Source of the DNA: Daphnia pulex
Lineage: Eukaryota > Arthropoda > Branchiopoda > Diplostraca > Daphniidae
Direction of reading: 5' to 3'
Length of the DNA: 64,000 nucleotides
Assembly (NCBI RefSeq): GCF_021134715.1
Contig: NC_060023.1
Coordinates: forward strand, 12,090,001-12,154,000
A model generated the notes under the pieces. That model searched no databases and was not told the DNA's origin. It saw only the letters and a list, made by a program, of their open reading frames with translations. Shown one piece after another: positions 1 to 64,000 of this stretch. The first letter of the stretch is position 1. Each line of letters starts with the position of its first letter. The translations under genes and the position numbers were made by a program.

Positions 1-3000
1 TTTTTTTGTACTTTTCTCAGTTTGTTGATTCAAGACGCCGAAATATTTCCTTCCCTCCCTCGCTGGCTGCTCAACAAGTTCCAAACGTGGAAAGAAAAAT
101 TAATTTTGAATTTTGAATTTTTTCAATTTGGTAAGGAGAAGAAGAAATCCAGTACGGACCCGGTTGTTTAATATGCACAAAATGAGAAGGAGGAGAAATC
201 AAAGGATAAGGAGAAAGAAAGAGGGTGGTGGGGTGATATGTACATATGCTGTGGGCCAACTGATTCGTTGGGTCGTTTGGGTGTCATACTATCTAGCATA
301 TCCGTCCCGACATCAGATATCTCCTCGAATCCAATTACACCACCCACCAAAATTTTTCCCTTTTTTTTTTGTTTTCATTTTTTCATTTTAATTTTTCAAA
401 TTGAAAAAAAAAGAAAAATTTTAAATTTCAATTAAAACGCATTCCTCTTTGATTCTTTTTCTCTTCTATTCTATCGATAGCCAAAACCGGAAATTGGCTC
501 TAGCTGCTCATATCGATCGCTAATGTATTCAAATAGAAAAAAACAAATGACGCTGGTGGTTGGACCGATCAGCTGTGCCCAACGGTTCCAAACTTTTCCC
601 AAACGGCCAAATACGAATCGATTTTTCCTTTTTTCTTTGACTTTTTAGTCGGCCGTTTTTGTGTGTCAGTTGTTATCTTACGAGATTATCAACCATCAGC
701 TGACTGGGCCTTTATTTGTGTGTGTCTGTGTTTGTTTGGTGATAACCAAGTCAAACAAAAGTGGAGGGGGGGGGGGACTCAAAAACGCCAAAGTTAAATC
801 AAAGTTGAAATCCCCCCAAAAAATGTTGGAAAATGTTTTGAGTGTTTTACCTTGCGGATGATGGTGAGTGATCGGCGGAACTGTTTGCGGATGTGGTCGT
901 CTCTCCGTCGTGATTCTGCGGTGAGATCTTTCCGGCTAAAATATTCAATGAATTGAGCATCTCCATCTTTTGTCAGTTCTTTCTTTTTCTATAAGGAGGG
1001 GATCAAATTGGGGTTGAAGGCGTAACGGATGGCCAACAGACGACAGACACTAAACGGTGGCCGAACCGAACCGAATAAAAAGAAGAAGACACAATTTTTC
1101 TTTTGTTTCTTTTCTCACGCGTGGCGTGTCGTGTCCGTCGGCGGCGAGCAGAGAATCGAAATGAAAAAAACGGGAAAAAGAGACAAAAACGGCCAAAGTA
1201 AAGAGGATAAAGTTGGTTTGGCTATCAGCAGCAACCGAGAGAGTAGAGGCCGTCGAGATAACACGACGACAACGACAGTCGGACGATTTTTCGGTAAGGA
1301 GGGCCGGGGTGGGGTTGGGGGGGACCCGGAGAGGGAAATCACGTGACTCGGTTGATTGTCGCCGCCATTTGGGGAATTTGGGAAGAAAAAACAAAACAAA
1401 AACAACAACACCACCAACACTTTAACACACCACACACGCCACACACGGCACAGAGCAACACTTTTTGATTCGTCGGTTGGTCAGATGGTTGGTGGGGGGG
1501 AAATGGAAAACCCCCAAAAGTCACGTTCACGTTCACGCTGACGGTCACCGAAGTGAAAACATGACGAGTCCTCAAATTCTTCCTTTTTTTCTAATGACTC
1601 GACACTTTGGAGCCGGGACGACAACCAGAAATTGTTGGGTGTAGTAACGCGGACGAGCAAATACAGAAGAAGAAGTTGTTGAAACTGTTGTTGTTGTTGG
1701 GAGAGAGGAAGAGCCGAGAGAGAAGAAGAAACGTGTCCGTGTGCGTCGGTGGCGGGTGGGCGACTAAAAAACTGGGCGACTCGACTGCGATTCGACTCTA
1801 CACTATAGTACTCCCCCAGCCTGGCCCGTCTACGTAGTACCACCATGTCCGTCCTTTTTTTTTCCTAGAGAAGAGAGAGGAAACGGGTGGGGTGGGTGGG
1901 TGGAAGCTGCGGTGGTGGCGCTGCTGTCGATTCGCCCGCCAACATTCAAACAACTCTCCTCCTGATCCGCCCAATGTCAATTGCCTCTCTCTCCGTTTGT
2001 CTGTCTGGCGCATTTCTTGTCGTTTCTATTTGCTCCGAAATGTTTGAAGGAGAAGATTGTCAAAGGGCGAAAGATCGTAGCCTCTACCGTCATTTCTCCT
2101 TTTCTTCTTCTTCTTCTTCTTTGAGCAAACAGCAGCAGCAGACAAAAGAAGAGAAAAGAAAAGATCTTATCGCCCTGTGCACACATCAAGGCAGAGAGAA
2201 GAGAGAAGAGACACGAGTAAAGGCTAATACTGTTATTTGTTCGCAATCCAACTACATACAAGACAGAAAGAAAGAATCAAAAAAGAAGAAGAGAATAGAC
2301 GTGGAACAAGACAAAGTGGCGCGGGCCATTGGATTATTGACTTTTTCGACTCTTATCAATCGATCCATCGACTCGGCTGCTAGAGAAAACATCCTTCAAC
2401 TTTTACATCATTTCTATTCTCTTCTTTTTCTTCTTTTTAAAAAATCATTTCCTCCTCTTCCTTCCCCCTTTTAAAATTTGAAATGCAGCGACACGTTCGC
2501 CTCTAAAAACAACGGGACGATAATCAAACTCACAACAACTTAAAAAAGAAGAAAATTTGAACCGGCGCACATTTTCTTGTTTTGTTTCTTTCCCCCTTTT
2601 TTTCGATTTACACACAAAGTCACGCGCAAAGGCAATTCTCCTTTTTTTAATGCAACGCATTTTATTCAGACACTTTCTCTCTTCCCCTTGTTTCTTATGT
2701 CACGTCAAAATCCCGTAAGAAAGAAAAGAAATAAAAGGAAGAGGGGGGAGGGGAAACGGACGGACCGCAAACATCCGCCCGACAGTGACGTCACATTTTT
2801 CGCACCGAGACCCACCGACCACCCAAGAGCCGCCCAAAACAAATTTCAAACTTTTAAAAAAAAATTTTATTCAAGTTGATATACCTGGTAATTTGATTGA
2901 CGTTGAAATTATTCAGAGAATCTCTTTGTAACCAAAAAGATGGAAAATAACAGAATAGAGGTTTTTTAAGAATGAATTCGGTCGTCATGTCTAAATGATG

Positions 3001-3587
3001 GCATCAGTTTTAACGACCCGACGCCATCAAACAGCAGGTGAACTTTTCTTTTCTTTTCTCAAAAAGAAGAGAAGAGAAAGAGAGATATGGACAGTTATTC
3101 CGTGTGTCTTGTTTGTTTAGAAAAAGAGATGGGAAAAGGTGTTGTTTGGAGGGGACTGGGCTGGGCTCTGGGCTCTTATTTGTTCCTCCATTTCGGCCGC
3201 GCGCCATCTCTCACCCGTCGCCCGGCGTGTGTCAACATTTCACGACACACATTTTCTCTTTTTCTCATCAGAATAGGACAAAAAAAAATTGTTTTTCTTT
3301 CTTTTTCTAATTTTTCTGGAGGGGAAAAGGCCCAGCATCAGGAAATTTCATTTTTGTTGTTGTTGTTGTCCTAAATGAAAAATTTGGGCGGAATCACACG
3401 GCGGTCAGTTTTTTCGGGTGTCGAATTCAACCTGTTTTTTTCATTTTTCATTTTCTGTTTCAACTGGCGAGTGACACGAGATCTGCCGTCATCCACCTCC
3501 CTCCTCTCTACTCCCCCCCCCCGTGGAAAATAACAAAAACATCCAGGCAGGTCTGCTGATTTCCCGACCCGCTACACCTACGCCCCA

Positions 3588-3605
3588 CACACACACACAC
3601 ACACC
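3588..3605. repeat. AC dinucleotide microsatellite
   Basis: Perfect CA/AC run followed directly by a C-rich stretch. Simple repeat in noncoding DNA. Confidence 0.85.
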
Positions 3606-4102
3606 CCCCGTCAATATTGAATTACACACCCAACTCCCCCCCCCCCCAACCACCGTAGGAAATAAAAATTAAAAAAGAAAAAAAAAAACACAAACGTCAA
3701 AAAGGTTTTCGGTTTCAGTGTCCCAAAGTGGATAGAGAAGTGGAAGGGGTAGTAGTAGTAGTAGTGGGGAAGGTGGAGTCATCCGGCGGATGAGACTCGA
3801 TTCCGATACGTTACGGATGAGAAAACCAAAAGTCACCGCAAAACAAAACAAAAAAAAACCTCCCCCCAAAAAATTTGAACTTTTCGAATCAAATTTTGTT
3901 GAAACTTTTTGGCTGGGAATTTCCCTCCCCCTTAAAAAAAATTGTGGGCCGGGAGTCCAACAGGTTCGGGACACCCTGTTGTTCTTTTTTTTTTGTAGAT
4001 TTGGTTAATGCACGTGACAACCCTCGCCCTGAAAGAAGAAGAAAAAACAAACCCAAAAGAAAATCCGCCCACAAACACACACACAAACACACAGGGAGCC
4101 GC

Positions 4103-4134
4103 TGGATGGATGGATGGATGGATGGATGGATGGA
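4103..4134. repeat. GGAT tetranucleotide microsatellite
   Basis: About seven uninterrupted GGAT units, with a shorter copy of the same repeat at about 4257-4270. It gives rise to the spurious WMDG-type reading frames nearby. Confidence 0.9.
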
Positions 4135-4404
4135 CTAACGTCGAGTTGTTGATCCTTCCCAACTTTTCTCTCTCTCCCGGCCATTCCCCCGTGAAAGAAA
4201 AAAGGAAGGGGAGAGGAACACGTTCCCTCACTCTGTAGAATAAAAGAGGAAGGGTAAATGGATGGATGGATATCGATTGTAACGGTGGTGGTGGTGGCGG
4301 CCTGGGCTCCTGCTGCTGCTCCAACAACAACAATAACAACATCCAATTTCACGCGTAGCCAATCTGACAGACACGAGAGAGAGAGAAGTCTGTGCTGGCC
4401 ACCA

Positions 4405-4418
4405 GTTTCCATGGCAAC
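4405..4418. promoter_or_regulatory. RFX X-box-like palindrome
   Basis: GTTTCCATGGCAAC is two half-sites around AT and matches the RFX consensus GTTNCCATGGNAAC at every fixed position. RFX factors drive cilium genes. No target gene is visible next to this copy, so function is inferred from the motif only. Confidence 0.35.
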
Positions 4419-7400
4419 CCAACTGGACTAACTGGACATTTCCAACAAGGAAGAGAAATCATTGGGAGCCAATCCCAAATCGAATTTCACCAGAAGAAAA
4501 TGAAAAAGAAGAAGAAGAGAAAAGACCCTTAACATTTCCCCTGGCGGCCATCTAAGGAAAAAAGAAGAAAAATCAGGATCGATCCTGGTGGTGCGCAGTT
4601 TCTCTGAATGAGAAGAAGGAGCCTGGACTTTGTGTGCGACGTGATGACGATAACAAGCTGCTGCCCCCTACTCGTGATGCTTGAGCTATATATGGAAAAT
4701 AGGAGCTGGAGGGAGGGGGGAACAGCCAATCAACTTTGCTCATTTTCGACCAGAAATTTAATGAAGTCGAGGGAAATCACGAGACGGACTGATAAAGCCG
4801 GATTCATCCACTCCATTCCATCTCCCCCCTCCCTCTTGAACAACAAAAAATAAAAACTGGACACGTTCCAAAAGAAGAAGAAAAATAAAAAAGGACAAAC
4901 GTGGAAATCCTTAACGAGGAGAAGAAGAAAAAGACGATTAGGATCGACTGGTACACCACCAAATGGCCAATTAGAGACCAAAAAAAAAAAAAACAACTTT
5001 TTTTCCAGGGTAGTACACAACATCCGTCTAATAATCAGGAGGGAAAAGAAATGTAACGGGAATTCATTTCCAGAAAATGTCGGTGTAGGAAAAAATCGAT
5101 TATTATTCAGGACGAGAGAGGAAGGCCAAGTTTTTGATGATGGTGGAGGAGGAGGGGAAATAGTAGTTGCACTGGTGGTAGCAAGGGATGGGGGGGGGGG
5201 GGTAGATCTTCTCTTCCGGATGAAAAATCTCCTCCATCTCTCAAACTACATGGCGGCTGAGCTCTGGAGCAAGGAGCAAGGAGGTATAAAAGAAGGAGGA
5301 GGAGGAGGAACTGACGAATAAGATGTGCATCCGCATCCAACTGGATAAAGTTTTTCTTTTTCTTTTTTGTCTAGGGCGGATGGGCAAAAGACTTTCTATA
5401 ATAAAAGCCGTGGCTGCCTGGCACTGCTGGGTGGTATAATACATATAAAAGGGCGGAGGAGGAGGAGGAGGATCGATCCGGATCTTTTTTCTTCTTATTT
5501 TTAAAAAAAAGGGGGGGGGGGCACATCATCAGCTGACGTTGTTATTATCCCTCTCGGTACGATCCATGTTGTTGCGGAGGAAGAAGAAGATCTTTTTCCT
5601 TTTTTATTTCTTCCACCGCGACTGTGCAATCTGGATTTTTCAGCCCTCCTCCCAACGGATGGATGGATTACAACCGCTCATAAAACCCCAACCGAAAAAA
5701 GACTAGTGCCGGATTTGACTTTTTCCCCTTTTTCCATATGTAAAAAAACCTTTTTCCGGCTACTACACCAGTCACGACGATGAACTCGTCTGACTCTTCC
5801 GGCATCGTTAGCGGCGGCCCATCGAGAAAAAATAGGGGAAATGAAAAACACAACTCCGCCCTTTCCCCCCCTCTTGAGAGAGAAAGTTGGGTGTGCAGTT
5901 ATTAATAGGAGCAACAACAACAAGGGCGAAATGAACAAGAGTACTTACCGTGTTGTGCGTGCGTCTCAAGTGTAAACATAACAACAACTGTACTCTACGT
6001 TTAGACTGGGCACAATGTTCCAAGGAGTAGTAAGGGGGGCGACGGCCAGTTCAAATGAGCAACTCCCGCCGGACCACTCGACACCCTCCCCTACTCTTTT
6101 CAAGTTGCCCGTCTATTCAACGGGAAATCAGAGAGAGAAAACTCGTCCGCCCAACTAACCTGTGGCCATTGCAAACCGACACCGACGACTGGACGTCACA
6201 AGATTTTCCGGGCCGGGATACCGCGCGATGGACCTCGTGGCCAACAGTCACGAGGATTCCCGATAAAAAACTAAAAAAGAAATTTAAAACAAAAATAGGA
6301 GGAGCTTTTTAAAAGGGGAAATTTCATTTGACAAAGGTGTGAAAACGAAGTTTACCTGTCGGGGTCGTTGGTAATTTCATTGGTCCGGGGTCCCTGGTCG
6401 AATGAAATTGACAATTAAAATGGGAAGAAGAAAAAATCTAATGAAATTAGCGATGATCTATTTACAAAAGTTTCGTGTCCCGACATGTTTATGATTGGAT
6501 ATTCGGTGTGTGTGGCGAAAGTGTGCGCCAGAGTCTGCCAGTGGCGTCGCCGTCGTCGCCTAAGAGTGTATCGATCGGCCAGGAGAGGAGGAGTCTGTTG
6601 ACAAGCGAACGTCGCCACAGGAGCTGACTGGGCTCCTTTTTTCTCATCTCACGAGAGGGTCGTATCGTCTATACAGCCGAGTCGGCAATTTTCTTTTTTC
6701 TACCCAAAAAAGAAGAAAAAGGAGTTTTTGCTGCTGCGGGACTATTCCGGAAACTGCCGTTGGGTCTTTGATTGCATCCGTTTCACATTCGCCCAGATTT
6801 CTTTTCTTTTTTCTTTTTTTGGTCAGCCTGTGAAAATGAATCAAAAAGATAATTGCATTACAAGTCGTGTGCACACGGGGCAAAATACGGGGGGAGCAAC
6901 TCAATTAGAGACTTGATGGATGGAAACGTCACAGATTTTTCTTCCTTCCTTCTTTTTTCCTGGACGAATTCATTGGGGAATTGGCGGTGGTGTGTCTGAT
7001 CAACTTTTCTTCCTCCCCCCCCCCCCATTCCCGCTGGATGCTGCCGTAGAGAGCCGCAACATCAAACGGAACGATGACACAGACAGACACACAAAAGAAT
7101 TGCAACTCGGCGGGCAATTAAGTGATGGCCCACTTATTCCCTTCGTTCCAGCTGATGGGGGAAATATCTCAATCATCCGTCAATTGGCGGAGGGGAGACA
7201 GACACATCAAAAGATGAGGAGGCCACCGATCTCCTACTACTCCTACACTGCATTTTGGTCGGATGAGAGACGTGACTGACATGTGTGTCATTATCGACTC
7301 GGCAGCAGCTCAATAACACGTGCCACAATGTCCGTCTTCTTCTTCTATAAAGAAAAGATCTGAAAAAAATAAGAAAAATGAATCAAATCAAATCATAAAA

Positions 7401-8212
7401 ACTGATTGGGAGAAAATAAAGAAAAATTCAATTCACCCGCCCGGAAGGGAAATCGATTCTTTTGTTAGGATTGGATGCAATCGCCATGACAACCGAAACT
7501 CGGCTCCCTTTCTCCATCCTCCATCCTCCTCCTGTTCCTGCTCCATTACATTATTCAAATCCTCGCTTCGTCGCGCGTCATTACGTAGTCGACGCTGCAA
7601 AGTACACGAACACGACAATGCTCTCTCTCCCCTCCCTACCGGATATTTATATCATCTCCCCCCAGTCCAGGGTCCCCACCTGACCCTCCCTCCACCGCAT
7701 TTAGATTTGAAAGATTTAGATTTGAGATTACATAAAATAAAAAAGGGATGGATGAAAATCTAATGGCCGATGAAATCGACCCCGTGTCTTATTGATTATT
7801 GATGGACTTTGACAAAAGTCGGAAGAAGAAGAAGCTGCGTGATGGGGGTTCTTCTCTATCTCTCCGTTTGATGTGAACTCGAAAGTGTCGCTATGGAAAC
7901 GGTTGGATATATATACACCCACCCTCCCTTTTCAGTCCAAATGGAACACGCGAAAGAACTTGGTTGGTTGCGCTGTTGACATTTGGATTTCCGATTGGAG
8001 GGGGGGAGAGAGTCTACAGTGGTAGCAGACGGTTGTACTACATTATTGAAAAGGGCCATCATCATTAACATCTCGGCGAATCGATAAGAGCTGCGACGAC
8101 AGCGACTCGTAGCGGCAACCATCAATCTACCCACCCACCCATCCTCATCTAATAAATTCATCTATCAATTATTAAAAACTCTAAACTTGATATGGAAGAC
8201 TAAAAGGGGGAA

Positions 8213-10257
8213 TCATTTACTACGGCGGATTATGTATCGATCGAGTTTCGTCTGGTGACAAGTGGAAGAAGAAGATGAGCTGGGCAACACCAAAGAAGTG
8301 GTTGTTGCGAGTGGTGGTGTTGTCTCAGCTGGAGGGTAGAGAACTTGTTGATTCAAACATTCGTCGATGTGGCTGTTGAGGGCGACTTCACCGTCCTTCG
8401 TCCGCCACGAGTGGCAAACCGGACAGGTGAATAAGAGAGACGCCAAAGTCGGATCCGGTTCCGAAGAGGAGGACAGCACTTGTCCGTCCTCCTCCAATTT
8501 CCTCTTCTTCCTGGCCGGACACTCGACGGCCAGTAGTTCGCTCAGAGTGCGCTGCTTCCGGCTAGGCTTGTCATTTCCGGTTCCAGCTGACGACGACGGC
8601 GTCAATTGTGACATGCGAACACCCAACAGTCGCAAGTTCAACCCGGACGGCAGCAAACTGGTGGCCGCTTTGGCCATCACACCGCCATCTCCCGTGTAGC
8701 CCGTCAACTGCGTGATCCGCGTCTTCACGTCAAACTTGTCCGTCTTGTATTTCAACGTCACTGATCGACCCAGCACACCGTGACGTTCCAGGTCTTGGGC
8801 CAAATCGGCGCTCAATTGACGGATAATGTCGCACAATTCGTTACGATCGCTGGTCGACCGGAACGTCGTCTCGCAGCTCACCGATTTACGTTCACGTTCA
8901 GATCCATCGCCCTATGCCACACAATTAAATCATTACACAAATAAATGAAATTGATATTTAAATGTTTTGAGGAAACTCACGCCACCACCGCCGGAACCGA
9001 TTCCCAGAGCGACCCGCAAGAAATAGTCGTAACTGGACTCGCTGAACAATAAGTAAAGCAATTCCCGATGATTCCACAAATCTCGACACGTGGAGATGCC
9101 CAACGAGCCCAAGAGCTGCTCCGTCACGTTGCCAATGCCGCTGATCTTGCGGATGGGCAAGTCCTTGATGAACTCGTCGACCGCCTCTTTGCTGTTCTCC
9201 AAAATGAATTGGCCGTTGGGCTTGTTCTTGTCCGAGCACACTTTGGCCAGCATTCCTGCAGATAAAAAATCAAGGGTTTATCATTAGCAATTGGATTCAA
9301 GGGGCCGCGCACAATTCAATGGACCGTTGGGTGCGATGCCAGCGCTGGCCGTTAATTGGGTCGATTCCAAGATCTTGGCCCTCATCTCCTCAACAGCTTC
9401 CGAGGCCGTCATCTCGGCACCAGACTCTTTACGAGCGCAGAGAAAGTCCGTCAGGTCCAAATAAGCTTCGTCCAGCGAAGCGGCGCTAAACTCGGGGTCG
9501 TAATCGGCAAACACTTTTTGCACTTGGCGACTCACTTCCGTGTACTTTGGGAAATTGGTGGGGACAATCACCAGCTCAGGGCACAATTTTTTGGCCTGCG
9601 TTTAAGAAAGACTTGTTGTGACGATTGATTAAACAAATTTTAAGGAGAAATCATACTATGAATCCAGGCATGGCTGCTCTGACGCCAAATCTTCTGGCCA
9701 GATAATTGGATGTAGTCAGCATGGATGAAGAGCCAACTGCAATGGGTTTAGTCCTTTAATGTACAATAATGATTTCGATACAGCTTAATGTTGTGAAATG
9801 GTTAATAATACTTCAATTCTGGGCAATCTCTCATTTCAACAGCAGCATAGAAGGCATCCATGTCCACATGCACCATTGTGCGAGACAAATCCCTCGTCAG
9901 CTCAAGTTTTTGAGCCAGACTGTCCATCTGCACTCAACGAATACAATTAACAATCTACTTGACATTAAACTTGAAAAGTTATACTTTGGCTCTGGCCATT
10001 TTCTTCTGCTCTTCAGTCAATTTGGCACAAGCTGCCTTCAAATTAGCAATCTTGGCATCAATTCTTTCTTGATTTTTCTGCTTGTGCTGATAAAATTGAG
10101 AACCTTTGGAAGCCTCTTCAATGATTTGATTAATTTTAGCTGTATCCAATCCTTGCATCCCAGCTTTGTGATCGTTCAATTTCATGATACCCAAGTTCTC
10201 GTGGGAAGAATTACATTTTCGGGCACCATCGTCGCCCATTTCAACACGTTTCTCCAT
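8213..10257 (-). CDS. PolK: DNA polymerase kappa (Y-family translesion polymerase)
   Basis: Spliced minus-strand gene. The N-terminal exon (10257-9985) has the kappa-type N-clasp, including [20 protein letters not shown]. Exon 9927-9812 carries the first catalytic motif [14 protein letters not shown]. The exon from 9753 to 9657 carries [20 protein letters not shown], and the next, from 9595, carries the acidic pair in [12 protein letters not shown]. The thumb has helix-hairpin-helix residues [19 protein letters not shown], followed by the little-finger region. The tail has one UBZ-type C2HC finger (CPVC...HIDEC) and ends [13 protein letters not shown], a degenerate PIP-like box. The family inserts bases opposite bulky minor-groove lesions and extends mispaired ends in the nucleus. 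Vertebrate kappa has two UBZ fingers; I see one. The start at 10257 is preferred because the upstream in-frame Met at 10299 is close to the promoter; Met at 10239 is also possible. Confidence 0.93.
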
Positions 10258-10495
10258 CGCTGGTTTTAACGGAAATGATGGGATTTGGCGCGCGAGCACG
10301 AGATTGTACTATTTACATTGGACATGGCGCCATCGAGTGGCAATTTTTGAAAACAAGTTTGGTGACATCTGGTGTCGATTATTGTAACTCGTTTTGGAAA
10401 CGAATTGTAGACGACAAAGTTCGTTTTGAAACCACTAGCTGCATTTGTTAATCAAAAACTTATTTCTCGCCGTTGCTTCTTTTTAGGAAGCAGAA
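10258..10495. promoter_or_regulatory. Bidirectional promoter between PolK and PRP16/DHX38
   Basis: The two start codons face away from each other across about 240 bp, so both genes probably share this promoter. No TATA box stands out. It contains the palindrome ATGGCGCCAT at 10324-10333 and, on the minus strand, a CTCF-like sequence CCACTCGATGGCGC at 10327-10340 with one mismatch to the core. Confidence 0.55.
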
Positions 10496-15271
<4,776 letters not shown>

Positions 15272-15484
15272 CAGAAATCAATAATTTTTCTTTCTTATTT
15301 TTAAAAGTTTTTGATTTGTCATCTTAATGCGAAAAATTGTGAAATTACAAAAAAAACAGTGTTATTTTTTAATAGTGCTGGCTACACATTCAATTGGGGT
15401 TCTGGAATTCATTATTAGACTTACGATGTTCTTAGTTAAGCTCACGAACAGGTGTCAATACCTAGGAACTGTGGTGAACTTCTC

Positions 15485-17216
15485 TTATTTTCTTACAGTT
15501 TGGTCGTAAGCCTTTTCTTTGTGTATCGTCATATCTAAACCGATTTTTTCGTCGGCAGGAGATACTCGATGGAGATCAAAGTATCGTAGGACGATGTACA
15601 GCAATATAGTGATGGATAATGACCAAAGCATGATCACGATTCCACCTCCAGCGTTAATCAGTAAACCCTGTTAATGTTAAATTGTTGGTTAAAAATCGTT
15701 AGTTTGGCAAAGCCGAATGTTAAATTCTATACCCAAGGAGAGCTTTTAGATGGATTGGTCAGTAGCCCATCATCTTTAAACAGAGGCACGCTGAGAAGAC
15801 CAGCATATCCGCCGCCAAGTTGAATTGCAATTCCATCCACCACGTCATCCACTGTCGTCATTTGTAAGATGCTTAGATTTTAGTCAATGGTAATAAAAGT
15901 AAAAGTATTTTGCCTTTTAGTTTTTCCACTATCGCCTGAATGGCCAAATATAAGAGGTAGGACAGAATGCCCAGTGCAAAAGCGCCGCCACACTGGAATT
16001 GATTACATCCTGCGCATATGGCAACCTATGGAATCCGGAATTAAATTCAATTTTCAATTTCAAAATATACGAATCAGGAGTTACCATTCCGACAAAACTT
16101 CCGTTAACGCAACTGGAATAGTTCCAGTTCTTTTTGGACCGGTCCACTATGAACCGGTGATAAATCAGTCCAGTCACAGCACTTGTCATGGCGCATATGA
16201 GTGTGTTGATTGTGACTTGTGCAATAATCGGTCCATCTCCCGACTGACTAATGGATCCTTGGGATCCTGCATTGAAGGCAATCATCCCAAAGAGAAAGAT
16301 GAATGCACCTAAAATCATTTGCTGTAAAAAAATAAACAATTAAATGGGCGGTCTAATAAATGGCTAATTTTAGTTTGAAAAAGACCGGCACTGAGTGAGG
16401 TGAAATAACGACTCTACGTTGGCCGCCAGACTCGTAGCGATCCAGTCGTGAGCCAGTCATCCAAGCAGCTGCCAAACATGTTGCTCCGCTCATGGCGTGA
16501 ACTACACCACTAAAAGCGAAATCGTCGAAACCCAACCGACTGAGCCATCCGTTTTTGGTCGCCACCCAATGCGCTGCAATCGGATAAATGAATCCTGCCG
16601 GCACAACGATAAAAATGGAGTAGAAATCCAAATGAAAACAATAAAAATTTAGATCTAACCAGAAGTCAACGCCGTGTAGGACACAAAAGCGACGGTAGAG
16701 GAGCGTTCGTGCACCACTCCCGAAGGGACGGATGACGCAACCGCAGCAAACGTGTACTGAAAGAAACACTCGGCCATCATCTCGTCGGGCAGATCGACCA
16801 GGGCAAAGTATTGAAATCCGCAGAAACTATTACCATCGCCAAATGATAGCGCGAAGCCGGTGAGAAAGTAGGTCAGCGAGCTAATAGCTAACGTCGTAAA
16901 AATGAGTTACTTTTCATTTGATACGGAATAAGTATACAGTTCCATCTCACTTGTGTTGATAAATTTGCGAAAGGCTACGCTGACGACATTCTTTTGGCGA
17001 ACGGTTCCCGATTCATAAAGGAAGAATCCCGGCTGCAAAACTAAAATGTTTTAATTACAAACTGATTAAACAGAGCGAAGATTAAAGTAGAAATGAATAG
17101 TTACAAAAGACAAAGTTGCCCATGATGATAAGAAATAAATCGTCCACATTCTTCTTAAGGTTCTCCAATTCCTGTTGTTCGACCAACAGTAAAGAGTAGG
17201 TTTCGTTCACCACCAT
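15485..17216 (-). CDS. Amt: Ammonium transporter, AMT type (copy 1)
   Basis: Minus-strand spliced gene. Start MVVNETYSLLLVEQQELE, then a first membrane segment with FLQPGFFLYESGTVRQKNV, the classic AMT TM1 signature. Further hydrophobic helices include LSFGDGNSFCGFQYFAL and the YHRFIVDRSKKNWNYSS region. The first twin histidine is present in FAFSGVVHAMSGATC. The block that normally holds the second twin histidine reads VDDVVDGIAIQLGGGYAG, with Gln in its place. The C-terminal cytoplasmic tail runs from YFDLHRVSPADEKIG to VRK. AMT proteins move ammonium or ammonia across the plasma membrane as trimers; in aquatic crustaceans the expected roles are ammonia excretion or sensing. Neighbour 17823-19651 is a tandem paralogue on the same strand, so the pair arose by local duplication. 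Confidence 0.9.
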
Positions 17217-17822
17217 CTTCCAACTCGAACCTATGGTCAACTCGCGCTAATTGCAAGATCTCCAGAGTTATTGTCTATTCGGTAACGCATCCACCCCATT
17301 TTCCGCTACATCATTGACGTCAGAATCCATCAACTGAAATAGAAAAGGATATGACGAAGGCGACTAGCCCATAATTAATGAATCAAGTCTTGATATTACA
17401 ACTTTTCAAAAAAGAATATACTCACCAAGGAAACTTCTGGACGCCACAATATGCTCCATTCTATAAATGATTGATCAGAGTCATACCTACCTTCTGACAA
17501 CTCGGTACCTGATGTCAGCTTGTGGCACACCACAAATAAAATATTTATTGAATCAATTAATCTAAGATATGTGGTTCCGTTCTATTTCTAGTTGAACTGA
17601 ACAACAAGCACAAAGTGCAAAAACAACTTTAACCGAAGTCGTCTATAAACTACAATCGTTCCTATTTTCATTTCTTGCGTTGGCGGAAATACATTTTTAT
17701 CGTGTTCGACGATTTATTCCATCCATTGAATGGGAACGCTTGGCTGGTCGGACAATCACTAGGACACAAGTTAATTGGATGAATACACTTGCAAAAATTA
17801 AAAAGGAAATGAATTATTTTAG
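17217..17822. other. Spacer between the two AMT copies
   Basis: About 600 bp with 5' flank of copy 1 and 3' flank of copy 2. It contains a possible noncoding 5' exon for copy 1 but no clear coding sequence or strong promoter element. Confidence 0.5.
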
Positions 17823-19651
17823 TTACTAGAGGAGTAGACACTCCGGTGTTCCAACACATCTTCAAAACAGTAGGCTTGTTGTTTGTGAACTAACTCGTCC
17901 AGCCCTACAACGCAATACAAATATTCCAGTAATGATGCAAACAAGCTACAAGATTAAATCATTTACCATTTTGTTCCTCGGAGAGACTGATGCGATGAAG
18001 ATTGAAGTAGCGTAGGACGACGTAGAGCAAGGTAATGGTTCCAGAACCCCATATCATGATAGTGATTCCACCCACCGTATTAATCAGTAAGGTCTAACAG
18101 AAATAACATTATTGCAATTTCAAACAAGAAAGGTATAATATTTGCTTATACATTTGCGCTGGACATCGATGGCTGAAGGAATACACCGTCATCTTTGAAT
18201 AGGGCGGCGAAGACTAAACCAAAAAATCCACCTCCCATTTGTACTCCTAGTCCTCCGACAGGATCATCAACTGAAAATTCAAGTTTAATTATTTTTCAAT
18301 TTACAACATTATTTTTAAAACAAAATTACTTTTGGCAAATATGATTATTTTCTGTGCTATAAGGTAGACAAAGTAACTCAGAAATCCGACAATTAGAGCA
18401 GTCCAATTCTGATACTGGTTACATCCAGCGCATATTGTTATCTGTGATTCAGTTGAGAATTGAGGTTATGCAAAGCTATAATATACACACTCTTCGCAAG
18501 AATAATGCTTACCATTCCAATAAAACTGCCATTTAGCCCAACTTCAAAATTCCAGCAAGAGCGTTCAAAAACAAAACGCTGGAAAACGATGGCTGTCATT
18601 GAGCTGGCCAAAACACAAACTATCGTATTGATGGCAACTTTAGCTATTACAATTCCGTCTCCCGGATTTGTAATAGATCCATTTGATCCTGTGTTAAAAG
18701 CGAGCATACCCAAAACAAAGAAGAACGAGCCTAAAAACGCTTGCTAAACCGGATAGGTTAAAAAAAAATAACCGAGTTATTTGATTAATTCTTAACAGGA
18801 ACAAGGTTTTAATGACCGGAACAGAATGGAAAGGAATGTTGTTCATTTTCCCGTCCTTTTCGAATCGATCGTGTCGTGGGCCGGTCATGTAGGCAGCTGC
18901 TAAACTTGCTGCCCCAGCATACGCATGAATTGATCCACTTCCGGCAAAGTCCTCGAAACCCAATACCTTAAGCCAGCCATTTTCTGACAACGCCCAATAA
19001 GACGAAACCGGGTAAGTGAAGCCTAAACATTTGAAATGTAAAGAGGCAGCGTGAGTTTTAGGTATATACATTCTAAGCAAGGAATTATACACAACCTGAA
19101 ATCAAACAAGTGTAGCAAAGAAAGGCCGTGGTAGTGCAGCGTTCGTGCACGATTCCTTTCACGATTGATGTTGCCGTGGCTGCGAACGTGTACTGGAAAA
19201 AACAATGTGCCATTTTGTCCTCGGGCAGGCCTACCAAAGCAAAATATCGCGTCCCACAGAAGCCATTTTCACCCCCACCGAATGTTAACGCATAGCCCGT
19301 CAAGAAGTAAAATATCACGCTGATACCTTTTAAATGAAACCAACAAACAGCAATATAATTTTATCTGGTAGATTAATAATTACTTGAATCGACGTAGTTG
19401 CGAAACAGGACGTTGATGACATTCTTGGGTCGGACACATGATGATTCATAAAATGCAAATCCACCTTGTAAACCTTAAAAAATAAAAAATGACTTTAAAA
19501 ACCAATTAAATTGAGAAAAATGCCAAAACTTACAAAAGACGAAGATACCCATGGTGATAAGGAACATGTTGTCTACATTCTTTTTGAAGGCAGCCAAATC
19601 CTCCTGTAATTTTAACTCTGGTTGTAAAATACTCTGATTGCTTGACGACAT
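17823..19651 (-). CDS. Amt: Ammonium transporter, AMT type (copy 2)
   Basis: Paralogue of copy 1 in the same orientation. Start chosen at MSSSNQSILQPELKLQ; an in-frame Met lies 10 codons upstream at 19681. TM1 region carries GFAFYESSCVRPKNVINVL. The first twin histidine is in SGSIHAYAGAASLAAAYMTG. The block for the second reads VDDPVGGLGVQMGGGFFG, again with Gln instead of His. The membrane-proximal C-terminus (LRYFNLHRISLSEEQNGLDE) matches copy 1, and the tail ends EDVLEHRSVYSSSN. Introns are short and their positions resemble those of copy 1. Both copies sharing the His-to-Gln change suggests it predates the duplication. Confidence 0.9.
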
Positions 19652-20274
19652 TTGCTGGCAAATGGTAAAGGGAGCAAACAAAACGCGTTAACCTAGAACT
19701 CCAAATCGATTGCGAATGAGCAGCTTCAGTTGGTAAGATCCAGGCTCCATTTCAATTGAACTGGAAGATCGATGGCCGAGCGTCACAAATCGAACAAGAT
19801 CAATTATTAAACCAAATCATCAAGCAGTGCGTCCTTCAGTACGGACAATAGTCGTATACATACGTTCTGTCAAGGTACAGCAACGCACAGAATGATACAT
19901 TTCGTAAGGTCTAATTGGTTTTTATTTTCATGACGGCAGATGAGTTAGCGGGTCACACAGTTTGTCGAGGGAGTTCACTGTTTGGACAATTTTCATGTGC
20001 GATCCTTCTGGTTTACTACTATTGAAACTAACATGATGTGAGAAATTATGATTGACCATTCTACCGGGAAAGTTCAAGAACAGGAAAATAAGTTTTCCAG
20101 ACCCCAAATCTATCAAGAAATTATCAAAATCTACAAAGAAAAAAGAGATTGTGAATGAACATACTTGAATGATCCTATGCTCTTATTCGACTTCGAAATT
20201 CGAAAAGAAAACAAATAATTGAAATCCTCCTGATTAGAATCACCTCCGTATCCAAGAGTCTAGCCGACTGGAAC
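19652..20274. other. Intergenic stretch between MTCH2 and AMT copy 2
   Basis: AT-rich DNA holding the 5' flank of AMT copy 2 and the 3' flank of MTCH2. No coding signal, RNA gene or repeat recognised. Confidence 0.5.
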
Positions 20275-21469
20275 TTAATTTGGCCGCAAAACGGCAGTTG
20301 TTCCAGTGTAGTAACGCCAAACGATAGACGAGCCTCGTTTCATTTGATTGGTGCGCGACAAATGCGACCAGCAGTCGGTCCAATTGACGTAGATGGGCAT
20401 GTGAGGGGGTTGACCAGCGGCCAAACCAGAATTGTTTACTGCCATACAAGCAGACATGACATGGAACGGATACGTCAGCGACGTTGACAAAAACTTGAAA
20501 GGAAAAATTTAGAGCAATTAACAAAAAATCAAAAGTGAAATCATCCAAGGTTTGTTTTTACCCCGAAAGTTGTTTTAAGAGTTGCTCTGTAGCGCGGGTC
20601 ACCGAGAATATATGTACTGACAGTAAAGCTGGCGGACGAAGCCAGCACAAGTGCCAAAAGTTCTCCAATAATTCTAGGGGTAACTCCTTGGAAAAATCCT
20701 GCAATCCCACTCTCATGGTAAATTTCTTTTGCAGATGCAAAGACCCCACTATGATTACAAAGATGGGGTATTAGTTAATTGCCAAAAGATGCGACTATCG
20801 AGAGAATTTACTTACGTATACTTTTGCTCTTCCCCGACGAATTGAGCCATGGTTCGTACGGCAATAACGTGGAAAGGTTGACTGGCAATAATAGATGCTG
20901 TAGTGGCAGTAACGTTACGACAGAGAGTCAACGCGAATGTCGAGAATGTTTCATCAGCCGCCACTTCTTCCTCTTCTTCTTCATCATCAGCTGTGAATGG
21001 GTCCCTTTTTCTACAAAAGGTAATAATACATTACATGCACATAATGATAAAAATGTGAATTGAGTCACATACTTTTCTTTTTTGCCTTCCACATGAATTA
21101 TGAATAATTCAGTGGCTTTCTGAAATGCCATGCCTTTAATGATGGTTGCACACATTTTAGGACCAAGTCCTCTGTAGAGGCCGAAAAATCCATCTCGTTT
21201 CTTTATGTATCCAACTAGAAAATAAGAAAAAAAACAGATCACATTAGATTGCAAAACATGTTTCAAGTACACTCTCTCTTTCTTACTGTATTGGAACACA
21301 TTAGGAAGACCGAGAGCAGGTCTACCAAAAAATGTCCTGGTAGGTACTGGCGCCAAGGGTTCATGCCCTAATTGTATCAGTGTCTTGGTAAGATCAATGG
21401 GATGAGCTCCAGTTGCTACTGCACATCGGAAAACGATATTGCTCCACGATCCTTGTTCAGAACTCACTG
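20275..21469 (-). CDS. Mtch2: Mitochondrial carrier homolog 2 (MTCH2)
   Basis: Spliced minus-strand gene. The first coding exon seen reads SSEQGSWSNIVFRCAVATG and HPIDLTKTLIQLGHEPLAP, the degenerate carrier signature typical of MTCH proteins. KKRDGFFGLYRGLGPKMC follows, an acidic loop (DDEEEEEEVAADE), a second carrier-like repeat (SQPFHVIAVRTMAQFVGEE ... GIAGFFQGVTPRIIGELL), and a C-terminal part with LAAGQPPHMPIYVNWTDCW. MTCH2 sits in the outer mitochondrial membrane, where it binds tBID and inserts tail-anchored proteins. No ATG lies in frame in the 21469 exon. The acceptor falls so that TG opens the exon, so the start codon may be split as A|TG with an upstream exon (a donor near 21584 would fit). 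That exon is inferred. Confidence 0.85.
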
Positions 21470-22008
21470 CAATGATAATTTACATGTTTAAAAGTGCAGA
21501 TGCATCATAAAATTTGCAAATCAATCGTAACTATTTATCGTTGGCGATTATTCTTTATTGTAAATTCCCCATACACTAAGTACTTTCAGTTGAAATTCTT
21601 TAACCGGGAGCGAGTAAATAATTATGACTTAAAGCAACCTCGATTTACGAGATTTTCAACTGCAGACGGAAAACAAGTCGGCTAAATTTTACAATGGTTT
21701 GATTGGTTGTTATATCCGCATGGCGGCGGACTTTCAAGTCTAAAAAATGAAAAATGGAAAAAAAAACCTTGGAAATTTTACATTAATTACAGCAAAAGTG
21801 GAGAACATTTTTTGTGTAAATTTAAAGACATTTTTTAAAAGGTGAAATCGTGTATTTTAATGTTAAAATCCAAATATGAAAACCTGAAAACATCGATTTC
21901 ATGAACAGCAGACGAAAAATGTTATGTTTATTTTTTGACAAACCGAAAGAAACGCGAAAGCATTATTGACATAGAAAGACAAACAAAATACTTGAAAGTG
22001 CATACAAA

Positions 22009-23767
22009 ATGGCTTCTAGATGGAGACCTAAAAATAGAAGACAAATTCTTCAGCTTGATGATGAAGGTAAATCATTTTTGTCCGTAAAATACTAAAGTAA
22101 AAAATTAATGAACGATACTGAAGGATCGCAGAGTCCTTCAATTCAAAACAACCCTCCAATGGGCAATCCTCCTGTAGCTCCTAGTGCACCAACCAATAAA
22201 CTCCATGCTTTGTTGGGACACTACAATTCTGACGATGAAGATAGCAATAAAGAAGACGAAGATTCGGAATTTAAAGATTTTATGAATGAAATCAAATCAA
22301 CGGAAGAGGTTCCAGCACCTACAACTCCTTCGGGTAAATGTTTTTGTTTTAACCCTTGAATTTACTTTTCTAAAAATTTATTTAAAAATAGTTTGGCAAG
22401 AGCTATGGGATCCTCAATCAGGACAACCTTACTTTTGGCATACACTCACAAACGAGCTGACTTGGGAAAAACCCCAGGACCTGCTAAAACCACCTATGTC
22501 TAAGTCCAGCGTTGCATCAACTAAAGTAAACACAAATCCAAGCATCCAGGAAGAAAGTAAAGCTGTCCCACCAGGGAATTCTGCAATAAAGCAAGAACTT
22601 CCAATCAAGTACTAATTTTCAAAATTAAATTTACTGTGAGAAAACATTATAATTCCTTTTCATCTGCAATCATCTAGAACTTTTGTTGCTGTATCAACAC
22701 CTACAGTTGAAAAGCTAAACGTTCCTGAACCAATGAAGAAAGAAGAAGGAAAAGTGAGCTTTAAAATCGGTGCTTCTGAAAAGAATCTCAAAACTGGACC
22801 AGAATTAGCACAGGCCAAAACCAACGGTCGCTTGACTATCGATGTCGACAGTATTATTGCAGCCATTGAAATGGAAGTTCCTCCAGATCACAAAACGGAA
22901 ACTTTTATTCCTTTATTTCGAAGGCGTCCACAACAATCCAACGACTCGCGCCCGAAGCTCGGCAATGATTTTAAAAAGTTTTTCCCTCTTACTCACCATC
23001 CCGTTCTCGATCTCGAGGTGAGACCAGATTCGCCACTTAAAATCGTCAACACTTTCAAGGGATTGGGTTTCCAAGAGAAAGAAGATATCCCGGTTTCTAC
23101 TCCTGTTCAAAAAGTCCAGTTCATTGCAGGAGAAATCCTGAAACCATTAGTGGTTGTACCGCCAGTTGCTCCATTAACTGTTGCCCAAAAAATCACACGA
23201 TTGGAGAATCACTTGAGCTCGCAGGAACTACCCTCTATTGGAATTTCAACTGAACAATTAACTGCCCAGTTGGAAATCTTGAAAGAAGCCTGGAACCTAA
23301 AGAAACTCGAGACAGATTTTCTAGAAGAATGGCTGGATAAAATGGAAAACAAGTTTAAAGAAGAAACAGTCAAACCAGAAACTCATCAAGATCAAGTCAT
23401 CGATATGGTGCTAGAAGATTCGGACGGTGAGAGACCCTCAACCCCGCCTGCAGAATGCACTGTAGTTGCCAAAAGTGAAGATGTTGCAGAATGTTTAGAC
23501 TCGGCATTGAACTCGTTCTACACCGATCTGGCTTCTCTGGATACTGTTACACCCAATTCACCAGTCGTCCCAGTCGAGCCAGCAGTAGCACCGGAGGTTG
23601 CAACACCAGCAGAGATAGCAATCGCCTCAGTGGCCGAGTCGACTACTTTGGTCGTAGAAGAAGAAACGAGTAACGAACCCGTCAAGGGGATTAAACGGAC
23701 AAAAATGTCATCAGATATGACGTCGTTAGTAGCCAAGTGGCAAAAAATTCACCAGACAAACACTTAA
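22009..23767 (+). CDS. FNBP4: FNBP4-like WW-domain protein
   Basis: Opens MASRWRPKNRRQILQLDDE, resembling the short R-R-x-ILQL element at the N-terminus of formin-binding protein 4. An acidic region follows (LGHYNSDDEDSNKEDEDSEFKDF is the core), then one WW domain (WQELWDPQSGQPYFWHTLT, with second Trp in WEKP) and a second conserved block (RRRPQQSNDSRP ... FFPLTHHP). After this come a helical stretch and an Ala/Pro/Val-rich acidic part. The C-terminus is lysine-rich (GIKRTKMSSDMTSLVAKWQK). FNBP4 binds proline-rich formin regions through WW domains; vertebrate forms are about twice as long with two WW domains, so this is a short relative. Four or so exons with short introns; the second acceptor near 22122 has a poor polypyrimidine tract and is uncertain. 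Confidence 0.75.
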
Positions 23768-24742
23768 TTCAATAGGTTCACAGGTTCAAAATGATTCAAT
23801 ATCTGTTGTTGAATCATCGTGAAATGACCGTCTTGTAAATAACCATTTCTCAAATACATCAATTTGAATTTTCCGTCATCAACATGACTTAAAGTGAATA
23901 TTAGGAAGTTCTGATTAGAGTTTTGAATAGATTAACCTGCTATTTTTTATGTTTAGGCGTCCAGATTCTCTTCAGTGGCGGTAACCAATTTACCTTTTCA
24001 TCCTAGAGGTTTGTAGGTTATTAATTGAATCATCTTTTATAATTATTTTGACACTAGATGTCCCAACGACGGTTGCGTACTGTTTTCGTTATCTCTGATC
24101 TGTTATCTCTGCTAAAACTAATTTTATACTAGGTGCAAAAAGAATATGTTCTTTTTCGATGAATAAGAGTTGCGCATCTGGCTAATTTGAATCAATGAAT
24201 AATTAAAAACGAGTCAAGATGAAAGTCTATCGTTTCAAGCAACTGTTGATAGATTCAACCATTATAATTTGACTGCTTGGCCATAAACCAAATTCCTATT
24301 TTTACAATCCAAAACACTTGAGCTGTACATATTTAACTTGTTGGAGATAAGATTGCCTAGGTAACGGAACGCAAGGGGAATTTCTTGCCTCCCTGTGCTG
24401 TATTGTTTGCACTGACACGCCTATGCCAAATTGAATGCGATCCAGTCGGTAGGTTTTGATTGCCACTTATTATTCATCGACTTAAATACCTGAAGATTTA
24501 AGCTGGACATACCAGATAATTCCCAATTAACTCTCATAATTGACGTTGTCTTATCTTGAAAAATCTTGCCCAACCCATCAGCCATATTTAAGTAATGCAA
24601 CGTCCGAGATAAAACGAAAACATTTAGACGTGTCTCATCGCTTGCCAGAGATTGTTGTGTCATTTTTCATTTGCGTCAATTTCCCTTGGTAAAAATTCAT
24701 ACAGTCGTACACATTTCCAAACGAACGAGTGTTTTCAGAAGA
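23768..24742. other. Intergenic region upstream of the cadherin gene
   Basis: AT-rich, no supported gene. It holds an X-box-like motif (24352-24365). The reading frame on the minus strand at 24421-24663 has no recognisable domain and is treated as chance. Confidence 0.5.
24352..24365. promoter_or_regulatory. RFX X-box-like motif upstream of cadherin
   Basis: ATTGCCTAGGTAAC has two half-sites with a 2-bp spacer and matches RYYNYY-NN-RRNRAC. It lies about 380 bp before the cadherin start. X-boxes mark genes of ciliated sensory cells in animals; relevance here is inference. Confidence 0.35.
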
Positions 24743-27700
24743 ATGGTTCTACATCCAAAAGTGGTCAGCGGGTTCCTGTATTTTCTCTTCATTTCTTCAG
24801 CGGGTAACTCTCAGATTTTGTCTTGTCAATAAAATAAAAGTTTATTTATTTGTTACTTAATAGGTGCGCAATGGCAAAATCCTTGGATCGGTTTACCTCC
24901 GCCCACTAGCGCGGCATTTGGGCACGTTAATGTTACCGTTACAGCCAATCAATTGGACGTCGAAGAAAATGTGCCAGGGAACACGACTCTGGCCGTTCTC
25001 TACTACACCCAAGGTGAAAATTTGTTTTATTTTTAATTAAACGAGCAGAAACTTCTTTCACCAGTTATTTCATTGGCGTTAATAGTCAATAACTGTGTTA
25101 TCACTTTTAATAATAATGGCTTATTAAAATATTCCAGGTGCTGATGAATCTTACGATCCGGTATTGCTCAATGGTTGCGGAACTGTTCTGCGAATGGGTA
25201 CCCCAAAGAATGGGATGGTGGACATTATCTCGATGAAAGAGTTTGATTACGAAAGTGGCGATAATAACTCGTACTCGTGCACTTTCTATATTTCGAAACC
25301 TTTGCCTGCAGTCAAACCACTTAATTTTAACATTATGGACATGAACGACAATAGGCCGTTCTTTTCCAAGTATCCCCCTTCAGCGCTGAATTTCTCAGAG
25401 GTAACTGAATTTTAATTTTTAGAAACGTTTAAATTTTAATTGTGTCCTATATATTCATGAGCAGAATAACAATGGACTTGTTTATGATTTTGAAGCGACC
25501 GATGGCGATAGAGGAGATGTTTCCAATTTAATTTACAGTTTTGTGGTAAATGAATTAATCAACACGAAATTCCAAACAAATTTTGAAGTGGTTTAAATTA
25601 TTTCAGACTCTTGGTGGTGATGGATCTAATTTCACCATGAATCCTCAAAACGGACAATTTAGTGTCACCAAAAAATTAGATTATGAAGCGGGACAATTTT
25701 ACTTGTTCAATATGATCGTGACGGTAATAATTAAAATTCGCAAATCATTTTTAAAAAGATGCAATTAAAATGAATTCTGGTGTGTGTATACAGGACAGAG
25801 GTGGTTTGACGGGATCAATTCAAGTTGCTCTCAACGTGATTGACGAAAAAGATTCGGCACCCGTGTGGAAACTGGAAGTACCCTTCAAAAACATTCCGGA
25901 AGAACTGCCTGTTGTAAGTTAAATCATTCCAAATCAAATTTATCACTTTATTTAAGTTGATGTTCTCATTATTCAATTTAGGATGAGATCGTGTTTTCTG
26001 TTCAAGCTCAAGACGGTGACGTTTCAGTGAACGATTCAATTGATTACTCGTTAGTCGGTAGGTCTTTAATTTCCCTAATTACATTTCTACAATAACCAGT
26101 GATCAACTTTCTGTCAGATCCTAGAGGCAGTTTCTCGATTAATCCAACGACCGGTGAAGTGAAAATAGCCAAACTGATTGACCGTGACGTCGAAGACTTT
26201 GACTCCTACTTTGATCTAAGCATTACAGCCACTTGCCGGAATTTCCCGACATTTAAGAGCGTGACTTACTCGACCGTCTTCATCGACGACATTAACGACA
26301 ATCTGCCAATCTTCGACAAACCCGTCTACAACTTTGCTAGCGTCGATGAAGATTTCGTGGGTCGGCTGTCACAAATGGACATCCTAGTCTTTGATCCTGA
26401 TCTGGTAATTCCTTCACTCTGTCGTTTATCAATGGCTGAAACATTCAATTATTTGACTTCAACTTGTTATGAAACACAGAAAGACTCTGGTTCTTATGTC
26501 ATGTCGATCGAAGGTTCGCCGGAGATTAAATCACACCTCGAATTGAGTCCTAGCACCGGCCGTAATAATGGAACCTTTTCCCTAAGGATAACGTCTTCTG
26601 GTTTGTTAGATTACGAGAATAGCAATAAACGCAACGTCACCTTCACGGTATGTAAAGAAAGCCAACATTAATCTGCAAATTCACACATCATCATTAATTT
26701 TTATATTAGGTTATAGCGAAGGAATCGTCCGGCAATCGGTACAGCACTTCTGTCGTCAACTTGTACTCCAACGACATAAACGATAACAGGCCTATTTTCA
26801 CTCAATCTGAATTTACGGCTAATATAATTGAAAATCTAGCGGTAGGCAGCTTGGTGACAACGGTAAATGCAACAGACGCCGACATCAGCCCAGGTTTCGG
26901 TCAGCCCAGCATAAGGTAAACGCCACGTGCAAATTAGCATAAAAATAGAAAAATTAAAAACAAAGAAAAGGGGAAAAAAATGAATGTTTAATGTATGCTA
27001 ATTATTAGCTAAAAAAGGTCGCGCGCGAAATCTTCCTTTTACCATTTTACATTTGCTTGGTGCCTACCATCCAAAATTTAAATATGTAAATTTACGTGCA
27101 TAAATATGTATATGTATGTATATTTAATATGTAAATTTACGTACATACCACGTGGCAGTCAATTAGGCAAAATCAGCATAAATGACACGTGCACATTTGC
27201 ATAAAAATAAAAAACAAAGAGGGAAAAGTGAAAATAGTAAATATTCAATTTATGCTAATAGCTAAAACAAATGTCGCGCGCGAAAGCTTAGCTCCTCCCC
27301 CTCTCCTACTGTTCTTGCTTGTAGCCAAAATTTAAATATACAAATCACTTTGGAAAAAAATGAAAAAATTTAAATATTTAAGTTGCGGACCACGTTGTGA
27401 AAACTCAATCGAAATCACTTGTTCATTTACTTGCAGGTATTCTATTGTGGAGAATTTCGACGCAGGTCGTTATTTCGTCATTAATGACACGACGGGTGAA
27501 ATTCGCACGTCGAGCAACATTGATCGGGAATCTACGTCGTCCATGTTAACCTACACTGTCCAGGCTATCGACAAAAGTAAAATATTTAAATTAAAACTGA
27601 CCTTGGCTTTTGATGACCCATCCCCCTTAAAGGGGTTGAAAGTAAAAATCCAAGATGGCGTCAGGGAGGAGTATATAAACTCCTCCCTGATGGTCCTCTT

Positions 27701-30700
27701 TCTCTCAGTTCATCTTGGTCATCTCACCGATACGGTTGTCTCTTTCATTAGATGGTAATTACGACGGACAGAGAACAATTGCTAATTTAGTAATCAACAT
27801 TCAAGATCTTAACGATGATCCCCCTGCTTTCTCGCCGGTTAGTTTTGGTCCCAATTTCATTTGCTGATTTATTGACACTTTTTTCTGTTTAGCCTGGCAC
27901 GGTCACGTTCAGCGTGACAGAAAATGTCGACACTGCGTTTGAATTGACTACAGTTACGGCTTCTGATAAGGACGACAACCCTAATTTGATATTCTCCATC
28001 AACTGGGACAATTCGAAATTCTTCAAAAATCGTGCACTGATCAGTAATCCCGATCCAGAATGGAAGAAATCGTTTGTGCTGGTGTTGAAGAGTCGAGCTT
28101 GGACCAAAGAGTTTTCAAGAATCGTTACTTCAGTGACTGCCAGTCTCCAAGTTGGCGATTCATCTCTATCACCGGGCAACTGCAACGATTGCAAGAATAC
28201 GCCACTCGACCGTGAGAAATTCGACTCTGTAGATCTGTGCCTCACGATCACGGACAGCAAAACGGCCATCAACCGCAACAAAGACGAGCGTAAGTGTAAA
28301 TCGACTTATACATTGTGAAATTCACTTAATCATATTGAATATTTTGACAGTTTATGTTGTGGTGAATATTGAAGACGTGAACGATAACGATCCCGTCTTT
28401 GATGTGTTGGACAAAGAGTTTTCCATCGTGGAAGGAAATGCCACGGTCATTGGAACAGTTTTCGGATCTGTCCGGGCTACAGACGTCGACGTTAACAATA
28501 CCATCACTTATTCACTCAGGTATTTAATCATTTAAACTTATCAGCTAAGATGAAATATTGACATTTCTATTATGCAGTTTGTGTGATGACGTGGCCATCG
28601 ATAAAAACGGACAGTTGACCACGACGGGGCTAATCGATCGAGAAACAAATGACGTGATTTTATGCCAAGTGATGGCAACTGACAGTGGAACGCCAGCTCG
28701 GTCGTCTAATTCAAATGTATGTTTACAATTTCCCTTGATCCAGACCCAGAGATAATACAGTTGAATTTCTAGATCAAAATTAACGTCATAGATGTCAATG
28801 ACAACGAGCCAGTGTTGACGGTGACGCCCAGCCAAGTGACGATTCCGGAATGCAGTACTCATTCATCAACCAAAGATGGCACGATTGTTTCCAAGTTGAC
28901 AGCTATCGACGCTGACATAGGTACCATTTTTATTTCAAGTTGAGCAAAGACAAAATTGACGTTTTGATGAATAGGAGCTTACGGGAATGTGAGTTTCCTG
29001 CTGTCACAGCAAAATTCTGAAGGAGTCGACGAGTTTGCCATTGATTTGCACACTGGCGAGATGACGGTGAGGAATTGCGAGTTGCTCGATTTCGATAATA
29101 AGAAAACTAGCTACAGCATCGTGGTTGAAGCCCGTGATAATTACCGCCAAGGAATTACCCGTAAATATTTCAATAACTATTTATTTTGTGAATCTTGTTC
29201 TTATTTTGATTTTAATATCAAGTCGGCAGTTTGTCCACCTTCCAACGAATCAACATCACGTAAGAAGAGTTTCCATAAAACTCCATAACGACATAATTAA
29301 TGGAATTCATTTTTAGGTTGATGGATGTTAACGACAACGCACCGACACTTTCATGTCCAGTCGATTCTAACGGATGTTGTGCGTCACCATTGGAATCGTT
29401 GACTATGGTATGTCAATCATTCATCCAGTTCAATTTGGACTTCCTTCATGTCTTTGTTAAATTGTAGAACGAATTGGTGGCTTCGATTCAAGGATTCGAC
29501 AAAGACAGCGCCGGTCCAAACACACAGTTGACGTTCACGCTGCACGGACAAACTCGAGTGGGTGGTAACCAGCCCGATAAATGCAAGGACCTCTTCCGCT
29601 TGGAAACAGTCGACAATTCCATGGGAAAAGTGTTCCTTAACGTTCCAGAAATGCTCGACTGTACCGGCAGTTATGACATAACCGTACAGGTATCACTTTG
29701 ATTGATTGAAAGTTGACTAAAAGTGTTGCTTAATTGTTTTTCGACATCAGGCTTGCGATCAGGGTGACGACATAGAATTTTCCCAGTGTTCCATGAACAC
29801 GACGTATCGTATCTGCGTCTTGGATGTCAATAACAATTTCCCACAATTCGTGTTTCCCGATAGCAACAACACGGTTTTCGAAGTGCCGGAGAATTCAATC
29901 GTGGGTCTGCCTTTACTATACAACGGAACTAATTCGCAGCTCACGTTTAAAGCCTCCGATAGCGATGAAGGAGATAATGGGAAAGTCGTCTACACCTGGA
30001 GTAGTACGTATATATTTAATTAATTATGAAAAATGGCCTTTTGCTTAATTTTAATTTTCTGTTGTTTAGATGACAGCATCAACGATGTTTTTGGGTTAAA
30101 CAAGGACTCGGGTCAAGTTACTTTAAATAGCGAGTTGAACCGTGACGTTCAAAGTTATTACAACGTAAGTTGGTGTATTTAATTATTAAAAGTATGATTA
30201 AATGAAGTGTTTATTTTGTTTAATAGCTGGTCGTGATAGCTACAGACAAGGGCGTGCCCAGCACTCTTAGCAACCAAATGAATTTGAGAATCAACGTGCG
30301 ATTGAGTAACAAACAAAAGCCTTATTTCCAGTCGAACGCCCAGTCTTTAAGCTTCACGGGTAAAATCGTAGTTTTTTAATAATATTTTCTCAAAATAAAA
30401 TGGTAATGATGTGACATTTTGAATGGACAGAAAACCAGATGGAAAACAAGACGTTTCAAAGCGCAATAGATCAAGATAACATTAATCTTTTCCCTGGGGA
30501 AAGTCCCTATGACGTTTGCTACTATGTCGTGTGTAATTAACCAATTCATAGTTTTATTAATTCGGATATGTTGTAAATCGTTTGTGTAATTTTTCGAACC
30601 CAGGTGGGAATAATGAGTACTTTGATGTTCCCGACAAAACTGTCAACAAACTTCAAACTAAAAAGACGCTGGATCGTGAAAATCCTCCAACCATTCCTTA

Positions 30701-32491
30701 CGTCGTTATCTATACTACTAACGAATGCACCAACAGACCTGTGGTGGGATCTTGTTCGGAAATTGACTTTACTGTGGGACAATACCTCAACGTTACCGTC
30801 AACGTAAGTAAAAACAGACAATAGTTATGTAGTGAGCGGTATTTTTATTCTGGGTGGCTTTGGCTTGAAAATAGATCGTGGATGTGAACGACTGTGACCC
30901 GGAATTTTCCGGTTCCTTGTCCGGTGGAATTACTCAGGGTGATTCATCGGGTAAAAGAGTATTTCCAATGACGGTAATTAAAACAATTTTCAAGATAAAA
31001 TCTGCCTGTAAGTTGAATTGACACTTGATTTCTTAAAGATAACTGATCCAGATGAAAACGATGCTGTCACCTGTAAGATTGAAGATGAATTTACCGTTAG
31101 TCAGTCGTCTGTGGGGCTAGCAGACGTGAATAAACCACCATTCCGGATTGATCAAGATAAATGGATCACCTTGTTATTCACCGTGCAGACCGACATGAAA
31201 GGCTATTTCACATTGAACGTTACCTGTGAAGACAAAGGTTCGTAATTACTTCTTAATCTTTACTACAATTTCAATAAATATCACGTAAATCTTGTATGCA
31301 ACGCAGTGAAGCATTCTAGTCGTAAGGCCATCAAGATTTACGTCGTCACTCAAGAGAATAAAGTGGACATTGTTTTTGACAACACTCAGAAAGAAGTTGA
31401 AGCAGGGAGATCAGAGGAAAGTTTTTAACATCAATTTATCTCAAATAGTTTTGGCGTTATTTTTTATTTGATTAAATTATAGATTGAATCCATTTTTACG
31501 ACAACGCTCGGCTTCAAATGTAACGTCGAAAAAGTAATAGGATACGATGCTGGAATAGCGCAGACGGGTAACACTTCTTACAACTCTGCTCTGAGCCACT
31601 TTATCGACGAGACAAAAGCAGAGGCGGAACCTGTCCTTGCCAACGTGATTATTGCGTGAGTCCCGATCACAAAATTGTGTCAAAGGCTCTTATAATATCT
31701 TATTTTCTACAGAATGAAAGATGAGCATCAGAATGAGCTTATAGCTCTTTGCCTAGGCGTAGGATTAAATCTGGTATCCATCGGTCCATTACCGACGGAG
31801 ACCAACACTTCGGAAGCCATTTTCAAGATCCTTTTTATTGTCGCTTGCGTAGCCCTGGTTATCGCTTTTATTCTCCTCGGCATTCTATTTTTCTCCAAAT
31901 CAGAGTAAACTTTCCCATTCAAAATTGATTAGCAGAATTTGCTGTTGAACTGAGAAACATTTTCTTACAGGCTCAAACGTCGACTGGAGGGTCTCCTTGC
32001 TCGCCCGTCGTTTGGCTCGCAAGGATCTAGTCTGAACGATGCTGGAATTGTACCTAATCAACATCACAAAGGCGTGTCTAATCCGATTGTAAGTCTGGAA
32101 CTCTCGTCCAACTCGAATCACGACAACAGCTTTGACAACATGAGGTACATTTAATTTTCTTACATAAATAATTAGACACTTAATGTGTTGGTATAGTCAG
32201 AGTAGTGGTGATTCAATCATTGGAGTGGAAAACAACCCGGATTTCAACTTGGATGAAAAGGGAGCCAACGGCAAAGTGAATAACGGATACGTTCAAGAGT
32301 TTTTCCCGTTCCAGAACGTTTCTCGACGCAATCCTTTGGCGAACGATTCTCCGCCGGAACCTCACCACCCACCTCCACCGCTTCCGAAACAATCCGTCAA
32401 ACGGCCGGCACCTCCAGTTCCCGTTTTGAATATTAGCGACCAACAGTCAGATTATTCAGATTCTGAAGACGAATCGATGACGGCAATTTAA
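24743..32491 (+). CDS. Large single-pass cadherin, Cad99C/protocadherin-15 type
   Basis: A gene of about 25 short exons. The first encodes a signal peptide (MVLHPKVVSGFLYFLFISSA). About 11-12 extracellular cadherin repeats follow, recognised by DxNDN linkers (MDMNDNRPFF, DDINDNLPIF, NDINDNRPIF, IEDVNDNDPVF, IDVNDNEPV, MDVNDNAPT, VDVNDCDPEF). A membrane-proximal domain follows (from about 31320), like that of Cad99C, protocadherin-15 and arthropod midgut cadherins. One TM segment (IVACVALVIAFILLGILFF, about 31838) precedes a tail of about 170 residues. The tail has proline-rich stretches (HHPPPPLPK) and ends DESMTAI, a class I PDZ ligand (T-x-I). Family members are calcium-dependent adhesion proteins of microvilli or sensory hair bundles. 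Family placement is moderate; a midgut (12-repeat) cadherin is the alternative. Confidence 0.82.
26916..27436 (+). repeat. Long cadherin intron with an internal tandem duplication
   Basis: This intron is several times longer than its neighbours. Two copies of a unit of about 255-262 bp are visible. Each has CACGTGC with GCATAAAAATA (26924 and 27186), then TATGCTAAT, a GTCGCGCGCGAAA run (about 27018 and 27273), and CCAAAATTTAAATAT. The copies have diverged. It looks like an old duplicated repeat insertion. Confidence 0.7.
27661..27712 (+). promoter_or_regulatory. Promoter-like palindrome in a cadherin intron
   Basis: Within an intron, CAGGGAGGAGT and ACTCCTCCCTG flank a TATATAAA box (27672-27679). 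A TCAGTT initiator lies at 27705-27710, about 35 bp from the first T of the box. This is the layout of an arthropod TATA-Inr core promoter, slightly longer than usual spacing. It could start a short cadherin isoform or be part of a mobile-element end. Confidence 0.35.
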
Positions 32492-32836
32492 CAAGTAAGC
32501 CTTTATTCCGGCCGGAAACACGACTAATTAATTACGTAATATTTCCAACTGTTGTACAATACCTATATATATACCTACGGTTGTTTTAATAAAGAATAAT
32601 ATTTATCCGATTCATTTGCCTGTACACCAAAGCGTTGGTTGTCGTTTCGTAGTTTTATGTTGTAATGCGTCGTCGCGAGGGTTCACAATGTGCATGGACG
32701 TGTTCCTGTTGTTAGGCCTTGCATTTGTTTGACACCTTTCAATTTGACGTGAAACATGGACACTACCGTTCATGTCATTTAGACCCTCCCTAGATTTCTC
32801 ACGATCCTGTTTAGCCCACCGGAAGTCAAACAAAAG
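32492..32836. other. Cadherin 3' flank and upstream of the first receptor
   Basis: Holds an AATAAA-like signal near 32592 after the cadherin stop. No gene recognised before the next start codon at 32837. Confidence 0.5.
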
Positions 32837-34251
32837 ATGGCGAATAAAATTCAAGGTAACTCTCTTCGCAATTCTGTTTGTTTTTACAATTTTAATGGAA
32901 TTTTTTGTTGGCAGATGTTGAAATGTTATCCCGATTGCGCAATCAGCGAATCCGCAAAGCCAACGGACTAGCGACCAACATAACACTGGACGAAACTCTA
33001 CGGCCGCTGTGGAAACTGACCCACTACTCTGGGATTTTGCTGGACTGGTGTTTTCCCATTTCCAAAAACAATCCTCGTCGTATTTGTAAATTCCTGCGGT
33101 ACTTTTCAATCGCTCTTTCGTTCTCTCTGCTCGTAGCCGTCACCTCGTTCCAACTGATGCAGTTGCTTTTGGGAATCGAGAAAGCGCCAAACATTCACGC
33201 CATTATACCCAACATGTTGTGGTTTATTCCGATTGTGTTGGGTATCGTCATCCAGGTGCATTGCCTTCGTTTGCGGAGGAAATTTCTCAACTTTTTCAAA
33301 GATTGGCGGCAATTAGAAATCGAAATCGTCCACCTAAATCCGAATTGCATCATGTGCAAGTCAAAGCAAATGCATTTAATGATGTATGGAATTTACGCTG
33401 TCATAACTCTAGCTTCCGTTATCGCATTGGGAATGGATATTTCTAATAATCCGGAATCATCGTATCTCATCTCCACCTATCCCGCCGTTCGCCAAGTAAT
33501 TCCTTTGATCGTCATTGGCTCAGTTCATTTAACGTCGATTGTGTTGACCTGGATCCTTACGTCACTGGGTGATTTCATTCCTTCGTTCACTTATTATCAC
33601 ACCGCACTCGCCGTTAGCTGTTTAGAAAATGACGTCAGGGCTCTTTTTGATAAGGGAAAAGACGCTGATGATTTGTTTATTCAATCTAGACTTTCCTTAA
33701 TAGCCGGCAAATTAGATCCTTTGAAGAAATCCCTATCGACTGAACTGTCAACTTGGCAACTTGACGTTCCGATTCTTCGCATCTGGACACGTTTCGAAAA
33801 AATTGGTAAAATGGTCAATCGAGCCGATTTTCTTTTCGGTTCCTTCATGGTCTACAGTCAAGCTGGGGCTATATTTTTCATAACGGCGCTTCTTTATTCG
33901 GTACTTTACAATTTGGGTGATGCCTTGAGGATGCGATCCGTTGGCCCAGTTCTCTCCTACATTCTGAATTTGTTAGCTATCCTTTTTCGTTTCTTTTCTA
34001 CTATGCTAATATCTTCGCAGCTCCATCGGTCGGTTAATAAGTTTCGAACGGCTTTGAATGATTTGCTGAGCCAAAATTGGAATCGAATGAACAAAGGAGA
34101 TCGTGACTTGCTTCGATCTTTTCTGTGGAGACTTCAAGCTGATCCGTTGGTTGCCCATCCTCTAGGCGTCTATAAGGTGACACCGTCCGTTTTGCTAAGT
34201 GTTTTCGGCGTTATAATCAGTTACGTCATTGTATTACTTCAGTCGAAATAG
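32837..34251 (+). CDS. Gustatory receptor (7TM chemoreceptor), copy 1
   Basis: A tiny first exon (32837-32855, MANKIQ plus one base) is spliced to one long exon from 32915, giving DVEMLSRLRNQRIRKANG. About 451 residues, with the hydrophobic pattern of a 7TM insect/crustacean chemoreceptor: TM1 at FLRYFSIALSFSLLVAVTSF, further helices through MHLMMYGIYAVITLASVIAL and VYSQAGAIFFITALLYSVL, and the last at LLSVFGVIISYVIVLLQSK. The ending is a weak form of the family TYxxxxxQF motif (S-Y-V-I-V-L-L-Q). These receptors form ligand-gated cation channels in sensory neuron membranes. Its intron pattern and sequence differ from the three downstream copies, so it is a separate lineage. Confidence 0.82.
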
Positions 34252-34566
34252 CTTGTGCGTTTGTAGGCAATTTAGAATTCATTTTTAAAACTGTTTCGTG
34301 ACACTTTCGTTTTATTTGAAGTTATTAACGTAATGCGTTAGAAGAAACATGTCGAGTCATCGATGCTAGTCAGGTGTGTGAGTTGTTTGCGTTCTACTCC
34401 CGTTTGTACTGCACGCATATTTAATTTGATCATTCAAATGAGTTGATAGGGTACGACAGGAAATGAGAGTAATGCACTTAATTTTATTGCCACTTTTTAT
34501 TTATTAGACCGTTATTTTGTCAATCTATAATATTGAACGTGTATAGTGGCGACAGTCGAGCGAAAC
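34252..34566. other. Spacer between receptors 1 and 2
   Basis: AT-rich, about 315 bp. No coding signal or clear regulatory element recognised. Confidence 0.5.
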
Positions 34567-35987
34567 ATGTTGCGACGGTTAGTTGACAAGGTGCTGGACT
34601 CTTTCAAAGACGAGACCATCAACTTTGAAAAATGTTTCCGTCCCGTTTTGATCGCCATAAACATTTGTGGAATTCCATTGGGAATGAAGAACACTGACGA
34701 ACCAACAACTTTACCCGTTTGGATGGTTTACATCTTTGGCTGGATTCTCTACTGCTTAAATGTCGCATCCGGATTGATGTTGATTTCGATAGAGAAAAGA
34801 GAAAAAAGTCCATTCTTTACAAATAATCGCACCACGGCTTGGCAATGGAATTATGGAATAACTACGTACAACAGTGTCTTTTCCTCGATAGCAGCTCACA
34901 CGGTCCTCCTGGCCATTACGACAGTTCGCTGGAAACATCTTGCTCGCATTTTCCATCGCATGGAACGAATTAATCAATTCGAATTGAAAGATTTTGAAGC
35001 TTTTCGCGCCATTTTCCGATCAGGACTCTTTTTCGCCATCATTGTGAGTTTTATAACTTTAAAATGAATTAATTGTTAATTTCTTTTTATGTCTAGAGCT
35101 ATCTGGCAATTGGTTTTCAGTCGATTTCCGCCTTCTTTATGGCCGATGTCGATATGTGGAAAATGGTGATTTACTCGTTTCAACGGGGTTTTATTATCGT
35201 TATTTTGCTGGCCGGCGTATTATTTTTCTGCTTCGGACGGATGGCCTCTACTATGCTTCAGATTCTTGGCCAAGAAATGACGAAATTCATTTCAAGTGAT
35301 GACCAGCAATCTTTTGAAAACATCGATGTTGTCATAGCTAAATGGAATCGCCATTATTTCATGGCCATTGATTTTGTCCATCAGTTTAACCGCTGCTTTG
35401 GTTGTTTGTTACTTGTCCTGATTGCCCCGATTTTCATTCGAGTAATCAGCACTTCATTCTTTCTGATGATTGAATTAAAAGACGGCCAGTGGACGGCGGC
35501 CGTTACTCTGAATTTGATTGTATTGCTCGTTCATTTTGTGGCTTTCATATTTGCGGCAAATATTCCACACCGAATTCGTCAAGAGGTACCACCCTAATTA
35601 TTTTACTACTCAGTTTGCATTAATTTAACTCTTGTGAATAGGCTATTGATTTAACCAAGAAGCTGCGCAGATTTCAACTTAAAGATTTTACCCATCAGAA
35701 TCAGGTATTTTTTTAAATATTATTTTTTTAAACTAATGCATTAGGTTAAAACGGACTTTTCTTGTCAGGTTAATGTGCTCATGATGGAAATATCAAATTC
35801 TTTGCCGAAAATCACTGCAGCTGGTTTCTTCGACATTGATCTCCAGCTTATTCCAACGGTAATCCAGTCATAAAACAGGTATAATGCAGTTAAATTTTAT
35901 TGCTTCTTTACCGTTTTACAGCTTATTGGGACAACACTGACGTATCTCATAATTCTTTTCCAATTTCAAACGTCAGAGAACACTTGA
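34567..35987 (+). CDS. Gustatory receptor, copy 2
   Basis: Five exons: 34567-35043, 35097-35585, 35641-35705, 35769-35859 and about 35922-35987. The start MLRRLVDKVLDSF is the first true ATG; an upstream GTG is not used. The protein is about 397 residues with the family fold: first helix near VWMVYIFGWILYCLNVASG, intracellular loops, FFCFGRMASTMLQILGQEMT, and PHRIRQE before the third exon. The last exon has TTLTYLIILFQFQ, a full TYxxxxxQF signature. It shares exon phases with copies 3 and 4, so these three are tandem duplicates. A sugar-type ligand cannot be judged from sequence. Confidence 0.85.
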
Positions 35988-36399
35988 ATTTCTTTCTTGA
36001 TTGCATTATCCGATAAACATGAGCCGTTAAGAATTGATACTTATTTTCTTGTTCATCATTCCCTATAAGTCTCTGATAAAATTTTACTAATTAGTCTAAA
36101 CACTGATAATTTCATTAATCAACAACCTCCGTCAATATTTTAATTAATTAGTATTTAATCTTTCTAATTGCAAGCGTTTTGACACAGCCGTCGAATAATT
36201 TAGGCGGGCCCCCATTTTGTTCTACACGTCTATCAATTAAACGTATGGTATTGAGTACAACTCATTTAACTATTTTCCCATTATCAGAGATCAATAAATT
36301 GCTTAATCAACTGCATTCTTATTACACTTGTATAAGAGCTCGCCAGTTTTGTGTTGTTGATGCATTCCCCTTTAAGCTCTGGTGCCAACAACAGCCAAA
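35988..36399. other. Spacer between receptors 2 and 3
   Basis: AT-rich, about 410 bp. No coding signal recognised; an apparent in-frame start upstream of 36400 is GTG. Confidence 0.5.
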
Positions 36400-37314
36400 A
36401 TGAGTTTTCAGTGGAGCCTTCAGCCCATGATAAAGTGGATGCACTGCATCGGCGTTTACTTGGAGTCACCTGGAAAAAACAATTCTTCTGGGTTTCGTTT
36501 ATTTGTTACTGCTTATGGTTTCATCCTCTTTTTTGTTAACATCTTAAGTAACGGAATGATGGCTGCCAAGTTCTTACAGGGTTTTGAAAATATCTCCCAT
36601 CAAACAACTTCTTCTGTTCTTTGGAATGCTGTCGTCTCTCAAACGAATTATATCTTGGTGACTATCGGCTGTCAGTTAAGTTTGATTTCTGGCGCTGTCT
36701 CCACATGGCCCGGTATGATTCACATTCTCCGTGAAATGGAAAAAGAACGTTACTTTGCTGTAAAAGATTTCCATCATTTCCGTCGCATTTACCTGTCAGG
36801 ACTCGGTTTTCTTATCGCGGTAACATCAGTTGATTTAATTTTAAGCATATAATGAAATAAAAGTTTAACTAATGATTTCTTGTTAAAGGTTATCCTTGCC
36901 ATCCTTGGAATTGCTGTGACTATTATTATGTCAACGCAAAATCTAACAAAAGTGGACAAACTTTTTCAAATTTGCTTTACATTTCTTTTAATATTCGTGT
37001 TCAGTGGCGGAGCTTTGTTTTCTTGCTTTGGGTGGATGGTGGCCAGTATGCTGACGATCCTAGCTGAACGTGTCGTGGAGCAAAGTAACTCTAATTGCAG
37101 TGATTGGGAAAAGATGTTTGTTAGATGGAGACATCTATACTTGAAGATTTCGCGGCTAGTGGACAAGATGAATGAATGTTATGGTTTTCTTCTTCTGTTT
37201 TTAATTACAAGTAGTTTCGTCGTGACGATTAATTCTTCATTCATAATTTGTAAATTGTTCGAGCGAGCTTTAGCTCGCGATGAGCAATTTGGATTGTTGG
37301 GGGAATGGAGTGAA

Positions 37315-37437
37315 GACATTGACTGTGTGCGACCTCTATATTTCAGCTGCTTCTCAGCAAACAAAAGAACAACAAAAACGGGGGATAGGTGAGAGATGGC
37401 GCTCAGGTGGGCGGACCTTTCCCTTAGACACATCAGA
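37315..37437. repeat. DIRS inverted terminal repeat, low-coordinate copy
   Basis: The 123 bp begin GACATTGACTGTGTGCGACC and end CCTTAGACACATCAGA. It is the exact reverse complement of 39864-39986. It also contains AGATGGCGC. Confidence 0.92.
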
Positions 37438-37718
37438 ATTGGAAGCAAAAACAAACTGTGGATCTGGCTTAACGGAAAATGTGTAAGGTGATCCATGGTT
37501 CAAATGGCCTATTTGTTGTTGATGTTCTGATCGCCTTTATTGGCGGGATTGGGTGAGCCACGGTCGAAATTGGATCTGCGGCTATCATTGTTGTATCTAG
37601 CAAAAAGATAGAAGGAAAGAGGAATTAGTGGGCCGTCAATAATCGGATGCTGCACCTAATTCAAGTTAAATAACATAATGATAACGGGAATGAAGTGGGC
37701 GGGATGGGTGGTTAGAAG

Positions 37719-37830
37719 ACAGTCAATGTCTTCACTCCATTCCCCCAACAATCCAAATTGCTCATCGCGAGCTAAAGCTCGCTCGAACAATTTACAAATT
37801 GTCGGTAAATTCGTTCGACATTGACTGTGT
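37719..37830. repeat. DIRS internal complementary region
   Basis: 37719-37800 is the reverse complement of the left end (37245-37326), and 37798-37830 is the reverse complement of the right end (39973-40005). The two overlap by the trinucleotide at the element junction. It thus records the sequence of the circularised ends. Confidence 0.9.
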
Positions 37831-37989
37831 CTTTAAAGCAAGATATAATCAGATATAATAAGATATAAGATGAGACCCCCTGATGGTCGACAGTTACCAA
37901 CGCCTGATTGAAAATTGGAGCTCGTGGGAGCCCTGCTGGACTGTGTAACATGGATGCGCCACCAAATCGGCATTTCGTCTAAAAGGGCG

Positions 37990-38253
37990 TCAATACTCTT
38001 TCATACGAATAGTTGTCGAAGGGTTCCTTCCCACCGTGCTGCAGCTCTTGCTGGAATGAAAATTAACAAGGAAAGCTAATACCTCCTTGACGCCAGACAA
38101 CAGAGAGTTGTGGTTCCGTTGCTTACACCAACTGCTCCCAGCGACCTCAGCGGACTGGTATGCAGGGTGCGTATTCGATCGAATTGCTCCCAGTATGAGC
38201 TCGATAATTTCCTTCGGAAAGGTTCGTTCTTCCAGACAACTCCGGAGAACCAC
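37990..38253 (-). pseudogene. Remnant of DIRS tyrosine recombinase, N-terminal part
   Basis: Frame with ELILGAIRSNTHPAYQSAE and LLSGVKEVLAFLVNFHSS, resembling the SAM-like N-terminal domain of DIRS/phage-type tyrosine recombinases. It ends before any catalytic R-H-R-Y residues, so it is not functional. Confidence 0.5.
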
Positions 38254-38414
38254 CGAGCGATAAAACAGATGGATTCGTTCCTGTCAATGGATGACCCTCC
38301 CCCAACGGGGAGATCAGCCTACTTGGATGGGAAGAGAAGGAGCGGAATTTCCGTTGCTAGCTCTATCAGGGACGGGAGGTCAGTGGTGTTGCTAGGGCAA
38401 TCTCGGCTAGTTTC

Positions 38415-38750
38415 CTAGTCCTTATTCGTTTCATACTGCCCCCCTCCCTTCTTAAAAAGGATGCATCCGACGCCCTGGACAAATCCGTCGTCGGGAAAAA
38501 TGAGCGGACGGCCAGATGTAAAATCTGCCTTTGAAACCAACCAAGAAGGACTTCTACGAGCCTCTTGTAAACGTGCCGAAAGCGTAAATTGCTCTCTTGA
38601 CCTGATCAGATGACCATCCGGTTTGGAATCTAAGGGGATCCGAAGAGCACGGAAGTGTGCTGGGGCAATGCTATACCCGTGCGCCGAGATTAAAATCTCA
38701 TCCCAATAAAGTTCGAGGCGAAGGTCGTTCTTCCGCAGGAAGGTTACCAC
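38415..38750 (-). pseudogene. Remnant of DIRS reverse transcriptase/RNase H
   Basis: Open frame on the element's coding strand containing LRLELYWDEILISAHGYSIA, the region around the second RT catalytic block, where an aspartate pair is expected; here W-D-E is read. The frame loses its match soon after. It is a short fragment of a longer ORF. Confidence 0.5.
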
Positions 38751-39042
38751 TCCCCTTACTAGTCTGGTGAACGCCCATCACATTGAGTTTAAAACGAAGG
38801 AGGGGGGGCACGAATTCGAAGAAAAACGCCCCCATTTAAACTGAAGGAATTTCAAAAGGCCTTCAAAAATAGGAAAAAATTGAGACCGACAAGTATGAGT
38901 CAATCAAGTTCAGCTTGGTGAGCCAACCCGCTCCCAAATAATTGGACGGGATCACAAATAGAATTTAGTTGTAGATATGGGGCCACCGTTGATAAATTCC
39001 ACCGATCGAAAGCCGGTCTTGACAATTTAACATAAAAACGCG

Positions 39043-39834
39043 CTATGCGTCCAAGAGAAAAAACCCATAAAAGGAAAGGAGAATAGATTGGACATACCGA
39101 GATCCTTTAAAATTGGAATAGCGACCGCCTGAAGATGAAGGGGGGTGGCTGAAATCGCGATTCGATTGGCGTTGATCATGACCACCTTTAGATCCGGGCG
39201 CGCGAGGGGCTCCCGCGTTTTCGAGAGCGTTCAGAGTTTTCACTTGCTCGACCAGGGCCTGGGTGAACTTCGGACCGAAGAGGTGTTCTCCACCCGTTGG
39301 CAGGACAGCTTTGTCGTCTAGCAGTCCAATATTCTGCGGGTAGATTTGGGCCAGAATGTTGCGGCGTCGCGCGTTCGTGATGTCGTGGTACACCACCGCC
39401 CAGAGCTTCAGAGCTGTTTTGACCGCCTTGGCGTCGGCTCGGGATTTCTTCTTTTTCTTGAGCCGACTTGCTAGAAACATGATGGGCTTGACTAAGTCAA
39501 GGATCTTGAAGGTTTGGTTTCTGTAGATTTTCTCGATTGGGTCGATGTTGACCTTGGCTGCCGAAGATGACTTAACTGCCTTCAGCCGGATGTAGAATGC
39601 ATCATCTAGATTGGGGTTGATCAGCAGGTCGGCGTTCTTCTTTAGCTTGGGTCTAAAGGCCTCTCTAGCACTTTTCGCTCGAGTGTCATCTAAACCCGAT
39701 ACGACCCAGTCGGCCAAACTAGCTGACTTTTCACTTGAGAGACGAAATTTCTTTACGCCTCCTCTTCTTGATGAGTCGGAGCCTGAACTACTAGAATTTG
39801 AGCTAGAATCGCTTGACTGTTCGGGATCCGACAT
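39043..39834 (-). CDS. DIRS gag-like protein
   Basis: Open frame of 263 codons at the 5' side of the element. The N-terminus is serine-rich and acidic (MSDPEQSSDSSSNSSSSG), then comes a basic, mainly helical core (SRLKKKKKSRADAKAVKTAL) and a Gly/Arg/Ser-rich C-terminal part, PGSKGGHDQRQSNRDFSHPP. This matches the usual first ORF of arthropod DIRS elements; no catalytic motif is present. It is intact, but its partners are not. Confidence 0.7.
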   Translation of the reverse strand: MSDPEQSSDSSSNSSSSGSDSSRRGGVKKFRLSSEKSASLADWVVSGLDDTRAKSAREAFRPKLKKNADLLINPNLDDAFYIRLKAVKSSSAAKVNIDPIEKIYRNQTFKILDLVKPIMFLASRLKKKKKSRADAKAVKTALKLWAVVYHDITNARRRNILAQIYPQNIGLLDDKAVLPTGGEHLFGPKFTQALVEQVKTLNALENAGAPRAPGSKGGHDQRQSNRDFSHPPSSSGGRYSNFKGSRYVQSILLSFYGFFLLDA

Positions 39835-39863
39835 GATGTTTGCACAACGAGAGCGAAAAGAGA

Positions 39864-39986
39864 TCTGATGTGTCTAAGGGAAAGGTCCGCCCACCTGAGC
39901 GCCATCTCTCACCTATCCCCCGTTTTTGTTGTTCTTTTGTTTGCTGAGAAGCAGCTGAAATATAGAGGTCGCACACAGTCAATGTC
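39864..39986. repeat. DIRS inverted terminal repeat, high-coordinate copy
   Basis: Exact reverse complement of 37315-37437 over 123 bp. The 19 bp from 39987 to 40005 form the short outer extension. Confidence 0.92.
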
Positions 39987-40526
39987 GAACGAATTTACCG
40001 ACAATCATGCGTGACGTCAACGATGAGGGCATCGACTACAATTGCGTCATCCATTCATTCTTTTTGATTATCCAATTTTCACACTTTGCTGTTTTGGCTT
40101 ACGTTCCCCATCGCATCCGAGAATCAGTAAGTTTTTACATTAGTAACTAACTAACTTGGTTCTAACAGTTTTTAATTACGTTAATCAAGGCAATCTATTT
40201 GAGTAAACAATTACGAGAACTTAAAATCGGTAATGAGGCGAGGCAAAACAAGGTAATCTTAACAGAATTTGATTTATGTAACCTTTATTTCTTACTAATT
40301 AATATCGTAGGTGAATTTCTTTATTTTGGACGTGTTGAATTCGCTACCTCAAATCACGGCACTCGGCTTATTTGATGTTAATCTTCGCCTGGCCCCAACA
40401 GTAAGTCATTAAACGTGAAATTTGAATATGTTATGTAACAGCCCGATATTTGTTTTTCACTAGATAGTTGGAACAACCTTGACGTATTTGGTCATTTTGT
40501 GCCAACTGCATTATTCCGCGAAATAA

Positions 40527-42927
40527 AAGACCTGGGGCGGAATTGGAGGTGGGGCTTAAAAGAAAATCAAGATGGCCGCCCTAGTTTGCGAACCCATCCC
40601 CCTCCTTTTCTTTGTCAGTGATTCCTCCCCTTTCCTTTTGGTGGGATTTTTGCAGTGCAGTACTTATCTTTCTTGTGGCAACATGCGTTTCTTTTCTTGT
40701 GATTCAATTAAATGTTACCACTGTGTATTATTATGAGTGAACACTGAAGCTATAAGAATTAGCTTTGCTGAAATGGAAACATTTTTGGTTTAACCTTCAA
40801 ATTGAACATTTGTGTGATCAGAATGTGTTGCTTAGAACATCACTCATAGTCATACTCACACAGCATGCGTGGATTCGGTAAGTCGTCATTTGGCTTTGGT
40901 CTTTCTTTGTTTGTTTGCTATCCCTGCAAGCTGATACAAGTGCGATTTATTTTATTTGGTCTTAAAGTTTCTTCCATTATCTGTCCATTGTTGGAATTCA
41001 GCATGTAAGTCACCCGACAAAGATGATAGAACAGAAATCTGTGGCTCAAGGTGTTAGATGGAAAATAGAAACACCGACAGATGTATAATAACCAAATTGA
41101 TTAGACTATAGAGGTAGACCTGGGTCATCACTATTATGAGATTCATTACAGCAACGATATGAAATGAATAATTCGTTATTCCCTTTTGGCTTCAAAGAGT
41201 TGATTTTCTTTGATTTTGCCATTTTGGCGGGCGCTGGGAGGCGGGAATTTTAATATATCTTGAGCGTGGTTAATTAGAATATTTGTGTCGTCTGCTTTCA
41301 TTTTGTTTCACAGTTTTGAAAAAGCAAAAAGAGACCAAGTTTCAGACATTTTATATTACAGAAAACTGGACGGATCACTGGTCTGAAGGTCTGAAGGAAA
41401 CGTGTACGTACGTGCACGACTGCAAGAGAAATAGGAAAACCAAATAAAATGTGGTCGTCGTGTGAATAACTTTGGTGTCGTGACTCCCCATGCTCTCCAC
41501 TCCATGCTGTTTCTCAGGTAAATAAAACTAACAATACAAATGGAATAATTTTGGGAGCTTACATAGAATCTGTTCCAAATATGTGAAATGTTGGTGCCCG
41601 ATTAGAGTGGGCAATGATACATTAGCATTTATCATTTATGCTCGGTGTTGATCAATGGCAGAGTTTGTTTGCTTTATTTAACCTTTATCTTTGTGCAAAT
41701 TTCAGGCCTGAGCCATCCATCGGAACCACAAGATGTGCAAGTTGTGAATACTGACAAGTCATCATCAACAATCTCAACATCGTCAATTGGGTGATTATTT
41801 TTGTAACTTATTAATCAACCTGTGACCTGCCGTATATTTTAATGGTGTCTGAAACTTGCATAAAAGAGTAATCCTGTAAGTAATTCTGTTTATTAACAAG
41901 AAGGGTCCCAATGTCTTCTTTCTAACTTTTCCTGTCTCTGAAATATTTGTTTCGTAACCCATTTTTTAATTTTCTGTTTAGATAAACAGCTTCTGGTTTA
42001 ATTGGAAAAACTCTGTCCTCGTGTGCACCCATGTGAAGGTGTGTATATATTCACGATGACCCCCTTTTCCTATCCTGCCTGGCGTCAACTTTACTGAGGA
42101 TGGATAGAGCACTTGTGATGGATGCCTGGCTGTGACTTTCCTGGGCTTAAAGGTAGGAAAAATTTATCAAATCTATTCTTCCTTTTTTTAATTATTTGAT
42201 GGCGTTGGTTATAAAATGTTACGGAGTACGATTATTCCTGAGCTAGGCCTTTGACTGGAACTCTATTCTCATGTCATTTCGATAGCGACATTTTTGTCAT
42301 AGCGACTGCACATCAGGCTTGTTTTATTCAGTGGTAATAATTTTCTTCCGTTTCGTTGAGGATCTAGTTATCTTTTTTGTCTCAATTGAAAGAAAAAAAA
42401 CTTGAAAAATCCAAACTCTCAAATGAATTTGGGTGATTAGTAAAAAAACATCTAAAAGGATTTCCTCATTGCCCAACCAATATTGATTGCATTCATTTGC
42501 GTAAAAGCGCAAGTGTCACTGCCCTTGAGTTGTATGCTCATCTGCTAATTCAGTTGTCTTTCATTGTGGCGTGGCCCTGGCTGTCATTCTTGACAAAACT
42601 TGACGTTTTCTCATTTTCGCTTTTGCATTTGTACGAAAAAGTCGTACGTGAAGAAGTAAACTGTCAACACCCGAGAGGTTTTGATGTTCCCTCTTGTTCT
42701 TGGTTGACATTTTCTTGGCGTATTACTTTTTAAACTTGAGTGAGGTACTCGTTTCAGTGATGAATTACTTTGAGTCGTTCCTAATAGACTCGATGGTTTA
42801 TTGATATGTTGTTACCTTGGCAACATAACAGTACTATTGCATTTCGCAAAGAGGAGCTTACAAGCCCATATTAAATGGTCAAGGTCCGTGGGTCAAAGCA
42901 GTAATCCGTATTAGAGTCGGCCCAGAA
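40527..42927. other. Long spacer between receptors 3 and 4
   Basis: About 2.4 kb without a recognisable receptor exon or transposon. Several splice-like signals (for example ttcag near 41703 and donor-like GTAAGT near 40878) raise the possibility of a noncoding transcript, not proven. A reading frame at 42497-42733 has no domain. Confidence 0.4.
42811..42824. promoter_or_regulatory. RFX X-box-like motif upstream of receptor 4
   Basis: GTTACCTTGGCAAC is a near-palindrome of two RFX half-sites with a 2-bp spacer, about 104 bp before the receptor 4 start. RFX drives genes of ciliated sensory neurons, which is where gustatory receptors act. No equivalent was seen before receptors 1-3. Confidence 0.4.
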
Positions 42928-44466
42928 ATGGTCAAAAGCAGTAAAATAAAAGTTGTGGCCGTTTCACCTTCTAACATTGTGACAAGCGACTACCTAACTA
43001 ATGATTCGACAGTATTAAATTTTGATTGGTCTTTGAAGCCGATAACGACTTGGCTTCAAATTTTTGGCATTCAGCCACCGCTAATCTCCTCTGTTAACCG
43101 AAACAGTTGTTGCAATCGGTTTGTGGTACTCATTCCGATTGCAGTAGTTTTCTATTTTCTGAATGTTGGCTGCAATGGGTTTGCTCTAGGACAAATTAAA
43201 TGGAATGCCACCAAGAAGAACTATAGTAGCAGTTCTACCAGGAACTGGAATTCAATCATTAACGAAATGAATTTTAGTTTACTGACTTTGGCGACACATT
43301 CCGCTCTTTTATTCTTCAGCTATTTCATGGCTTGGAAGGGTCTGACGGAAGTGCTCCGGCGATTGGAACAATGCCACCAATTTGACAGTGGCCATTATAA
43401 AAAATTCCGGAGAATCTGTACAGTTGGGTCTTGCTTCATGTTGATCGTAATCATTTATCTTTCGATTTCCTAAATTATTTCTTAAAATTATTTGGACTTG
43501 TATTTTATAGGAAATTGCCATTGAATTATTTGAGACACTTTATGGCCTTTTATCGTTCGACGCAAAGATATTACCAACCTTCCGTGTTATTTTATCCGGA
43601 TTGAGGATGGTGTCACTCGTGTTCCCATTTCTTGGCACTATCCTGTTCTGTTGTCTGGGATGGATGGCTTCGATCATGTTACGAATCATGGCAGAGGAAA
43701 TTGAATCGTCAATCATCAATCGCCCTGTTAATAACTCTAGATTGAATAATTGGGTCTTGATGTCTTTGGATGGATGGAGGCGCCGCTATTTCCTGATTGT
43801 CGAATTTGTGCAGCAAATCAACTGCCATTTCGGTTTTATTCTTTTGGTCGTCACGGCATCAGAATTCGTTCGGATAACCAACACATCTTTCCAATTACTC
43901 GTTGAATTTCTAAATAACAGTTGGACATTGTCTAGCATGTCCACGATCTTGATTGCCTTTGACTTTATTAAAGAGACGGCCTGCTTCTGTATTTTGCTCT
44001 ACGTACCTACTAAAATCCATGGAGAGGTAAATTGATGAAACTTATTGTTATGGTGAAAAACTTGAAAAGGTTATCAGTGGTTTTCCATATTAAGGCCAGT
44101 GACTTGGTCAAACGGTTGCGGATGATGGACTTTGACGATTACGGTCCCCGAACCCAGGTATTAGTGATAATTGGCATATTACACCATGTCAATTCGTATT
44201 AACGGGAATTTATTCACAGATGAAATTTCTAGTTGAAGAGATGACTCATTCGCTTCCGAGTATCGCACCGATGGGGTTAGTTCAAATAAATGTCCAACTC
44301 ATTCCAACGGTATTGAACCAAATTAATCTCTCAATCTCATCGATAAAAAATCGCTAATTTTAATTTTTTCGATGTAAATTCTTTCATTCTTTTGTATTAG
44401 CTGATTGGAACGACGTTGACATATTTGATTATCCTTTGCCAGTTTCACTCGTCAGAGACTGTCTAA
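42928..44466 (+). CDS. Gustatory receptor, copy 4
   Basis: Exons 42928-43446, 43511-44026, 44095-44157, 44220-44309 and 44401-44466, with the same phases as copies 2 and 3. The start MVKSSKIKVVAVSPSNIVTS gives a longer N-terminal tail than the paralogues. The fold is the same: NRFVVLIPIAVVFYFLN helix, FPFLGTILFCCLGWMASIML, YVPTKIHGE at the exon 2 end, and a final exon with TTLTYLIILCQFH, a TYxxxxxQF signature. Intact frame; ligand unknown. Confidence 0.87.
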
Positions 44467-44781
44467 TAAAATTTGAATACAAAAGGAAGACTACGTGGGA
44501 AAAATTCGATTATGAGTGGACTCGTACAGAAGCTTTTGATAAGAGGATTTCATTGCAAGACCGTTCACCGCAAGTATTTTTTGTTGGTTTTATGTATTTC
44601 TTTCGGACGTATACTTGCGAGCGTATCCGCCACATATACTTGGCGTTGCTTGTATAGGGAAGATCATAACCTACTCTAAACACGGCGGCTGCACCGAGTC
44701 ACGTGATGATCGTTATCATTAAAAAAAAATCAAATCTTTTCTTTCGGCAATTTGATGATTTTTAAATGTCTCGTTTTCCTA

Positions 44782-44833
44782 CTACTAGATGGCGTGAAAG
44801 AATCAAGTTGTAAATCTCACCACTAGATGGCGA
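44782..44833 (+). promoter_or_regulatory. Pair of CTCF-like sites
   Basis: Two same-strand copies of ACTAGATGGCG: CTACTAGATGGCGT at 44782-44795 and CCACTAGATGGCGA at 44820-44833. The second matches the CTCF core CCASYAGRKGGC exactly. They lie 0.4 kb before the probable promoter of the smallish-like gene and just after the receptor group, where an insulator would be plausible. Confidence 0.45.
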
Positions 44834-45217
44834 AGCCCCACATAAACGTCAGATTTTGTTTGCACCGAGATTCTCGTTTCGAAAATACCTCGAGGCCAAA
44901 ATGTCTCGATGTTCAAAGAGTTTTTTTACGGGTAGGAGGAGGGAGGTGGTACGTGAACAGAGGGTGGCAGCTCAACAAGGTTTCCCCTATCTCTGTTGGT
45001 GAGGGGGGGTTTCGGTGTGTCGCTGGCGTCGTCACTACGAGTCGGGACGTTGATTGGAGTGGACGGTGCGCGCGTCTCGAGAGTCGGCGTCCAAAGAAAA
45101 GAAGAATCAACACACGACGACCAACTCGAAAAACGAATCAATCAAAAACCCTAAGAGATAATTAAGAGACTTGATTTCGTTTGTTTTCTCTCAACTGGCC
45201 CAGTGCTTTTCAATTGT

Positions 45218-45420
45218 GTCAGTTTGTTGTGTGTCTGTGTCGAGTTTTCCGTGTGTCTAATCAATTGAATAAGTGATTTGAAATCGTGAAGAAATCATGT
45301 GGAATGTTCCAGTGCCTGCCTAGCCCACACACACACTCTGACGTACACACCTTGTTGATTACACACACACTAAATAGCCTCAGAGACCATTGACCGTGCG
45401 CTGCAGCTAATAATCACCAA
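45218..45420 (+). promoter_or_regulatory. Probable first (noncoding) exon of the smallish-like gene
   Basis: A TCAGTT initiator near 45218 follows the CTCF-like sites, and a donor-like AAG|GTAACG lies near 45420. The first coding exon has an acceptor near 49720, so a first intron of about 4.3 kb would follow. Inferred from signals only. Confidence 0.4.
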
Positions 45421-48400
45421 GGTAACGAAACTTTTCTCTTTTCTGCTGGTGTGTCTGCAATCAGTTGACTGAATTTCAACAGCTATTGATGATGATGTGT
45501 ATTGATATTGACTGGTAGCACAGTAGAGCGAATGAAAGTGTGAAGGAGGAATGTTCTGATAATTGTACATTGCCCGTGGTGGGATTGTAGTTCGTTAGTG
45601 AACTGCTGTACTAAACACAACGAGAAAGAGAGAAAAGGTTTTTTGAAAGGGAACACACAAAGGCCCTAGAGGCAAGGTCGTCCCCTTGGGCGAGTAACTC
45701 GATTCGATTAATCGATTGCTTATCTTTTCTCTCGTTTGGTCGATATAATAACATTCCACCTCCATGTGTCTTATCTGTCGCTCTAATCAGCTTTTCGTTT
45801 TTTCATAAATCTCGTTACACAGTCCAAATGATGAAATATGATGGATGGTCTATTTTTCCTTTTGTTTTATTTTAAATACCGGACATCCTGTCTCTTGTGT
45901 GTCATCCTTTTCCACTCTAATTCTTCTTCTTCCTTTTTTCTGATTATTATTTCTGGCGTTGATTACAATTTTTTGTTGTTTTTTAAGCGACACCTGGCGC
46001 CCAAAAAAATACTCTGCCCATTTGATATCCCACCCCTCTCTTGTTTGAAAGTTATTCGATCCGGAACTAATTCGTTTTTGTCGACTTCCGGTGACTGGCC
46101 AACATTTTTGTTCGTTGGTCGCCTGAATGGGACAAACACGAGGAGTAGAAAAAAGGGAAAATTGTTTGTTCCTTCGTTCCGCTTTGACGATTTTTACTTC
46201 ATTTTCTTCCCTTTTATTTTATTTCAATCCACGGCTGAGAGATGTGTGTGATTCAAAGTAAACATTCCGGCCGGATTTTGTGGAATTTTGTTGTTTGATT
46301 GGAGGAATGTAACTGGTGAGGCCCAGTTATATTTTTGCCTGGCCAGAAAAGTTGGTCGGTCGATGATGCGATTGTTGTTGTTGTTGTTGGCTGGATGAAT
46401 CCGCTGGTTGGTAGAGAGAGATAGACGTGGCTGACGAACGGTGATTTGAACGAACGCGGTCTGCTCCGTTGTTCCCGGGAGCGTTTTCTTCTTCTTCTAG
46501 CCAGTCAGCCGTGGGTTGGGGAAGGATGGAACGTGTTGTTTGCGTGCGTGTCTTGAGAGAAAAAGGGTCGATGTCCTCCACTAACCTGCACTTCTTTTCT
46601 TTCTTCTCCTAACATCTTCCAACACAAACGGCACAGGTGTGTGTGAACCAAAGGCACCTGCGCTCCTTCTCCCGCATCACCCAAAATGCGCATTGCTGTT
46701 GTTGACTTGTTGTTGTGCCGCAATTATTTACCCCCCGACCGTTTGTCTTTTTCATCAGCCGTGGGGCGAGAGTCAATCAAACAATTTCATCACTTTGCCC
46801 AATTCTGCAACTACGGACACTGACTGTTGACTCAAGTCCCGTACTACCACCAAAGTCAGTGGCCAGGAGAGACGAGGGGGATCAAGTTGTTGTTGGAGCT
46901 AATCATTTGCCAGCGGTTGGTGGCCACCACCGCGGCCGTGTGGTTTTCGGTTCTTGTGGTTTCCAACGATCAAATAATAATAATAAAAATGGGTTTGAGG
47001 GGGGAGAAAAAATAAGAAAAAGAATTCCAAGGGTTTAATTCTGTGTGTGTTAAGGTGAACGATCTCTCTCTCCGGCTGGATTGGTTAACTGTTTTTATAG
47101 AATTCCGGTACGGCGGCTTTGGCCTTATAGACGATATTTGATATCGTCGTTAGTAAATTACCGGAGCAGGACAACACACGAACGAACCAACGGAGATAAA
47201 AATCATATTTCTTCTATTCTTTGGTTAAAAGACGACATAGAAAAAGTGGAGCAACGAAAAAATCAAACACACAAAGTGTTTTGTGTGTTTGGAGTTGTTT
47301 CCCCCCGCAGCTCGTCGGCCGCATTCCTGACGAGAAGAAAAAAGATAATGGCGAGAAAGATATTTTTTTGATGGTGGTGGGGGTTATTATCTGCTTTGCC
47401 GTGCGCGATGACGTTACATGTGCCATTAAGTCGCTTATAATTGACTCTGCGCTGTGCAAAGGAGATTGGAGGCCATTGTGGGAAAACATTGGCAGGAGTG
47501 GAAATTTAAAAAAAACATTGTTTCCAAGGCAACCGAGAAGACGACGGTCGTTAAGATCGCATCATCACACCTCACAGTCTCTGAGCCAACAACTTTTTTC
47601 GAGTGGTGGGGGAGAGTCCCGTTTTTCTCGTCTAATTTTAGCCATCCCTCACCCTTCACCGGTGTCAGTGACGTCAGTCAAAACTTTCAAGTTCTATTTT
47701 TCTTAGAAGTAAATAAATAAGAGATGGAAAGATTTTCTTCCGGAAATGTTCATCCGGTTTTGTACGTCAAATGTAGGGGGAGGAAAGAGAGAGAAAAAGT
47801 TGTGATGGTTTGTTTATAATATCGGGCGCTTCTGTAATGGAATTAGCCATTCAAAATGGCCGTTCTTGTAACTGGGCGAGAGGGTGTAGTAGATGTTGTG
47901 ATATATATTTTTAGAAAGGTTTCCCTCTCCTGCCACCCCTCTGCTGCTACTCCTTGTGCTCCTGCTTTTACTTTGAAGAGGAGCAGACGACGACCTCTTT
48001 TGGAAAACCGGTCGGATTATTATAATAACACGGCAGCAGCAGCCCCCACCGAATGGAATGCCAGTAGCAGCCGGGGCCCCGAAAAAAATAAAGTCCAACT
48101 GTGGAAAAACTCCTCTTGAGTTACAGACAAGGAGCCCACAAAGAGGAGGAACTTTTCTTCTGGTTTCTGTCAGGATTTTTCGTTTCCTTTTCTTGACGGT
48201 CGGAGATCGATGATTGTCTTTCTTTCTTCTTTTTTATTTCTTTGTGTGTCAGTTTTTACACAAACAGACGGACACACGCGCGTCGTGGATTGTTCAAGGG
48301 GCTAATCTTATTGGGGTGACTCTTTTTTGCTTGTCGCATTTGACCGTTTTGTGGGTTCTCCTTTTTGCAACGGAGTAAAATCACAACTATCCGCATTCCG

Positions 48401-49719
48401 CCGGCTCTTTCAATCAAACCGAAAAATAAAATAAAAAGTTTCTATTTATTTTCTGGTGGGGAAAATAGAAAAATATGAGAGAAGCGCCTCTGGCGGCGTG
48501 ACACGGGCTGCGGTGGGAAAAAGGTGAGGCTCCACGACGACCTTCACAGATATCTTCCGATCGTCTTTTGTTTTCTTCTTGTGATTCATTTTTCCCGAAT
48601 TTTTCCTAGTCGGCGGTGCCAAATGTGCACGCCTCGTCTTCGTCGTCGGGTGTCGTCATTTTCAATCCCGAAAAAGGTTTCGTCGATGTGTCACGGGCCG
48701 CATGACATTGGCATTTTCTTCTTTCCTTTGTGGGCACCACCCGTTTCTTCTTTTATTTCTCTCCAGCTGGCAAGTGAAGGGGTTTGTTGGCCATCTAGCG
48801 GGCAACTTTTCATTTCCCAAAAAAAGAGTTGAAGAAAAAGAAGAAAATGCCGACACGACACGACTGCCGTGATATTTGAGATGAAATTGGCCGGTGGACG
48901 GTGGCGCCAGGTGGCTGAAACCCAATGGCTGCGCTTAATTCTCTTTCTTTCTTTCTTCTTTTGGCACAGGTAAAACTCGAGAAAAAGAAAGAAGAAAAGG
49001 TGATGACGACTAGGAGAGAGGAATGTTCCACAACAACATGGCCGGTGTACTGGAGAGAAGGGCCTTTTCTTTTCTCAATGGAACTCGATCCGGCCCTTTT
49101 TGTCTCTTCATTTTCGCCAGAATCTTGTCCTTGTTGTTGGATGCAACGGGGGGTAGTTGTTGTTGGTGCTGGCCACAGTTTCGAATGTCGCAGAGTAACC
49201 CGATACTGTTTTTTTCCTCTTTAAAACTCTGCGGGGAAAATTGAATATTGATGAGATGATGGACCAATTATTACCCGACAAAAAAATGAAAAGTCCAACA
49301 TTTTTAGAAAATCAAGCGGACAATGAACTGGGCCGGCTGTGAATGTTTTCCTTGCGGAACGGATGAATAGCCAAAAATAAATCTCTTCTTCTATTCTTTT
49401 GTTGTTGAAGTGAGAAACAAAATTCCCTTTCACCGATTTGTCGGTTTTTCGTGAGAAATTTCGGTGGTGCGGGACTCATCCGCACACACTTCTTTGTGCC
49501 GCAGCAATGGCGGCCAAAGCAGAAAAAAACAGTTTTGTGTTTTTCTGGGCCACTGTTAATCAAAATTGAGAAGGAATGGAAGTCAGGAATGACGAACGGG
49601 ATATGCTAAGCTGCAGGCGATACATTTCTCCGTTCATTCTTGGTCGTGTCACATCTGTTTTCTCATTCACTCTAAATATTCATCTTTTTCTTTCTTTCTT
49701 TATGCGTTTATTTTTCAGG
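45421..49719. other. Long intron or 5' region, no supported gene
   Basis: Rich in simple repeats and T or GAA tracts. Contains an X-box-like sequence (GTTTCCAAGGCAAC, 47520-47533) and a CTCF-like core (48789-48802, minus). Several moderate reading frames here lack domain features. Confidence 0.45.
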
Positions 49720-49913
49720 TGGAAAACAGGTTTGCCCGTCGATGAGTTTCCAACGGCGGCCCAGATAATCAAACAACCCAGCCAACAACCCCCCCTCCGC
49801 CAACAACAACTCAATTCTTCCCAAAACTGTTGTTGTTTGTTGTTCCTGTCCATGCGTGATTGACGTCCACCCGTGGGACCCTCTTTTTTTTTGGAAATCA
49901 AGAAATTCCCGAG

Positions 49914-52900
49914 ATGCCTGGAACGCTGGACGAGGTCAACTGTTGCGTGTCTCCCACGCCAACGGGTTCTTCCGGTCTGTCGTCGCCTCCTCCGCCCGCC
50001 TCGTCCCTATCGCCCCAGCACCTCCAGTCTCACCAGGACTCGCTCAACAATTCGCAATCGTCGCGCGAGTTCAAAGATTACAACGGCATCCGCAGCTGGG
50101 GATCGCGCAACAACAATTCGCGATCCAGCAGCGCCCTGGACAGGCATAGCGAATCCAGCGAGAGTCTCGACAATCATTCGACCTGCAGCGCCAATGGCGG
50201 CCGACAGGTACATTTCCACACAGTCAAATCTAATTTAATTGGTGGAAGAAGAATGTTTATATTTTTTTTTTTAAATTCCGGCCGGAATTAAAAGATGCAG
50301 GATTTCATTGGTTCGTCCGAGTACATTCCGACCCGTTCGACCAAAACCGCGCCCAAAGTGGCCTACAATCCCATGCAGTTTGTCAAGACTGGGCCGACCA
50401 AATTGGCCAAAACGGCCCAGGAGCAGCTCAAGAAAGCGGAAGAAGTCAAAAAGGTCCGCGAGACGAAAAAGGACGACGCCGAGGATTGGCAATCGGTAAA
50501 TTCATTTTTTTTCCAAATTCATTTAAATAGTTTATTAATTTATATTTCCGGATTTGATAGAATTTGGAAGGATGGAAGTCGAGTCGGCGGAAGCGACAGG
50601 AGCACGTAATTGAGCGAGTCACCGAAGTCAAGCGGATGGAACAAGAGGAAGCGCTAAAAGCCTCTGAAGCTGCCACCAAACGGCTCATCAATATCCGGTA
50701 GAATTCAAAATTCAATTTTAAATGAAATTAAAATTAAAATTTCAATTTTTTAAAAAAGGGAGAAACGTGGGAAATTGTCGGCGTTGTATTCGGTGGAGGA
50801 CAACGACGAGATTGAATTCCTTTCGAATTCAGACGAATGTGGAACGACGACGGTGGCATCCGGCGATCCGGTTGATTCTTCGCCCGACTCGTCCGTCTTC
50901 AACGGAGACACCAGTCAGGTATTTTTATTTTAAATTCACCTTTAATTTATTCACGAAATTTTCTTTCAATTTATTGCGCAACAACCGCCGTCACCACACT
51001 GAAATGTGATTGTTGTCTGCCTGTGTGTGGCTTTGCGGTTTTCCGGTGAGAGATTCATTTGATTTTTTCTTCTTTTCAACTCGGTTGCGATCCATTTCCC
51101 ATGAGCGCAGAATTCGGCAACCGAACAGGCGGCGTCGATCACGAACACGGTAACGACGACGCCCAGTGACCTGGGATCGCATCAGGGTGATGAGTACACG
51201 TACGAGAAATCCATCGAAGATTACGTCAAATTCTCCACTTCGGCTCTGTCGAAACAACAACAGGAAACGAGGAGCACCAGCAGTCGAACAACATGGACGA
51301 AATCGTCCAGGTGAGTTTCTTTTCCCAGTCAGGCCGGGCCGGGCCATAAAGGGCAGGTCGTAAAAACCGCAGCAACGAGTCGAGTTCTTCTCCACTTTAC
51401 GACTGCCATTCGGGTTGTTGTTGTTGTTATCTGCTTGTGGCCGTCGTCTTATCAAATCAAAAGCACTCACTCATCCTCCTCCTATTCTTAACTTTAATCG
51501 TGTTTGTTCCTTTTTGGCTTATGGCAGGATGGAGCAGGAGGAGCAGAGGGTGGAGGTCGTCGTGAAACGACAGGAGGCCACCAAGGTGGACCAACAGCCC
51601 CCCCAGGCGTCCGACAGGAATAATAAACCCACCGGTAAATATTTGGCTGGCACAACCAACGCCCATTTTTATTTTATGCTAATCAACCATGCAGCAAATA
51701 TTGACCTTTTTCGGGCAGATAACGCCGCCGCCGATTTGGTCATGGTGAAGCGACGCTCCGTTTTCGAACGGGACCATTTCACCACGGCGCCGGATGTGGA
51801 TAAGGCCAGCATTACGGCCGCCAATCGTCGATCGGGTGAATTCTCGTCCACCTTCAAGAACCGATTGTCCACTTTCGAGTCGACGGAAGCGGCTGCTGCT
51901 GCCGCTGTCAAAACAGACGCCGTTGTGGCGCCACCGCCGAGTCGGGTGACGCCGGATCGAGATCCGCATTTCAAGAACAAATTGGCCAATTTCCATAAAG
52001 TGGAAGAAACTGCCGCCACCGCTCCGGCCAGTCATGCCCTTCCGCCTCCACCCGCTGAGGCCGATGAGACCCACACCAACAAACCCAATTTCAAAGCCAA
52101 ATTGGCCGCATTCCGCCAGGTGGAAGAAAAGGCCAAATCAGCCCCGCCGCCACCAACGACGACGACGATGGCGGCTGTCAAAATGAACAACAAACCGGCC
52201 GTTGCGGCTAATAAACCCGTGATTCCGGCAGTCAAACCACCGTCTATACTCCGCACTGCCCAGGTGCCTCAACAACAGAAAGCCAAGAGCATCGAACCCA
52301 TCCAGCCGGAACCGATTTACGCCAATTCATCGGTTGCCATGGCCGGATCTTCTTCTTCCTCCACTTCCGGACATCAACGAGTGGTGGTGGATGCCCAACC
52401 GTCTTACCCTTCGTCAGGTCCGCCTGCGGGTGCCGGCGATGCGGAATCTTATTCCGACTGCACGGAAGACGAAGGCATCCGCTCCTTGTCGCCCCACGGC
52501 ACTCCGTCACCCACGTCGCCCACACCCAATGGAATGGAACCGCCTGAGCCTTTGCCTCCGCCTCTTCCGTCTCATCCGCCCATCGGCTATTCTCCCTACA
52601 GCTTCCAGAATCAGCAGCAACAACGGTATCAAATCCATGGATAAATTTCATAATTCCGTTTGATTGTGTTAAAATGTTGAATCTGAATTTCTAGTGAACC
52701 GGAACCTGTTGCCGGAATTGCCGACTCTCCATCGCCCAGTTCGCCTCAATTGGCTTGGCCTGCAGGCAATGCGGAGGTACAGTTTGAAATCTCCTGAAAT
52801 ACAGGGAGGTTATATAGCATGTCGGCAGTGGGTAGAGCCGCTAGTCTTTTTCATTTAATTTTCTTATTTAGTTTTGGCCAAATTTTTTTTTGTTTTTTTC

Positions 52901-55900
52901 CTCTCCCACGTCTTCACTTTTTTTGGGGTGACTCTTCCGGGGCTCTTGGAGCGGAAATTCCCTTTCCTAATTTTCCAGCACCTCCTCCTCCTCTGTTTTT
53001 TCCTTCCCTATCCTTAAAATTTTTTAGTCAAGATAATTTTTTGTTTGTTTATTTTATTTGAGTTTTTCATTTAATTTCTTTTTTTGTTTTTATTTCGATT
53101 TTTCCTTTCCCCCCCCCCTCTCACCTGGTATCCGGCCTTTTTCCTTCCCTCCCACCCTACCCCGTTTGTGTTGTTGTTGTTGTTTGGGGGTCGGGTTGTT
53201 GTTGTTGTGGGTGAAGGCTGTTGTATGGGACGATTGGGTGGTAGACTTGGGGTCGGCGGTTCAGAACGCGGCTCCTCCTTCCGAGAAACCCCCTCCTCCC
53301 CCCATCTCGAATCCTCCGACTGAGACTCCGATTGTTGTCCATCATCAATCGACTTCGACTACTTCCACTACTCCTTCCACTACTACTTGCCATTCTGCTA
53401 CTACTTGTGCGAAACTCACTTCCGGCCATCCACAGGTAATCCAGTCATCACATTTTTAGACTTTTTTCTTTTCTTCTTTCTCTTTGAAACAAACAAAAAA
53501 CGGGGAGGGAACCGACCACACATGGACAAAAAAAATATCATTTTTTTTAATTTTTCTTATTCAGGGGGAGTTGTCTTTCCCACCCTTTTATTATTTTTTT
53601 GTTGTAGATTTGTGAATATTTTTTTCCTGGTTGTGTGTTTCCAACTTCCTATTATTATTTTATCGATTTTATAATTGACCCTTTCATTTTTTTGCCTGTT
53701 AGTTTTATTAGAATTTCACGGTCGATTTCACTTTGGCCATTTTTTTGTTGTTGTTTCTTTTTGGGGGTTTTGCGGCTTTTTCTCTGATAGTTTTTAGTTT
53801 TTCCCACCACACACAATTTTTTAAAATGTTTGGTTGCCTTTTTATTCTCGCGGTTCGTTGCACTTTTTGTGTTTGGTAGAATTCGATGCCGGACAATGTC
53901 CTTTTTTATTTAGTACCGCCATTCATTTCTAATTCTAAACTAAAAGTTGTTTTCTAATTCGATTGTCTTTCGCAAAACAATGGACAAACACCCACCGACA
54001 CATTTGTGTAGCTCCGCCGCAATGAAAAGACGATGGAACCCGCCGGATTGCGACAGGAATTGCGCAAAAGGCGATCGGATTTCCTTGGATTCGACGTCAA
54101 CGCCATGGAGGACGGTAATTGAATTTTAATTGAATTTAAATTGAAAAAAAATTGAATTTTCGGATTGAATTTTTAGATGCCAAGGAACTGGCGGATGCGA
54201 TCCCTCCACCGCCCGATTTGAAGACGCTCCTGCGCAACTCGTCGACGGATTACAGGGCGTCCGAGTTTGGCCTGGCCGAATGGCAACCGCCGTCGCCTCC
54301 GCACGAGGAGGAGCTGGCCCGCAAGGAGCGCGAGATCATCGAAACGCTGGAAAAGGAAGAAAACGAACGGACCGTTCGTTCAGCATCCGCCGGATTGCAC
54401 AACAGGAGCCAAGACGAGCACGGAATCGAGTACGAAATGACGGCCGAGATTGACCAATTGGCTCGCGAGTGGCAGACGGGCTCCAGCATCCGCAGAGCGT
54501 CTACCAAATTCCAGCCGCACCAGCAGGAGTCGCTCATCCGCCCGGAAGGAGAAGTGAAACAGCAACTCCACGTCGAAGTCAACCACCGACAACCACATTT
54601 GCCAGCACCGCAACAACAGCAACAACACCAACAGCAGTCGATATTGGTGTCGCCTTCGTTATCTTCGTCGTCGTCATCCGCTGGCGCCGTCAAGCAAGTC
54701 TCTCCCCAGCCAATCCATCCGCAACAGTCGCAACTGTCGCCCCCCAAACCGTCACGACTCAGTGCGGCTCCTAAGCCGAAACTGCACGACGGTGAGGCCT
54801 GGATGGCCAAGCGTAAAGTGGCGTCCGAGGGCGGCGTTGCCGGAGCAACAGCAACGGCCGGAGCTGGAGCTGCTGCCGGACGTAAGGATATGAAAGACGT
54901 TTCGCGTCATTGGCTCATCCAGGAGGCGGAACAGAGGCGCATTGATGCCATGCAGGAGCGACAACGCAACTATTCGCCATTGTCGTCCTCGTCTTCCCTG
55001 CAATTAACTCCGCCCGTACGTCCGATGGCCCATCCGGCCACCACGCAGAGCCCGCCGGCTCCTTCCGCCGTCCAGCCGTCGTCCATCAACAACAATTTGA
55101 TGGCGGGGACGGCCGACGGAAGTCACTGGATGTCACGTTCGTCATCTTCGACTTCGATGGATAAAATGTCGGAATTGCGGCTGCTGGGCCCCAACAGCAA
55201 AGGCGGAATGGATCACTCGTTCCGCTCGACGTCCAGTCTCGGCTCCTCGCCCACTCCTCGTCCGCTCTACGCCAATCAGGAGGAGATTTTGGAGTACGCG
55301 GATTTCACGGGAGCTCCGCACACGGCCCCACCCGTCTGGCAGGTCCGCTCTCTTGTGTCTTCCGGTTCGATGGATCAGCTGCAGAGCATCCATCACCATC
55401 ACCACCACCACCTCGGTAGCATCCAGTCGCCGCCGTCCAGGCCGGCCAAGAGCCAGTCGCAAACGCTTCCGTCGGCTTCTTCCTCTTCCGCCATGCAGCA
55501 ATTCAGCGGCAACGCCGCCCAGACCCAACCGTCGTGGAGGTCCACTCATCCGCCCGGTGAGACGGACAAGGAACCCATCGCCCCACTTCCGCATTCGGTA
55601 CGTCATTTTGGGTCCAATTTGTTATTTGTCGATTGATTTTTAATTCATTTAATAAAATCAGGTGATTACGACATTGACGCAGCGGATGACGCAGAGGAGC
55701 AACAACAACAACAACAATGCCAATTACGGGGACTATATGAACGTGCAGGAAGCGACAGTTGCTCAACAACAACAACAGCAGTCGGCTGTTGGGTCGACGA
55801 CACGAGCTGGACCTCAAGTACCGGCCCAAAGACCGGCCAATTATCGTCACCCATCGGTGGTGGGACCCAGTCACTCTGCTCCCGTCCAGTCGTCGGCCGG

Positions 55901-56328
55901 CGTCCATCAATCGCAAAACAACAACGACCGCATGTTGAGTGTCAGCGGCAAGAAAAAGTGCTCCCTCTGTCAGGAAGAATTAGGTCAATTAATTTCATAA
56001 TTTCATTTTGATGATGTAAATTTTCTCTAAATTTTTTTATTTAAAACAGGTCGAGGGGCGGCCATGATAATTGAGAGTCTGCGATTGTTTTACCACATCA
56101 ACTGTTTCCGTTGTTGCGTTTGCGGCATCGCCTTGGGCAACGGCACGGCCGGCACGGACGTTCGGGTACGCAACAACAACCTCCACTGTCACGACTGCTA
56201 CTCCAACGATGACGGTGAGTACCCCAAACAAAATAAAAACTGAATAACTTGAGGCTATCAACAAACCGTTAACTCTTTCGACTTTTGGTCACACAATAAA
56301 AACAGGTCTCAAGTTCAGCAAAGTCTGA
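49914..56328 (+). CDS. smash: Smallish/LIMCH1/LMO7-like LIM-domain protein
   Basis: About 14 coding exons from [15 protein letters not shown]: 49914-50208, 50295-50495, 50561-50697, 50759-50918, 51111-51310, 51528-51634, 51719-52625, 52695-52776, 53217-53435, 54012-54114, 54177-55597, 55662-55983, 56050-56214 and 56306-56328. All boundaries keep frame. The early region has [19 protein letters not shown], the conserved block of the LIMCH1/LMO7 family (DUF4757). A disordered Pro/Gln/Ser-rich middle has three F-K-x-K/R-L-x-x-F repeats and a run of eight His (about 55390). The C-terminus is one LIM domain: CSLC, then [10 protein letters not shown], then CHDC, ending GLKFSKV. Fly Smallish is at adherens junctions and supports actomyosin tension. 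Several exons may be alternative, for example the Thr-rich 53217-53435. Confidence 0.85.
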
Positions 56329-57054
56329 GATCATCACGCCCCGATCGCCTTTTTTTGTTTTCTATTTGATTATTAATTTAAAAAAACCAAGAGGAGGAGG
56401 AACCCGTTTTTGACAGTTATCATTTAAATAAATAATACCCTACCCCTCTATTCTCCAAATGCTTTATTAGAGCCTCCCTGAAATCAATCAACCAATCCAT
56501 CACGAAATCATTTTCAATTAATTTTTTTTTGTTTCTTTCGAGTGACATCACGCCCCTTTTTATCGCGACCTGTGATTTTTCTATCGGATAATTAATTCGT
56601 CGTCATGCCTTTCCCCTCTCTTCCCCCAGTTGATTATTATATACATAAATTTCAATTTTCATTTATTTACTACCCCTCTACCCCCTTGTCTCTCAATCGT
56701 GTTCCTGACTTGTGTGCGTCTCCCATCACATGTAATTAACTCAACAAAAAGCTTTAGGTCATCAAAACAAAAGGCGAAACCGACAAATTCAAATAACAAC
56801 AACAGTAATAAAAGAAGAAAAAACAACATTATGTCATAACCAAGTATTTTCTGGTAGCTCTTTTCTCTTCCACTTTTTTGATTTAGTGTGTGTGTACAGC
56901 CCCTCATGTGTGTGTGTGTGTGCGTCGAATCCTTGTAATCCTCATCATTTCAGCTTTTTATCCCTCCCTTATCCCAACCCTGAAAGACAAAGTATACAAA
57001 TTTATCCAACTACATTTTGCATTATTTATTCATTTGGGTGAAATGAATAAGAGT
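56329..57054. other. Convergent spacer between the LIM gene and MRI1
   Basis: 3' flanks of both genes, with T- and AT-rich sequence and GT repeats near 56880-56930. No gene recognised. Confidence 0.5.
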
Positions 57055-58181
57055 TTAGACGGGAACAAGTTGGTCGGATTTGAAAACGCCTTTTTCCGTG
57101 ACTATGCCGCCGGTGATGAGTTGGGCTGGAGTGACGTCGAATCCTGGATTCCAGCAATTGATGCCGGCAGCGGCCGTGCGGATGGAACCCGTGTGGGTCA
57201 TTTCGGAGTGAGGACGTTCCTCGATGGGAATCGACTGGCCACTTGGAATTTGGAAATCTATCGAAGAGAACGGAGCGGCGACGTAAAACAAAATGTTGTG
57301 ACTTTTGGCGAGGACCGCCAGTTGGTAGGTGCCGATTTTATTGGCAGTGTCGCCGTTGGCAGCCACTCGGTCGGCTCCGACAATGACGGCGTCGATCTTG
57401 AACTCTTTCATGGCTGCAGCCGCCATGTCATCACAGATGAGAGTGGCAGGGATTTTTTCGTAGACCAGTTCGAATGCTGTCAGTCTGGAACCTTGGTTGT
57501 AGGGCCTGGTCTCGGTGCAGTAGACTTGGTCCAACAAGTTGGCCTTGTGCAGGCTGCGAATGACTCCCAGGGCAGTGCCGTACCCTGCTGTGGCCAGCGA
57601 TCCTGTGTTGCAGTGAGTCAACACTCTGAACTTGTCCTTGTTCCCACATTTCTTGGCTATGTCTCTTGCTCCGTGCTCCCCTATAGCCAGGTTGTCTGCA
57701 ATGTCATTGGCCAGCATGGCTTCCAAATGTTTGACAATGACATCTTTGGCTTCTGCTGCATCCACTGAAGCTTTGTCTACAAGATCATTGGACAGCTTGA
57801 CACAAGCCTCTGCCGCCAGTTGCATGTTGACAGCTGTGGGCCTAGACGTCACCAGATAGTCTAGTTTTTCTTTAACCAACGAGTGGAGGTCTTTCTTCGT
57901 CTCTGGTGCTGCCAACTTTCTCAATTCTACTGCCAGACTCAAGGAACCCACAATAGCAATGGCTGGGGCTCCACGAACCTAGTCACAAACAAGTATTAGC
58001 TAGACAAACAGTTCAAAAAACCGAATGTACATAGAAAAATAGTCACCTTCATTTCACGAATTGCACTCCAAGCATCTTGCACATTATTTATGGAAATGTA
58101 AGTGCAGGATTCAGGAAGCAACAACTGGTCGAGAATTTCCAAAATTCCGTCGTTGTATTTGATCGCCTGAAGAGTGGCCAT
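57055..58181 (-). CDS. MRI1: Methylthioribose-1-phosphate isomerase
   Basis: Two exons: 58181-58047 ([34 protein letters not shown]) and 57978-57055 ([19 protein letters not shown] onward). The join is in frame. Conserved residues: [20 protein letters not shown], with the catalytic Cys in [22 protein letters not shown]; and [18 protein letters not shown], with the active-site Asp in GADR. It ends [23 protein letters not shown]. Family eIF2B alpha/beta/delta-like; it converts methylthioribose-1-phosphate to methylthioribulose-1-phosphate in methionine salvage, in the cytoplasm. About 353 residues, the usual length. A Met 12 codons upstream is in frame, but the MATLQAI start fits the family better. 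Confidence 0.95.
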
Positions 58182-58559
58182 GCTATTTCGAACTTTAATA
58201 TACCTCACGCTATTCACCAGTCACCAACGAGACACGGCCGTAACGTGATTAGCAGACGAATCCAAAAAGTTGTTTACTTTTGAAAGTTGCCAAATTTCCA
58301 AAACTTAGGAAATCTGGCAACTTCCAACATGATTTGCAATATGGCGGCCATTAGTATTGGAAGCTGAATAGCTGATGACGACCGAGTGGCCGGAAACCAG
58401 AAATCTAAGGAAACGTTTAAGAATGGCAAATAATGGTAAATGAGTTTTATTTCCATTTAATTATTCATTAACTGATATAGTCTGTATTCTCTTTTTTAGT
58501 GTTGCAAATTTCAATAAGGCAACATCAAAGACATCTGGGCTGTGAACAGAAAAGAACTC

Positions 58560-59052
58560 ATGGTGGAAGAATGTGATTTGGTAATTTGATTTCAGAACTT
58601 TCAAGTGATAACTGGTCCCTCTTCTGTCACATTGCCCTGTTTCCACTTGTTATATTATAAGCCTGTGGTTAGTCTTCTAATCATTTTCCAAAAACCAGGT
58701 TGAGTGGGCTCTAGTCCAACAGTCTAGTCGTTTATATGGTTTTCATGTTATGCATCTTTCTCGACTTCAGAGCACACCAGAGACTTGGGTATCAGCAGTT
58801 TGTCAAAGTAAAGCGGCTGTTGTTAAGAAAAAGAAACTTAAGTTACACGATTCTCATGTTGTTCCACTTGCTTACAGGTTCCCAAATTGTGAGTTGCAAG
58901 AAGTCTGTAACTACCCAACACGCGGTCGCTGGGCACTCGCTATTAAGAGGAACTACGCAACCTTCCCCGTCAGTTGCAGACCACCAAGATCTTCCGGCCG
59001 TTCCTTGAATCTCACGATGAATAGCAAGTCCCGGATTATTATCAGATCTTAA
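58560..59052 (+). CDS. Unrecognised small spliced gene
   Basis: Exon 58560-58580 joins exon 58699-59052 through a GT-AG intron. The joined frame is about 124 residues (MVEECDLVEWALVQQSSRLY at the start, then KKKKLKLHDSHVV) and ends SKSRIIIRS. I do not recognise it. A further upstream exon from about 58423 has a poor fit. It may be noncoding; the promoter would lie opposite MRI1, which starts about 380 bp away. The frame has no clear domain, membrane segment or repeat. Confidence 0.3.
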
Positions 59053-59364
59053 AGAAACCCATGGACTTTGGTGGAGACCAGACTGCAGAGAGACATCATC
59101 GATGGCTTTTATTTTAGAGTTTATTACCGACATTATCGAATCTGACTTTATTAGCACTTGATACAATCTTCTGGTTTGGGAAAATAAAGGTAGCAAGCAG
59201 CTCCTTGGACATAATGCATGTTGATACAAGACTGTTGAGACCAATTTTAGAAATGAAAATACAAACACAAAAAGATATATAGAATTGTGTTATATTGTCC
59301 CACCTCCACCCACAATTCCTCCACTTTTTACAATCACACATATACATACATACATACACTTAGG

Positions 59365-59633
59365 TTAACCCGTTGGCTGCCACGCCATACAACCCGTAGG
59401 TTGCTTTCTACTAATCTACGTGCCACGTCTGAAGGATCCATGACCAAGTGGAACTTGCCATTGCTGACAAGTCCGTGCTGACAAGGGGGGGACTAAGGTG
59501 CATGGCCTGAAACAGGCTTGCCTTGCGGCAAATTTTGGGCTTGGCGACTCCCCGACCCGCGGCTTTTAAACCACGAGACCGAACAGCGCGGCCCGTGCAG
59601 TGGAGAACAAAGGTGTGGCAGCCAACGGGTTAA
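59365..59633. mobile_element. piggyBac-like MITE
   Basis: About 265 bp flanked by TTAA on both sides (59365-59368 and 59630-59633). The ends are inverted repeats: GTTAACCCGTTGGCTGCCAC at 59364-59383 and its complement at 59615-59634. TTAA target sites and CCC-starting ends are typical of piggyBac-derived nonautonomous elements. No reading frame inside. Confidence 0.75.
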
Positions 59634-59895
59634 CACAAACAAACAAACATATTATCAAAAAACAAATGATGATTCGCGCTGACAATTGGAGATACCGGCG
59701 ACGTTTCGGTGTCCATCTTCTCGACGTCTCCTCTGCATTACCTGAATAAAGACAAAAGAATTCTTATTAAGTGACACGCCAATAATAGTTACATAATACA
59801 TATAGGCACATCGATCTGGTTTTTTAGCTCAAAGATCTAAAGTTGCAATTTTTAAAACTTAAAAACAAGCTTGCAATATTGAGAACTATAAACAG

Positions 59896-60284
59896 AACAA
59901 AGCTCACTTGCTAGTCTAAAAAAAAAATTCCGGAAGTAGACCGGAAGTAACCACAGCGCCTCAACTATTGAGCTGTCGACAAATTAAACCACATATTCGT
60001 GATCTCCATAAAATTTGGGGTCGATTAGATGTGATTTAAACGAAATCCAAAATTTGGCCAAAATCGAGAATTTTCCTGAACTATAGTTCAGGAAAATTTT
60101 CGAAACCGGAAGTACGAAAACGTAAAAAATATAACATGAACTTTACCACAAATTTTACGAGGATCACGAATATGTGGTTCTTTTACTCCTCAAATGAATA
60201 TTTACTGAACTACAGACTGAAAAGAGTAAACCGGAAGTAGAAAAAAAAAGCAAAATATCGAAAATTTAACAAGTGAGCTTTGTT
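59896..60284. repeat. Fold-back repeat with central perfect palindrome
   Basis: Ends AACAAAGCTCACTTG (59896-59910) and CAAGTGAGCTTTGTT (60270-60284) are inverted copies. Inside are inverted CCGGAAGTAG and CACATATTCGTGAT blocks, and the centre holds a 30-bp perfect palindrome at 60069-60098. It would form a long hairpin. Nonautonomous fold-back elements have this shape; no target duplication was established. Confidence 0.75.
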
Positions 60285-63200
60285 GCTGGCATAGTAATAA
60301 TCAGTTATCACTAAATATTTCAAAAAAATAACTGCCGATAAATGTTAAAAGACATGTGCAAAGTTTCTGAAACTGACTGTTTGACAGCTGCAAATTTTCA
60401 AAAAGCCATCTAGCGTTGGAAAAAAGAAACTTCAATGTAAAACTTCGTTGGCGCGTAAGAAGGGCCTGATTTTGGAAACTACTACACAGACAGAGTTTAA
60501 CGCAACTAGACTATTGGTAGATAACCTACGAAAATAAGCCAATTGTTGGGTACCTGGACATAATCCCGTGTTGAGTGACTGCAGGTGTGTAACAGACAAC
60601 AGTGGACGGAAGCGATCACTGAAGTGGTCCAGAAACTCGCCAAGTCGCCAGTGAAGTAAAACAAATTGTGTTTAGAAGCAGTGAAGCTAGATGAGCGTGC
60701 GTCGCGGAGATAGAGATGGACGTTTGTGGAAGGCCCTCTTCCGTCATGGACAATGGTCAGCGTTGGCACAAGAATCTCCGTGACAGGACCACAGAAATTC
60801 CATAAAGAAACTGCGTGCTCTGTAAAAAAAAGAAAAAAAAAGAAAAAAATGTTTTACATTAATTGTTATATAAAATGAATAAAGCATATCAATCTTTACC
60901 TTTTCTAAGAAGCACATTGAAATGTTCATGATGAAAAAACCGTAAAAATGGAATTCACAGCAACCAACAGCATTACTCCACATGATGAGGTAAATTTCCT
61001 GAAGCTAAAGAAAGTGTCATGAAGTATTGCAGTAGCGTGGTGATAGGTGGAATTGTTGCTTACCTTTATCATATGAGTGATGAATTTAGTAGGGCACTTG
61101 ACTTTCATCAAGCAGATCTGGTACATACACGGCACGTCACTTCACACTCTTCATGTCACTGAAACTCTAAGTAGCAATGGCACAAGGAAATTCTCTACAT
61201 TATTTACAAATTTATATGAATTTACCTATGAGAAATAAAACTCTACCTATCCTCAGCTTGATTGTCTTCTAAATAGAAGTAGAAACAGCCATAACAACAA
61301 ACATGCTGTTGCAGGTTATGCCACCAAAATTGCGACATTCAGAAAAGATCCTATGGTTCATGAGCAAGAATACCTATGTTATATGAAAATCTGAATTGTG
61401 ATTGTCTCGTAGCAGCAATACCTTATCTCGGCACCTTGGTATTCCACTATATGTGTGCTTCAAAGTTCAAACATGAGTTTTAGGCTTTTGACAGCATGAC
61501 GGGCCTAATGGATGGAAATTGACTGAGCTCTAAGTCAACTTGTTGGAATGACTGACAGTATGCATCTAGAATTGAAATAAGAAATAAGTTGGTAAAGTAT
61601 AAAAATAAGGAAACTAGGTCAAAATAAACCTACATGAGATACGAAATTCAATTTGGTATTTGAAATCACAGGAATAAGTATAATTTAGCAACAATTTGTT
61701 TCGCTCATTTCGCCTCGTTTCACCATGAAAGAACAACATGGGCGACACTGGCGACATCTAGTAATCCGTTTTGAATTTTAAGTTGGTTGCACAGTCAGTC
61801 ACAGACAGACATGACATTACACGTCGTAACTTTCATGTTAGATGTTACCGATGTTACTTAAAAAGTTTAACAGCGGAGATCGGATAACAAGTCAACTGTT
61901 TTTAAAGTAATAGATAATAAAACAATCTTTTGCAATGATTCTTACTGCATTCTTGACTAAATTTTTTCAGATAATTTCAGCTGAAGTTTTCATGTACCTG
62001 GCCAACTAGGTGCTCGTGACAATAGTTAAATGAAATGGTCTAATCCAATAATACAAGCTCACAACCTTATGTCTTCTGAAGCAAAATAATTTCTGTTGCA
62101 AGGTAATTATTTTATTACCAATTTTTTTTTAAATTTACTGTGTTCTTTAAGGCTATAATGTTCACATTAACTTTTCCCTATCAAGTTGTAAATTTTCAAG
62201 ATATTGATGCCTTCGCCAGATCCCATTCTTTGTTGCTATCAGTTTTGCAGACAACAGCAAGAAAATGCTGCTACTCAACATTTTATGGTGACCAACACTC
62301 TGTTCTAATTTAGGACAATGTAAGGTTGATAAATTTGAGGTATTTCTTTCTGTCACTACAATAAGGTTTGAAAATCATATCAAAATTTACTTTTCTTTCA
62401 GGGTAAGCCCTCTTTGTTACTGTTATAGTTGTTTGGAAACCGACAAGAGATTGCTGGAATTGAAGATTGATAATTTATGTAGAATCAGATATATTAAAAG
62501 TGTTCCTGGGCTCCCTTCTTTTCTGTGGCCCCGTTTCCCTATCTAACCACTAACCAACGGCCGCCGATGGTCACTTACCCGCTGTGATAACCAGGAGGGG
62601 GGGGAAAGTTCTAGTCAAACGGAAAATTTAATGAATATTTTCTTAAGGTAATATGTTTAAAGATGTTTAAGAAATAAGGAGAAGTTTATTTATAAACATT
62701 TGAGTTTTAAATATACAATAACTTTGCACATGTGTTAGTTAAATTTATTATTTGCGTTACGTTATTGTTAAGTTATTTACTTACGTTATTTCCTTGTTTG
62801 CCCTTTAACATTTCAATGAAATCAGTAATTTTCTCTAAATTTGTTTATACTAACCTACTCCTTTTCTTTGTTTCATACTAACTCACTTGTCTTAACTATT
62901 CTTTAATAATTTTAACAATTCATCTCCCCACTCATCCAAACCCCTTTAAATTTTTTTTCAAAAGTTAGTTATTTGGGCAAGTTGCTAACGCATTTAGTTA
63001 GTTGTAGGCTTGTTTATAGCTGTGACGCAGCTTGAGGCTTGTGACAACTATTTGAAAATTAACTTCTACAATCCGATAATGAAGTTTTAACACGTTCCTA
63101 CCCCCATCGGACTCTGACGTCATATGTTAACTGTCAAATCGCCATGTCACAATCACTTGCAATTCCAAGTAGACCTGAATTACTCCCGCAGACAAAGTAA

Positions 63201-64000
63201 ACCATGGCAGACGCAAAAAAAAACAAATAATAACAAAAAAACAAACAAGCCAAAGCAAATACAAACAAACAAATCAAAACCAACAGCTTTCTGAACACAC
63301 ACCACGTACATAGTAACAAATAGAGAACACACGTAACAAAAAAACAATGGGAACCTTCGTAAATTCAATTTTTTAAAACTAATCCTTAAACCATGTAACA
63401 GGCAGGCAACAGCATCAGCACATTAGACTGCAACACCATTGGCAATTTCAGTTTTACTTCAAACATCAACCAACAGCGTAAAAAAACCTATGAAACAAAT
63501 ATGATATAAAGCAAAATAAAAAACAAGCTGTTGTATGTGCAATAAAGGCAACTTCCCAATTCATGCAGTTAGTAAGCAGCAAGTCGAGATGTTCTTCATT
63601 GGACGAAAACATCTTCAAATTACCCTGGCTGACAGACCTTGGAAATAGAAAAAATTATTCATTGTCAGGTATACATAATTAGTAGAATCTGTAAAATTTT
63701 AAATATTGATTATCTGAGTAAATCTGATTATCAAAACTGGAGAGCTTACTGATGACCAGTAACATGAAAGAAATACCAGTTTAGCAGAATTCTTGTGGTA
63801 AACGTCTTCGATCATTACCTGGATGTGACCACATGCTAAGGGCTCAACTAGAAGTTCTCGGAACAGTGGACAGGATTGCACCTGTAAGTTTCAAGGATTA
63901 GCTACATCACTATGAAGAAATTAAATCTTAAACAGAAAATTGAGTACCTTAAACAAAGCCTTTGCAGAATACGAAAATAATTTTAGTCGTATTGTACGTA
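60285..64000. other. AT-rich region without a recognised gene
   Basis: No protein family found. Minus-strand fragments near 60506-61135 have weak splice signals and could belong to a noncoding transcript. A TAGATGGC core lies at 60405-60412 (minus). Confidence 0.4.

Follow-up and report, generated by a model that had tools for sequence, protein, structure and literature searches.

How a mobile element can enter a coding exon exactly in frame, and what is left of gene and element afterwards, is the question raised by a locus of Daphnia pulex on contig NC_060023.1 (positions 12,090,001 to 12,154,000; this stretch of 64,000 nt is the window, and coordinates refer to it). The interrupted gene encodes a gustatory receptor on the plus strand. 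Exon 1 (36400..36819) has a start codon common to the closest paralogue, in the context MSFQxSLQPM. Exon 2 lies in two pieces (36889..37247 and 40006..40126) and is followed by exon 3 (40190..40252; 63 nt, as in both neighbours), exon 4 (40311..40400) and exon 5 (40464..40526), which carries the TM7 motif and the stop codon. A start of exon 3 at 40169 was dropped, as the longer form leaves a 7-residue gap versus the neighbours. Once joined, the coding sequence of 1116 nt specifies 371 aa and a stop codon, and each of the four introns is bounded by GT-AG. Residues 30-368 of the product are covered by a match to Pfam 7tm_7 (E 3.9e-25); the 5' piece of exon 2 (36889-37248) alone is matched with E 5.7e-07. 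As is characteristic of arthropod Gr genes, the introns are phase-0 and the last one lies six codons upstream of the TYhhhhhQF motif, which reads TYLVILCQL here, with L in place of the final F. One such intron in the middle of the gene and three close to the C-terminal end, the TM7 motif and the tandem arrangement are shared with DpuGr1-29, 47-54 and 30-41, as described in passages of PMC2680840, from which this allele differs by being interrupted. Tandem neighbours with open frames lie at 34567..35987 (five exons, 394 aa) and 42928..44466 (five exons, 417 aa), both on the plus strand, and the closest paralogue, C7:12038536, is about 45% identical.

The net insert within exon 2 comprises 2758 bp (37248..40005, coding strand minus). 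Its left boundary is TTCAT-AAT-TTGTAAATT, with AAT at 37245..37247 as the 3' end of the first exon piece, and its right boundary is TTTACCGAC-AAT-CATGCG, with AAT at 40003..40005. No target duplication beyond AAT was found on either side. With AAT counted once, exon 2 reads through the site without a gap, and the joined exon (36889-37247 plus 40006-40126) is open in one of its three frames. The break and resumption points, the 2.76-kb insert and the continuous codons proposed in an earlier sequence-only reading were thus reproduced to the base. Its gap-free alignment to the tandem neighbours holds at the join, but a gap of 3 residues, shared with one neighbour, follows 10 residues downstream. 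By eye, the join is also gap-free against the closest paralogue (SYNIMQNV vs SFIIMRDV). The same reading had called the receptor near-intact and had named other disabling changes as evidence against its view; none was found in the five exons, four splice pairs, start and stop, which are intact apart from the insert.

The boundary was compared with other copies of the element, of which at least 28, the insert included, are full-length and occupy different sites in the 133-Mb assembly. AAT is present at the right end of 28/28 and at the left end of 26/28 copies, so that the AAT boundaries in the receptor are not due to chance. Target flanks resemble the circle junction of the element, with A at -2 in 21 of the 28 copies (p 1e-6), C or T at -1 in 26 (p 2e-6) and T at +1 in 17 (p 9e-4), these three positions having been chosen post hoc out of 20 flank positions. 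Because DIRS-type recombination at a 3-bp core keeps the host bases complete, the in-frame cut is not a coincidence; it is the normal product of DIRS-type integration.

The ends of the element agree with this assignment. Two stretches of 123 nt, 37315..37437 (in gag orientation, the conserved segment within the right-hand inverted terminal repeat) and 39864..39986 (its left-hand counterpart), are inverted and 100% identical, as had been noticed before apart from their orientation. Outside them the element continues for another 70 bp at its left and 19 bp at its right end (window orientation), so that its tips lie beyond the repeats. In gag orientation, these extensions form the outer part of the right terminus (37245..37314), which is complementary to an internal region, and the divergent, outermost part of the left terminus (39987..40005), all on the minus strand. 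The internal complementary region (37719..37830, minus strand) consists of 37719-37800, pairing with the left end in window orientation, and 37798-37830, pairing with the right end; the two overlap on a 3-bp circular junction (37798-37800). Inverted terminal repeats with a one-sided extension, internal complementary regions overlapping on the circular junction, and integration at a 3-bp core with no duplicated target were all found, as in DIRS1-like elements. DpuDIRS3 of D. pulex, tabulated in the passages of PMC3266345 as ATT/ATT/AAT, has the same features, and in coding orientation the present element likewise has ATT/ATT ends and an AAT junction. It differs in length (2.76 kb vs 5.2 kb) and in that its RT/RNase H and recombinase regions are non-coding, leaving a 263-codon gag as the open frame.

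This gag frame (39043..39834, minus strand; 263 aa) is the sole open gene of the element and has about 250 codons in common with the gag of a 4.48-kb relative, L032; a single-sequence structure prediction of its product reached a mean pLDDT of 40.8 and was left unused. Downstream on the minus strand lie decayed relics of RT/RNase H (38426..38939; split in two, with 74% and 77% identity to L032) and of the pol/recombinase overlap region (38033..38377; 84% identity to L032). No Pfam match was obtained in the one frame tested for RT/RNase H (38415-38777), nor a recombinase match in frame 37990-38283. A complete DIRS element, for which RT/RNase H and a tyrosine recombinase are expected, is ruled out by these relics, so that the former identification as DIRS stands for the ends and has to be narrowed to a gag-only element. 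The frame is kept at 263-268 codons in 27 of the 28 full-length copies, and stops at codon 78 in the remaining one, L028. In contrast to the element, L032 encodes a reverse transcriptase (Pfam E 3.4e-23) and a recombinase (E 2.5e-11). At least three relatives of this autonomous type were found; a 943-aa gag-RT frame is kept in 3/3, both frames are open in one, and gag dS between the element and each of the three is about 0.25. The ends of L032 are only 94% identical to those of the element, and the true helper may therefore be another, unseen element.

Compared with the insert in the receptor, 26 other copies are about 99-100% identical and one is 94% identical. Groups with identical interiors comprise 10, 9, 3, 2 and 2 copies, four of them 15-25 substitutions apart and the fifth (L014, L015) one substitution from the 9-copy group; the receptor insert itself is identical to two other copies over 2755 bp. 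At rates of 2.3-4.53e-9, taken from passages of PMC12926508, and assuming a star-like history, zero changes bound the age of the 10-copy group at about 24,000-47,000 generations and that of the 3-copy group, to which the receptor insert belongs, at 80,000-158,000 generations. The event had been called very young on account of its identical repeats. The young age is upheld, on other grounds: the 123-bp repeats date the event poorly, because they are made alike at replication and zero changes in them allow about 2.7-5.3 million generations, and whole-copy identity was preferred. It is the identical interiors at different sites that make the burst young, although polishing that homogenised young repeats could inflate this identity. 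We are confident that exon 2 of the receptor gene recently received a non-autonomous DIRS1-like retrotransposon of the gag-only type.

Why gag stays open in an element that has lost its other genes was addressed by comparing codon positions. Versus L032, gag carries 10/10/43 substitutions at positions 1/2/3 (dN/dS 0.17) and the RT/RNase H relic 41/38/51. From this bias in gag and its lack in the RT relic, gag seems to be kept by selection. An unlikely, though serious, alternative is that this constraint is only apparent, gag having been acquired only lately, through recombination or template switching, from an autonomous element that was intact, with the gag-only lineage being ordinary decaying debris. 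Retroelement replication is able to mix templates, and divergence rates vary among regions of the element. However, no intact donor nearer than about 89% in gag is present among the matches listed, and the bias persists versus members with the same deletion structure, namely L028 (14/22 changes at third positions, p 0.003) and the partial copy L031 (30/47, p 2e-5). Between L001 and L028, divergence is 2.9% in gag, 2.9% in the pol/YR relic, 2.6% in the 3' part and 7.1% in the RT relic; as only the RT relic diverged more than gag, the argument for constraint is based on codon-position bias and not on rate alone. Depletion of gag among all 43 variable sites was not significant (7/43, p 0.09), and with the terminal repeats excluded gag holds 7/40 (p 0.03). 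On balance we favour, by a modest degree, a DIRS lineage reduced to gag that has persisted after losing its own RT and recombinase, with gag selected on the non-autonomous element, and that is now bursting with a helper's enzymes and striking coding exons.

For such a selected lineage, movement would presumably be provided in trans by an intact relative. Its reverse transcriptase would copy the element into a DNA circle with the junction ...CCGAC-AAT-TTGTAA..., and its tyrosine recombinase would join this circle to a target AAT, leaving AAT on either side and destroying no host base. Once the other genes had decayed, gag would have been held by selection, probably by aiding the RNA that encodes it. 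Plant TR-GAG retrotransposons, one of which moved in an Arabidopsis ddm1 mutant according to passages of PMC8704663, are likewise non-autonomous with a single open GAG frame. Unlike the present element, with its inverted repeats, DIRS ends and presumable use of a tyrosine recombinase, they are bounded by direct long terminal repeats and presumably use integrase (PMC8704663); the element works like a TR-GAG but is not one. If selection on its gag is real, a cis-acting function of gag, to which TR-GAGs point among the LTR elements, would extend to retrotransposons of the recombinase type. Gag-only DIRS elements would be missed by surveys demanding RT and recombinase, and the passages of PMC8498967 contain no mention of a non-autonomous gag-only DIRS. 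In this respect, the family is of wider interest than the receptor.

In the receptor, translation would enter the element at codon 260, add 47 foreign residues and stop. The truncated product would lack the final 30% including the TM7 motif, making it very probably null; in this clone, the receptor has therefore probably ceased to function. Other clones probably retain an empty, functional allele, as the insertion is too young for expected fixation by drift alone. That the insertion is instead fixed, the receptor being an established pseudogene without further damage yet, appears rather improbable. In favour of fixation, a search of the assembly, which however represents one haplotype, gave no empty or closely related second copy of the site; the joined site was found once, as two halves flanking the insert. 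Five exons, four splice pairs, start and stop without another lesion speak against an established pseudogene. Fixation by drift follows the 4Ne rule, and the age bound of 80,000-158,000 generations for the group is below 4Ne under the estimates in the published passages (~640,000; ~43,000-153,000), by a thin margin at the lowest Ne. As a candidate for clean and very recent loss of function, the locus would allow a direct test of the fitness and behaviour effects of a single Gr in Daphnia, a model organism in the study of genome evolution; it is suited to this because, apart from the insert, little difference from the empty allele is expected. A literature search on chemoreceptor loss and copy-number variation in Daphnia returned, judged by title, matches concerning an aphid genome and Drosophila.

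Removal of the element as an intron, by which a receptor with a small insertion would stay functional, is very improbable. Among the possible GT-AG pairs, thirteen are in frame and free of stops; the best (donor AG-GTGAGA at 37389, acceptor CACACAG before 39979) would add 56 codons. With generic splice-site weights, however, this acceptor scores below all four real acceptors of the receptor gene, and an equal or better pair occurs in 82/300 random window segments of equal length; splicing was rejected on these two results. An assembly artefact, with the element misplaced or one copy repeated by the assembler, is hardly credible even though the site is read from a finished consensus, given that the 28 full-length copies all differ in their flanks yet follow the same core rule, that the receptor halves meet exactly at the insert and were found nowhere else in the search, and that the groups of copies differ from each other as described above.

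Core recombination is reversible in principle, and exact excision of the integrated element is therefore conceivable; the same recombinase could return the receptor to its intact form in certain cells or clones. The DIRS families Dpul_D5 and Dpul_D16 belong to the same superfamily and species, and were selected because their frames are intact and their copies few, unlike the present element. Their occupied sites vary among natural isolates, Dpul_D5 being lost from sites presumed to be heterozygous and both families showing putative somatic gains, as reported in passages of PMC2996953.

The receptor is a five-exon gustatory receptor gene (36400-40526, forward strand) with exons at 36400-36819, 36889-37247 plus 40006-40126, 40190-40252, 40311-40400 and 40464-40526. 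Its product comprises 371 residues followed by a stop, and its four introns are all GT-AG and all phase 0, a pattern given for Gr1-29, Gr47-54 and Gr30-41 (PMC2680840). A Pfam 7tm_7 match spans residues 30-368, and the TM7 motif TYhhhhhQF is present as TYLVILCQL. The assembly searched comprised 133,188,837 bases in 13 contigs, on which the window lies at C7:12090001-12154000. The closest paralogue found in it (C7:12038536-12039816) has the start codon in common with the receptor and is 44-53% identical, depending on the matched stretch. The receptor features agree with those described for D. pulex Grs (PMC2680840). Adjoining the five-exon array, an uninterrupted chemoreceptor-like frame (32896-34251, 451 aa stop to stop; Pfam 7tm_7 E 8.8e-21, residues 35-450) recalls the intron-poor Gr42-46 type of the same source (PMC2680840), and a 100-aa frame upstream of the receptors (29721-30023) is cadherin-like by eye.

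The second exon is cut after coding base 779, at codon 260, by an insert bounded by AAT on both sides (37245-37247 and 40003-40005; net gain 2758 bp). Reading into the insert adds 47 foreign residues before a stop at 37390-37392, so that all of the receptor beyond codon 260 is lost. The sequence-only reading had described a clean, young DIRS hit that cuts the exon exactly in frame. The interruption of the exon by a DIRS element is confirmed and precise, as codons across the join run continuously (ATA-ATC) and no second lesion was found in exons, splice pairs, start or stop. The description holds in outline; the element is, however, gag-only and not a full DIRS, the exact frame is real but no coincidence, and the intact and null receptor alleles that the reading suggested for the population are putative. 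DIRS1-like elements integrate by recombination over 3 bp and duplicate no target bases (PMC3266345), and this mechanism predicts an exact reading frame across the insert. When the joined (empty) site was searched for in the assembly, only its two halves matched, both at the insert. DIRS elements are known in D. pulex (PMC2996953, PMC3266345) and an insertion as such is a known kind of event; the element family is the more interesting object.

The insert (37248-40005) carries 123-nt inverted repeats (37315-37437 and 39864-39986). Inside it, 82 nt of its left end recur in inverted orientation at 37719-37800; 33 nt of its right end do so at 37798-37830, and the two stretches overlap on ATT (37798-37800). 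This minus-strand layout is that of the DIRS superfamily, with ATT/ATT/AAT triplets as listed for DpuDIRS3 (PMC3266345). The single long open frame (minus strand, 39834 to 39043, 263 codons) gave no match in a Pfam search, and its first ~250 codons can be aligned with the N-terminal portion of the 943-aa gag-RT frame of L032, a 4.48-kb autonomous-type relative. In L032 this frame matches RVT_1 (E 3.4e-23) and a second frame of 502 aa matches Phage_integrase (E 2.5e-11). The ends of the two elements are 94% alike, and the RT/RNase H and recombinase stretches of the window element are fragments with 74-88% identity to L032 and deletions between them. At least three autonomous-type relatives exist; the 943-aa frame is kept in all three found, while both frames are open in one and the recombinase frame is broken in two.

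Compared with L032, gag shows 10, 10 and 43 differences at codon positions 1, 2 and 3 (250 sites each; 2 indels; dN/dS = 0.17), whereas the RT/RNase H relic shows 41, 38 and 51 (~205 sites each; 11 indels). The third-position excess is marked in gag (p 2e-8) and not in the RT relic (p 0.09), and positions 1 and 2 taken together differ between the two (p 9e-14). Counts were 19, 12 and 11 in the pol/YR overlap (~100 sites each) and 4, 3 and 4 in a short YR piece (~28 each). Thus, through most of the period after the split the RT stretch has evolved free of constraint on its protein, while gag has been constrained. The gag bias persists where the deletion structure is shared, with counts of 5/3/14 against the full-length copy L028 and 6/11/30 against L031, a partial match whose gag-only status is taken from one common deletion. 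The frame is open in 27 of 28 full-length copies and broken in L028. Among six distinct young sequences, L028 excluded, 7 of 43 variable sites fall in the gag frame (p 0.09), or 7 of 40 without the repeats and the internal complementary region (p 0.03), and the 250-codon domain has 5/750 variable sites against 33/1522 outside the gag frame (p 0.008). Regions and cut-offs were set after the data were viewed. Against constraint by rate, a comparison of L001 with L028 shows divergence in the pol/YR relic and the 3' part that does not exceed that of gag.

At least 28 full-length copies, including the window's, lie on at least 10 of the 13 contigs, together with partial copies. Within groups of 10, 9, 3 (with the window copy), 2 and 2 copies the interiors match letter for letter, and L013 and L028 each stand alone. 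Four of the five groups are separated by 15-25 substitutions, and a single substitution sets the pair L014/L015 apart from the 9-copy group. Between L013 and the four groups compared with it there are 11-24 substitutions, and for L028 the figure is 102-107.

Identity of the 123-bp repeats, earlier taken as a sign of youth, is sound in kind but a weak clock, as zero changes in 246 repeat bases allow an age of up to ~2.7-5.3 million generations. Eleven alignment differences that separate the family from the 4.48-kb relatives occur in the two repeats of every such relative, and one new change in L013 likewise stands in both. The terminal repeats are thus made alike at replication. The pattern of repeat changes concerns window position 39868 and the elements L013, L014, L015, L030 and L032-L034. 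Changes at positions 49-137 (gag orientation) were in both repeats of an element, with one exception at position 100 in the decayed L028, and one-repeat-only changes were at position 138 (L014, L015, L030) and position 142 (L032-L034). This suggests an RNA start near position 138, with all sequence outside it restored from the other repeat. Whole-copy identity is the better clock. With published mutation rates of 2.30-4.53e-9 (PMC12926508) and a star-like history assumed, the age of the 10-copy group is at most ~24,000-47,000 generations and that of the 3-copy group at most ~80,000-158,000. The latter is below 4Ne generations for an Ne of ~640,000 (PMC12926508) and for another published estimate of 43,000-153,000, so fixation by drift alone is not expected; the lowest Ne with the oldest age bound leaves a thin margin. 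As related evidence that DIRS insertions segregate, D. pulex shows polymorphic sites as well as losses where the site was presumably heterozygous (PMC2996953), and mutation-accumulation lines of D. magna showed two DIRS losses without any gain (PMC8594854).

The observed ends, core, copy pattern, decayed enzymes and open gag can be set beside a putative route of transposition. A helper's reverse transcriptase would copy the gag-only RNA, whose packaging may be favoured by gag made from that same RNA; the element ends and internal region would template a DNA circle, which the helper's recombinase would join to the target at AAT. The nearest parallel is found in plant TR-GAGs, one of which has been seen transposing (PMC8704663). 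No gag-only DIRS with a selected gag was found in the open-licence literature searched, which is no proof of absence.

The right core triplet is AAT in 28/28 copies and the left is AAT in 26/28 and ATT in 2/28. These two, L011 and L012, combine left ATT with right AAT, which makes an identical core a preference and not a strict rule. Four flank signals, chosen out of 20 positions after the data were viewed, are A at -2 (21/28, p 1e-6), C/T at -1 (26/28, p 2e-6), T at +1 (17/28, p 9e-4) and a scarcity of T at +4 (1/28, p 5e-4), the last without explanation. From the ends of the element itself a circle junction of GAC-AAT-TTG is predicted; it matches A, C and T at -2, -1 and +1, a likeness that fits recombination between similar sequences.

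Flanks joined by script at the 28 sites gave longest frames of 17 to 499 aa. For random positions drawn from these flanks the 90th percentile is 197 aa and the 95th is 342 aa, so frame length by itself is weak proof of exon insertion. Pfam was run on the joined frames of six of the 27 other copies (L002, L004, L012, L015, L019, L020). L004 (C12:543699-549464) interrupts an AKAP7/2'-5' RNA ligase-like domain, with the join within the domain. In L012 the join lies 20 residues past a Sterile domain, and in L002 far upstream of MIF4G, at residue 20. No Pfam match was obtained for L015, L019 and L020, the last with a frame that starts only at the join. Firm exon insertions of the family are therefore those in the receptor and at L004, and L012, L015, L002 and L026 (the last without a Pfam search) are possible ones. 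Judged by such insertions rather than by a genome-wide coding fraction, selection has probably acted little on the family so far.
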